Below are positions 1-64,000 of a DNA stretch of 64,000 bases, piece by piece. Source of the stretch: Polytrichum commune. Taxonomy: Eukaryota > Streptophyta > Polytrichopsida > Polytrichales > Polytrichaceae. The translations under genes were made by a program, and so were the position numbers. The notes beneath the pieces were generated by a model. It ran no database searches, was not told where the DNA came from, and was given only the letters and a program-made list of their open reading frames with translations. The stretch lies in contig OX485807.1 in the NCBI GenBank assembly GCA_950295325.1, forward strand, positions 47,832,440-47,896,439. Direction: 5' to 3'. Position 1 is the first letter of the stretch; each line of letters begins with the position of its first letter.

Positions 1-1
1 A

Positions 2-910
2 GGTGGCTTTAATCCTCACAAGTTCAACAAATTAGTCACCCTCCAAGTAGGGCATTGGAGTGGACCACCAGCTTTTAGCGATGTGGTGAGTTTGGAACAT
101 CTATTTATATGGTGGTCGGGGGAGGGCATTGAAATGATGCCCAACCTCTTGAATCTAGCAAGATTACAAAGGGTAGACATAAGGGACTGCAGCTTTAAGG
201 ATGTGTCATGTTTGGGCAACTTGATTTCCTTACGAAGTATATCCATATACTGGTGCGATAGGTTGGAGACATTACCTGATATGCACAAGTTGACAAGACT
301 AGAAGAATTGGAAGTGAACTGGTGCCCAAATAATGTGGAATGGGCAGGGGTGAGCATATCAAAGTCCTCGGACACTCTTTGGGTCGACCACCCTCGAATT
401 GGAACTGGAATGGCGCTACACAGTTTGAGACTTGGGGATGTGGGATGCAGAGAGCTACCAGATCTGAGTTTGTTCCCGGAATTGAAAGAGTTGAGTATTT
501 GGGATTGTCCGAGATTGGAGAGGTTGATCAGCACTATGCCCATGACTGCGTTGGAACGGCTTGAAATATTATCGTGCAACGAATTGCAAGAAGTGCCCGA
601 TTTGAGTCAGAGTAGACTTTTGAGATACTGCAGGATTCGGGATTGTGAGAAAATATCTTTGACTAGGGATGACATTATGAAGCTAGAAGCAATGTGTCCT
701 GGGGTGAACATAGACTTAGGGCCGTACCATATGGGTGGCAGGCAAGGCGAACAGGTGCCCGCCATTGGCCGACCTTGCCTGCCACCCACCACACTACCGG
801 CTGGCAGCAACCCGGCACTCCCAGGTGGCACAGGGGAGCGGCACTGCCTTTGTACCAGGCAGTTCCGGCTGGCAGCTGCTCACTGCCGGGCCACATCAGC
901 AGGAGTTTGA
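2..910 (+). CDS. LRR protein, 3' part (plant resistance-like), partial at window edge
   Basis: The frame is open from base 2, so the gene begins before the window. Up to about base 720 it encodes repeated leucine-rich units of the type L..L.I..C..L..LP, with CDRLETLP, CPRLERL and CNELQEVPDL as clear examples. This irregular cysteine-containing LRR style is typical of the C-terminal domain of plant NBS-LRR or TIR-NBS-LRR resistance proteins, which sense pathogen effectors in the cytoplasm. No NB-ARC or TIR segment is in view, so the full domain order is unknown. After about base 725 the frame continues to a TGA at 908-910 but the composition changes sharply to GC-rich Pro/Ala/Gly/Arg-rich sequence that is not LRR-like. 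That tail coincides with a GC-rich island beginning with a perfect hairpin, so the last ~60 codons may come from an insertion that replaced the original end. LRR assignment is firm; the true stop is uncertain. Confidence 0.75.
   Translation, partial: GGFNPHKFNKLVTLQVGHWSGPPAFSDVVSLEHLFIWWSGEGIEMMPNLLNLARLQRVDIRDCSFKDVSCLGNLISLRSISIYWCDRLETLPDMHKLTRLEELEVNWCPNNVEWAGVSISKSSDTLWVDHPRIGTGMALHSLRLGDVGCRELPDLSLFPELKELSIWDCPRLERLISTMPMTALERLEILSCNELQEVPDLSQSRLLRYCRIRDCEKISLTRDDIMKLEAMCPGVNIDLGPYHMGGRQGEQVPAIGRPCLPPTTLPAGSNPALPGGTGERHCLCTRQFRLAAAHCRATSAGV
732..788. repeat. Perfect 16-bp inverted repeat in a GC-rich island
   Basis: The left arm at 732-747 (TGGGTGGCAGGCAAGG) is exactly reverse-complemented at 773-788, with a 25-nt loop. 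It opens a GC-rich block reaching to about 1075, in otherwise AT-rich DNA. The block also holds several GGCAGC/CTGCC-type segments. It may be the end of a small GC-rich mobile element. Confidence 0.6.
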
Positions 911-1474
911 GCTTTCGGCGGTTCCTCGGCACTGCTCCGAACTGCTCCTCCCGGCACAGTGTGGTGACGGTGAGGGGCAGCGGCTGACGTGCCACCCCCC
1001 ACCGTAGGCCTAAGCCTAGCCCGTCAGGTTGCCTTGCCTCCCCCCCATGTGGTAGGGGCCTTAGGCCCCTCGCAAGCCATATCAAAAGAGGAGGAAAGCG
1101 ATTGATTTGGCGTTTGATACTGGTGATCGACACTTGTAGTTGCACGCCTGAAATGGACATGGCTATATACAATTGGATGAAAAATGTGATTGAGACCGTC
1201 CTACTTTCAGAGGCTTTGTCTCATACTCATCCATGTATGGTCTCACAAATGTTCCAAAATGTGAATTTGAAAGTGCAAAGTAGTAGATGGGCTTTCAACT
1301 AGTGCATATAAATATGGTAACCAAAATGTCTTGAGCCATGATATAATGTAGTTTCTGCTTTGCAGTAGGTTATGAGGTGGAAAAGTAGATCATTCAAACA
1401 TTATATAGTGTTTTTAAACCATTGACTAAATAAGCCATTGACTAGGATTTATTTTTTTAAGTGAAACCGGTAAC
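911..1474. other. Intergenic; GC-rich to ~1075, then AT-rich
   Basis: No coding region is supported. The GC-rich island that starts at about 730 ends near 1075 and normal AT-rich sequence follows. A short open frame at about 1102-1302 shows no recognisable motif. Confidence 0.5.
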
Positions 1475-2187
1475 AAAGCATGTAATTAACTCGGAAGTCA
1501 AAAATATGACAAAACCTTTATTAGCACTGAAGTTATAATTTTTGTGACTTACTATTGAAAAGACCTCTGTTATTCTAAAATGGAACTAAAATTAGTATTT
1601 AAAGTGTGAAATAATAATTGAGTTAGCATTAAAAATGTCAAATATTGTAGTCTAGTGAAAACCTCCTACTTTCACAAAGTATTCATATGCATTTAAACTA
1701 ATTAAGTGTGACTGAATGTTAGTAAGTCTAATAAATTATGATTAATCATAATTAAGCCCAATTAAATCAGAAAGTAAGCTTACCAAATTAATAAAGCCTA
1801 GTAAAATTATAATTTGTTTTACTGGAGTTGATTCCAGTAAATCATTATTAATTCCTGTAAGTACATTTTATAATTAATTAGGCTTAATTAATTTGGTAAG
1901 TATGCTTTCTTATCGAATTGGGCTTACTTTTGAATGATTCAGGATTAATTAGACTTAATTACATCCAATCGCACTTACTTAGTTTAAATGCGTATGAAAA
2001 CTTTGTGAAAGTAGAAGGTATTAAGTAGAATATGATGATATCTACCATATATAAAATATATATCACTAATTTTAGGTCCATTTTTAGAATAACAAAGACC
2101 CTTTCAATGGAAAGTCACAAAAATTTTAACCTCAGTGCTAATGGGGGTTTTGTAATATTTTTGACTTCCAAGTTAATTACATGCTTT
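1475..2187. mobile_element. Foldback / long-terminal-inverted-repeat element (713 bp)
   Basis: The left half (from 1475, AAAGCATGTAATTAACTCGG) is mirrored as an imperfect reverse complement in the right half, ending at 2187. The match runs through successive shared blocks such as TTTGTGACTT, TGTTATTCTAAAA, CTACTTTCACAAAGT and TTACCAAATTAAT. It closes on a small palindrome (TTTACTGGA / TCCAGTAAA) centred near 1832. Arms are about 350 bp each, with mismatches and small indels. There is no internal coding capacity, so this looks like a non-autonomous foldback or long-TIR MITE-type element. Superfamily and target-site duplication could not be determined. Confidence 0.75.
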
Positions 2188-3185
2188 AGTAGGGCTTGCA
2201 TCGCCTTGAATGCTGCTTGGTGGATTGCTTTTGGTGGAATTGACATTGTGGATAATGGTGAAAAAGTGAAGAATATGCATGTGAGCGATTGGGAAGGGAT
2301 AACGTTCAATGATAGGAGAAAATCACAAAATTTTAATTCCATAAAAACTTCCATAAAAGCTCAATTCACTTGGAACAAATTGCTCGGAAAGTTGTCTCAT
2401 TTTCATATATTTTGTACGACAATTGGCATGTTAGATCTTCGTTTTGTTAAGTCATTGGTAGCATTGTGTCCAGTGGTGATTTTTCACAAGGCCCCTAACA
2501 TGTCCAGGGACATGTTCATAAAAAACAAACATTTCCAATGGACAGATTTTTAGAAAATGAACCAGTTTTTGGACGTGTCAAATTCACTTTGAACGGGTTC
2601 TAAAAATTAAAAAAATTTGATAAAAAAAAAATTAAAAAAATGGTACAAATATCATTTACAGTATGTCATATATGACATGTGAATATAAGCATAATGCAAT
2701 CAAACCACTAATACCCAATCAAAATATCAATCTTGAAGTGTTTGATTCACCTGCATACATTAATTCATCAACCACAAAATTTAGAACCTTTTTAACATAA
2801 TGTCAAAGATTATAATTGAAGGTAAACTTAGCAATTGAATAAGAATTAGTATATACAAACATGTTCAAAATTTTAAAAATAAAGAGCTACTTACCCTTCA
2901 AAGAATTCAAAGAAGTGGATGAATTCTCCTATCCTTCATGTTTCTCAAAACAAGCATCATTGTTTTCAATTGGAATATTTGCACATGAAATGCGCATCAA
3001 AGCATCTAAAGTCTCTCACTTCAAACTAGTATGTAGATGACTTTTTGATTAGGTTTTGTTTAGAAAAATTCCCTCTCACATATTGTAGTGTTCACTGGAA
3101 TCACCATAACTCTCCACAAATTACTCAGACCAGGCCAATTGATTGACCACTCTGAAGTGGTACCTGCAAACTCCCAAGCTTCAAA
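2188..3185. other. AT-rich intergenic sequence
   Basis: An open frame running to 2553 starts inside the foldback element and has no recognisable motif, so I do not call it. A short palindrome (AACATGTC CAGG GACATGTT) lies near 2496-2515. The rest is A/T-rich without structure that I can see. Confidence 0.4.
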
Positions 3186-3189
3186 TAAA

Positions 3190-4450
3190 GACTAATTTGG
3201 GATCATCTATATCATGGTCTCCACCATCTCCAAACACTCACCCCGACACCGATTTTGTACTTCTTCAGAAGTCTGAAACTTCACAAACAGCTTCTCCAAC
3301 CACTCTTCAGTAATACGAGTTCTCTCATCATCATTTGCATGGTAGAGATTGGGACTAAAGAGCTTGCATGCATTGAAGATGCCTAAGTCTAGAAACTTGT
3401 TATTCAATGCATCCACCACCCGTTGTACATACTTTGCCCCAATGAGTTTGCACTCTTCAATTGTACCAGGTCGCTCAGTAACACTCCCCAAATGCATTGC
3501 ATAGGTTCTCTGGCCACCATCTGCAAGTGGATACACCATCTCCATATATAGAGGTAGCACATGTCTCTAAAAATGGCCACAATACCCTTGAACCTCTTCC
3601 AAATGCTACACCTCTAACTGTAAGGAAAGTCTACTCAAAATTGTAATACAAATGTTCAAGTGGCCTCCAATCTGAGTAATATCCACATGGTCACTCTGGA
3701 ACAACTTATTGAGTTTATTCAACTCAGTAAGAACATCCACAAACAAGAAAACGGTAGAACCGTGAGGCTCTGTCCTTTATTATGAAAGACTATAATTTTA
3801 GTTGTCCACTTTACTCATGCCAATTCATGGCTAATCACTATAGCAAACATTTCTTAGATTTTGTGCACCTTCTTTTCAAATACATGTCAAGGATTGAAGC
3901 TACTCATTTATCACTCAAATTTTTAAAAATAAATAATCAAGAACTACTGAAATAACTATAGTTAACTAGATTTATTTCAATGCATTTTAGGGAGCACTTA
4001 TATATATATAAACTATAGTTAACATCCACATTACATGAAGTGGACCAAAAATAACAAGAACAAGTAACGTCCAAGTGTGAACACAAAGTGGTCAGGAAAT
4101 TTGCTCTTGAAACGAAGAAGTTGATGCATAGTCTCTATCCTATAGACAGAGCCAATAAACATAGAAGGAACTGGAACTGAAAGGATGTCATTTTACGATA
4201 CCATGTTGGTTCATCTTCACAAAAAGCTTGTAAAAACGTTGGCATACTATCCAAAACCCGTTGCATCACTTGTCCACGAGATAACCATCGCACTCTATGT
4301 ATGTGAAGAACAACTAATGGATCCATGGCAAACTCCAACATTAACTGATCAAGCTCTGTCCGCCTCAATGATGACCTACCCACTCACGTGTATGCAAAGT
4401 TGGAGAAATCATCCAACACCTATAGCTCCAGTGATGCCTCAGTTGCATCG
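3190..4450 (-). pseudogene. hAT-type transposase fragment (ZNF862/KIAA1586-like), broken
   Basis: Read on the minus strand, three blocks in order match the conserved middle of hAT-derived proteins of the ZNF862/KIAA1586 type. Block one is near 4383-4135 (VRWLSRGQVMQRVL then WYRKMTSFQFQFL). Block two is near 3745-3605 (FLFVDVLTELNKLNKLFQ then HVDITQIGGH). Block three is at 3560-3207 (cysteine- and acid-rich, ending MVETMI). In the family the FxFxF stretch runs directly into the FLADVL..LN..FQ stretch. Here they are separated by about 380 bp of AT-rich DNA (roughly 3755-4135), which is either an intron or an insertion. In-frame stops lie between blocks two and three. No N-terminal BED/zinc finger or C-terminal dimerisation domain was found, so this is a decayed internal fragment. 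Confidence 0.65.
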
Positions 4451-4454
4451 CTAG

Positions 4455-7400
4455 CTGCAAGGGCATCCCTAAACAAACAAGGGGCTTAATTAATGAATAT
4501 ATTGCATTCAAAAAATAATTCAAATAAAATAATAAATTTCAAAATGGACGACTCACCTATGTGCAATACAATGCACATTAATAGGTGTCGGTACATCTGC
4601 ACGAAGTCTGCCTGCTAGTCCTTGCCTCGATGGGAAGAGCTTCAAATGGAAGGAACTAAAATGAAAGGAATGGGGGTTTTGTGGAGGGAATGCGGGTGGT
4701 GACGGACGGGCGATGGAAACACCTTGAGGATAGAGTGTGGGGAAAAAAATGGGAGATTGAAGGACAAGAAATAAAAAGAAGTGATGGTGGCAGAGGAAAT
4801 TAGAATGGGGTGTATTGGAAAGATGAGAATTGACAGCAAAAGACAGATAACTGACAGGCATTGAAGGCATAATTTGTCAAGATCCTGTTGTTTCCAAGTG
4901 CAACCAATCGCATATATGTTGATATCTTTCGGTTTTTTTGTTTTTTTTTGTTTTAATTTATTACCAACATTGTAAGAGAGTTATTTATACCTCTTGCAGG
5001 ACGGGTGTTTTCATTTTCAAACCGGTTTTGGAATGGGTTGTTTTTTCTTTAACCTTTCCATGGACGGATTGGTTTAGAAATTACCGGTTTTGGGACAGGT
5101 TGCAATTTTTTTGCCTTTCAATTCAAGGTTTTTGGACCTGGACGGGCAAAAACTTTGTGAAAAATCAGCCCTGCTCGTGTCGACGTTTTGAAATAACTCG
5201 ATACTCTCTTAAGCTCTGAAGCTTTCAAGTTTGGACTCATATCATCACTGTTTTGAACAAATTCGTCGTGAATTTACAAAGTCCCTGGGATCAGTCGTGG
5301 ATTTTAAGTTTTTGACTTTCATCCTCAGTGCCACTTGTTCTACCACGCGTTTTCAACTTTTCACTTCAAAGTTGTTAGCCTCTGATTTCATCTCACAGCT
5401 GATTGGCAGTTTTCGATTCTCTTTTGCTCAATCTTCAAAGCTTCTGTTATGAAACTATTTCATCACATCAAAAAGTCTTGCTGCTCGTAAGGACGGGATA
5501 TTACCATGCACATTGTCACAGGACATTGACATTGTACAAACTGAAAATCAAGAACATAAAGTGCTACGATCATGAGAACTTCTCACAATGCAAACAGAAG
5601 AGAATTGCCAAGTCAAATAATCAATCGCCGATAAGTCCATTTGATGTTCACCGCAGCTCCCCAAACTATGGAAGAGAACATAAGATAAACCTTTCCATCG
5701 CAAATCACTCAGTGACGTTAATAATTTCGCCTTCATTTTCACATAAGTCACTTTGTATGTGCTGGAAGGCCCGTTCAGGTTTCATAGTTGTACGAAGACA
5801 ACAGCTGTTATCGATGTAGTCATTCTACATATCAAAGTTCCAAAACCAAGAATTATCGAAGCAGTATAATTACTAGGCGATGATTGGCATTACCAACCAT
5901 TTGGAATTATCAAGATTCAATAAATTTCATCCAAGGCTCATAGAAGATAACCTGTCCAGGATTTTATGGGCATGAACTTCAGTGGAAACGAGATTGTAAC
6001 TGTCTGCCGGCAACTCCTATCTGCCACAAATAATTCGATGAAATTTTGTTATCACGTCGACCCTCTCAATCAAGTATGGTAGAGTACTTAGTCCAATATC
6101 ACTGTCCAATCCTTTCAGCGTTCATTTTCAAAGAAAAGTATGCCCATTACACATCGATAGACCAAATTAAAATAGGGACGACGTATGTCCATCACAGTGA
6201 TCACGTCGATAACGTGCTTGTGATGGAAAGAGTAATCACATTATGTATGTACAAGAAATATTTGCATTGCCGACTCTCAATCCCATCAGAGCTCGGGTTT
6301 CTCATAAATTATATAGCCTGCATAACTTGGATGTTCAGATTTAAGCCATTATGCGCAAATCTGATAGATGGCTTTAAATTCTAAAAACAATCGGGTCTAA
6401 AGCTTCGGCCAATGAATACAAAAGGGCAGATAAAGTCCCAGGGTGTGTAACAATGCTGACATCCCCAGCCACAAGGCTTCATAGAAATCCGCTAATTTGT
6501 CTTCATCGATTTCATTCCATTCAAATGTATTTTTCTACAACCGCATCGGACGATCGTATGGCTCATGTCAAGAAATTCAACCAATTTGTATTTCTGTACC
6601 AACGTCTTTGATGATAAATTTGTAGGCTTGTTTCTCAAACATTCGCAGTGGTCGCCTAAAGCTTTCGTCAATTTGTATTTCTGTAATTTAATGTAAAGCT
6701 GGTTTGTAATTAAATTTGACAACAATGCCCGTTTGTTCGCTCAGATCAGCGGGTTAACTATCATTTGGAACCATCGACTGTGTCGGACATCCCCATATCA
6801 AGTCTGTTGAGCTTGACGAAATTTTCTTGTCATCACCGCGAACATACCACACCTCCTTAGTACTGACATATAGAGCTCAGACTTTTACCAGTTTCTCATT
6901 CACGGTTTTCAGAAGCAGAACTGCCATTAAACTGGTGTGTGGATCATCATAGCTCACCACCAAACGCAGAACGAACGCAACCCGTAATCAAATGCATTAA
7001 AGCGAAAGGGAAGAAGTGTGGGGCCAATGAATGATTGTTAGTCGCAGACATCAATCTCTGCTTAACTGCCCATTCGCCCGGAGCTCTAGCATATCCACCA
7101 TTCAACTACCTGCGTAAACTGCCGCAGTGTTGTACACACGGGATTGCAGTTACCATAAATCCAGACAACTTGTTGATAACTACTCTTTTTGAGTAAGGGG
7201 CTCAGAGTCGGCCATGGTATTATGGTTCGATTCATGCCAAGCGATGTCCTCACTATTATTCAGTAGAGGGAGCTGTGAATCCTCATCGCCCCCGCTCCTC
7301 AGACCCTAACCTTATAAAACTAAAAATACAGCACACCATCTAATCCAATTTTCACGTTGCAAAAAGAAGCATCAGAAGCGCAATTTAACGTCACTTGCTA

Positions 7401-7700
7401 TTGCATCGGAGGGAATCCGAATAATTGCAACTCATCATCTGCTTTGGGCCTTGGTGGACAAAAAAGACCCGGAAACAACAACCCGACCTCCACATAGTGA
7501 TATATCAACCTCGAGTCCATAAAACACGAAACTGAAAGCAGCGTCTGTAGCGATGACAAGGGAAACCAAGCACCAGACCAGAGAAAGAACAACACATAGA
7601 ATACCGGAAAGAGCTCGCTGGAAGATGAGGCAAACGATGGCTATGGCGGACTAAATAGTAAGGCGTCCGCCGAAACAACCAAACCCTAACACACCCGTAC
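4455..7700. other. Intergenic, no supported gene
   Basis: Open frames of 60-140 codons occur but none carries a recognisable domain or shows convincing splice partners. The stretch ACCGGTTTTGG recurs at about 5021 and 5083, with a related GAACCAGTTTTTGGA at 2559-2573. These may be remnants of the ends of the element that carried the hAT fragment. Confidence 0.4.
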
Positions 7701-7702
7701 TG

Positions 7703-7826
7703 AATCTGGATGAATCGTGATGAATGTCTGGATGAAATATCGATGAATCCTGGATGGATGTCGATGAATATTGGAATATGTCGATTAGTACTGGATGAAT
7801 GTCGATGAATATTGGATGAAGTGAAT
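7703..7826 (+). repeat. Degenerate minisatellite (GGATGAATGTCGATGAATATT-like)
   Basis: Variants of the core TGGATGAATGTCGATGAATA recur about five times with small length differences (TGGATGAATCGTGATGAATGTC, ATCGATGAATCCTGGATGGATG, ATGTCGATGAATATTGGA and so on). This is a short imperfect tandem array without coding meaning. Confidence 0.65.
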
Positions 7827-8682
7827 GAGGTATCCAATGTTTACATGTTCGAAAGGGACTCTTGTGCATACAAATGCATTCTAATAAGGTCGGGCATCCA
7901 TAGCAATTGGTAATTTGAGGCGGTGCAAATTTTTCCCATCTAGGAAGATAGAATATGGAGGACTGCAACTTTTTCATTAATTTTATTTCTTTAAATGAAA
8001 TTAATGTGAATTTTTGAAGCCAAAAGTTAGTCCGAACACTTTACCAATATGTAGAGCTTGTCATAATAGCTCGTTCTAAGACAAATTCCTCTTCACTTAA
8101 GCACTCAAAACATGGGATATGTGTCATGGTACTATCAATTCCTTTGGTGATACCATAAACGAAGTTGGAGTTTTAGGGTTAGAATCCACCTTGTGGTATA
8201 TATATTTTCCACTAGAATTTGGTGTGTAAGCAACCTATATGGAAACTAACCCTTAGAAGTCGTGAAATGTGGAACCTTATTCTAACCACCCACGGAAATA
8301 ACTTACCAAAATTAATCCCAACCTAATCAAAATTATTACACCCTATAGATTCCCGACGGGGTTCCTGTTCAGGAATAGGTTGTTCAACTCTACCCTCATA
8401 CAACCATCGTAGCCAAGAACGAGCATTTAGATGAGTGGTTATGGGTTGACCTATAGATTGATTGTGTGTTCATGTAAACTCTGACGCTTCAAAATTTGTA
8501 ACAAATTCCATGTTCATAAACAAAAGATCTTTAAAAAATTCATTCCTCTTTATAATATACTTCTCTTTGTAAGAAAAATTACCCCCCCCCCTATTGCTTT
8601 TTCTAAACACATGCAAACTCTCTTATTTTATAAGTTATAGGTGCCTCAACCTTATGATTGATTTTTTTTTCCCTCTCATAAC
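7827..8682. other. AT-rich flank of the LINE
   Basis: No gene seen. A run of nine C occurs at about 8582-8590. The composition switches near 8680-8700 to the G-poor, A/C-rich sequence that marks the start of the retroelement. Confidence 0.4.
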
Positions 8683-8689
8683 ATGCCAC

Positions 8690-10062
8690 ATAAAGGAAAG
8701 GTGTGCAAAAATTCAAAATCTTTATACACACAATCACACTACCTACAATTAAAATCACGCATACACACGATCTCCAACGAACCTACCACACAAAACCTAA
8801 TCCTACACAGCCTACCAATCTGCCAGCAACATGCACAAACCGCCATCAGACATCCAGCCCAACACACCCGAGCAATTACCAAAACACCCTTGAAAAAGAA
8901 ACCTGCACAAATTCCTACAATAGCCACCAAACACCCCTACATAATGCACCCACACTCGACCACACCTCACCCATCCACTCTCTCCCACACACACGCCTGC
9001 ACACAATCACTCCCACCGAATCACCTCACCCCTCGCTCCACCCCCCTCCTCCCTCACTCCCCCAGCACCCCCCACCACAGATAGCCTACGACCTCTCGTC
9101 CATCCCTCAACCCTCTCCCAGTTGCTAGCACCCAGCGACCAAGAGCGGAGGCACCACCCGACAGTGAAGCACCACCCCGATACAGCCACAACGCCGAAGT
9201 ACTCGAACCCGCCACCCCAACAGTCGACGGCACCCAGCGACCACGAGCGCACACAACATCCAGCAGCCCGGAATCAACAATCACCCGAGGCAACTCTACC
9301 AAGACACCCCGCCAGACCCCACCAAACAAGAGCACCGAAGACGTCTCGCGGCCACCACCAACCAGCACGGCACCAATTCGACACCATCCTAACCCAGGTA
9401 CACATTCTCGCACACTCACCATATCACATTCCCCTCTCCCCTAGACACCACCCCACACCTCAACTCCACACAGATACCACCCCACAACCTTCACACAGTG
9501 GAATCTCCTTGCAGAGTCACTCGAACGCACAGCTCCTGGAACCGCCGAAATTGCAGCAAGCCGACAACACCTCACCACAACGCCCCCCTGCAACCACAAC
9601 ACACAGGATCAGCCCCACTACCAGTCTCGCTTGCTGCACCAAACACCACCCACAACACAGCCCCGCCCCCGCCCGCCCACAACAATCCGACCTCCAGCAA
9701 AGCACACCTCCCAAATTCCACCCGACATTCCACCAAGCAACCCCACACCAAGACACAACAACAAAGAACAGAGGCCCAACACAGACACCAGAATTTGAAA
9801 TCAGGGAAAGCCACAGACACTGGAGCTGGAAGGAACCTGTAACGGCTACACCCACAAATAGTGCACCGGCAGCTGACAAGACCCACTACACTCGACTCCT
9901 AATGGCCCAGCTCAGTCACCATCTAGGTACTCCACCTCCCACCACTATTGATAATCAGTACTCTGAATTCCGCCTACATGTACAAGCCCATCCGCCCACA
10001 ACTCACAGCCTTCACTTCCACCACCCATACCACATGCCACACTCACCCAAGATGACTTGGAC
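8690..10062 (+). other. A/C-rich 5' region of the LINE
   Basis: About 1.37 kb of very G-poor sequence upstream of ORF1. Because stop codons starting TAG or TGA need a G, long chance open frames arise. One of about 318 codons (9122-10078, rich in His, Pro and Thr, no ATG at its apparent start) overlaps the first codons of ORF1. I treat it as a composition artefact but note the overlap. The region probably holds the internal promoter, as expected for LINE 5' UTRs; no promoter motif was recognised. Confidence 0.5.
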
Positions 10063-11997
10063 ATGGACGCCCAGTTAGAGAATGTCTCCCCGGAACGGGG
10101 GGGTAGCTCTCTCCAATTTTCTTACGAGCAAAACTCCCCACTTGCCGCATCCCACAAATCCGCACGCATCACCGAAAGCACTCCGCCAACATTACTATAC
10201 CGTAACCCAAGGATTGAGGACGCATCAGAGAGCCAAACCACTAAACGGAGGAAGGCCGATGACTACACCGCCACGTCAACTCCCGAGGTACCAAACAAGA
10301 CTACACCACCACCACACACAAGATCACAACGAGTCGCCACCTTCGGCATAGACATGAGTGGACAACTATGGCTAGGTTTTCAAATGCACGAAGCACTCTC
10401 CATTCAACGGGGGAAGAAGGAGTTGAAGGAGAAGCGTACCAACGAGGAATTCACCAATACTGGCACTCCTATCACCGAAATTCAAGAATTCCGCTCCCTC
10501 CGACGTGCCTTCCCAAGGACCAAGCAAACTCTCTACCCATCCGAAAGACCGGACGCGGTGCCCGGACAACATCTCCACCTAACGCAGATTCCCATGTACG
10601 AGAAAACCTCTCAAGACACGGGACTTACCGACGGTTTCCACGTCACCATACGATTTGACGGTGCTTACAAGACGCTCAACCGGAGGGAGGTAAAAACCGC
10701 ATGCATGGAAAGGTTGAGGATCATGAACATACCGCTAGGTTCCGCATACTCCAATCCCATTGACATAGGCATCAATACGGTAACTCGCAATTGGGCCGGA
10801 TTCATAAAGCTTCACCTCCAAAACCCAAAACAAGACGGATTGGCCCTACTTCGAGGAGAGCGAGCGTTCGTCATGGCTATGGGAGATGGCGAACAGATCA
10901 TAGGCAAAGTGGAGAAAGGCTTTGAGCTCATCACAAAAGCCAAACATATGAGGTTACACCTCAAAGGTGAGTCCATCCGAAATAACTCGGCCGTAGACAT
11001 ACTTAAGACTCTCATGAGAGAATTTTACTATGACGGACGCGAGGTAGAGATACTTTCACTCACCAAATCCGACATAGATAAAGATTTTGCATTTATTACC
11101 CTCACCACCGAGGAGTCTAGAGATGACATTCTTAGCAATGGACTTACTTACCAATCCGAACGCCTCAAGGTTAGCATAACTAAGGACAAGGACACGGGGA
11201 ATCTATCGGAGCTTAGGATTAGCACTACATTAGTTGCTAATAACCTACCCCAAAGAGAATCCCAATCGGCCATCATCAAAGCCCTCAAGCGACTATTCGG
11301 AGAAGAGAATATCACCGGCATTACATTCGGTCACGTACCCCAAGGAGATGACCGCCAAGCCGGATGGTGCCATGTACAATGTTTGAATGCGGCCGTTTAC
11401 ACGGAATGGGCAAGAAAATCAACGTACATCCTCGGGAGACGCGTCGATTTCATCCCCCACAAAGGTAGCATCAATGGCTCCGAACCCAACCAAACGGCTA
11501 TACGGCTCGCACACGCACCGGTCTGCGAGGTCATCGCCCAAAAGGCTCAAGCCATGAGCAACACCGCCGCCTCTTCACCCCTAGTATCGGAGAAACTCTT
11601 CACCAAAACAATGAAAGAGCTAGTCAACACGGTGGATGAGAAACTTACCACGCTAACGAACAACATCAACCTCAACACGGATATGCGCATTGAGGCCTCT
11701 ACGGACACACTCAAAGCTCATACCACAAACATTCACAACATCATGAGTGCCATGGCTATTGAGTTCCAACACTCAAACAACCGAATGCACAACATCATGC
11801 AAACCTTGGCCGCCACCACACCGGAGCCTCCCCACCAAAACATCGGACGGCTTCCACATGCGCCTAGCACATCCATGACCAACGCCTATGCGGGAGACAC
11901 CACGGCTCACCACTTAGCACCACCGGGCTTCCTCGGCAAGCACATCCGTAGCCCCTCACCAAGCCTCCACAGAGACCTCCAACATCTACATGATTAG
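10063..11997 (+). CDS. LINE ORF1 protein (RRM-type RNA-binding), 644 aa, open
   Basis: I chose the ATG at 10063 (MDAQLENV...); the frame is open two codons further upstream from a TTG only. The protein runs uninterrupted to TAG at 11995-11997. The first ~180 residues are low-complexity and basic/polar. Residues ~295-378 (from MRLHLKGESIR to ERLKVSI) and ~385-470 (from LVANNLPQRES to GRRVDFIPH) each look like a beta-alpha-beta RNA recognition motif, with the RNP-like strands FAFITL and GWCHVQC. The C-terminal ~170 residues look helical and polar. In LINEs with RRM-type ORF1 this protein coats the element RNA in the cytoplasmic ribonucleoprotein. There is no zinc knuckle in this ORF. Its stop codon overlaps the ORF2 start in ATGATTAG (11990-11997). 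The frame is intact although the neighbouring ORF2 is broken. Confidence 0.8.
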   Translation: MDAQLENVSPERGGSSLQFSYEQNSPLAASHKSARITESTPPTLLYRNPRIEDASESQTTKRRKADDYTATSTPEVPNKTTPPPHTRSQRVATFGIDMSGQLWLGFQMHEALSIQRGKKELKEKRTNEEFTNTGTPITEIQEFRSLRRAFPRTKQTLYPSERPDAVPGQHLHLTQIPMYEKTSQDTGLTDGFHVTIRFDGAYKTLNRREVKTACMERLRIMNIPLGSAYSNPIDIGINTVTRNWAGFIKLHLQNPKQDGLALLRGERAFVMAMGDGEQIIGKVEKGFELITKAKHMRLHLKGESIRNNSAVDILKTLMREFYYDGREVEILSLTKSDIDKDFAFITLTTEESRDDILSNGLTYQSERLKVSITKDKDTGNLSELRISTTLVANNLPQRESQSAIIKALKRLFGEENITGITFGHVPQGDDRQAGWCHVQCLNAAVYTEWARKSTYILGRRVDFIPHKGSINGSEPNQTAIRLAHAPVCEVIAQKAQAMSNTAASSPLVSEKLFTKTMKELVNTVDEKLTTLTNNINLNTDMRIEASTDTLKAHTTNIHNIMSAMAIEFQHSNNRMHNIMQTLAATTPEPPHQNIGRLPHAPSTSMTNAYAGDTTAHHLAPPGFLGKHIRSPSPSLHRDLQHLHD

Positions 11998-12778
11998 CAC
12001 ACCTAAAGCAAGTCCAACAAAGACTCACACACAAATGACATGTATTTCCTTTTTTCGTATAAATAAAGGGTCCACTATTGCACAATATATCATTAATATA
12101 TGGATGGTTTGTTTGCTATACACAACTCTACACACGAACACCAATCATAATGGCCACCCTACCCAAAACCTCCCAACCAACGACCGCCACCAAAATAGAC
12201 AAACCTGTACCACCCACACACAAACTACAACACATGACACATATTACAAAGGCCAATACACACATAAACCACCCGCTCCCAACCCCCAACATAACCTCAC
12301 AATAAACAAAAATACACTTGACATACACACAACAATAAGCCTACTTAGCCTAACATCACTACTTACCCACAACTTACATACACCCCAACACAATATATAC
12401 CAAGGCCAACCATACCAACCTACACTAGCTACATTTACCCTAACATACCAAAACTCTTCACACCAAACAACTCACAACACTCTCACCCCCCCACCACACC
12501 ATAACCTCTACCATCCTCATAACATACAAAACTTCCACCCTAGCCTAATATTAAACCACCAACCTAATCACAAAACTACAATCACCTCCCAATACTATAA
12601 CCACATACATGACAAACAACACCTCACCCAACACATGCTCCGAACAAACGCACCCCCCTTTATCCCTCCCATCCATCTTACATCACACATTGGCAACATC
12701 CTCTACATCACACACACACACCTAAAAACTCCCAAAGCTAAGCTCATAAAATATTATATATGGAAGAACACCACACTC

Positions 12779-12817
12779 ATAATTCTCAGTGGAGACATTG
12801 AAACCAACCCGGGCCCC
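12779..12817 (+). other. 2A-type ribosome-skipping motif in LINE ORF2
   Basis: Codons 264-276 of the ORF2 frame read IILSGDIETNPGP, an exact match to the 2A consensus D(V/I)ExNPGP with the usual hydrophobic stretch and SGD just before it. In known 2A peptides the ribosome fails to form the bond between the final Gly (12812-12814) and Pro (12815-12817). This releases the upstream product and continues translation of the downstream one. Here that would separate a ~275-aa leader from the endonuclease-RT protein. The same motif is known at ORF N-termini of some non-plant LINEs, such as trypanosome L1Tc and certain sea urchin elements. Activity here is inferred from sequence only. Confidence 0.8.
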
Positions 12818-13434
12818 TCCACACATATCCTACATAACCTCCCCATAGAATTCACCCAACGACATAAGCAATACTTCATGCATAACACAATTACACTCAA
12901 ACACCAATATGCCCACCTTGAAGAATTATTTGGACAATACCTAAACCAACCCACTCACCAATCCCAAAGGGATGACCTAACCCATCTACGAAAACATAGT
13001 TCTCTCCTCTCTCAATACCCAACCAACCACCAAATATACGCATTCATAATAGCTTATAGCCCAATTCCTAGCATATGTAACCAACAAATGACCAACAACC
13101 TAAACCCAAATTGCCTCACCATTCTTCGAAGATTACATAACCAACCCCCTCTCACGCACTCCAAGTCACAACACATCACATCCACCCCCACCACCCAAAC
13201 CACCACCATATCGCACGCCTACACTTACATCAACGATAACATAGCCCAAAATCACTCCATAACCACATAAAACTTGCAAAACAAATTCCCTCACATCCCC
13301 CAAAAAATCCTGGCAGAACTAATCAAATGCACACAACCTATAAGGGGATACCACCCCAACACACGACAGGAGAACCCCGCCCCCACACCATCGGCGGTCA
13401 CACACACACACAACCACCACTCCACCACATTAAC

Positions 13435-14230
13435 CATAGTCACTTGGAACACGGGCTGCATTAGTTCTAGCCTACCAGACATCCAAGAGCTCACACATAC
13501 ACAAACCAAAACCCACACATTATACTCATCCAAGAAACCAAACTACAACAACATAAATCCACAACATACATAGACAAGAAATTCCAAAACTATAAAATCA
13601 TATACAACAACTCCAACAACATAACTTGCAAACACAACCGCTACGCCGGACCTACCATGGCCAGAGGGGGTATACTAGCCCTAATTTCCAAGACCATATA
13701 CACAAATGAAAACATCAACAAAATTCCCATCCCAAACCCAATATCACCATACTTACAAGCCATACTCATTACAAACAAACCTATCAAGCCAATACTAATA
13801 TTAAATCTGTACATGCCTACACACCCCCAAGATACACACCTCATAAGAGACATACAATCCCAAATCCAAAGCTTAATCCACCACCACCAAAACCACATAA
13901 TCATTCTAGCGGGGAACTTCAACCGCGACATCCTACTCAAAGGTAGATCATCCAATGGCCTCAAACCCCCCCCCCGAACCCCATAGATTACGAATGTGCC
14001 CACTTCATAAGCACGATAGGCCTCACCACGGTTAACAACTACGAAGGGTTCACCAGACAAGGAGGCCACAACTACACCTTAACCAGTCACATCGACGGAT
14101 TCTACTCCAACCACCCTAACACTAACCACCTACAAAGTCACACAATTACTAGCCACAACCAAAACTCAGACCACTACCCGGTCCAACTTCAACTGCCCCC
14201 AATAGTATCATCGTCAAAGAAACACAAACC
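13435..14230 (+). other. APE-type endonuclease domain of ORF2 (degenerate)
   Basis: Hallmarks appear in three different frames. First is IVTWNTG near 13435-13455, matching the N-terminal TWN motif. Then GGILALIS, ILNLYMPTHPQD and IIILAGNFNRD at 13657-13940. Last are SHIDGFYSN and SDHYPVQL near 14085-14200, matching the C-terminal SDH motif. The usual GDFN active-site motif reads GNFN here, so a catalytic aspartate is lost. A run of ten C at 13966-13975 coincides with the second frame change. This domain nicks the target DNA in LINEs; this copy should be inactive. Confidence 0.75.
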
Positions 14231-15122
14231 CCCCTAGTAACCCTAGGATAACATATCCCATTCCACCCACCAACTTACAAACCACATTCCTAGACAAACA
14301 AAACCTCGCAATAATGGACCTCACACATATCCTTCGCCAAGACCAACTCACACCAACACAATGGGAGGAAACACAAACCAATTTCCAAAACATCATAAAT
14401 TCGCTTAGCAAATGTATTGAACAAACTTGCATGACACAACCCACGCCACCACTCTCCACTAGAGCCAAGGCTCAAGGAGGTTTCCTTCCTCGAACGCAAC
14501 AAAGAACATGGAAACATCAATTAAAAATTCACCACACCATCCGGAAAGTAATCCGTGCCGCATGCCAGCACCCACACACACACCTTTAATACAACCCGGA
14601 TATACAATCACTACTACAAATACCCAGCATTAATTCTCTGCCCCTCCCTACCGATCAACAGAACTCACACAATGGATAGACAAAATGGCCACCATTGGTA
14701 AAAACGCTAAAATCCAAGCATATAAAATTATCACCAAACAAACATCGATTAACTGCCGTACCGCCATTACAAAATATAGAACGCTCCTAAATATTAAACA
14801 AAAAACCATACACAAGAAAATATTCTACCCTACTACCGCAAGTTCCCTCGATTGCATACAAAGCCCTAATGACAACATCCTTACCAAACCCATAGACATA
14901 GCAAACGGAATTTACTACACCCAACAAGCATCATTTCATAGACAAGCCCCACTCTGTGAAGATACCATAGACCACCCACCCTCATGTATGTGCGTCATAT
15001 GCAAATATCCATGGCATACAAACAATGGAATCATACTTGACAAAAGAGGCCCACACAACACACTCATTAGTACCCAATTTACTAGGAAAATATACGACAA
15101 ATGTGTCAAAAGGCTAACTCGG

Positions 15123-16400
15123 GGTAAAGCCCCCGGCCCGGACAACATACCAAAACGATATAATAAAGATTTTACCCCCTCAATGTCACGACATGTTCTT
15201 TCTATTTTTTCGGCATTGCTACAAACAAAGAGACATCCCGAACCAGTGGACTCACAGTAAAACTATCTTACTACATAAAAAAGACGACCCCACCCAACTA
15301 GCCAACTATAGAACCATCGCCCTAGCTAACACCATATACAAATTATTTACTAGCACCTTGACAACTCTCCTCACAAGTTACGGAGAACAACATCGCATAC
15401 TCCATTTTAGCCAAGAAGGTTTCCGACCACAAATGAACACATCCCGCCAAATCCAAATGATCACCGCCACCCTAGAAGATGCTAGACTCACTACCAAAGA
15501 TATTTACCTTACGTACATCGACTTCCGCAACGCTTTCGGATCCATTGACCACGCCCGTCTACTTGCCCTCATGGAAGACCTAGGCTTCCCCATTGACGCA
15601 GTAGAAATAATAGGTAACATTTATAAAAGCTCCACCACATCCTTCGCCGGTAATACCTTCGGAGCAACACCCCCAATAAATATTAGTCGAGACACCATAC
15701 AAGGGGACACTCTTAGCCCATATTTATTTATTATATTTCTCGAATCTTTACTCCGTTGGCTAGAAAAAGACAATCTAGGGTACTACTTTAACACATCCAC
15801 GGCCATATGCACCACCACGGCATACGCGGACGACTTAGCCATACTAACCGACAACATACGCCACATTCAACCCCAAATAACCAAGTTACAAAAATTTGCG
15901 GAATGGTCGCATATGGACCTCAACCTTGCAAAGTGCGCCATTACGGGATGCCCAAATCAATCAAAATTTAAACCTAACACATTCAAAGCGTACATTCAAT
16001 CGCAACATATCACATACAAAACCCAAAATTTCCCCACACTTACACAAAACGAACCCTACACATACCTAGGCATTCAACTAATACCATCCCTCAAATGGAA
16101 CCTCCAACGGGAAATTACTCTCCAAAAAACTAAACAACAAAGTAAACTACTAGCCCTATCTCCAGCTAGTCTCAAACAAAAAATCAAAATCCTAAACACG
16201 GTCATAAAACCCCGCATAGCATATGCATACTATGCGGTACCATTCTCTAAACCCGATATTATAAAATTGGATAAAATAATAGGCAAACTAACCAAAGAAA
16301 TATGTAACATACCCAAAAGTTCCGCTAATATTCTCACGCATCTCACACACGATAACTTTGGCATAGGTGTCTCATCCCTCCTACCCGACTATTTACACTG
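15123..16400 (+). other. Reverse transcriptase domain of ORF2
   Basis: GKAPGPDNIP at 15123-15152 is the LINE motif preceding RT block 1. Block 1-2 residues follow after a frame change near 15193-15260. IDFRNAFGSIDH near 15520 holds the first catalytic Asp. QGDTLSPYLF near 15700 is the block B signature. TAYADDLAIL, with YADD at 15823-15834, holds the paired catalytic Asp. Catalytic residues are all present. From 15193 onward the frame stays open to 17619. Confidence 0.88.
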
Positions 16401-18275
16401 CATAGGACAACAATTGCTACAAGCCCTTAACGACCCAGGCCAACTAGGTGATATATATCAAGGCCTAACCAAGTACATAGTAGCTAAATACGGAGGCTCA
16501 CTCCATCTCCCAAAACTTAAACAACAAGCTTGTGCTAGGTCTCCCATAACCCGAACTCTCTTCCTACTTAATAAAGAATGTGAAATACATGTTACCACCG
16601 CCAATCGAGCATTCCCCCTCAAGAAAACCCCACTAGAACAAGCATGGCTATCTAATCCAATATACAACACCTTGGACGACGTCTCCAAAACAAAATCTCA
16701 CAAATACCTAGACAAACTATACACACACGGCATTACAACACTAGCACAAATTCAAAACAAGAATACCTTGGCCATACTCACACAAGAGGAATACCGGACC
16801 ATATACAACCACACACCTAAAACCATCAAAGAAGCCCTACTCCAAGCCACACTAATATTCCCGGTCCCGACAACACCCACCCCCCTTCTGAACCACCCCC
16901 AACCACCACAAACAACACTCACAAATAACACTCAAGACCCTAACAACCAACCCCACCATGTGCACTCCACACTCGGACATGCCATCCATGAGATAGTAGA
17001 CGTAAAAACTACCAATAGAAAAGACAAATGGGGAGCCCAAGCCATCAAGAAAAAATACCTATGCCAATGGCTCACCATGCACGGCACCACACAACAATGG
17101 CGCACAGAGGAAGACCTCTTACACCCGGATAACATCCTATTAGAACACAACCTCCTACTAATAACAAGATACCACAACACCATCCACAAACAAATAGCTA
17201 GCCAAACATATGACAACTATCTCAACTACACCCAAACAAAAGACAAAAAACACATACACCCGCCACTTAAGATCACCAACCTTACAACATCCACACAAGA
17301 ATGTAATCCGGACAAAGATATCATTACCAATAAACCCACCATACAAACTAGCGCCTCGGAATCCCACATATTTGACCAAAATGGACGATTCCTAGCCACC
17401 ATTACTACGGAAAGACTAAAATGGCTATGGGCACGTTTCTCTCAAAGCAACCTAACCCATCTAACCAATTTCCTACAACCACCAATACAAAACTTTGAAA
17501 CTGAAATAATATGGCTAATACAAAGATATGTTACCATACTCCCTAAGAAAAACCCAAACACATCCTACCCAACAACCAACACCATACATTATACCCGGAA
17601 ATCACCAAACTACTTATAGACTCCTTCAACATTACACACTCATACTACTCCTCCCCACTTACATGTCCTATACAACTCACACAATATCACTCCCCACATA
17701 CTCGGGACATACTATTCGGATCCCTGGGCCATGCACAATCATCCAAATGGAGGGGCACGGGCCTAGCATTTCCAACAGATTACAACACAACCTTGCAGGC
17801 CATCCACTGGGCCCGCATGGCCGCCAAAGAGGATACACAAACAAGTACAATCCTAATAATTAATCACCAAGACTGGACACCACAAAAACTAACCCTCACC
17901 AAAGGGCCCGATATCCATGTTATCTCCACTATACCACCCCACACCATACAATACAAACCCACGCCTGAATGGCCGCAATATTACCAATATACGGAATCAT
18001 CACTCACATCAATCATCTACATACACAACCAACTAACCCCACCAATGCACCAACAATTTCCAAACAACCTACATCAGATCCTAAAAAGATTAACCAACAC
18101 CCACATAGATACCCATCCCATCCAACCCACCCCCAACACATACCACATTAAATTCTCCAAAGCATGGAAATCCGCCTCCAATGATAACACCGCCCCCCCC
18201 CCCAACAACAACTTAACACTACCCCTACCCCCCGCATACAACCACATACACCCCCTCAAATACCACCCACAACAT

Positions 18276-18680
18276 TGTATATACACGGATGGGTCCTTCA
18301 TCCCACCTTCCAAAAACTCTGAAGGACAAATAGTCGGCAACATCGCCGGCTCTGGGGTATACAGCCCCAACAACAACATCCAAATAGCTGAAAGACTACC
18401 GGGCTACCCAAACATCCTAAGAGCCGAGCTCAATGCCATACTGATAGCCATAAAAACTATACAAACCACTCAAATAGACACACACATATTCACAGATAGC
18501 CTCAATAGCATCTACCTACTAAACAATCACATCCAACACCCCACATCCCAACATCACCACCCAGATAAATTACTCATAGCAACCATCGTTCACCAAATAT
18601 ATTGGACCCCACACATGATACACATACACAAAGTACGCGCGCATACGGGAATTAGTGGTAATGAGAAGGCGGACACACTG
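18276..18680 (+). other. RNase H1-like domain of ORF2, catalytic residues intact
   Basis: The order YTDGS (Asp codon 18288), RAELNAI (Glu 18426), FTDSLNS (Asp 18495), VRAHTGISGNEKAD (His 18642, Asp 18672) reproduces the D-E-D-(H)-D pattern of RNase H1. It lies C-terminal to the reverse transcriptase, where such domains degrade the RNA strand of the hybrid. The domain lies in one open frame (to 19706). Confidence 0.85.
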
Positions 18681-19043
18681 GCCAATGAAGGCACACTCAA
18701 AGACAAACCGGAAATAACGCCACACATCCACATAGCACACGCTACCCCCTATTGGCTAGCAACCTCCCCCACGGCTACACATGACGGAGCCATCCGCAAC
18801 CTCCACACATTTATACTGAAAGATCACGAAATCCGGGAAACTGCAATAGCCAAACAAAAATTCCCATATGTAGCCAAGTGGCTCTCAAACGAAGAAATCA
18901 ATCAAAATCTCTCTAACCATTTTTGGAAAAATGACAAAATACCCGACACACAAATCACTCAAACTCTAAAATTTAGATATGCCCAATACATGGGCAACCA
19001 TAGGAAAAATATATTTTGGCCCCTTATATACCAAAACCCCAAC

Positions 19044-19100
19044 TGCACACTATGTCGTACTAATGACAGGGACACATGGCCGCACTTACTATCCACCTGC
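19044..19100 (+). other. C-terminal CCHC zinc-knuckle-like motif of ORF2
   Basis: Cys at 19044 and 19053 (CTLC), His at 19083 and Cys at 19098 (WPHLLSTC) give CX2C-X9-HX4C. This matches the knuckle found at the C-terminus of many LINE proteins, thought to bind RNA or target DNA. The partner copy on the minus strand keeps the same motif (CPICN...WLHVLLKC). Confidence 0.75.
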
Positions 19101-19862
19101 GAACACCCATACTTAAAAGGCCTACGCATCGCAAGACACAACAAAGCAACCCACCTCATTTCCCAATCCTTACAAGCCAATAAAAACACCCGGTTCTTCA
19201 CCTTGACCAATGCGGGTAACCTACCCAACCAACCCCAAGACCAAACAATCCCCAACTGGCTCCTCCAATGTAGCTGTACACATAGACCATGCCAATGTCA
19301 GGCCAAACTAAGACCGGACATAATGTGCATCCTTGGAGCTCCCAACCAAACACAACCCCCAATACTACCCTCTCCATGCCACACCGTGCAATTCATCGAA
19401 TTCACCTATTGTCACGATCGATTCCCCGAACAAGCCCGCACACACAAACACACCAAATATGACCCACTAATCACCACACTTAGAGCCAACGGATGGAAAA
19501 CCAACCCCCTCATTATCATCACCGCCGGAGTAAGAGGAGCTATACACGAACTCTCTATCGAACAATTAACCAACTTAAAAATCCCCAAAGCCCACATCAA
19601 AACCCTCATGAAAAACATACATCAAAATGCCATCAAATACCTTACTTACATGGTCCTGAACAAAAGGAAACTTGACAACAAACAAACACCCATTCAACCA
19701 CCATAAGGTGGTAAGAACTTTGCATAAACACCAGAGCCCACCTCCCATAGGAGGCATAACACCCCATATTGCATCTTGGACCCCGAGATCAATATAGGGT
19801 TAACGGGCTCACATTCACGCCGGTACAAATTGTACGGGCGTTATCTTTTCTTTTCTTTTCAA

Positions 19863-22800
19863 ATCTTTGTCTATGCTTATAGCTAGTTCACATTTGTATG
19901 AATGTAATATACCTTGATGACCTTTAAGTAGATTTGTTACGAATATAAATATATGGGGAAAGGAATAAGGACTTTGGGATGATATATTCTTTTTAATTCA
20001 ACCATGTTATGTAGATTACATTGTTAGCCAATCATATCAAAAGGAAAGGGGATTAGTATCTTCTTCTTTTTGAAATAGAGTTGATTTTATGAAAGAAAAA
20101 CTCTCTAAAATGTTTTGGTGATGATCAATGATTTGTTTGTTCCAAATGTATGATTTAGAACTCATCCTCCATAACTTTCTTTTGGAAGACAACTCCAAAT
20201 TATAAATTGTACAATAGATATTATTCCCCTCCTCCTATACACACACATGCACCAAGTTTTTGAGGAAGCATTGCAATTCCTAATGTGAAGGTTGAAGTTG
20301 GGGATTTCAAGTTGAAGATAGGCATAACATTGTTTAGTGCTTCCCTAGTATTCGTTGGGGCCGGACCCATGCAATGATATTCTATGATCCATTACAAATT
20401 ATCCGCATATTGTAGTAGTTTTATATTGAATATGAAACCAGTTGGGGCAAGTGTGATTAGGCATGTGAGTCAAATTTGTTTTTAGAAGAGAGTAATGTGA
20501 GAATCATTGACAAGTGCAATGTTGTTGTTTCCATCATTGTTGCTATCTCACTGCTAGCTAGATGTCTAAGTTAGTGGTTTTGACAAAATAATCGGCATGG
20601 AAGAGCTTACGAATGGTTGTGGACCACTAATGAATGATATAAGACAACCAAGGAGGTTTTGGAAAAAAATAATATACATTTGACATCTTATATATAACTT
20701 TGAGAGATTCCGATACATTCAAATAGAATGGAATTATTTCAAAAATTGCAAAGTACAATATTTCTCATGACAACATTCGCAATTCAATGCATAAGTGGTT
20801 CTAAAAATGTATCATATGTAGCCAACCATGTTTGTATAGGCAATCTAAACATAAATTTGTTTGCATTGTATTCGTTTCACATTGTATTGTATGGTCCCAA
20901 CAATGCATAATATTGAGACCTAGACCTAATCTTCAACGAAAATGGCAATCATGCAACAACAAAAACATCACACATCATTCTATAAGTCCAATTCTACATA
21001 AATGCAAAAACCTATATTACTTGTAACTCACTTCCTTGCTTCTCACCTAAGAGGTGCAAGATCTTGATACCTATGCATTGATAAGGGGTTCATGATCACC
21101 TACAACTTTATTTTATTTGTGTTCATAGTTTAAATTGGAAGATGGAAAATTTCTTCTATTTCAAATAGTTGTCGGAATGGAACTTTGAAACGGAAATGCA
21201 AGTTGAAGAACACCATGGAGTTAAGGGTCGTGGCACTTGGACCTTGACCGTAATATTGATGATAAACAACATTTAAAAGAAATAAGAAATAAAAGTGTGG
21301 GTGGATCCTACATAAGTTCATGCAATGAAAGAACTTTAATTTCCAAATAGTTTCTTCGAGCATTTTTGTGGGATGATTTTCTTAGGAGAGCACTTGTTTA
21401 TAAAATTTGAAGTAAAAATGTGCATTAGCCATAATTTTTGTATCTATTTATATATATGTCTAGATAATAAATTGAAGTTGAAATTTATTTGGACAAACCA
21501 CTTATTCATAAATAATAAGGAATCTGCACTTGTGGGGGAAAATTTAACATCAATCGACAACAACAAAAGCAATAACATAACAACCACAAATTTGAATTTT
21601 TTATTTTTATTTTTGCCAATCACTATATTTGTATAATTTTGGGATCAGTTGTACATCATTTTGGTGGTGGAATTCTTCAAAATTCATGTACAAATCCAAA
21701 TACACTTGAATCCTAGTTAAGAGGTTCATGCACGTACATGTATTTTCAAAAATTAATTTTTATGAATCATTCTTTGATTCACGTACACAATTCTTAGATC
21801 CTTCGGAATACATGCCTAAAATACTACTATTTAGTGTGCTCTTGTTGATTTTTGATTTGTCCAATTCTAATAATGGTAAACCTTGAAGAACCTATATGTA
21901 AAGTTCTAGCTTAATTGGAATTCATAATATCCTATTTGTATTTATATGCTTATTGAAGACAACATCCACACCCTATGCGTATAATGTACAACAAATGCTC
22001 CATGAATATCCCTTTTGGAAACTCACGGGGGGTCACTGATACATCTACATTGTCATATTGACAAACCCTTGAGGTTATTATGGTAAGTTTTTCTTAGCCC
22101 TAATAACAACGGTTAACTCTTAAAGTCATAGGATACAATTCAAATCAAAAGTGGGTGCAAGCATCATAAAGTGGATAACTCTTGATTCTTGCACATGTTT
22201 AAGTGCAAGTGATTGAAAACAATATATTAACATTGAATTTTGTGAAAAAAGGATCTTAAACATTTTAAAAACATATTAATCTACAAAGCCAAGTGATGAT
22301 CTTGAATGAATGTATATTTAAAAAGACAATGCAAGTGATGATCTTGAATGAATAATTGTCAAAGTTTTCTTTAAAACGTAATAAAATTACATTAGATTGA
22401 TGATTTTCTACACAAATATTTGATGTTGACCTCAAGTGTATATTAATGATTTCAAGGATTATGAAAAAAGAAAGTTCAAAATGCTTAAGGTCATGAAATT
22501 TATATCCAAAACCAAATCAAACCATTTGCTTTTGAGCGTTACTTTTAATGATAAGTTTTGAAGATATCATCTTGGTATTTCACATTTGAGCACTTAAAAC
22601 AACAGTAGAGGTCAACATGAAAAAATATTTAACTTAACCAACATTTTGTTATTCATTTAAGGCATTTGACTAACAAACTATGGTCTTCAAATATCATAGC
22701 ACTTTTTTGGTCCACTTTATTATGTTTGCATGAGTGTGCATTATAAAATTTCTTAAGTATGTTTTTTGTTATACAAAAGAAATATCAACTTTCATAGTTA

Positions 22801-23950
22801 GCATTTTGACTTTATCCAATTGTTAGAACTAGTTGAAACATTATATTGATCACGTACCATGAAACCAATTAAAAAGTAGTTCACTTCAACAAATAAGAAA
22901 CCTTTCATAATCACACAACTTTAAGATTTGGTTCATAATATTCTTTAACTAAGTTTGTACACTGGGTGGGGCTCGGAAAAAACAAATTCTAAATGAAATT
23001 ATACTTTATTTCTTTTCATAGTAGAGCAATGCACTGACATATTCCGGTTGAAAAACTCATGTGAAACTATGTACTAGTATTATTAGAATGTGATGCATGA
23101 TAATAGGTAAATAATGTTATGTTAGAGTGACTAGAACACGATTTGATTAAGATGGTGGAGGTAGTGGAGATGGCAAAATCTATCATATGAATAACCTGTC
23201 AAAGAGTATTACAGCCAGATCTGCATTGAATCCTGCGTACTTCATTGACAAATTGATAACAAAGATAGATTTTGATTTTGATTGGCGAAAACAATATAAA
23301 AACTTTCCATTCTGTTTGCTCTAATTTCAATTTGGCCAATTTGCAACGTCTACATTCCCTACTAGGTTTTTTGGTTGTATATTTTCTGAAAAATTTCTGA
23401 CTTGCCCACATTTTTGGGTGCAGAAGAATGTTTTCCTCCATCCTTGCAGGGTGATCAGTATGGAAACGGAGTCAGTAAGTAGCCTTTGTTTTGGTTTTAG
23501 ATTGTTCAACAAGTTTGAATAAAATGAAATGAGCATCTATGTTATTCTAGTTACAGCACACACACAATACTACAACTGAACTTTCTAACTAAGCATAATG
23601 GTCCAGACCTTGATAGCTCTGAAGGTTCTCAACTGAGGCATTATTCTGGAGTTCCTTTGAATTACCTACTCATACCAGTCTCTACCTAAGTTCCAACCAG
23701 TTTGATCAAGCTATTTTGCAAATTCGTCGACGCCATTCCCGGAAAGACATGGCTGCCATGTCATGTTGGATACTGACAATACATGGCTTGCTATTTCTCT
23801 CTAAGAATGGAGTCAATCTACGCATTTACAAAATGGCTTGACCAAAATGGTTGGAAAGGTTTAGGGTTTAGGAGAGACTCTGGAGATATCGGTAGTCAGA
23901 TGTACGCCATTCCGGGGGAGACATGGCTGCATTCGCGCCTGAGGCAGGAT
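19863..23950. other. AT-rich intergenic sequence
   Basis: No gene supported. A 21-bp direct repeat (AAGTGATGATCTTGAATGAAT) occurs at 22291-22311 and 22333-22353. The remainder shows only short chance open frames. Confidence 0.45.
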
Positions 23951-24534
23951 CGCAGTGGTTAGACGGCTGCAGGGAATGTGTTTACGGGCAGACTTCGCAG
24001 GTGCTCCCACATGGTATGGTCAGGAATTTGCTGTCGGTTCTTGCGGCTATCCGGCTGGAACATTCTCTTGTCATGTATCCAGCTTGCAATTGGAGGTCTT
24101 GGATTCTGATCAATATTCTCATTTTCAGTCTCTTCCTCGACCTTGAGCTCAACAGGAATGCATAGGGGGATTTGCTTGTCGGTGTTTTCAGTTTTCTGCA
24201 CTGCAATGGCAAGCTCATTCCAGCGGGCCATTTCTTCTTGGGGTAGTTCCTGCAGCGGATAGTTGTTAATCCTTGAAGATATCCTATCCACCAAAGTTCG
24301 AGAATTGGTGACAGCCAATTCTTTGTAAAGAATAAGATAAAACGCAAAAAACAAGGAAAGGAAACAGAGGTGGAGTTTGAACTCTCGGACCCATACCCTC
24401 CAGAGCTTGGCGATGGATGTATTCATTTGACTATGCGTCATACTCGGTTCATTCAGAGCAAGAGTTTTTCTCTGTTCCAGGCTGCAAGGAGACCATTGTC
24501 TAACATCTTCAGCCTCGTTAGGATGCAAGACTTC

Positions 24535-24628
24535 CTGAAATTTATTTAAAACCAAATCTGTTTTTTACTGAAATTTGTTTTAAACTAAATCTGTTAGACT
24601 TACTGAAATTTGTTCACTAAATCTAGAA
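24535..24628 (-). repeat. Three-copy ~33-bp repeat in an HMG-gene intron
   Basis: Three variants of CTGAAATTTGTTTAAAACTAAATCTGTT follow one another. The first of them contains the 3' splice acceptor of the next exon on the minus strand, so the array abuts that splice site. Confidence 0.55.
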
Positions 24629-26409
24629 CTCGCTATAGCCTACATAGAACATTCACCGGCTGTGTGTTGATTTTCGTCACTAAGTGTAACTAACGTAGAC
24701 GCTAAAGATTTCATGAATAAATTTAAATAGGTCGAGCCTCGACCTGAAGAGGAGATATGCTGACGGGTTCTGTTTTGCTGTGTCCGGCTCATTTTCCAGC
24801 GATTCTTCTGTGCTTTTCTGCGCATTGTCATTAACCTGTGAATTATTTCAAAAATTCATGGAACTAACATTAGAAGATCTGCATACCTTAGACTATCGAT
24901 ACATCGAACACATGAGCCGTAACGTGGAAATCGTAACTTGTCAAACCACTCCTCGTCCACTTCGCGGAAAATCGCGACAGAGAACAGCCTAAGGAAAGAG
25001 TCTCAAAAGACTTCTAGTGATTTTGATACACAACGATTTTGTGAAGAAGGGACCGATACAATAGGACTTGGTATTACCCTTGAAACTTTCATTATCACTA
25101 GAATGTTGAAAGGACGCGGGTACCTCTTCCACATCGTTACCAACTGTTCCCAAGGAAGTTTCCAGCTCGGCAGCTTCTGGCAACGCTTCCACGGATTGCA
25201 TCATCTGTGTGCACGCAGTTGATACTCGGCTGTGTTACAGAAAGCACATGCTGGTACGCGCAAATATTCAAAACGGATTATTAATTGGTGCAAGAATCTC
25301 ATCATTTTTTTGAATAATGTCATTGTACAGCGACGATTTGAGTCTCACGTTTTCACTTACTGGAAGCGCATAGACAGAAGATCGTGCTGCATTTGATGAT
25401 TCCGTAGTTGTATAAGAGTTACTCATACCAGTAACTGGGACAATCCCAAGACCAGTTTGCGCATTCTGTTCCTTTTTAGATGCAAGGTATTGGCCCAAGA
25501 GGGACATGGCTTTTTGCTTGATATTGTCTTCGTCTGGTAACGTTGTCTGAACCTGATCTGTGCTCTGAGAAGCTACCTGCATCCGAGATATTTGCTTACA
25601 TGAACATCAAATAAGTGAAACTGATCGTCAAGCCATATTAACGTAAGACGTTCTAATAATTGAAATGAGAGAGGTTTACGGAATTTGTAGGCGATCTGAC
25701 CTCTAGGAGATACTTTTTATATGACTCGTTGTACAGCTCCGTGTATTGATTCTTATCTTCCACAGATGCGGTGTCCCATTTCTTAAGCATGATGGCATAG
25801 AGGTCAGCAGTTGACGCTGTTGGATGACTATCGCACACCTGAGATGAATAGAAAAGGCCAGGACAGATTATATGTATATATTCAATCAAGCTTTCCCCTA
25901 CTTCCACCTCGATCAGATCTCAGCAAATCTGATATCGGATGTCCTGATCTTCTTCACAGGAAGCTTGTCCAGTTTACGACGTGACCTAGGTACCCACGAA
26001 GATCAAAGTCTAGTGAAATTTGGAGTCCAAGACTGTTTGTGAAGCCTGCTTTGAGTACAAGATGCAACATCGCCAAAACCCCTGTAGAATGAGACGCCAT
26101 TGGCCCCGAGAGCTCACAAAAACAGATCAAACACACTGTTGACTACTATAGCGATTTCAATAAACTGCCTACATACTGAACTCCATGCAATATCACCCGG
26201 AGTCAACTAACTCACGCGTTCCTAGTCCTCACATTGAAGTTTGTAACACCAGAGTTCTTTAAAATATATTCTCTGCAGTGCGTGCATCTAATACGCCATT
26301 GCACTACGCCGCCTGCGAATGCATTCCCAGACTCTCGAGCAGATTGGATTTGGAATTATCTCATGAGGGATCTGAAATTTGATATAACGTAGGAAAACCT
26401 TATACGCAC

Positions 26410-27062
26410 CTCCTGTCGCTTATCCTTACACCAGAGGAGGAACGGAGTATGAGGTTTCCGCAGCTTCTTCGAGGCTCTGTTCTGCTTTTTCTTCTTTTCA
26501 GCGTTTCTTGTTAAACCCTGGATCACTTCCTGTATGTTTTCACATAGTTGAGTCCGATATCGTTGATTAGAATCGACAGTCGGGCCAGTGTCTTCATTAA
26601 AAAGAATTAGAGAGGATGCAAACAGCGCTGGATGAAAATAAAGAAAGCCTTCCCACAGCCTCAGAAGCTTTAATGATCTAGTGACCTCATCATCTATCTT
26701 CAGAAGACAATTAAACAAGCTGTAACTACCGCATGCTCCGCTCTGCTTTTTCTTCTTTTCAACATTTCTTGTTTATCCCTGGATCACTTCCTTGTATGTT
26801 TTCACAAAGTTGAGTCCGCAGTAGTTGTCGATTATCGACAGTCGGGCCAGTGTCTTCATGGTATCGAATATGATCATAATATCCAAGCGATGCGCAAGTA
26901 GAAGAATAGAACATTGAAAATTATTAGAAAGGCTGCAAATAGCGTTTCATGGACATGAAGGAAGTCTTCCCGCAGCCTCAGAGTTTCTAATGATTATACA
27001 ACACGTAACCTCGTCAATTATCCTCAGAAGACAATTAAAATATGAAACCGTAACTACCGCAT
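26410..27062 (-). repeat. Tandem duplication of an HMG-gene exon plus flanking intron
   Basis: The stretch 26461-26733 and the stretch 26735-27062 share long near-identical blocks. Examples on the plus strand are CTGCTTTTTCTTCTTTTCA, CTGGATCACTTCCT, GACAGTCGGGCCAGTGTCTT, CAGAAGACAATTAAA and GTAACTACCGCATG. The upstream copy ends at a GT donor before the HMG segment. The downstream copy continues into the HMG box. Confidence 0.75.
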
Positions 27063-27512
27063 GCGGCCGGTTGCAGGGTCTCTCCAGTAACTTCATAATA
27101 TTCCGGAATTCCTGCTCGAGTGTCCTCTGCCACTCCTCACCGCGCTTAAGCAGCTCCTCCACTTCTTGAAGACGCTTCGTAACAAACTGCAGCTCACGGT
27201 CCTTGCTATGCGCTCTGGTATCTGCCTCCAATCGCGCACAAGTCATCCTCTGCAACGCGCCGCGCAGAATTTCGACCTCTGTCACTTCAGGCGCATTGGG
27301 ATTGAGAGCCATTGCAGCAGCAATTTCTCTAGGTAGGTAGCTCAAGTCGAGCCCCAAATTCAACAACTCCGCAGCAAAATCTCTACCTCAAATCGGGCGC
27401 CAACATCCCCAAGTCCCCCGTTGATGACAAGACCTGGAAGAGCTGGAAGAGCTGGGCCTATGAGTGGTAATAGGGAGGCCCGCGGTCACGGGGTTTGTAA
27501 ATTGAGGGCAGT

Positions 27513-27720
27513 GTGTACCAAAAGAGCCATGCTTTGTAATGGGTCCACCAACGCAGGCCACCAAAGCACATGTCACCCATGCTTGAGTACGGTATGTGGT
27601 CTAGGGTAAGGCAGAAAGAATTGGTATATTTTGATGTGCCTGCTTGGATTTATTGTCCATGCGTTTTTTTTCTTCTTGCATTCATTCGAGAAGTGTGGGC
27701 CATGGCACTCTATGCAAGGT
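27513..27720 (+). repeat. Dispersed ~200-bp repeat, copy 1 (beside the HMG gene)
   Basis: GTGTACCAAAAGAGCCATGC, GTAATGGGTCCACCA, CAAAGCACA, GTAAGGCAGAAA and GGATTTAT-GTCCAT appear here in the same order and orientation as at 32698-32890. Copy 1 lies just upstream of the HMG gene, which runs away from it on the minus strand. Confidence 0.75.
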
Positions 27721-27729
27721 GTTGTTGCC

Positions 27730-30330
27730 ACGGCATTCAAGGTTTGTTGTTGTCAGTGGGGATGGAAAAGTTTATTTTGTTTCTCTTTGTACATTTGTGA
27801 TTCTTTGGTATTGATTCTTAGGATTTATGAGAAATGATTGTGTCTTCGCTTCATCTCGGTAGATAATTACGTCCAAACTACTTTCTATTTCTCCTCTGTG
27901 CAGGCCTTAAATAGGATGTGTTTATTTGCTGGAAATGCCTTGAAGTTCTACTATCTTTTGAAGTACTGCATCGGAAAGGGACGCATGAGGTCTTATGTCG
28001 CAACCAACAACAAATGATATAATACAAACGGGAGTTCTTGAAATCATAGGGTTACAATCTTAGTTTATGATGTAGAAATAAATGATATTTTCAAAGAGTC
28101 CGCTACGCTCCTAGATTAACAATGAAGTCTGAAAATGATGTTTTGAAGAGGAATTCAAACTTTTAAATGTTTTGCTATTCCATCATAATCTTCACGCAAC
28201 CACCGTCAAAATTTTCGTGAAGCTTCTCAACTAGTAGATGGTCAATGTACTTCTTGAATGAGAGTCTAACTTCAAACCACTGTTATATCCCAGCACCCTG
28301 CTGGCCCCTACTTCATTGACACTAGTTTTGTGCCTAGACGTGTACGTGCAATTGAAGTCAACATTATCACTAGTTTTGTCTATGAATGAGACATAAGCAT
28401 AGACCAACATGGACAATGCAACACCACTACCAACAAACCCTGAGACACCAACAATAACACCGTCTAGTACAATTGTACGGATAACGATTTTTCCAAAGGC
28501 AATTGTAGAAAGAGTCCAAGTTTTCATGTATCCTCCAAAACTTGGAGTGCATCAAAGGGGAACCATACTTCAATCTTTAGGTGCCAGCTCCTCTTCAAGC
28601 ACAAGAGCCTTCACGTGACAACTTGTCTTTAACCACCAAAGCTTCCTCTTTAGGTCCCAACAATCCTTTAGTAGGTATTGCTTCAAGACACAAGTCTTCA
28701 ACATTGGTTCCACTAATGTTCCCCTCACATGCTTCCCCCAACACGATTCATCACACGTATTTTTATGGTCATTCCGGATGGCACACATTGGACGAGTATT
28801 GGAATACTGACCAATATTCATTGGTCATCTAAGCCACGTACCGTGGTGCTTACTCTACCTGATTTGAAGAAGTGGGCATGTGTAAACTATCTTCAACCTT
28901 TCCCTGAAGATAATGTGGACTTTTGTGTGGCGGAAGCTTTTGCAAGACTACCCCAATACAAAGACACATTTGGCAATGTTGTTACATGATCATTTTTTAA
29001 ATGCACCATAAAACAAAAAAGAGCATAACATGATTAAGCCTATAGATTGGAGCTATATGTTCAATAAACAAGTGGGGTGAATGGGAAACTATATGCCAAC
29101 ATTATGGTAGTTTACTTACTTGCATCGCACCTGCCCCCTTTTGAGACACCTCCATCCCAAGTATTCTCATCGTCATACATCTTTGTTCCAAATGCCTCCA
29201 TGTGAGACACCTCCAAATCCTGGAAGTGGAAGGCGGACATATTGGTTCATTTACTGCATCATCATCGTCATCCACTTTCTATAACCATGGGGCTTTATAT
29301 GAGAATTACCTTGACTTTATCTTGGATGAATGGGTACGTCTTCATGAGGCTTATTTTGTAGCTTTAGAAAGGAAGAACAAGAAGACGTGTGATTATGCTG
29401 ACCAAAACTTTGAAGACGTGCAAATGAGCAGTTAGTTTTGGAAGTTTTTTAGCAAACTAGAAACAGAGAGAAGAGAAGAAATGCCGGTCCTTAATTATGA
29501 GATCAACGTGATTGAAATGCCCGTTCGACCCACCCTTGGTATTATGCCCACTGGGCATATATAATAACAGTGATGCAGGATTACTAACCCCTCTCGGGGA
29601 AGGCACTATAGTAACCAGGGTAACCAAGGTGACCATGGAAACTTAATGATTGGATGATTTTTGTATTGGTGATGTTAATGTGGTTGTGATGTTTTGTGAG
29701 CCCAAAATTGATGCCCACATTGATTATTAACACTTGTAAAACATTACAAGTGGTGTTTTGGTGATTTATGATTATTCACAAAAATATTAAAAGAGTGAAG
29801 CTTGAAGAAAGCTTAGTTTGAAGCATTAGGCTTTTGTGGAGTGGATTTAAGTAGGAAAAAGACAAACCTTGGTAAAATGTGGTAGGTAGAAAACCAAGGT
29901 TAGTTAAATGTTTGAATTAGGATCCTTGTTGATCATTTGAGGGAGGAAGGCTTCGGAGATAGGATAAGAGCCTACAAAGTAGGAGGAAATCTCGAGGGCT
30001 TATCGTGAGCCTTGAGGATGCTCACCCCCTCAAACTCACTATATAATCCCTCATTCTTCCTTCACTCATCCTCACTTTCCTTCGTGCTCCTTAGCACTCC
30101 ACGTGTTATAAGTGTGGGTGCGTGGGAAGCAAGATAGGAGCACGTGTGTGTGCATGGATGTAAGGTTAGGAGCCAAGGCTAGTTGGCCTTGAAGAGGCCT
30201 TAACCTCTTGTTAGTAATAGTTGGGCGTGAATGATTTAAAGTTCAATTTATGGCTTTGTTTGAATACTTGGATTTACATTGATTAGTCTTATACTTATGC
30301 GGATGTGCAAAGTCTCTTATTGGAGCATTT
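27730..30330. other. Intergenic, no recognised gene
   Basis: Short open frames at 28231-28527 (minus), 28409-28990 (plus) and 29202-29435 (plus) are not recognisable and do not join into a convincing gene. A frame ending at 28989 (KKWACVNYLQPFPEDNVDF) could be a remnant of something coding but has no family I can name. Confidence 0.35.
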
Positions 30331-30337
30331 AGTTTTG

Positions 30338-30588
30338 TTGGACTTCATATGAATTTTTGAGAGCCAAAAAACCGAGACTATGTCCAAACTTCCAAAAACT
30401 AGTGAAAAAATATAGGTTCAAAGGGAACAGCGTAGAATTGCGACCATATACTTTGTGGCAGTAGAAATATTATTGCATATTCATGTAGAGGACTTCATTA
30501 CCTATCCATGGATACCAAGAACTCATTTTTTGGACTTCATATGAATTTTTGAGAGCCAAAAAACCGAGACTATGTCCAAACTTCCAAA
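30338..30588. repeat. Perfect 59-bp direct repeat, 192 bp apart
   Basis: The segment beginning TTGGACTTCATATGAATTTT and ending ATGTCCAAACTTCCAAA occurs at 30338-30396 and again identically at 30530-30588. Perfect identity in otherwise degraded DNA suggests a recent local duplication or the repeated end of a small element. Confidence 0.8.
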
Positions 30589-31229
30589 CTTCGAGATTAA
30601 GGAGTGTAAGAAGACATAGTATAGACTTGGCTAAGTTGCGTATATCCCAACGATAGATTGGAATCATACATTGTGTTACAAAGAGAGAAATCTCTACATG
30701 TCATTATAAACTTCTCCATTCGGGCTAGGACGAAATTGAAGGGTGGAGGCTTTTTGGTGACATGTTTATAAGGGTATGTGTTTTGCATTTCTTCATGTGG
30801 TGGTCTCCGAGTGGGCTACTTAGTGGTTCTTTAAATGTGGGGGTTATTAGCACCGGTTTAGTGGTTTGGGTTCAATTCTTGATGGCCTCTTCCGAGCATT
30901 GTATTGTGATGTAAGTGATTTGGCGTATGCTATGTGAGTTTACTTGGTGAAACATATGGCCATCAACCCTTGCCGTGGGTTGTAACAATTCTTTGGCTCT
31001 TGTTGGTATTTTATTATTTTATTTTAATCTTGATTATTTATCTTTTGGTGGGTATTTCGGGTTGTTATGTAGGTTGTGTGTCTGTTGGTAGTGGTTCGTT
31101 GTTTTATATTCTCCTTTTGTGTAGGATTATGGACATGACATGTTGTATGGCAATGACGTTGATTTCCTCAAATGTGTGTTTGATGCTTATTTTGGGGATT
31201 TTAAATATTATTTCATTTTTTTTTTATAG

Positions 31230-32165
31230 AAGAGGTGTGTGGTTGCCCTAGCACCAACCGTGATGACTATTAGTGGGTCTACCTTCCATCCTCTATTGAT
31301 AATATTGTTTATTGAGGTTTTTTTGGTTTTTTTATTATAATATCATTTGGTATTCTATCATTACAATATGTGAATTCCATGAATTGTATTGTTAGGTTCT
31401 CATTCGGTTCTGTTGGTGGTGGGGATTGGTATGGTAGTCCTTTCACACATAAGATGTTTGGTTTGAATCTGGCATTGTAATGCCATCTTTGTTGACCACA
31501 CGTGCAAGGTAGAAGCCATGGGGGGACTATGTTTTATGGTGGGTTATTATTGAATGTGCTTGCATTCATGAGAATATAACATCTTGACTTTTTGATTCCA
31601 CTATAAGTTTTCTTAATTCCCATACTACCTTATTATGCCTTTTGGTTCGGAGGGCATGTATGTGGTGTTGTTTGCACTTTAGAAGTACGTGTAGCCATGT
31701 GTCGGGGTCTGGAGAATTACATATGGGGCATCGGGTGGGGCATGTGATTAACGGGAAGGCTTCCCTATCAAAGAACAATTGTTTCATGACGTTCCCCATA
31801 TATTGGCCATGTCTTAGTTTTAGAAAGCATGTTATGTTTTTGTTTGTCCAGAATTTATTTGATAATTCATTATTTATTTTCTCGTTGTGATGTCGGATGG
31901 TGTATGTGATTATTGATTAGGTATATGCTATTTAGGTTGTATGGTTTTGATGGCAAATAATATCACGTTAAGTTTGGTGCATAGAATGTTTTGGTAGCTT
32001 GGAATCGCTCTATTTTTCGGATGTTGTTGTTGGGGCTGTAGACTTCTAATCTTGTTGTATTGCCCTTTATTTATCCTTCGGCGTTTTTGGTGGGTGGGAT
32101 GAAAGAGCCATCCGTGTATACACATTGTTGTGGGTGGTATTTAAGGGGGTGAATGTGGTATAAGA
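31230..32165 (-). mobile_element. Truncated second copy of the same LINE family (minus strand)
   Basis: Minus-strand translation in pieces matches the C-terminal part of the large LINE. It contains IHPLKYHPQQCVYTDGSF near 32165-32090, YQNILCTKLNVILFAIKTIQ near 31990-31930 and NNHIHHPTSQ near 31910-31880. It then jumps to LSNKFWTN and GQYMGN near 31850-31800. CPICNSPDPDTWLHVLLKC and the RTKRHNK stretch follow at 31740-31640. IQFMEFTYC lies near 31380 and PLIVITVGA near 31270-31230. It starts abruptly at the RNase H domain (5' truncation). It also lacks about 350 bp corresponding to 18550-18900 of the large copy, which includes the RNase H His/Asp. Several frame changes and stops are present, so it is dead. 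Confidence 0.85.
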
Positions 32166-32169
32166 ACCC

Positions 32170-32690
32170 TAGCTTAAATGCCCAGGCTAGGTGACAATAG
32201 CAGCCCCAAAATCCTTCTACTTGTATCAAACATAAAAAAATATTAACTATACACAACATAAATTATTACATAGTCCAAATTGTTGGCAGGAATACGTGAT
32301 ACCGAACAAGCAACAAACAAAGTGCTAATTGGCTGCAACATTTAAAAGAGATGAGCAAACATGTGTTTCTAGTGAGAAGATAAGCTATATTCAAGCCCCA
32401 TAAATGTAAAAGAAATTGACCCAGTACATCCTCCCCCATTAAACACCAGAAAATCATGCTTACAAATAACTTCACATAAACTCTATTGCATGTCCTTGAG
32501 TAGAACTCTAATGTAAGAGGTTACTCACAATGCTAAATTTCCATGTTGTCTTCATATGATGTTTGTGACCACATGCTTGGATTTTTTCTCGTGTACCAAT
32601 ACACAAATCGATGATATTCATACACACCAATATCAATCGCATGCCAATTCAATTTCTTCGTGATACAAAGACTAATAACACAATATACAA
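32170..32690. other. Intergenic between LINE fragment and dispersed repeat
   Basis: Ordinary AT-rich sequence; no gene, RNA or repeat recognised. Confidence 0.4.
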
Positions 32691-32697
32691 ATAATGG

Positions 32698-32890
32698 GTG
32701 TACCAAAAGAGCCATGCTGTGTAATGGGTCCACCAGCGCGGGCCACCCATGCCAAAGCACAGGTCACCCGCGGTTGGGGCCCGGTAAGGCAGAAAAAATT
32801 GATAATTTTCGACCTGCCCGCTCGGATTTATCATCCATCTGTTTTTTATTCCTGAAATGCGTGGGCCGCGGTACTCTGCGTATTCTCTCA
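32698..32890 (+). repeat. Dispersed ~200-bp repeat, copy 2 (before the RNase II pseudogene)
   Basis: Shares an ordered series of blocks with 27513-27720, including 21 bases from GTGTACC at 32698, then TGTAATGGGTCCACCA, GCCACC, AAAGCACA, GGTAAGGCAGAAA, GGATTTATC and GTGGGCC-CGG-ACTCT. It lies immediately upstream of the RNase II-related pseudogene on the same strand. Confidence 0.75.
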
Positions 32891-33565
32891 CACAGCATCG
32901 CTTCTTCCGCTTTCTGTTTCTGATTATCGTTTGGATATTGTCAACGATGTTGTTTTTCGGTCGATCTAGGGTTTTCCTTGTAGATCTGGAACTGGTTGCA
33001 CAGATGATGCATCCTTGTGCGGTTCACTATGAACGTAGAGAACGTGAAGGGAACTTCACAGAAGCACGAAGCGCGAAGGAGGAGAGGAAGCACGGAGAAT
33101 TCCAAAAGTGCTCATGTTTTCAATTTCACTTCTTGCACAAGATGAGGCCGTCGCATCTCCACGAGCTGCATTGTTGAAGGAAGCACCAGAAGTTGCAGAT
33201 CTTGCTGGAGCTTTGCAGTTTTTAAAATTTCAGCCGCAATCTGATTTGCAGTAAGTCCTCCAACATGGCAGGTTTGGTGGGCTCAGACACCAAACCTGAA
33301 TGAATGATGTGATGAGCTTTGTTTAAGTCAAGTCTTATGGAGGAAGTTTCTTGATATTTTCAGTTTAGGGTTTTCTGTAGTTGCTGTCTTCGGTGTTCCA
33401 TATCTGCAGATCGCCAATCTCAACTATGGGAATTTATGTTTGGGTATTAAAGGTGATTATGTGCTCTCCTTATAGTAGGCTATAGCTCATTTTCATAGGC
33501 ATGTGGATGTGCATGTGTACATATATGTAATTACTTATATGCTTATTTTTCTAATTGTATGGCAG

Positions 33566-34881
33566 AGAGTGAGGTGGTGTGCTCTACAATACGGCCCACA
33601 TACAGGCTATCCTACGACAATGTGGCTGAACTCCTGGTAATGCATGCTGAGGAAGAGGCTGAGTTGTACTTGCTCGCCGAGGTTGCCAAGTTACGACGAT
33701 AGTGGCGAACAGCTCAGGCAATCACACTTCTGGACAAATTGGAGGGCCATTTAAATTGGTGGAGGCTTAATGCTGGATGTACAAATGCATCGTAATGGGC
33801 CTCATTATGCCATAGAGAAGGAATGTGATGGCTTTTTTTGATTCTGTAACAGGGTGCTATAGATGCAACAGCTCCTGAGGCCAACATAAAAGTAACATAT
33901 GGAGACACCCTGAGCCATTAATACAAATGTCAGTGGTAAACCAAGGAGGGTCTGCAGCCCGATTAGTCTCGGAGTTGATGATTGCATGTGGAGAGGCATT
34001 GACAGCTTTTGGTGAACAGAAAAATATTTCTCTACCTCACAGGGGTCAGTCATCTCGGGAGATCCCAAGAGATGAAATAGAGAGTATTCCAGAAGGACCC
34101 TCCCGGCTATTCCAATAAGAAGGTATCTGGGGCGTGCAGATATGAGCTTCACAAAACCCATCATGCATGCAGCTCTGGGTGTTTTAGGATATGTTGAATT
34201 TACATCACCAATACGCCGTTACAGCGATCTCTTAGCTCATTATCAGGTCAGTGATATGTGCTTATTCTGAAACATCACAAAGCACTAATACAGTAGCATG
34301 TCCATATTCTTGAGTGTTGGTCAGTAAATAAGAGGTGGTTATAATGTAAGGCTTAGAGGGACAGGTGTAATAGAAGTTTATTTTCCAAATGACAGATGCG
34401 TGGACTCTCCATTAGTGTTTACTATGAGACTTACATGATATTGACAACTTAAAGTCCTTGGATTTGGCGTGAACTGGATTTGTAAAGTTCTTTTTGCTAG
34501 ATGAGGTTGGTTGGGCTGATATGTCATGATTGAATGCAGTTGCCTCTTGCATAATGAGTGTGATTGAGATTTGGTTGCTCCTACAGCAACATGATAGGTA
34601 TTGTTGGCAGTTGTTCCTTGTGAGATTGGTGCAAAACATATTGAAGTATGCCTTTTATTTACAGGTGAAGGCAGTTTTACGGGGTGAGCTTCCTCCTTTT
34701 TCAAGTGCTTATGTAGAGGCAGTGATGGCAGTGGTGAATCTGCAAAGCGCGCAAGCTGCAAAGCTCAAGTACACGTTATTGGGGAATAGAGTACCTCCGC
34801 CGGCAGCCACAAGGAATGCACTTCCAGGCATTGGTGCTTCAATTTTTGAAAGAACAAGAGCCTGTCATTCTGATTGAAGAG
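33566..34881 (+). pseudogene. RNase II/R (RNB-domain) exoribonuclease pseudogene, introns retained
   Basis: Three exons match the C-terminal half of the RNB catalytic domain of plant organellar RNase II/R (RNR1 type), which trims 3' ends of chloroplast or mitochondrial RNAs. Exon 33566-33717 holds TIRPTYRLSYDNVAELL and EEEAELYLLAEVAKLRR. Exon 33853-34246 holds ARLVSELMIACGEALTAFG, ISLPHRGQ, GYVEFTSPIRRYSDLLAHYQ. Exon 34665-34881 holds VKAVLRGELPPFSSAY and ALVLQFLKEQEPVILIEE. It is broken by a TAG after LRR (33699-33701) and frame changes near 33905, near 34105 and near 34825. The first intron begins GC instead of GT. The FTSPIRRYSDL block is kept. The N-terminal half is missing, except possibly a weak remnant at 33000-33240, and no S1-like C-terminal domain follows. 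Retained introns show it arose by DNA duplication, not retroposition. Confidence 0.85.
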
Positions 34882-35124
34882 GTATGTTGTGGTGCATTTC
34901 ACATGATTACAAGACAAAGATCTAACAATATATTTGGGAAGAACTCATCATATATGCCAAGGCAGTGTGGGAATGTGTTACCAAACAAATTAAGATCAGC
35001 AGCTTCTCAGCTGCGGCCATGCCTCAGGTTTTCGACAAATGTGGGGAGCTAGGAATGTCCTTTGTAGGAGGCACAACTTACATATTGAATGGAATTGGAA
35101 GTGACAATGTAGGTAGGTAGGCTG

Positions 35125-35362
35125 GCTCTCTTATGGTAGGTTTCTTGGTGGCTTGGGGGTTGTCCTTGGCAGGTGGGGTGGGGGTAGTCCTTGGCATGGT
35201 GGGTCTGACGGGTTGTCCGTGGTGGGGGTCGGTTTTTTTACTTATGTGGCGGTGTTTTGTGTCCGAGGGGCCCGGCCTCCCCTGTTGTGGGTGCATTTTC
35301 TTGGTTCTTAATGCATTGGCGTTGACTTTATTTGCCTTCTGTCTCAAAAAAGAAAAAGAAAA
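35125..35362 (+). repeat. GT-rich fragment ending in an A-rich tail, possible retroposon
   Basis: The strand is abruptly G/T-rich (TGGTGGGTCTGACGG, GTGGGGGTCGG) and ends in CAAAAAAGAAAAAGAAAAA. The sharp boundaries and A-rich tail suggest an inserted retroposed sequence downstream of the RNase II pseudogene. No family or target-site duplication was identified. Confidence 0.4.
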
Positions 35363-36675
35363 ATGATAATATCATCATATTATGGAGTGCCATAATAGTG
35401 AGGGACAACAGTACTTTACAGACCAATTTTGAGCTAGATACAGGTTCGATGCACAGACAGCAGGAAAGACAACTGGTTATAGGGAATGGCACTGTTCATG
35501 TGTTGTGCTATTATGATTCTGCAACTGCTCCCACAGTGATATAATAATTAAAATATAGAGACTGGTTTCCTACCGACGATTGCTATAGTGGACAAATCGT
35601 GAAGAAGTCATCCTCGGACCTCTCTGATATATTAGTGTTACATGCAAATATATAATATAGGGTGCGGTATTCCCAATGAAGCTTGGCCCATCATGGTTGG
35701 GGATATGTGATATCATATGGAACGTTTGAGTGGTGTGGAGTACAAAGGTTTGCCCTACCAAAAACAAATGGTATGCCAACATACAGCTCATACCCAGTCT
35801 AACAGAATTTTTCGAAGTATGTGTCCTAATAGGGCATCTCTTGCAGTCTGGTCCAGTAATTCCGCCAAATAAGTTCTGCAGCAGGGCCGAGGTTTTACAG
35901 GATTCGTAATTTTTCGATGAGTAGCAGCACGGCAAGTCGGCCATCCAGTCGGCAAGTGCAAATTTGTCCCTTGCTCACCGAGTGATGCGCAGCACCTCCG
36001 AGAACAGTAGTGAGGATAAAAATACAGAATGGCGGAGTTGTTGACCCCGGCATATCTTGTGATTTCGCTGAGCTGAAATGTCGCGATGCTGGAGTTGGAA
36101 GAATGCCGTGGTTGATGCTGTTCTGCTGGGTCCTTGTTTTTCCGAAGAACACGCACCTGCCAATACACCAAGCGAGGAGCTTATTGGCCCAGCTGCCGGA
36201 GATGCTCTTATGTGTGCCACTTTTTAGAAACACCTGTAAAACGAGTGGCGGAGAGATGGGGACACTTGTATTCAGTATCTCATTGAATTTGAAGCTTTCT
36301 CTTGGTTCCTTGATAGTGTTCTGTTTTTGGACAGTCCAGCAGAATGCTACCTGCTCCCCATTTCTCGCGCATTACTGCTGCTACTCTGTGACCTAACAAC
36401 TTTCCGTCTGTGCACTAACAGATTCTTGAGTGTTTCAGGTCACTCTTCTGCAGAGAGCCAAAATTTGAATGCAGAAAGTGAGTATGTACACCACACCGAA
36501 TGACTTCAAAACCTTGGCAGCCTTCAGAACCCTCATCTTGTTGGGCTGCTTGCAAGAGGCTTTCATATTTATACTGGGGTAAGCTGCACCACATCGTGCG
36601 GTCTAAGGCTGTTGAATAAGTCTGATTCTTTTTCTTTGAAAATTGATGGTGTCATTAAAAATAACTGAAAGAAAA
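35363..36675. other. Intergenic, no supported gene
   Basis: A 128-codon frame at 36010-36396 has no recognisable motif and overlaps equally long open frames on the opposite strand, so it is not called. Confidence 0.4.
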
Positions 36676-36715
36676 AATTCCACGTACCAGTTCTTAAAGG
36701 CAGGTACGTGGAATT
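36676..36715. repeat. 13-bp inverted repeat (potential hairpin)
   Basis: AATTCCACGTACC at 36676-36688 is exactly reverse-complemented at 36703-36715, separated by 14 nt. It lies 39 bp before the G-rich minisatellite and ~400 bp upstream of the membrane protein start. The arms contain a CACGT core, which is also the core of plant G-box elements. Confidence 0.6.
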
Positions 36716-36754
36716 CAAAAGCATAGGAATATTTCCACTTGAAGGAATCCGTCT

Positions 36755-36962
36755 GGGGGATTTCCAGTTTGGGGGATTCTGGGGGATTTCCAGTTTGGGG
36801 GATTCTGGGGGATTTCCAGTTTGGGGGATTCTGGGGGATTTCCAGTTTGGGGGATTCTGGGGGATTTCCTGTTTGGAGGATTCTGGAGGATTTTGAGTTT
36901 GGGGGAGTTTGGGGGATTCCGAGTTTGGGGGATTCTGGGGGGATTCAAGTTTGGGGGATTCT
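36755..36962 (+). repeat. Minisatellite, 8 units of 26 bp, G-rich
   Basis: Units begin at 36755, 36781, 36807, 36833, 36859, 36885, 36911 and 36937. The consensus is GGGGGATTTCCAGTTT followed by GGGGGATTCT. The first four units are identical and the later four carry a few changes. Each unit has two runs of four to five G, so the array could form G-quadruplexes. The array is free of stops in all three plus frames, which creates spurious Gly/Phe/Trp-rich open frames. Confidence 0.95.
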
Positions 36963-37121
36963 GGAGAAGTTCAGTTGCAGTAGTCAACGTTATCAGAGAG
37001 AAAAATTAAACATTGTTCTTGCACCAATTGTCAATGAAAGTCTGGTTTCTATATAATGACGGGCTTCAAAAAGCCCGAAGCAAAAATATCTGACCCTCTC
37101 CTAATATAATTGGACATTCTT

Positions 37122-39176
37122 ATGGGTGCAGAAGCAGGACCAGTGGGCGCTTTGGGACCTTTCACTTTGAACATCCCTTCATGGCAGTTGGTCGCATTTG
37201 GCCTGGCTCTCGTCAGCTTGTTCGTGCACATCTGCACTCTATGGAGAGCTTCGTATTCCCTGAGAACCTTGATTGGTTTGTCTGGTTTGTCCTTGTTTCT
37301 AGCTTCGATTACTGCCTCCGAACTTGCATCCCAGGATAACACAGGTGTGCAGCAATTGCTATGGTGCTTGTGCACAAGCATACTGACAGATAACTACGAC
37401 CCCAACACAGATGCCAATGCGTGGAAGCGTGTCATGTGGATGCTTTCCACGTGGTTGCAATTGGGGCTTATGTATAAGAGGACTTGTGTGGCCTCATCAA
37501 CAATACAGCAGGTCTTGTTTAAAGCTGTTGTGGTTCTGAAAGGTATGAAGCTTCATTTCTTACATGGATGGCATTGTAGTAGCTGGGACGAGACCAAAGA
37601 CGACTCCAAGACACAATGTGAGCATCTGGCAGCGTCTGCGACCTGGCTAGAGGTAGATTGGAGTCCATATCTGGAACGAGTTAAGGTCACTTCAGCCATC
37701 AACGGCACAATTGTAGGAGACAATGCCTTCTACTGGAGGTCATTGCTTGAGGGGAAGCCTCGACGTGCTACTCCAGAGGGCGTCACCAACGGACGAGATT
37801 GCTGTGACATAGCTGTTAAGTTTTTACGTACGCCAAGCCCAGTTGTTCCTGCTGTGGCCTTCAGCATCAAGCGCCAGTTCAAGGCCAAGTTGGGCTCCAT
37901 GGCAACTCTTAGTGCCCTGTACTCCTATTTAGCAATAAGTGAAATGGCCTTAGCTTTCAGCATCATAACCCTAATGGCGTGGGAATGGAGGAAGCAAGAG
38001 AAGAGAACTTTACCTGCAGGTATGTGCTTGGCAGTGTGGTGCCTTGAGCTAGTTTATCACGAGTTCACCTGTGAACGTGCGTTCCACCTAGAGGAGGAAG
38101 TACATGAACAATACTCTGAAACATGTAGGTCAAGAAACCTTGGTCCCAGTCTATGGGAAGCACAACGGCGGACCTGCCTTGTGATCACAGATCTCATTCT
38201 GGGGAGCCTTGCTGAAGCTGTCGTGACAGGGTTGGCAAGCATTGGCAAGGGCGCGAACTTGTGGGCAAAGTTGTCGAGCAACAACGCAATGCAGCAATTG
38301 GGTGCGGCGCTCCGTTTGTTCATCGCCATGTGCATCGTCATGCCCATGGCCATACTTAGAACCGGGAGAAAATATCTCCATGATTGGTGGAATGGATTGT
38401 GGGAAAGGGCACCCAAGAAGCACACTTGGAGTACAGGCAATAAGCAAATACTGAAGTGCATCACAAACTTACAAGGGTTACAAGATTTGGTGACAAGATA
38501 TCCTGATGAAATGTCAATTGTGCAGGGAATTATGTATCCCTCCATTTCGGGCACAATTGGAAGTAGTGTGGAAACGCCAACCTCTGCTCCCGTGACTTGT
38601 TACTCATTGACTGCGCCAGAAGCAGTTTTCTTCTCACAGCTATTAGGTCAGACCGCTGCAGCTTTGAGTTTGGCGAGTGAAAATGAAGAGCTTCGAAGTT
38701 TGTTGCATGTTTGGAGGTGGACATCTAAAGCTTTCAAAGATGGCATGGTTGACTCGTCGTGGTTATCTCCCAACATAAGCAGAGCAATGTGGCATGCTGC
38801 TACGTTGGAGCAAGCTGGAGAATGGCAGACAGCACTTTTAGAAGTACGAGGAGTAATGGTTGGAGATATCAACCCATCTGCACAATCCTCATCATCTTTG
38901 AAAGATGAGTCCAGGGCTAGTGGGAAGGGTTTAGCAAGCTTGGAAGCTGCCCTTCGAGCTGCGAGGCATATGATTGCCCAACTAGATTCAGAACCCCAAC
39001 ATAGTAAAAAGGCGGAATTGACAATGCGAGCAGGACTCTTTGCAGTGGTGGCGTTTTGTCAAAATTGGGGAGGGCCTGAAATGGTTGCGGTGCCGGGGCC
39101 TTTAGAGCATGAAAGCTTAATGGCTTGCTTTAAATCTCCTGCATTAATGGCTCATTGTCTGTCCCAAAATGGATGA
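37122..39176 (+). CDS. Membrane protein of unknown function, 684 aa, intronless
   Basis: I chose the ATG at 37122 (MGAEAGPVGALGPF); only a TTG lies upstream in frame. The frame is open to TGA at 39174-39176. I do not recognise the family. Predicted membrane segments by hydrophobicity lie at residues ~22-41, 47-66, 261-287, 297-316, 349-373 and 392-411. Between the first pair and the third lies a ~195-residue Trp/Cys-rich polar loop (HGWHCSSWDETKDD, DNAFYWRSLLEGKPRR). After the last segment comes a ~270-residue soluble region predicted mostly helical, rich in Ala/Leu/Glu (TLEQAGEWQTALLEVRG, LEAALRAARHMIAQL). Balanced codon use and lack of stops over 2 kb argue for a real gene. The nearest upstream feature is the G-rich minisatellite. 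It is probably an integral membrane protein, and could be lineage-specific. Confidence 0.8.
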   Translation: MGAEAGPVGALGPFTLNIPSWQLVAFGLALVSLFVHICTLWRASYSLRTLIGLSGLSLFLASITASELASQDNTGVQQLLWCLCTSILTDNYDPNTDANAWKRVMWMLSTWLQLGLMYKRTCVASSTIQQVLFKAVVVLKGMKLHFLHGWHCSSWDETKDDSKTQCEHLAASATWLEVDWSPYLERVKVTSAINGTIVGDNAFYWRSLLEGKPRRATPEGVTNGRDCCDIAVKFLRTPSPVVPAVAFSIKRQFKAKLGSMATLSALYSYLAISEMALAFSIITLMAWEWRKQEKRTLPAGMCLAVWCLELVYHEFTCERAFHLEEEVHEQYSETCRSRNLGPSLWEAQRRTCLVITDLILGSLAEAVVTGLASIGKGANLWAKLSSNNAMQQLGAALRLFIAMCIVMPMAILRTGRKYLHDWWNGLWERAPKKHTWSTGNKQILKCITNLQGLQDLVTRYPDEMSIVQGIMYPSISGTIGSSVETPTSAPVTCYSLTAPEAVFFSQLLGQTAAALSLASENEELRSLLHVWRWTSKAFKDGMVDSSWLSPNISRAMWHAATLEQAGEWQTALLEVRGVMVGDINPSAQSSSSLKDESRASGKGLASLEAALRAARHMIAQLDSEPQHSKKAELTMRAGLFAVVAFCQNWGGPEMVAVPGPLEHESLMACFKSPALMAHCLSQNG

Positions 39177-41530
39177 AAATCACAGCGCTCGTTACTGGTC
39201 GTCTTCATGCAATGCTGTTTGTAAAAAACACCTAGGGTTTTGTTTCTTCCTCGAGTCCCTTGTGTTTTGGGTAACTTTTTTTTGAAGCTCCTCCTTGTTG
39301 AAGCCTATGGTAACAAATTCCAGCAAGTACGTCTTGTCGTAGTTGGTTTAGGATCTCCTTTGTAGAGTTTCCTTTGTAGTTGCTTTAGGATCAGGGGTGG
39401 CCATGATCAGGGGTTTCGATTTTCTTGGCTGAAAGTCTTACGGTTGTTTTGAAAGCGGTTTAGGATTTAGAGTTTTTGTGTGTGGCTTATGATTGATTTT
39501 CGCTTCTGTTGGGGTGGCCGTGTTGGTGTTTATGGATGGCATGGAGTTGCTGCACAAGTTTTGGGTTTTGAATAAGCCGATGCCTGATTGCCTTCGTATG
39601 AGCTCTTTTGCACGTAGTGGACCTCTGCATTCCGTTTACACTTCAAATCAGGCTGGCTGTGAGAATATTTTGTTCGTTATGATGATGGTTCGGTTGACAA
39701 TGTGGGAGTTTGGGTAACCCCTACTCTTAGATCTTGATGTTTGCATTTTTTTGGGTCATAAATCTCTTGTTTCTTTGGTGCATGATTGGACACTAAGGTA
39801 TGAGACATGGTTACATAATTTTGTTTTGTTATGCATATCCTAAATCCATTTGTATAGACTTGTAGAGAACCACATGACTTCTTCATAGCTGCAATAGTTG
39901 CGTTTTATTTTTGTGTTTGGGTCGGACTTTTACGGAGCGGGTATTGTATATGTGAACACATGCTCACTCTTGTTACGTTTCCACTCTTGTGAACACAAGT
40001 TTTTATATATATTTATATATTTATATATTTTTAAATTCATGAAGGTTATATTCTATGGACTGTAAAATTGTAAATTTCAAAAAATAAAAATAAACTCCAT
40101 TATGCTTAGGTATCCTTATGTTCGTTATCGTTTTGCAATTGTATGATATCATTCAGGTTATGGTCTTGGAGTGACATGCATCATGTTGTCACACTTCTTC
40201 TATGATGTGGTTAACGATACACATATTTTGCACAAGTTAAGATTTGTTTTGGTAAGTTCAAGTCTTTCCACAGTGTGATAAGTTTTTGCACTTAGTTTTT
40301 TCAATGGTATGTATGTGTTATGTTTTATTGTTGCCATGTTTTTTCCCACCACTTTTGCATTGTATACACTTTTAAATTTTAAAAAATAAATTAAAAAGAA
40401 TGTAGACTACAAAAAATTACAAAGACATGAGTAATATACGTAATGGTAGGGTGCAAAAGAAAGGGCCATTTTAGAGGATAAAGTAATTATAGGGAGATTT
40501 TAATTTGTGCCTTGGAGGTAAATAGCCCTTTCATTGCATGTGGTGTGCAAAATTCCTATAGAGTAACCTACCCGAGCCTTCTGCAGTATTTCTACTAAGC
40601 AGCTACAACACAATTTGCTCAAGAATACACGCTTCGAGCAAACAAATTCCTTGTTGGGAAAGAATTTTGAGCTTAAAGTGTGTATTCTTGAGGACAACCA
40701 ATGTACATTGGTTTGCAGGTGCTTGAGAAAATGCCTTTCAAAGGGTGTGTTCATAGAATAACACCCCTTGGTTATTACTTGCAAAATTGGTCGCCTTAAG
40801 CTATGGAAGCAGTTCCATGAAGGTGTATAAATGTTCTGGTGCTTTCATGAAGTTGTTAGTCACCAAGAGAGCTAACCCTAATCAACATAAAACTTTGACA
40901 TACCATGAGCACATCAAAGCAAAGATCACGAACTAGAGTAAACATTGGCAAAATTAAAAGCAAATTACTTGGACACCTGGGGTATCGTCTTCAACATTCT
41001 TCTCTTTGACCTCTTCTTTAGCCTCACATTAATCCTGTTTGGGCTTGTTTTCAACCTCAACTTCGAGTGCCTCCTCCTTTGATTGCGCCCCTATATTATC
41101 TTGGGGGCCCTCTGGGTGTTGGAAATTTGTGTCTTTGTCGTCCCTGTATGGTGAACTAGCTTGCCGTTTGTAATGGATATATTACTACCAAACAATAGTG
41201 ACAATGACATTGTTTTAGTCTATTTTATTGATGATATTGAGATGGATATCGTTTCTCTAGATTATACCCTTATTTTTTTTGTAATAATGATGTTACTCTT
41301 TGTCTTATTATAGATAGATTTTTGGATTGGGTTCCGATTAACAAAACCACACATGGAAGACTAAATAAGTGTCAGATTGGATTCTAAGTGTCACTATCAG
41401 GCTAATTGATAGATCACAATGACTTTAGAGTGAAATTGGAGTGTAAAACCTAAGTAAGACCTTGTGTAATGTGAAATTCATACAATTATGAGATCAAGGG
41501 GGGGGGGGTTATTAGGGTCACTCAGTGTAG
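39177..41530. other. 3' flank of the membrane protein gene and AT-rich DNA
   Basis: About the first 200 bp may be 3' UTR. A TTTATATATATTTATATATT simple repeat lies near 40003-40030. No other gene seen. Confidence 0.4.
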
Positions 41531-41534
41531 TGCA

Positions 41535-42245
41535 TATAATTGCGCAATCTCTCTCTTATAGCCAAGCATATTTTAGTAGTCACGACTTGCTATATCATGG
41601 GTGCTTTTTCAATGCAAGGAGTCATGTCTCATCGATAGTCTTTTTAGTAACGAGTAATCACATTTAATCAGGGCCAAGGGCACCCTAATATGAACAATAG
41701 TCTTGCCTTAATTAGTTGATAATTTAGTGGATCATGAAATTTAATAGTAACGACCATGCGGGTCACGACATTCATTAATTTATCTTAGATTTAATGAGGC
41801 AGTGAGACCATTGTCCTTACTTGGACCGATTGAAGGACTTCCCTTTGTAAGTTTCCGGAAGCATAGGCCATAGCATTTTACCATACATGCCTATGCCATG
41901 GTTCGTAAATCCTTTAATATGTATTTTAATGGGATTATTCATTTCATTGGTATTTATTGGCAATTCCCACACTTAATGGGTTAAATCTTTCTTGCAATGA
42001 ACTTTTGATTCTTCTAATCCTCAGGAGTTCATATTATATTGATGTGCTCATACTATGAGTCTATATCCTAAAAAACGTTGTTGATAAAATTAATTTAATG
42101 CAAAAGGCAATGGTCAAGTTAGATGACCATCAACTTATAGGGTAAGTAACTAAGTCTAAGAAATCTAGTTGCCTGAGTCTACGTGTAGGTAGCCATGTGT
42201 TAGATCAGTATACCGTGGTCAAGAGACAGGATGCAATAGTCAAGA
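41535..42245. repeat. Diverged copy 1 of an 'ATAGTCT' repeat region
   Basis: Contains CGATAGTCTTTTTAG, GGGCCAAGGGCACCCTAATA, CAATAGTCTTGCC and GGCCATAGCATT. These occur in an order and spacing resembling parts of 45500-45750 (AAGCCAAGGGCACTTTGATA, CTATAGTCTTTAG). A run of nine G is at about 41500-41508. Probably an old repeat of unknown type. Confidence 0.45.
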
Positions 42246-44380
42246 ACTTGGTACGTGTTATTTATTGAGGGTCCTTCCAGTCCTTCCTCTTATGGATGCT
42301 CTGCACTCGTTTTGCAATCGTTATGGCATAAACCCGACTCTGTGAGGTCTTTTCCTTTCTTTATCTACCACTTCTTGGTAGGTTCACCAGATCAAGGTCC
42401 GTCAGCAATTTCAGCCTTCTCATTTCATTGGATTTCCCATCTTGGCTTCGAAGATAATTGAATTATTTGATTTAGTTCTTATTAATTCCGTCTTTCAGAC
42501 CATTCCAAGAATTCATGCTTGTTTTTGCTCATAGTTTTCTCAAAGCTTCACATTCTAAAACTTGACTCCTGACAATGGTCCCTTGGACTGGAACATTCGA
42601 TCAACCTTTCATAGAATCTTAATTTTGAAAGATTTGCTCATAAGACTATTGAATGAAATTACTCTTGTTGTAGAGATGTATTCACTCAAAAGATTATCCA
42701 TCTTTCATTAACTATATGTCTTTTGCAAACAACCAAATACGATGTACACACGAAATCCATTTACTTGTTTCCGGGATCTTACACCCAATTCAATCAATCA
42801 CAGACTATGATGAGGAGTAATTTCTGATACATGCCATCCACTCAAGAATTTATGAGGGTTCCAGACAATCTGTTCGTTTCGCCACAACTTAAAGGACTCT
42901 AGTTCTTTGACCACGGGTTTCTCACCTTGATGTGTATTCAAACATTGGCCTTTATCCCCAGAAAATTGCAAGGATAACATTACTCTTCTCCCAAGAGTTT
43001 AAATAATTCGGCTAGTATACACTTTGAGTGGATTGTCACCACCTGAGTCAATTGCAAAGGAATCCCATGATTTCACAAGAAAATTAGGTTTTGTAAGCTT
43101 TCACTCGAACAAAATATTTTGACACAAAGATTTAAGGGTTTCACACCCCATTACTCAAATTCAACTTATGGCCCGACACTTCTCAAGAAAATTAGACGAA
43201 GATTCTCACAAAGACTCTTCTAGATAATCCAAACGCTTCACACCTTAGCGCATATCCAGACTGTAGTTCACAGAATCACGATTTCACACCTCAACACTTC
43301 TTCGAAAATAAGACAATGGCTTCCAAGAGCTTCCAAGATGATTGGTCACAATTATATATTACTTAAGAATAATGAGACTACAAAATGAAAGATACCCAAT
43401 TTCTGCAGTGAGATTATGGCACTCTTCACTTTGACTATGATAGAAATTCCCATTCTCTGCTCAAAAGAAAGTCTAACACTAGGCACTCGCTTCCAAGTTA
43501 TTCCATGACTAACTAATAATGGCCTACCAAAAGTTTTTTTGAGAGAACATCAGGAGACTCGGCTATCATGGCATGTGCATGTCCTTAGCCTAGCTTAGAA
43601 GGATTTTTAATTATTTTTTAAAATGTTTTTCCTGTTTCTTGATTTCCTACATGTCTATAGCCCCTCATTAACCCTTCTCAATAGTCAAGGCATCTGCTTT
43701 AGTAATTACTAATCCAATTTTGATTTAGAAATCACTAACTCCCAGGTGTCTTCACTCTATAGGGGACTCAAGATAATATTTGAATTTGAATTTCATAAAG
43801 ATTGAAAGATTGAACTAATCTAACCTAAAAGTTGGATTACACTTATTATTGATGTTTTTTTAAAGGAAAATCCCAAACCATGAGTTTCATATTGTTGTAG
43901 TGGTTTTAGAACATACATGTGATTGTCTTTCAATTTTTGTCTTCACATTTGGTGGGTCTATGGCCGAGGTCAACAATATTTGTTACTATGATCATTCCAT
44001 ACGGTATTACAAACCATTGTAGTATGTCAAGATATCGTGGGTGCTAATGAAAATCTTTTAAGTTCAATGTATGTCCCGCCCTCTCATGTCAATAGCCATG
44101 GTCATCATTTTTGGACTTTGTTGGCGGGTACATATCATATGGTTGGATTTTGTTGCCTAGTGGTATGGAGGTTGTTGTGATGTGGGCAAGTTAGTATTTA
44201 AACATAGACATTTACACGTGTGATTGTTATTCCAAGTATGCACGTAGATGGATAAAAAGTATGATGTTGTATCAACCATGTTTTAGTTAATTATTTAGTT
44301 GAGAATTGGTCTTGAGTTCAAGACCGGGATGCTTGGTAGGAAGGATTTGGTAGGGAGGACTTAAAGGTTAGGGAAGGATA
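42246..44380. other. Intergenic, with weak periodic 'TTTCACA..' phrases
   Basis: Between about 43060 and 43330 phrases like GATTTCACA, GTTTCACACC, GCTTCACACC and TTCTC(A/G)A-GAAAAT recur irregularly, suggesting a degraded tandem repeat. No gene recognised. Confidence 0.35.
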
Positions 44381-44382
44381 GG

Positions 44383-44570
44383 ACTTACCAACGGCGGCAA
44401 CTGTCACCTAGCTGGTTAGGGTTCCTAAATGCCCTAAACCTAATGGTTTCCTTTCGGCCGAAGGGTTATGAAAGGTTAGGGTTTACTAACGTGGCCTTTA
44501 CCTAGTCACTTAGGGGTCTTTGATGCCCTAAACCCAAAGGTTTCCTATTGGCCGAAGGGGCAAGAGAGAA
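44383..44570 (+). repeat. Two-copy tandem duplication, ~94-bp period
   Basis: ATGCCCTAAACC at 44429 and 44523, GGTTTCCT and GGCCGAAGGG recur 94 bp apart, together with the preceding ACC-TAG-T---TTAGGG phrase. Identity is moderate. Confidence 0.65.
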
Positions 44571-45490
44571 GAGGATTTAAGCGATAGAAAAAGGGTGGTG
44601 AGGCATTCTTGTGGATATTCTTGAGGGGTTAAATGATTTGTATTTAGAGAGCATATGGGATTGAGAGAGTGAGTGTTCTTAAGTGTGTAGAAAAATTGAG
44701 GGTGTTGAGGTTACTTGGAGGAGTGAGGGTATACACTAGACAAAGTGTTGTATATCCTATATTTGGTTTATAAAGGAGACATAATTTGAGTTTCGGGTTT
44801 TGGTGTACTGTGCGTGATGGAAGAAGTATCTTGTTGCAATATTTTGGAATATTGTTTTTGGTGAGGTAGATCACTTGTATGTAAAGTTTAAGGGTGTGGT
44901 TCATGGTGCTAAAGGAGCAATGAAGCGTTATAGCTAAGGGGGTCCAGGACTATTGCATCCAAGTAACCTAACTTTGAGGGTTTGGTTCTCCGTAAGTATT
45001 ATAGCTATAGGTGTGAGATTTGGAGGGTAGCTTGGAAGATGCCTTGTCTCAATTGCGGTTAAATTTTAGATTCATGGGTGTTATAGTCTAAGAGTTATTG
45101 ATCTTCATGCAACCAAATTTTTTGAATGACTATTGAGGGCAAATCTTAGTTTGACTAAAAGTTGCACCATGAGTTTTACATTACTTTGCTAGTCATGAAA
45201 TTTGATATGTGACTAGTAGATAAGGTATACAACTACCTTACAAAGTTTATGGATACAACATTGTAATTAGCTTTTTGATTACAAACAAACCCAGGGAAAC
45301 AATAAGGGAAGACTTAAAAGGTGACTTTTATCTCATCTAGGTGTCTTGGACAAGATTCATTAGGAAAAACATAGAGTTATTTCACTTCCTTTTAGATTAG
45401 AACTGACAATTATCTTAGGGGTAAGGGATAAAAACTCTAAAAACTCTCCATGTCAGTACATACAGATGTGACAGTCTCTCACCTCACACT
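44571..45490. other. Intergenic, nothing recognised
   Basis: An 86-codon frame on the minus strand at 44644-44904 is not recognisable. Otherwise AT-rich DNA. Confidence 0.35.
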
Positions 45491-45499
45491 AATTCCCAG

Positions 45500-46715
45500 G
45501 CAATAGTCTGACAGTGGATTCCTTTTATTAGGATCAAGTGCGGTGCACAAGCATAGGCACAGCCATCGGCCATAGTCTTGCGTTTGTAACATCATCAAGT
45601 CTTTCTTATCAAAGCCAAGGGCACTTTGATATGCGCTATAGTCTTTAGTTCCAATATATATATCCAATATAACGTCTTTTTATTGTCATCAATAAAATCT
45701 TAGTTCATTATTTATTACTGATCAGACTAGACCATAGTCTAATATTATGTAAATTCACTCCTTACAAAGTTCCTAGCAGATAAGTTTAGTGTTACCGTCC
45801 TCTGGGATGGTAGAAGTACGATCAGAGACCGCCTTGCCCTTTCGGCTCCTCTCCACAGTAATTGTTCACAGGCTATAGTCTTCACGATGTAACTTTTCCT
45901 CTCCCAACATGACTATTGCCTTTCCAATGTTCTAGGCTCTGCTTAGGACTATGCTCAATCTCACCACAACCAGGGCTTAGAGTGATTAATCGAATCCTTC
46001 GATTCCCCAAGTCACCCTCTTATCATCATTTCCTCTTATTAATCTCTAATTCTCACTCTCAAGTAGATTGCTCTTCATCATAATCAAGACCTTAGTCTCA
46101 CTATTCCATCATTCCTTGTCAATAACAATCATCCGATGTACCTCTACGAGAGGTTCACTCATTTATTACCAAGACTATGGCCTCATAGAGTGATCGAATG
46201 GGGAAATCTCATCATCACTTGACTGTATGCGGTCAAATACACAGACTATAGCCTTCATGCAAACACTTGCATTCTCTGCAATGATCTCATACATCTATTC
46301 CAAGAATATAGCTTGGCTACATTATCTGATGTAGTCCGCTATCCCAATATCAAGACTATAGTCTGGACTTACCAATCTGATACACAACACACACAATGAA
46401 AAGATAAAAAGAACACACAAAGGAATTGCAATCCAGTGCTCACTCCCTGGAAAGGATCACTCAATATTAACATGCAATAACATATACAAATAAGACAATG
46501 ACCATGCACATTACGGGTGCACAATAATTACAGACTTTTCTTCACTCAAAAAGTTCTATCACAATTGAGTTCTATCTCCCTCCCAGAGATAACTCTCTTC
46601 TCCCTTTCCCTCTCCTCTCTTTATACTAAGAGGAGTCCTTGGATCTTTCCATCCTTTCATATTAGACCATAGCCTTTGAGTTCGTGCTTTTCGGAATCTG
46701 CAGACTATAGCCTAT
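45500..46715. repeat. Cluster of palindromic AGACTATAGTCT-like motifs
   Basis: Variants of the perfect 12-bp palindrome AGACTATAGTCT recur at irregular 50-150 bp intervals. They lie near 45501, 45570, 45636, 45731, 45873, 45911, 45947, 46089, 46172, 46243, 46353 (exact palindrome), 46664 and 46703. Common forms are CTATAGTCT, CCATAGTCT, AGACTATAGCCT and AGACCATAGCCT. That density is far above what the flanking sequence shows. Function unknown. Confidence 0.6.
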
Positions 46716-49700
46716 TCACATTTACAATGTTCTGGAATTCCAGTTCAGATCTAACTACATTCACACTTAAATTTGATTTGTGAAAAGAAAAACAGATTTT
46801 TACTACTACAAACATGAACAAGTGGGAAGTTATAAAAGGGTGAAGTTGGCTAGGTCAATATTGAAGATACTATGTTATTGAGTGAACTTGGACAAGATTG
46901 AGGGATGATTTAGGATCATTGAAGAACTAGTGCATGTAAGGAGCAAACTTTGAGATTACAATAGCAAAGGACTCCGTGTTTTTCCAGACAAACTGTATTC
47001 TTCTTGACAACGTCTACCATTTTCTATGCATCCATAGTTTATGCTTCTCTCTCTGATGGCAAGATTTTTTAAGAAGATTTGTTATTTTTCAAATCTTCAT
47101 TCGGAACTAGGAGTTATAAGTCTCCCTCTTAGTCTCATGTACCCCCTCCGTCATTGCTAGTTGTACCTAATACTAAGGATGTTGATGGATTCATAAAAAT
47201 CTTGTCAGTGATAGAGAGGTTGAAGGAGACTCAAGCCAAAAGCAATACAAACTTCATTAAGAAAATGGATTTCAATACTCTCCTTTGACAGTTTGTCAAG
47301 TTTTTCCATATAAGTTCAATGGTAACATCATGTTTGAGCTACCCCCTTCAAGATTACATATACATTCTTACTACAAATCTCTTCTTTGAGATGGGTTAGC
47401 ATCATGATGATCATGATGAACTTGAAGCTCAATACTTGCCACGTGTACAATCCAATTTTCCAGTTAGTCCTCACTATTGCAATGTATGACATGCAATCTA
47501 AAGAAATTGAGTACCAAAATTGCATGTAGTACTTGATGATCAAGCATATGAAGCTTTATGATGTTATACAACCTCATTTCCATGGACGTATAACAAATTT
47601 TACCCAAACCAATTAGAATGCAGTGTGCATGTCTACGGGAGTAGAATGCAAAGCAACCCATAAAAGGTACATATAAGGCATGCAATTTTCATTATGAGCA
47701 GTCAATGGAACAAATCAAAAATCACACTTTTAGGTGCTTCCTTGATGAGTTCAATTCACTTCTCTATGAATGGAAGCATTTGAAGACACTAGGCAAATAA
47801 ATTGCAATAAGCACAAGTTTGAAAAATGGTTGGAGCCGTTTGGAGCATGTACCTTGGATGGAGAGGAAGTCATGCTACACTGGCTAAAGTTTTGGATTTT
47901 TTGTTGCTCATTTAGATTCCGCCATTAGAATTGTGAATGTTGCAACTCTGCGTCTCTGATTTGGTTCATATCATGTTCTAGACTCTAGGTTTTTTATTTG
48001 ACCTTATTTCATATGGTAGTTGTTTCTAAGCGGGACATAACGCTAGAGGAGGATGCAAAAATGCTCACATGCAACCTAGCCAAAGTTGTTCACCAAATGG
48101 CATGCAATGTTGGATAAGAACAACATTGACATGTTTGAGATGATCATTGACGATTAGGTCAGAGAATTAGTTCAACATTCCTTTGACTTTGAGTTTTTTT
48201 TTTTAAAAAGGCATAACTAGGATGGGACCTAACAAATTGAAGTTGTTGCTTTGTGCCATTGAATGTCAATTCTTGCATGGATGGTTTGACAAAGATATTG
48301 ATAGATACGCAACAAAATACCACATGATAAGGAGCCTTATTTAGAAGAATAGAATTGTTTCAAGATTTGGGTGGAGAAAACGAATCTCATTAACGAGATT
48401 ATATGAATTTTAAAATTTCCAAGCAATCTTCCCATTGTGTCTCCCAACACCAAGGATTGATTGCAAATGAATGTATACTAGAATTTGTGGTATATTGCAC
48501 GTACTTTTGTCACCTCCAAAGCTGTATATGTTGTGATCCACGCAAGAGGCATGTTCTCCCGTAAGGTAAACATTAGCGTTTCCACTCCCATGCCATGTTA
48601 TGATAGCCTATTCAAGTCCAAGAACATAAAGAGATCCATTCACAAAACCTTTTGGTTTTGTCATAAATGACAAAAAAGGTGTGTGAGTGGCAATATGGAG
48701 TTTGGTGTGATGCCCACCCCTCCTGGTCTTGATGTATGGCCTATAGAAATTGGTACATATTTGACTATGTTAGAGGCCTTTATATTGCAAAATGATGGGT
48801 TTAATGTCGCTTGGTTCGAAAAATATCATGTGGCCTAGTAAGGCATTGCCAATTCAGAGCACCCAACCACTTGAGATGGAAAGATTGTCCATTACAATCC
48901 ACCTTCCGAGCCCACGGGGGGATCACACCCCCTTACATTTCATAACCATGTGCGATAAAAGTTTGCTACCCTATATTACATGCCATAGATAATTTTTAAA
49001 ATTATGATATTTTGTCTACATACACATAACCATTGATAATATCTTTTGTATATTTTTTTGAAATTTTTAGTCATCTTCATTTTTTGTAGTAATTTTTTTA
49101 GTTCAATGTTGCGTCATTCTAGTTAGAAACGGTATGTTTTATAAAAAAAAACAAATCATCAAATTTGGTTACCAATTTTTACTATGTAATAGATACTATG
49201 TATATCTACTCTTGAAAAAAAAATCATAAACTTTTGAACCATTTTGGTGATGCTTTATGTAAAAAGTAGATTTTGTTTTATCGCACGTGGTGTTCAACTT
49301 GACAATGAAGTGCACCCCCCGTGTCCGAGCCTTATTATTAGTAAATGACGCTTGCATGTTCATTTAAAATCGTGATTGTGGTGAAGGTGAATTTAAGTAG
49401 GTAGAATGGTAGCAAATGGTAGGATCATATATGTTGTTTACAATTAAAATGACACTACTTTTAGTGAGCATTATCACATGGCAGCCAACAAGTATTCAAG
49501 GTTCTTGTATGCATCTTTCCTAAAGATTCATAACTCCAACATTGATGGAAAATAGCCATAGTTCTATTCAAACACATGTACAGTTTATTTTTATTGATTT
49601 TGTGTACGATTGAGAACATGTTCTTCCATAACATTAACTCAAGCCATGCTTCTCTACATAAATGTTTTAACCATGATCTTATGGTTTAGGATGCAATAAG

Positions 49701-52700
49701 TAGAATTTTGGTGAATAAACATTTTAGTGAGTACAATTCAACAAAACTCCAACAATTCACGCTATTCTCTATCGTCTCATGTGGAATATAAATTTACTTA
49801 TAATGCATTTCTTATCATGTTATAAATTCAAGATATATAAAGAAGGTAATGAAGATATAATATAGAATATCATATATAGGTTTTAAAAGTAATAAAAAAA
49901 ATTGCACCTATGAAGATGGTAATTGGTGGGCCTCATCCCATTGGCTGGGATATGAGCCCGATGTTGTTGACGAACTAGGAGAGGATGACAAAGAAATCTA
50001 GAAGATGAAAATAATGCACACGATGATAAAATTGTATAGTTTAGGGTTTAGGGGCTTAAACATGCATAATTGTCACTAATTAAGGTTGCTAACATAAAAT
50101 TCCTACGTTTACCTAATATTCTAATTAGAAAAAAGCTCTTGTAATCATAGCAACACTCTTACATCAATATGATACCAATTCATACCTCATAGTACATATC
50201 ATGATGTTGGATTAATCAATTGTAAGATTAAATTTTAATTACTATATGAAGCATCATAATACTAATAATATATCAATAAAAACCAAAACAAACATGTAAA
50301 TGAGACCCAACATTGTACATATCCTCATATAAATAAAACTAACCTGACAAACCAAACCAAGATAGTTTCACATAAACTAAGACACGACTATCATTAGCCA
50401 CCAAACATTACTTATCTTACCCAAAAACAACACAAATGAAGTATATATATCTAATAGTGGGATTCCACCATATTTTGACATGTTATTACGTTTATAATTT
50501 TACATAAACAAGAAAACAACAAACAAAATATATGGTATATAGGTTACAAAACATATGTATAGCAATTACATGAATAATAATTGACGATAAATGTTAATAG
50601 GACATGAAAATTTTATTTATGTAGAGTCATGGATAATTTCAAGTAACCACCTCTCTAAACTCAATACTATATTGAGCCTATAATTCTTTGCCTGCTTTAA
50701 TAATTCTAAGAGCACAAATCATAATGCAATGGACATATGTAGACCTTGCAATCCATCATGACAATCCATCCAATTGATATGGAGGGTAATTGTAGTATCT
50801 ATTATAGAGTTAATAATCCCACGTACATTTATATATAGGTCAGAATAACCATTTTAAAAGATAACTTTATGAATATTATGGAGTTTAGCTTGAACATCTA
50901 AATAATCATAATTTTAAAAGATAACGTCAAGACCATAAGTTTATCACATAAAATTCGTACCCTTTGGGTTTCTAAGCCAAAAGTGAATTTGTACATATTT
51001 TTAAATCACAAATAACAAAATTAAAATTTGGAAGTCTTTGTGAGTGAAATTGATCTACTTAGCAAATATCTAAAAGTCCAATTCAAGTTCAATTGTTGTG
51101 GAATAAAAACTTAGACCCTTCTAATGTATTATAGTTACTACAATGTATTCCAATATGGCCTAAAGTTCATTGTGATTATTTATAAGTAATAAAAGATTTT
51201 ATCGAGAAAGAAAAAAACTAAGATGTTGAAGATGTTAGAGCTAATTATCATTTCACATTAAAAAAAGATAATCACTAAGATAAATTCATTTAAAGAGGTA
51301 AAAAATAATAGAACCAAACAAGCATTTGTTTAAAGGTATAGTGATAACAACATTGTCTCTCATTGTACTATGTTACTACTTCAAGTCTTCACACCAACTA
51401 TGTCTAGAAGTATTAGATAGGCTAACATTCATCAATACTACATTCCAATAAAAAAAAGCTAAATGTTTTACTCAAGGTTGAGAGTTAGCCATAGTTGGAA
51501 GCTAGAGGTAGAAGTCAGAATGAAAAATAATTAAATAAACTTGAGCCTTTATTTTAAAGGGGTCGTCTCAAGTATTAGAGATGAACATTTTTATTAATTT
51601 GTGTCCTACTATGCATTTGCTTTAGATATTTATTTTGAAAACATTAGTTTTGCTATTCTTCATCCGATATTTTTCCATGCATTGTTGACATTGTAGTGTC
51701 AAAAGACATTCGTCACGTGAAATCATGCATCGTTAAAGTAGATTATACCAACTTAAAAGTTAGATTCAATCAACAACTTGTGAAATCAAGTTGTCTCTAC
51801 CCATTTGAATGTTTTGGCATTTTATCACTTTGGAATCGTTAGAGTTAGCCTTTGAATCTCATGTCATTGTCTTTGAACCTAGTCACTCTCTTATTCATAT
51901 CTTAATCCTCTAAGATTAAGGTGATGAATTTTATTTTTTAAAGAATTAAGTCTAAAGCTTCTCAAACTATGCAATATCATTATGATAAATATTTATTTAA
52001 GCTCATTTTGAATGACTTATTTTTTAATATATTGAATGAAAAAAAAACCGAATTTTGGCTTCAATTTTTTCACGACATCAATGCATTTCTTTCTAAGGTA
52101 TTTTTCATACTGATTCTTTCAAACTATATGTTAAATTATCAATGCAACTTTCTTTTGCACTTTCTTGCTTAACAATATATTCAACTTCCATTGATTGTAT
52201 TTATGGTAACTAGGTTGGTACAAATTACACATTCTACTCTCAGGATGTTCAACAGATAATACCAATAGTTGATTTGGTTATTATAGATATTCCGGGGGGG
52301 CTACTTGCGTCTGGAATTTCAATACATCTTTCTTCAATACCTTCTTAGAATGCAAAGTCCGATACATTTTTTCTTGTTCCAATTTTATTTTGCATGCAAT
52401 ATCTTCATGACAATGATGCTTTGTTGACATTTCATTATGAAACTCCACAGTGGAGGAAACAATTGTCTTCATACTTTTTCAACTATAATTTCAAAATTTG
52501 TTATGAACCTTGGACTTGTGTAAACCCACTTCGTCTAGCCAATCCTTACATTCCCAAATGTAAGTGGATGTCATTGTTTAAGAAATTATAAAGATTTGCC
52601 AATTATAATGATGTTACTATGCACCTACATAGGTGCTCATATTGCATGTGCATGCTCTGTATTCTATAGGATGTGAGCAAGGTGTAGTAGGCTAGCGCAA

Positions 52701-54664
52701 TTAATGGTAAAAACATGATGGATATACACATTTGTTGTGTTTTTATCATTTGGCAACACAACATATTTGGCAGAGTGCCTAGTTATGAGGAGCTCATGAT
52801 AACCAAAGAGAGGGATGACATAAGTTGGAGCTCACCACAAGATTGAAAGGCATTGAAGGCTAAAAAAAAGCAAGGAAAATAAAGAGCTCGGCATCCGAGA
52901 GGAACTTGATAAGTACTTAGACGTGTGTGGAAGGCATAGACAGTGGAGGTTCAAATGCAGATAGAAGAAATGGCAAATGCCTCAATAGATGAGGAGGACA
53001 AGTGACTCAAAAGTTTGCACTTTGATTGGATTGAAAATATTCGTGGCAAAATTGGAGATGGAATAAGGAAGGGTTGGATGCAGGTTTCACGAGGACTGAT
53101 GAGCCATTTGAAGTTTGTGAAATGTTTGGATATTAGTGGAAGTGTACATGTAAAATTTGTACATGCATCTATAGGATGGCCTACCACATTGCTATTAGTT
53201 GGTTTGGAAATGAGGCATCAATACCAATGATGTTGCATGTTGTTAGGTACATGCGGCTTTTATTTTGGTTGTCGACACAATTTCCATCCACTGTAGGCTC
53301 TCACTATATTAGCTAAGAGTGAATTTTGCAAATACCACACAAAACCGGGCAATTAAGAATATGTTGACATTAGCTGTGGACAAATGAGTTGCATGTTGGA
53401 AAAAACGCTAGTATACAATTGTGAAGTGTGCCCCCATTTTGGGTTACTAGGCTTGGCAAATGTCCATCTATGTGTGCATGAAATTTATTGTTTGCACTTT
53501 TTAGGTTGATTTGAAGTGGACTATCTATAAAATCTAGATACATAAAGAATTCTCAAAAATTCATTTAAAGCATCTGTACCACATAAATTCACATCCTTTC
53601 AAAATTCCAAAATTAGTATACTATTAGAACGACTCAACACAAATAAACTGTATTCGATGTAAGCACACCAATAAATAGGTAGCATGAGCCAATGAGTCAT
53701 TACCATTTGTCATTGGTGTAGGTGATGCTTAAAGAAATGATAATAATAATAATAACAATAACCACAACTAAATAAAAATCACCAAACATGAAATTTAGTA
53801 TTTACTAAAGCAAAAAATGGTATTATTTTCCACAATTCACTAATGATAACATTTGAGGCCAGGGTAGTACTTGTGAAATCCACATGGAGAGAAAGCTAGG
53901 TAATAATGAATCTCTAAAGAATTTCCACGTGAACGTCAATGGAAAGATAGTCCAAAAATATCAGGTTGGACCAAGCACATCCTACAATAGCCTACATCAT
54001 GGCTTCCAAGGACCATAATTTTATCTTTTGTGCTTTCATCAAAGATGTGTTGATTGGTATCAACGCTCCCTTAAATCAACACTCTCATATTGATATAACA
54101 TTCGTCTTCGCTATGCACAGACAGTGTACATATCAACGCCATAGGTGTTGATAACCACCTTTGTACCTAGTAGTGCTGGGACTCATAAACACTCATCCAA
54201 GAGGTGAGAGAAAGGGGGCAGAACGCCCCATAGAATGGGACGCGACACATTAATAATAGCTAAAGAATGAATGATCGACATTATTTGTTGAGCAACAATC
54301 TACAATCACCTGAGCGAACAGGAGTACTTGTTTTCTCCACTCTACAGATTGATTGGCCCTTGCCAATCCATTTCATAACCAATCTACCCCTTCAGTCATG
54401 CTTAGAAAAGATAAAAGTTGACCAAAGTAACAGATGTCATTATTTTGAAAAGCATCCTACATAACTATAAACATTGGAGAATCTAGAAGGAAAGTAGCTG
54501 TTTATTTATGGAACTGTAGCTAAGCACATTATTTATACACGTACTTATATAAATTAGCTTTCCTCAAGTGTTTTAGCTCGGCCACTCAGAAACCCTTTAT
54601 CCATTTCAAATCAATATCCATCTGAATCGAAGCGTTCCAAGTCTTTGAAAGAATTCAGCATCAT
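46716..54664. other. Long AT-rich gene-poor stretch
   Basis: Read on both strands I see no coding region above chance, no tRNA and no rRNA. Some stretches (47.1-48.7 kb, 52.8-53.2 kb) have slightly richer composition and broken frames that could be very old transposon remnants, but no motif supports a family. An AAT microsatellite lies near 53743-53760. Confidence 0.4.
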
Positions 54665-57066
54665 TCATTGTGATACTTTGGTGCATTCCCAAGCCATTGC
54701 ACTGGGGTGCTCTGAATAATATCTCGCCAAAGATGGTGCGTCAGCTGGAATATTCTTTGAATCTACGTGGGGTTCGTAGAATTGAGTAATCTGGAATCCT
54801 GCCTCTAGCAGAGCAGTTACCCAAAATGATAACGTGTAGCATCTGTTGGTGATCTCGATCTTCCTTCCGGTGTTAAACACGAGTTGTACCTGGCAACAAC
54901 ACACAAATTAGGATGTGAGCCTTTTGGGCAGACAGAAGTTTTACCTTTCTTCCCAGCCCTCAGTACATCATACTCTTAGAATGTCAAACACCCTGCATGC
55001 ATGTTCATATCCAGACGTTTAATTCAGAGCGTAGCAGAACCTTCGGCAGTACTCGGATGTCACGAGTCTACAATCTAGCGATAAAAGCGAGTGACAATTG
55101 AAGTTTTACAAGAAACTCACCCTGCGTGGTGTTCCTTCATCGTCGAAGTACTTATAGTCTGTCCCATCGTCTTTAGGGTAATATTGAACATGGCCGGCCG
55201 CGGTTTTATTCATGTATTCCAAAACGTGTGGCTCGTAGAAAAAAAGTTTCCCACCAGGTTTAAGCAACTTCGAGATGTCCACAAGCGCCTGCTTTACCTG
55301 CATTTGCTCCAAACATCTTGTGGTTAACTGCCAATTGCAAGCGTACACATACCTGAATCACATGTATATGTATTAATATACATGTACTAATGATTGTTTT
55401 TTTTATAAAAAAACCATGCAGTAATCTTTGTAGTTACATGTCTCTGTTGCATGTGTACACAACAGTGAACACCATACACAACTGAAGATCGGTAGTTGCA
55501 TTTAAATTTTAAATTCACGTATAGAATTGAAACCCAAGTAGAAAGTACCTCTTCCTTGGATGTAAAGTTACAGAATACGTATATGGAAATGGCTAGGTCA
55601 AATGAGCCCTCTTGCGCGCCTGGTATTGAGGTCATATCTGTGGCAGAACAGACATGAATATCGGCTGTTGGAGCTTCCAATTTCTCATTTCCAGACCTTG
55701 ACCTGCAAGCCATTCAGCCAGGTTAAAGACATCAGGAGAAAGACCCCGGAGGTCCACCGAGGATGCAAGAGGTAAATATTTCATGCGCCACGATGTAATA
55801 GTGTTTAATCATATGAAACATTTGTCACTATCTTCGTGCGTCATTAATGTTTGTCACAAAGATAGTCACAAACAAAGATAGACAAATTAAACGTTGACTA
55901 GAAGATAGTGAAAAAAAATTAGGTTCTGAAGGCATTGGTATCACATATGAGCCGGCAGTGCAGAACCTGAACTGGAAGAGAACCCACGTGAAAGGGGGAA
56001 TGGGCTTTATAGGCCAACAAATCTCAAACATCAGAGTGTAAAAGTGTAGAGAGAAGGAACCTTTTCCAGTAAAGTATCATATTGGTGTCATCTAATTTTA
56101 TGAGCAGACTCGAAACGAAGTCCGAAGAAGAAGCAAAGACATCTCTAAGGCGAAGGAGAGATGAGGTTCGTCTAATGGGGACTTTGGTGCATTCAGAATA
56201 TGGACAGAAAATATTGCATCTCCACGGATAATGCCTCAGACGCATTAAATTTTTCATAAGCTAAGATCCACCAGGTGAGAGAACCCTAAGAGCTCGACTT
56301 CGAGAACACTCTGATGTTTGTAGGCAGCAAGAAAACATGATCCATGCTGCTGCGAAGTATACGTGATTCTTACTGGCTGACGAGGTACTCTTTCGCTGCC
56401 TTCTGGGCTCCCGCCACCATGTCTGTAGATGGATCAAAAGCTAGAACATAATTTGCCCCTGACAATAAATAAAGGAAGAAGACGATTCAGTCGACATTGA
56501 CAAATAAAAATTCTACAAAACAAGTTCTTCCAACAGAGCCTTCCAATCTTCACTTTTTTGGTAAGGATGTCGATAAGGCTTGTACTTGGAAGTGTTAAAC
56601 GGTGAAAAAGAGTATGTCAAACCGTTCTCAAGCCCGAATGTCTCAATTACAGATGTCAGTCTAGTGGACGCACGTGTAGTAGGTTTCAGAAAGACCTACT
56701 CTCGAGTTTCAACTGGAAGGCATGAGAGATTAGAACTGGAAGGATAGATCATATACATCAAAATCGAACGTCGCTTTTGAACATTCTTTAAGTCAGAACT
56801 TGGAAGTCCCGGAGGAAGAAATGAATATCAAACATTGAACCGGATTCATGATTCGAGACTCAACCTGCTTGCATTAGTTTCACCGTATATCTCCCCGTTC
56901 CGCAGCCCACATCCAAGGCCTTCCACGGCGCGCCTTCTCTCTTCTCGCCGAAGGTCCTGACATAGGCTCCACAGAACGGTATTTCGAGTTCATCTTTCAT
57001 CCAAGCGCTCCCGTCGAAGTCGTCGGTAAACTTGTTCCATTGCCGCAGAACATCCTCTTTCGACAT
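54665..57066 (-). CDS. SAM-dependent class I methyltransferase, 5 exons, 280 aa
   Basis: Exons on the minus strand: 57066-56865, 56458-56374, 55702-55549, 55297-55121 and 54889-54665. All introns are GT-AG and every junction keeps the frame, giving 281 codons including TGA. The Rossmann-fold methyltransferase motifs are all present. Motif I is LDVGCGTGR (residues 51-59), which binds SAM. The acidic post-I motif is VLAFDPS (72-78). Motif II is GSFDLAISIYVF (128-139). Motif III is LLKPGGKLFFYEPH (158-171). The C-terminus has FYEPHVD and ends AWECTKVSQ. The small-molecule or protein substrate cannot be told. The start is the Met before SKEDVLRQW. The frame stays open upstream to an ATG at 57291 with a Lys/Arg/Ser-rich extension that could be an organelle presequence, so a ~355-aa form is possible. 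The gene looks intact and functional. Confidence 0.85.
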
Positions 57067-57309
57067 GATTCGACACCCTTCAGGACAACGCCGGCTACAC
57101 AAGGGGATAGAATTTAAGTTTTTACGCTTGAAGTGCCATCGACACTTCGATTCCTTCCGAACGAACAACAAATGAGCCTTGAGTCTTTTGCGCAACAGAA
57201 GGTCTGTATTCAATACAAAACAGACTGATACTGCCCAGCTATACAGCGGGGAATATGTACTGTACGCATTGGGAGCATCACCATAGAGCATCCAGAGTTC
57301 CAGGCCCAA

Positions 57310-58280
57310 TTAGCTACCTATGTTAAAACTTAAGCATGTGGTCTGAGACTGATTTAGATATTCTAGGGATAATTCTGGACTGGGCCAAGTTTCCTCGTTG
57401 TAAGCAACAATTTGACGGCTTCGGTTTGAGAACCTCCTTATTATCGTCGAATAAAAAAGCTGGATACAATTTTTTATTCGTCTTCCCCTTTTTTAATACA
57501 GTGCTATTTACGTTCTACAAGTCTGTGACTACTGAAAATGATTAATATTCGCATATTCACGCGTAAAATATCCAAATCTGCATTAAGTAAGACGACAAAA
57601 AAGCATATTTATAAACCACTTAGCACAATTAGCTTGTTTAGTATAGTAAACAGATAACGGTTCCGGCGCAGCCTTGCTCCCCGAAGCTCACAGCATAGAA
57701 CATTTGCTTCTATGTGACCAGCTAATTATACTGAGGTAATCAGCTTTCTCTCGGCTGGTCCTCATTATTTGTTTTCTTTTTTAGGCACTTGATTCTCGAT
57801 TTGAACGAGATGTAAAAATTACACCTTAAGGCAAGCCAGAAACCCCGGGGGCCGGGAGTATAAGTTACAGACTAGTTCAAGAAGTTTCAACTTCGAAGAA
57901 TGACACGTATCGGATCTCCAAAATTTTCCTTATTTACTATGGACGGTCAACTATTCGAGGGGGGGGGGGGTTGAGGAAATAAGATATAATAAAATATAAT
58001 AAAAATCTTCAATAATACTCGTCATTAAGTTTCCTCTTGCAATACGTAACAATCAAACATCTACACAAGTTACCTGAGCAGCTGGACGGCGTGCCTCCGG
58101 ACGGGTATCAGAAGACCTCCGCGCTTATTCCTTAACTTCTCGCGTTCCGAATCTTCGTATCCCCTCCGAGCCTAGTCAATTTCAAACCTCTAATTTTCAG
58201 CCTCACCAACGGCAGACGAGCAGAAGATTTCAATGTTTACTTCCAAAACCTCACCAATGTTGGTTGCAATCTCTTCGCAA
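57310..58280. other. Upstream region of the methyltransferase gene
   Basis: Likely contains its promoter. A run of ten or more G is at about 57958-57970. No gene recognised. Confidence 0.35.
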
Positions 58281-58284
58281 CAAA

Positions 58285-59250
58285 CTTGTCACTCATTTAA
58301 CCTGCAAGACACACGTCGTACGCTTCCTAGATTCACAACTCAGGAGTACAGGCTCCACGGCGACACCACAAGGCTTGTCAAGTTGTAATGAATCCTAACC
58401 AAGACATGAGTCCTCACCTGGAGGTTCAAGGACAACTAATTGTCTTCTTTGAGTCTTGAAGAACACAAGGATTTAGTCACTAGTATACCTCCTTGTGTTC
58501 TCCTGTCCGCATAAGACGGTGCATGGAAATCGTTCAAGCGGCAATAATACTTATCATTAACACATCTAAAGCTTCGTACATTTACAAATCAGGAGTACAG
58601 GCTCCACGACGACACCACAAGGCCTGTCAAATTGTGATGAATCCGAACCAATATAGACGTAGAACTTGGAGGTAAATCAAGAACAACTTAATTCGTTGAA
58701 GCTGCAAAACTACTTACATCAACACATCGTTACCCTTCGTGGATTCACAAAATTAGGAGTACAGGCTCCACGACGACACCACAAGGCTTGTTAAATAGTA
58801 ACCAGCCAACCAAGACAGGAGTCGAATCCTGGAGGTTCAAAAACAACTGATCATCTTCTGGGAAGAATCTTGAACCACACAAGGATGTAGTCACTATACC
58901 TGCTCGTGATCTCCTGTCTACATGGAACGGGACATGTAATTCGTTCTAGCTGCAAAACTACGCATCATCAAGATATCCTACGCTTCGTGCATTCACAAAA
59001 TATGAAGTACAGCCTCCACCGACGAACACCGTAAGGTTTATCAAGTGGTTATGAATTCTAACCAAGAAAGGAGTAGGAATTAACAGGTGAACAAGAACAC
59101 CTGAATCTCTTCTTTTTCGACGAGTCTTCAAGCCCGACGTACACAATGCAAGGGATGTGTAGTCACTAGTGTTACCTCCTTGATGTTGTTCCCCTGTCCA
59201 CAGACGATGCATGTAACAATAATTTCGGTTGGCAAGCTGCAAGAACTGCT
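58285..59250. repeat. Imperfect tandem repeat, ~249-bp unit, four copies
   Basis: The anchor AGGAGTACAGGCTCCACG-CGACACCACAAGG recurs at about 58341, 58590, 58754 and, more diverged, 59002. Around each anchor lie shared phrases: TTCGT-CATTCACAAA before, and GAATCC-AACCAA, CTGGAGGTTCAA, CACAAGGAT-TAGTCACTA and CTCCTGTC-ACA after. Spacings of 249, 164 and 248 bp show that the second copy has an internal deletion of about 85 bp. The array sits 1.0-2.2 kb upstream of the methyltransferase start. Confidence 0.85.
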
Positions 59251-62200
59251 TAAGTATGTGTGACCAAGGGTCGAATGGTTCGAAGATTCAAATTCCACCA
59301 AGAAAAGACAAGATTGAGCGCCACAAAGCGCGCTTGAATCCTCGCGAGTCGCCGGGGGCATTCCGTACGATGCCGAGCATCCGGATATAAGGTTCACTGG
59401 ACCCACCACTTCACAAGTGGGGCCCGTGTGCTATCTTATTGTGTCTTTCACGGAGCTCAGTATATCCAACTGGTAAAGTGGGCTTCCTAAAATATGGGAC
59501 AAGTGGGCCGGTCAAGGCGGCTAGTAGATTTTGTCGTGTTCGTGGAGCTGGGCCCCACCAATCTTACCTCGCCCCGACCTCCGTAATGTCACCCTCCTTA
59601 ATGTCACTTCTTCTCTTATATCCCGAAACCCTAGGGACCGCATGTTCTCATTTCAAATCTCCCTCATTGTTGTCACATTCACCTCTCATATATCATAGGT
59701 TTTGACATCGAAATAATCCATCAAAGATCTCAAACCACACGTCCGCACGCATCATGTTGTCATCGTTGTAATTATTATCATTCTTGCAATGTCGATTCTA
59801 TGTTATTCCATATTGTCACATGCTACACCAATTCTCTATTATCATGCATCCATATTACCACTATATACCTCCTTGATATCACGTGCATTTTGGGTTGACA
59901 CATATGTGATATTAGGGAGGTTAGAGTGTACACTTACATTGTTTATGGTATTTTGTGTCACATGTGTAATAGTGTCACTTTCCTCATGCTAGGTTACATT
60001 GATGATCAACAATTTCACCATTCGTGTCACCTCGTGACACTTGGTGTTCAAGTGTGCTTATTGATATCTTGGCATGAGTATGTTCAATATTGTAGTGTTT
60101 ATGAGGTGCATGCCTATGTTACACAATGGTCTACAAGTTGACTAAGGTGTGTCTAAGGTGTGCACAAAGAACACTTGGCATTAGTATGCTCAAGAACATC
60201 TTCCTCTTGCGTACTAAAATGTAAACACATGACACTTGCCATTAGTATGCTCAAGAATATGTAGCAATGAATTATTTTTGCTCAAGATTCCAAGTATACT
60301 TATAAATCCTAGTTAAATTTTCATCCAGATTGAGTCTTACAAGATATTCTTGGCTTAGGTCAAATTAAATTCATTGGCATCCAAGTGAATCTACATAAGG
60401 GATTCCGCCCAAGTGATTCCATTCTTGAAACTTTTTCTCTCAAGAAAAGAACCTCTTTAGCAAACCTGTGATTCTACAGGAGCTCGATTTGAGCTGACCA
60501 CGATCAAAACCACAAACCGTTCAAAGTTCTCTTAAGTTTGCAAAGAGTTGAAACCCCTTTATAGACCTCGAGCATTGCAAAATTAGTGTACATTTCGAAG
60601 AGTTTGGAGGGTACGCAGGTTGAGTAAATTGCTACAGCCAATGAGGCATGCATTTACAACAAATTGTGTCCCATTGAATGCTCGAATTCTTCACAAAGTT
60701 AAAAGCCACGGGATTCTCGAAATGCAACTACAATTGGTTCCATACATAGTCAGATCGATGAGAAACAACCATGGCCATGGCCAATCGTGAAGAAAAATGG
60801 GGGACAAGTGCACCTTCCCGAATGGGAGAGGGAGCCAGCAATGTGGACAAACCCCAAACACAATTGTTGGGAGCCTCTGGCCGAGATGCATCAGGGTCCA
60901 CTCTCAACAGAGTGAACTTTGTCCATTGCATCACCGGACCCACATTAAAATTACATAGTTCAAAACACAAAAATATGACAAAAGTCCACGACAAAATCGA
61001 GTTCTCCGTAAAGTCCCTCAAAGAGGGATGAAACTTAATAGCACGTTAAGAGCTCGTTAGCTCATCGTGTATTGGAACTTATTTTGAAAGTTGGGTGACT
61101 TTTTTTGGACTTCTTCTTTCCATGTCTCAAACTTGAGAGGATTTCTAAGATTTGGAACAAGATATGTGCATGGGAACCGATGTCTTAAATCTTGGATCAA
61201 TCTATGTCAGGCTAACTTGACCCACCCATCCTAGTAGGATAAACTAGAACGTGAATTTTTAATGGCCTACCACCACTCTTTGTTTATGATAATTTAAGCA
61301 TTAAAAAAACTTGAATAACTTTGTGTTAATTCTCATAAACTCAGGGTTTGGGATTAAACCCATGGTTTCTAATGCTTTACTTCACAAATAACTCTATTAA
61401 GTGTTTCTTATTCACCTCGTTACAAAACTGTCATATAATCAACTAGAATCTGCAATTTGAAAGAGTAGACAATAAACCCAAAGCGGGGTTTCCATGGCAC
61501 ACCAAGCCAATTTAGTTCTCTCAAGGAAGAAGAATGCATTAAATCAAGATCTCCACAAGCCAAAAATCATGTTGTTTCGGGCAGACAATGCTCAAGACAA
61601 TTTTGAGGGCTTTTAAGAAGCCCTATACCAATTCCAAGACATACTTCATCACTGAAAATGACCATAGTAGGTGAATGTCATGCAGAATTGTAGACATTTT
61701 CTGCACAAAGCATCTATGGTAGATTGAAGTCATCTCAAAAACCCTCTCAATAAGAAGAGTATATTTTTTAATTTTATTAAAGCATACATGATGATTTTTA
61801 TTTTATCAACATAATCAAGACATTGCAATTTCAAGTATGAGATCAAAGCGACTGAATGGTGAACGTTCTTCTGTATAATGGGTCATGTGTCCATCAATAT
61901 GGGAGCCTAAACCATTCATTGAATATAGTTAGTAGGCGGTTAGTATCCGATGGTTTTGAGCCATATTATTTTAAAACATGAATTTAAGTAAAAATCTTAA
62001 GGCTTGGTCCTATATTGTGGATAATGAAATACAAGAATGATACCAAGGCTGCGATGTATGTGTTGAAAATAATCCAATAGGTCATGTATGCATTTCACCT
62101 CCACACATCATATAATATTCACCTCAACTTTGAAAATACCAAGCTCGTATTATTTTTATTGTGTTATCAAACGTCTCATATGTTACTAGAATCTTCAAAG

Positions 62201-62510
62201 TGTCTACAACATGTGTGCACACCGCATAGTATGTAAGCTTAAACTATGACTTTCATCTTACACAAACTATAAGTTTGACAATCTATTTTTTTACTATTTC
62301 ACAAATCCCAATTTGCGAAGTTAGTTAAAGGCTTGAAAAGTTGTGGTTGAGATGTTGGATGGAAGCACATGCGTCTTGCCAGATCATCCCTTAATGGTCT
62401 AAACCATCCCAAAATGGGACCCTCAACCTCAAATCTTTTGTTCTTGTTTAAAAAAATAAAAATCTACATGCATGTATTGAAGTGTTCAAATCTCAAGAGA
62501 CACATTGACA
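59251..62510. other. Intergenic, no supported gene
   Basis: A ~29-bp phrase (ACACTTG-CATTAGTATGCTCAAGAA) is duplicated near 60172 and 60232. Open frames at 60691-61031 on both strands overlap each other and carry no known motif. Confidence 0.4.
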
Positions 62511-62514
62511 ATTA

Positions 62515-64000
62515 GGGCCACTTCACACACGAGCCAAGAGCCGTGACCATGAAATGGTGAGGGCCTTTGACTTTCATCCAAAGGCCGTACCATGGGTGTT
62601 GGGCTGCCCGTTTTGTGTGGGGCCGGGTCCTCAAACATAGTGTGAAGTGAGAATGGACCATGTTGAGGGACCGTTGCATATTTTATTAGTGGAAAAAGAG
62701 GGGCAGCCCTACCACACTAGTTACATATCTTCATTCTCTCTTTTCTCACTCTCTTTTCGAGTTATACATTGGAGAGGAAGGAAAGAGAGCATGATGGATC
62801 ACATTGAGAGAAGAAGAAGGATTCTTGTTGCATTAGCTTTATATTGGTGCTTGCACATGATTGTGCAACATGTGCTTGATATGCAAGCATTGGCACTAAA
62901 CGGAGAATGGGAAAATGCCCTGATTTTGAGCATTTGCTTTGAGGGTATGAAGATAAGCGATCGTAGTGTGTGGGCATTTGAGAGAAATGTAGGGTTTACG
63001 GATAGGTTGTTATTGGGTTCATTTACGGAAAAAATGTTTAAACAAAGAACTTGTGTATGTCACAATACATTCAAGTTTCTTTGTGAAAGGTTAGGTCCAT
63101 ATTTGCAGAGGAAGAATACACAAATGAGAGAGACAATTTCAGTTGAAAGTAGAATTGCAATGTCATTACAAAGACTTGGGACTGGAAATACCTTGTGTAC
63201 CGTAGGAGAGGTATATGGGGTGGCCGAAAGTACAATTTCAGAAATAGTTCGAAATTTTTATAGATTGGTTAGAGTTCATTTGCAAAGGATTTTTGTGCAA
63301 TTTCCAAGTCCAGCTCGGTTTAGGGTTTTAGCCCAAGAATTTGAGGCTTTTCATGGAATTCCTCATATTATAGGCGCAATTGACGGGTCTCATATTCCAA
63401 TTCTTGCACCTATAATTGGGAGAGAGGATTATTATTGTAGAAAATCATTTCATTCCGCTTTATTACAAGGTATAGTGGATACAAAATGTGTGTTTTGGGA
63501 TTACGAATTTGGATGGGCAGGAAGTATGCATGATTGGATATTATTTCAGTTGACAAAAGTTGGAAGAGATTGCATTAAAGGGAAATTCTTACCTCATAAG
63601 CTGATCGGAGATTGTGCATATCCAGTGCGGCCATGGATTTACTGTCCATTCAAAGGGTGTGCAGAAGGATTAGAAGGTTACAAAGCAAATTGGAATTTTA
63701 TTCAAAGTTCTACCCGCATGTGTGTAGAACGTGCTTTCGGAATCTTGAAGGAAAGATGAAGAATCATTATGAGAAGATCCGATATACCATTACGACATAT
63801 AGCTGATGTAGTAGCTACATGTATTACTCTACACAATATGTGTACTATTGGAAAAGACAAATTTGATATAGAATGGATAGAAGAAGCTGAAAGATAATTG
63901 GGTAGACGTATAAAGAATAGATCATTGAGAGAAGGACAAGAAATGAGGGCTGAATTAGCAGCTATAGGTGAGGTCAGAAATATTAGTATTACAGAAAATA
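62515..64000 (+). mobile_element. PIF/Harbinger-type DNA transposon, 5' part (continues past window)
   Basis: The transposase gene lies downstream of a candidate 5' terminus GGGCCACTTCACAC at 62515-62528. It is preceded by TTA (62512-62514), the typical TWA target site of this superfamily. CACTTCACAC is also reverse-complemented at 62640-62649. The 3' end is outside the window, so the terminus is a proposal. Confidence 0.5.
62791..64000 (+). pseudogene. PIF/Harbinger (HARBI1-like) DDE transposase, two in-frame stops, 3' partial
   Basis: I take the ATG pair at 62791 (MMDHIERRRRILV); the frame is open 48 codons further but that part lacks family similarity. A helix-turn-helix-like stretch (SRIAMSLQRLGTGNTLCTVG, VAESTISEIVRNF) precedes the DDE nuclease. 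The first Asp is in IGAIDGSHIP (63382-63384), the second in IGDCAYPVRPW (63610-63612) and the Glu in CVERAFGILKER (63727-63729). All three catalytic residues are present. Directly after ILKER a TGA (63757-63759) stands where the family has Trp (RWRII). The same frame then continues with IIMRRSDIPLRHIADVVA and TLHNMC to a second stop TAA at 63895-63897, and is open again to the window end. Either a recently inactivated copy or a nearly intact one; the partner Myb-like protein of autonomous elements is not in view. Confidence 0.85.

What the first reader, a model, noticed from the sequence alone, without database searches (positions are those of the whole stretch)
12779..12817. Canonical 2A ribosome-skipping motif inside a plant LINE ORF2
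The ORF2 frame contains SGDIETNPGP, with all invariant 2A residues, at the position between an N-terminal leader and the endonuclease. 2A motifs at LINE N-termini are known from trypanosome L1Tc and some animal elements; I know of no well-described case in a land-plant LINE. If active, it would make the leader and the endonuclease-RT protein as separate products from one frame.
Basis: partly seen in the sequence, partly recalled or inferred. Interest (0 to 1): 0.8.

Follow-up and report, generated by a model that had tools for sequence, protein, structure and literature searches.

The report
Plant retrotransposon with ribosome-skipping peptide sites
A jumping gene family in what looks like a moss genome carries, in nearly every copy checked, a short peptide signal of the kind viruses use to make ribosomes release one protein and carry on with the next, and some copies carry several in a row; whether it works there is untested.

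Summary
The motif is real: SGDIETNPGP at 12788-12817, behind a leucine-rich stretch (LIILSG), the context of one known class of active 2A/StopGo sites. It is not chance: GD[IV]xxNPGP occurs 425 times in this 408 Mb genome against 0 for the reversed pattern and about 0.35 expected. Copies chosen by RT carry it in 68 of 68 cases where the region was in reach; of 20 further copies chosen by the region behind it, 18 do. The fixed residues are under strong protein-level selection (pN/pS 0.06 against about 0.3 in the flanks). Corrections: Glu-14 is not invariant (E 36, H 15, Q 9, K 8 of 68); about 205 codons lie between motif and endonuclease; the window copy is broken; and the element is no ordinary plant L1. 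It encodes APE, RT, RNase H and an R2-like restriction-like endonuclease, the Dualen/RandI layout. In several subfamilies ORF2 starts at an AUG overlapping the ORF1 stop, giving a fast-evolving leader that the 2A site would release. Some copies carry 2-4 sites in tandem, mostly in frame, nearly all with Q or H at position 14. Most likely this is working StopGo separating leader from EN-RT; activity is untested. New variant of a known kind.

The parts
8724..19860 (+). whole element copy (non-LTR retrotransposon, 5' end perhaps truncated)
   Evidence: homology bounds against a 98.5% identical sister on C4
8716..8723 (.). target-site duplication AAATCTTT, left
   Evidence: same 8 bp directly follows the 3' end
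19861..19868 (.). target-site duplication AAATCTTT, right
9967..11997 (+). ORF1, 3' part of the frame (an open frame at 8945-10078 may be its upstream part), stop TAG 11995-11997
   Evidence: no Pfam match for 9967-11996
11990..11997 (+). ATGATTAG: AUG of the ORF2 frame overlapping the ORF1 stop
   Evidence: same AUGnnUAG at the ORF1 end in L002, L006, L096, L097, L101, L104, L105, L106; ATGnnTAG invariant in a 7-copy alignment
11990..12814 (+). ORF2 leader (275 aa to NPG), product upstream of the 2A break
   Evidence: 0 stops in frame against 13 and 18 in the other two
12776..12793 (+). leucine-rich context LIILSG
   Evidence: context class described in PMC12846837
12794..12817 (+). 2A/StopGo core octapeptide DIETNPGP
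12815..13430 (+). start of the downstream product (P-STHIL...), conserved spacer before EN; in-frame stop 13268-13270 in this copy
13430..14204 (+). APE-type endonuclease, broken over several frames in this copy
   Evidence: PF03372 on 13471-13986, E 1.2e-4, just below its cut-off; in the longer-framed copy L001 PF14529 and PF03372 are above their cut-offs and QETK, GDFN and SDHSPV can be read (their roles are recalled)
15274..16080 (+). reverse transcriptase core
   Evidence: PF00078 103.5 bits
17571..17747 (+). PCIF1_WW-like stretch between RT and RNase H
   Evidence: below cut-off here (E 9.8e-4); above cut-off in L001
18273..18692 (+). RNase H (D-E-D-H-D type)
   Evidence: PF00075 54.1 bits; residues read
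18741..19703 (+). CCHC motif and restriction-like endonuclease, R2-like fold
   Evidence: model of the homologue in L112, 80% identical (mean pLDDT 64.9): Foldseek 9nl2 E 8.5e-7; VIA-align Z 13.5 to R2 9nl3
19845..19860 (+). 3' tail of TTTTC repeats

Best explanation
The motif is a genuine 2A/StopGo recoding site of a multi-copy, dual-endonuclease non-LTR retrotransposon of a non-seed land plant. After ORF1, ribosomes reinitiate at the AUG that overlaps the ORF1 stop (inferred from sequence, in the subfamilies that have it), translate a fast-evolving leader with an N-terminal hydrophobic segment, and at GDIxxNPG|P release the leader without making the Gly-Pro bond. They then carry on to make the EN-RT-RNase H-RLE protein beginning with Pro (inferred from the motif, not measured). 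The use to the element would be to give the replication enzyme a clean N-terminus free of the leader, which could otherwise pull it to a membrane (the membrane part is speculative). Shown: motif, in-frame placement in long open copies, purifying selection on the core, open leader frame, stop/start overlap in some subfamilies, tandem sites mostly in frame. Inferred: skipping, reinitiation, role of the leader.
For: 68 of 68 RT-selected copies with the region in reach have the motif: D12 68, Gly-18 68, N16 67, P17 64, P19 65, G11 65, I/V13 67 of 68; of 20 further copies found by the region behind the motif 18 have at least 5 of 7 fixed residues, 12 all seven. pN/pS of the seven fixed codons 0.058 (bootstrap 0.032-0.085) against 0.285 upstream and 0.330 downstream, with high synonymous divergence throughout (pS 0.53-0.62); position 15 is free (0.88) as in known 2A. 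Leu/Ile-rich context just upstream (position -4 I/L 68 of 68, -3 L 60 of 68) as in the LLLLSG class with p12 = D (PMC12846837). Between groups A1 and B2 the residues upstream of the L-rich stretch are no more alike than shuffled ones (9% against 11%), the downstream ones 35%, the core 94%; between B1 and B2 15% (shuffled 8%), 67% and 96%. Leader frames hold 0-1 stops against 11-38 in the other frames (15 copies). Tandem sites are in the same frame in 14 of 15 intervals. StopGo works in plant cells when introduced (PMC4981915).
Against: No translation assay. Position 14 is not E in 32 of 68 copies and in 10 of the 18: H is active at over 95% and an E14Q change at 56% or 26% according to PMC12846837, but I saw no report on K, and a K subfamily contains long open frames (2924 and 2663 aa rows). 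Residues outside the canonical 2A are also conserved (for example +4, +8, +9, +19, +20 downstream), so part of the constraint is on the neighbouring protein. Upstream sequences of some groups are more alike than shuffled (A1-B1 23%, A1-A2 22%, against 8%), so not every context is independent. The AUG overlap is absent in L001 and in L005, L087-L089, L091, L092.
Confidence: 0.82

Rival explanations
1. The site is a deliberately leaky StopGo: both the leader-EN-RT fusion and the separated proteins are made, and the residue at position 14 (E, H, Q, K) and the number of sites tune the ratio.
For: Position 14 varies at near-neutral pN/pS (0.82, wide bootstrap 0.36-2.19). In tandem arrays 25 of 27 sites are not E, against 16 of 74 single sites; 9 of 12 arrays end in H and 6 of 12 begin with Q and end in H. 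Q is a weak and H a strong variant in PMC12846837.
Against: All 12 arrays listed lie on one contig and copies are related, so the association is not independent; 3 of 12 arrays end in Q or R; efficiency depends on context; no data from plant ribosomes.
Confidence: 0.3
2. GDIxxNPGP is a conserved structural or binding motif at the start of the ORF2 protein and does not cause skipping.
For: Downstream residues are conserved as well; the motif tolerates K at position 14.
Against: The residues kept are those known to be needed for StopGo, position 15 is free, the L-rich context recurs on upstream sequences that are otherwise unlike (A1-B2, A2-B2), and the motif is repeated in frame.
Confidence: 0.12
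3. The upstream leader is only translated by accident; the 2A site is a safeguard that trims whatever leader precedes the enzyme.
For: Leaders vary from about 170 to 560 aa, look low in complexity and diverge fast.
Against: The leader frame is kept open, and dN/dS was 0.39-0.52 in three of the four closely related pairs that differ at silent sites (the fourth gave 1.30 on 6 changes; counts are small except for L105/L106). An N-terminal hydrophobic segment (6 of 7 at residue 8-11) and the NK dipeptide (7 of 7 at residue 25 or 26) recur at the same place.
Confidence: 0.25
4. Chance match.
For: None found.
Against: 425 against 0 in the control and 0.35 expected.
Confidence: 0.005

Closest known systems
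2A/StopGo sites of RNA viruses (LLLLSG-type upstream class, p12 = D)
   Same: core D(V/I)ExNPGP, Gly before D, Leu-rich upstream hexapeptide (PMC12846837)
   Different: in a plant retrotransposon; position 14 often H, Q or K; activity not measured
L1Tc of Trypanosoma cruzi and animal non-LTR retrotransposons with 2A (Heras 2006, Odon 2013; known to me through citations in PMC4981915 and PMC11512398; Odon 2013 not held, Heras 2006 not looked up)
   Same: 2A motif in frame with the enzymes of a LINE
   Different: other hosts; here a second, R2-like endonuclease, a long leader (behind a stop/start overlap in several subfamilies), and tandem sites; that those elements lack these is not checked
Dualen/RandI group of non-LTR retrotransposons
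   Same: both APE and PD-(D/E)XK (RLE) endonucleases plus RNase H (passages of PMC3636483 and PMC4640811)
   Different: here a non-seed land plant, with 2A sites and a PCIF1-like stretch; RT phylogeny not tested; whether algal Dualen has 2A is not known to me
SART1 termination-reinitiation (silkworm LINE)
   Same: ORF2 start overlapping the ORF1 stop (passage of PMC5972666)
   Different: overlap of the form AUGnnUAG and a leader that would then be removed by 2A; reinitiation not tested here
Picornaviruses with several 2A-NPGP sites
   Same: tandem 2A sites; tracts of about 50-150 aa there (PMC11512398), 62-177 codons; sites of unequal activity known there
   Different: retrotransposon; mostly Q/H at position 14

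Membership tests
2A/StopGo | core octapeptide (D/G/C/N)(V/I)ExNPGP | tested here: met
   window copy exact; in the family E14 in 36 of 68, H 15, Q 9, K 8, so met by this copy and only in part by the family
2A/StopGo | suitable upstream context | tested here: met
   LIILSG before the core; -4 I/L in 68 of 68, resembling the LLLLSG class; judged by eye, no motif program run
2A/StopGo | in frame between two coding segments | tested here: met
   open frame from leader through motif, EN and RT in L001 and L005, and from just before the first motif in L003; in the window copy a stop follows before EN
2A/StopGo | missing Gly-Pro bond during translation | not testable with these tools
   needs a translation assay
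Dualen/RandI | APE and restriction-like endonuclease in one element | tested here: met
   PF14529/PF03372 and R2-like RLE fold from a model of middling confidence
Dualen/RandI | RNase H | tested here: met
   PF00075
Dualen/RandI | RT placed in the Dualen branch of the tree | not tested
   no reference RT sequences at hand; the five PDB sequences matched at E up to 0.01 are R2-type proteins
plant L1 with archaeal-type RNase H | Arg in place of His in D-E-D-H-D | tested here: not met
   the residue is H (KVRAHTG); rule from PMC4640811
plant L1 | APE as the only endonuclease | tested here: not met
   second endonuclease of R2 type; that L1 has only APE is recalled

The most novel reading that the evidence does not exclude
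A land-plant retrotransposon lineage uses a two-step decoupling of its proteins, AUG-over-stop reinitiation after ORF1 and then one to four StopGo sites in series. The position-14 residue grades the sites (weak Q upstream, strong H last), so that one transcript yields a ladder of leader proteins and a clean dual-endonuclease reverse transcriptase. This would be natural StopGo in plants with graded, tandem sites.
Probability: 0.3. Interest if true: 0.8.

Novelty: new variant of a known kind. Interest (0 to 1): 0.64.

Why it matters
A 2026 survey found no evidence for natural use of StopGo by plant viruses although it works in plant cells (PMC12846837). Hundreds of conserved sites in a plant genome would suggest that plant ribosomes meet it naturally, would supply native plant 2A sequences, and would offer a natural series at position 14 (E, H, Q, K) for the mechanism. 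The host element, with two endonucleases, would also widen what a land-plant LINE can be: a review lists only L1 and RTE LINEs in plants (PMC9033089, passages).

Tried and rejected
Chance: rejected. Ordinary plant L1: rejected on RNase H type and on the second endonuclease. Universal AUG overlap: rejected; absent in L001 and in L005, L087-L089, L091, L092. Invariant E14: rejected. Leader as a known protein: two leaders gave no Pfam match. Hydrophobic segments: only suggestive; the fraction of shuffles reaching the top peak is 0.013-0.14 in the seven leaders; what speaks for them is the repeated position. PCIF1-like region: the predicted model is poor (mean pLDDT 43.7), so it was not searched; sequence evidence only. 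Relatives in viral contigs: none. RT tree: not possible, no references. The window's C-terminal domain alone gave no PDB sequence match up to E 10 and the profile matched R2 only weakly (E 0.55), so the RLE claim rests on the fold comparison. In one search my grouping rule put L049 in the wrong subfamily and merged two groups; one search repeats it with corrected groups and only one search is used. Searches were on the host, LINE clades and Dualen; one returned 7,137 papers and was of no use.

Full report
What is there. The window lies on contig C5 of a 407.8 Mb, 64-contig genome. Contigs C1-C7 are 42-78 Mb long. Two snoRNAs of families I know from plants (snoZ107_R87, snoZ223) and 28 NAC-domain exon matches, about 14 genes, point to a land plant; the small NAC number points to a non-seed plant, perhaps a moss (inference; numbers in other plants are recalled).

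The element. A copy of a non-LTR retrotransposon spans 8724-19860, flanked by the 8-bp repeat AAATCTTT and ending in TTTTC repeats; a sister on C4 is 98.5% identical over 11,160 columns. It encodes ORF1 and an ORF2 with APE endonuclease, RT and RNase H, and a C-terminal CCHC plus nuclease domain. The model of that last domain (L112 with 13 relatives, mean pLDDT 64.9, better in the nuclease part) matches R2 retrotransposon proteins best: Foldseek E 8.5e-7, VIA-align Z 13.5, 197 residues, 3.8 A; the seven best rows are R2, the next is Z 8.6 (a viral endonuclease). The RT also matches R2-type proteins in the PDB by sequence (6.4e-34). APE plus RLE defines the Dualen/RandI group, which also has RNase H (passages of PMC3636483 and PMC4640811). 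I file it as Dualen/RandI-like by layout; the RT tree was not tested. The RNase H has His, not the Arg of plant L1 RNase H.

The motif. SGDIETNPGP at 12788-12817 is preceded by LIIL. PMC12846837 (abstract, sections 9, 10 and 14, passages elsewhere) gives the StopGo core as (D/G/C/N)(V/I)ExNPGP and a Leu-rich LLLLSG-like upstream class that goes with D at position 12. Genome-wide counts are 273 for the strict core and 425 for GD[IV]xxNPGP, both 0 for the reversed pattern; about 0.35 are expected.

Conservation. I took 80 of the 143 RT matches and read the stretch 2200-2950 bases upstream of the RT match. In 12 of 80 this stretch shows no similarity to the post-2A protein (truncated or shifted; in L051 the region lies further upstream and does hold the motif). 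In the other 68 the motif is present (at least 5 of the 7 fixed residues), the D and the Gly of NPG in all 68. L001-L006 and L091, L092 also have it. As a second sample I read the stretch just upstream of 20 of the 150 post-2A matches, chosen outside the 80: 18 have at least 5 of 7 residues, 12 all seven; L136 and L140 do not. Over 602 pairs (2-35% different) of 58 distinct sequences the fixed core has pN/pS 0.058 (bootstrap 0.032-0.085), the 12 codons upstream 0.285, the 20 downstream 0.330; positions 14 and 15 are near neutral at 0.82 and 0.88. The 20 residues upstream of the L-rich stretch are 9% identical between groups A1 and B2 (shuffled 11%) and 15% between B1 and B2 (shuffled 8%), while the downstream 30 are 35% and 67% and the core 94% and 96%; in other pairs of groups (A1-B1, A1-A2, A2-B1) upstream identity is 17-23%, above shuffled. 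So the motif stays where the leader end has diverged beyond recognition or been swapped.

Position 14. E 36, H 15, Q 9, K 8 of 68; E 8, H 6, Q 2, K 2 of 18 in the second sample. PMC12846837 reports H active at over 95% and an E14Q change at 56% or 26%. I saw no statement on K. This is the main result against calling every copy a working 2A.

Tandem sites. Among the 100 listed sites (contig C1 and the start of C2) plus one, 74 are single (E 58, Q 9, K 5, H 2) and 27 lie in 12 clusters of 2-4 (H 12, Q 11, E 2, R 1, Y 1). The spacing is a multiple of three in 14 of 15 intervals; 9 of 12 clusters end in H, 6 of 12 begin with Q and end in H. Copies are related, so the formal p-value (7e-11) overstates the case. 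In one search, 8 of 68 copies show a second, upstream motif within the stretch read, all in frame. L003 has two motifs in one 2131-aa frame; in L002 the two lie in different frames.

Leader. In window, L002, L006, L096, L097, L101, L104, L105 and L106 the ORF2 frame has an AUG overlapping the ORF1 stop as AUGnnUAG; this is 9 of the 23 ORF ends listed there, several of which are not true ORF1 ends because the copy is broken, and some of the nine are near-identical copies (L096/L097, L002/L101). It is absent in L001, L005, L087, L088, L089, L091 and L092, whose ORF1 ends look intact. Leaders hold 0-1 stops in frame against 11-38 in the other frames (15 copies; where there is no overlapping AUG the first Met was taken). 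A hydrophobic stretch begins at leader residue 8-11 in 6 of 7 leaders examined (the window copy's lies at 30), and NK stands at residue 25 or 26 in 7 of 7. PMC5972666 (passages) describes a stop/start coupling in the silkworm LINE SART1.

How it most likely works. Reinitiation at the overlapping AUG makes the leader; StopGo at NPG|P releases it; the same ribosome makes the enzyme. Where several sites stand in series, a ladder of leader pieces would result, possibly graded by the residue at position 14. Skipping and reinitiation are inferred.

What is known. 2A in LINEs is known from trypanosomes and from animals (passages of PMC4981915 and PMC11512398; Odon 2013 is not held, Heras 2006 was not looked up). 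No plant case was seen in the listings of searches. PMC12846837 reports no evidence of natural use in plant viruses. Rao 2025, a survey of viral and cellular proteomes, is cited there but not held and may contain plant entries. PMC9033089 (passages) lists only L1 and RTE LINEs in plants.

Noticed in passing
L001 protein from 3517, residues 1586-1714; weaker at window 17571-17747: A PCIF1_WW-like domain (PF12237, 47.4 bits, cut-off 31.1) sits between RT and RNase H; PCIF1 is a cap methyltransferase and its NPPF motif (both recalled) seems to read HPPN here. The only PDB match of the A2 profile up to E 1 is PCIF1, very weak (E 0.75).
   Followed up: partly
window 12062-12067 and the same place in L006, L096, L101, L104, L105, L106: About 65 bases after the ORF1 stop an AATAAA behind a T-rich stretch is invariant in 7 of 7 copies, although Asn is mostly AAC in the leaders (AAT 64, AAC 124); it encodes the conserved NK but could also be a poly(A) signal that yields ORF1-only transcripts.
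   Followed up: partly
window 11990-12814: The leader's sense strand is very poor in G (5-7% G, 39-47% A in 15 leaders).
   Followed up: no
window 18741-19703: The 3' domain gives 7017 first-look candidates in the genome against 599 for the region behind the 2A site, as expected for many 5'-truncated copies (rough counts; queries differ in length).
   Followed up: no
window 62641-63759: Transposase frame with DDE_Tnp_4 (PF13359, 58.8 bits), probably a Harbinger-type DNA transposon.
   Followed up: no
window 6735-6958: Two snoRNAs close together on the minus strand.
   Followed up: no
window 37110-39176: Open frame of 688 aa without a Pfam match at E up to 0.01.
   Followed up: no
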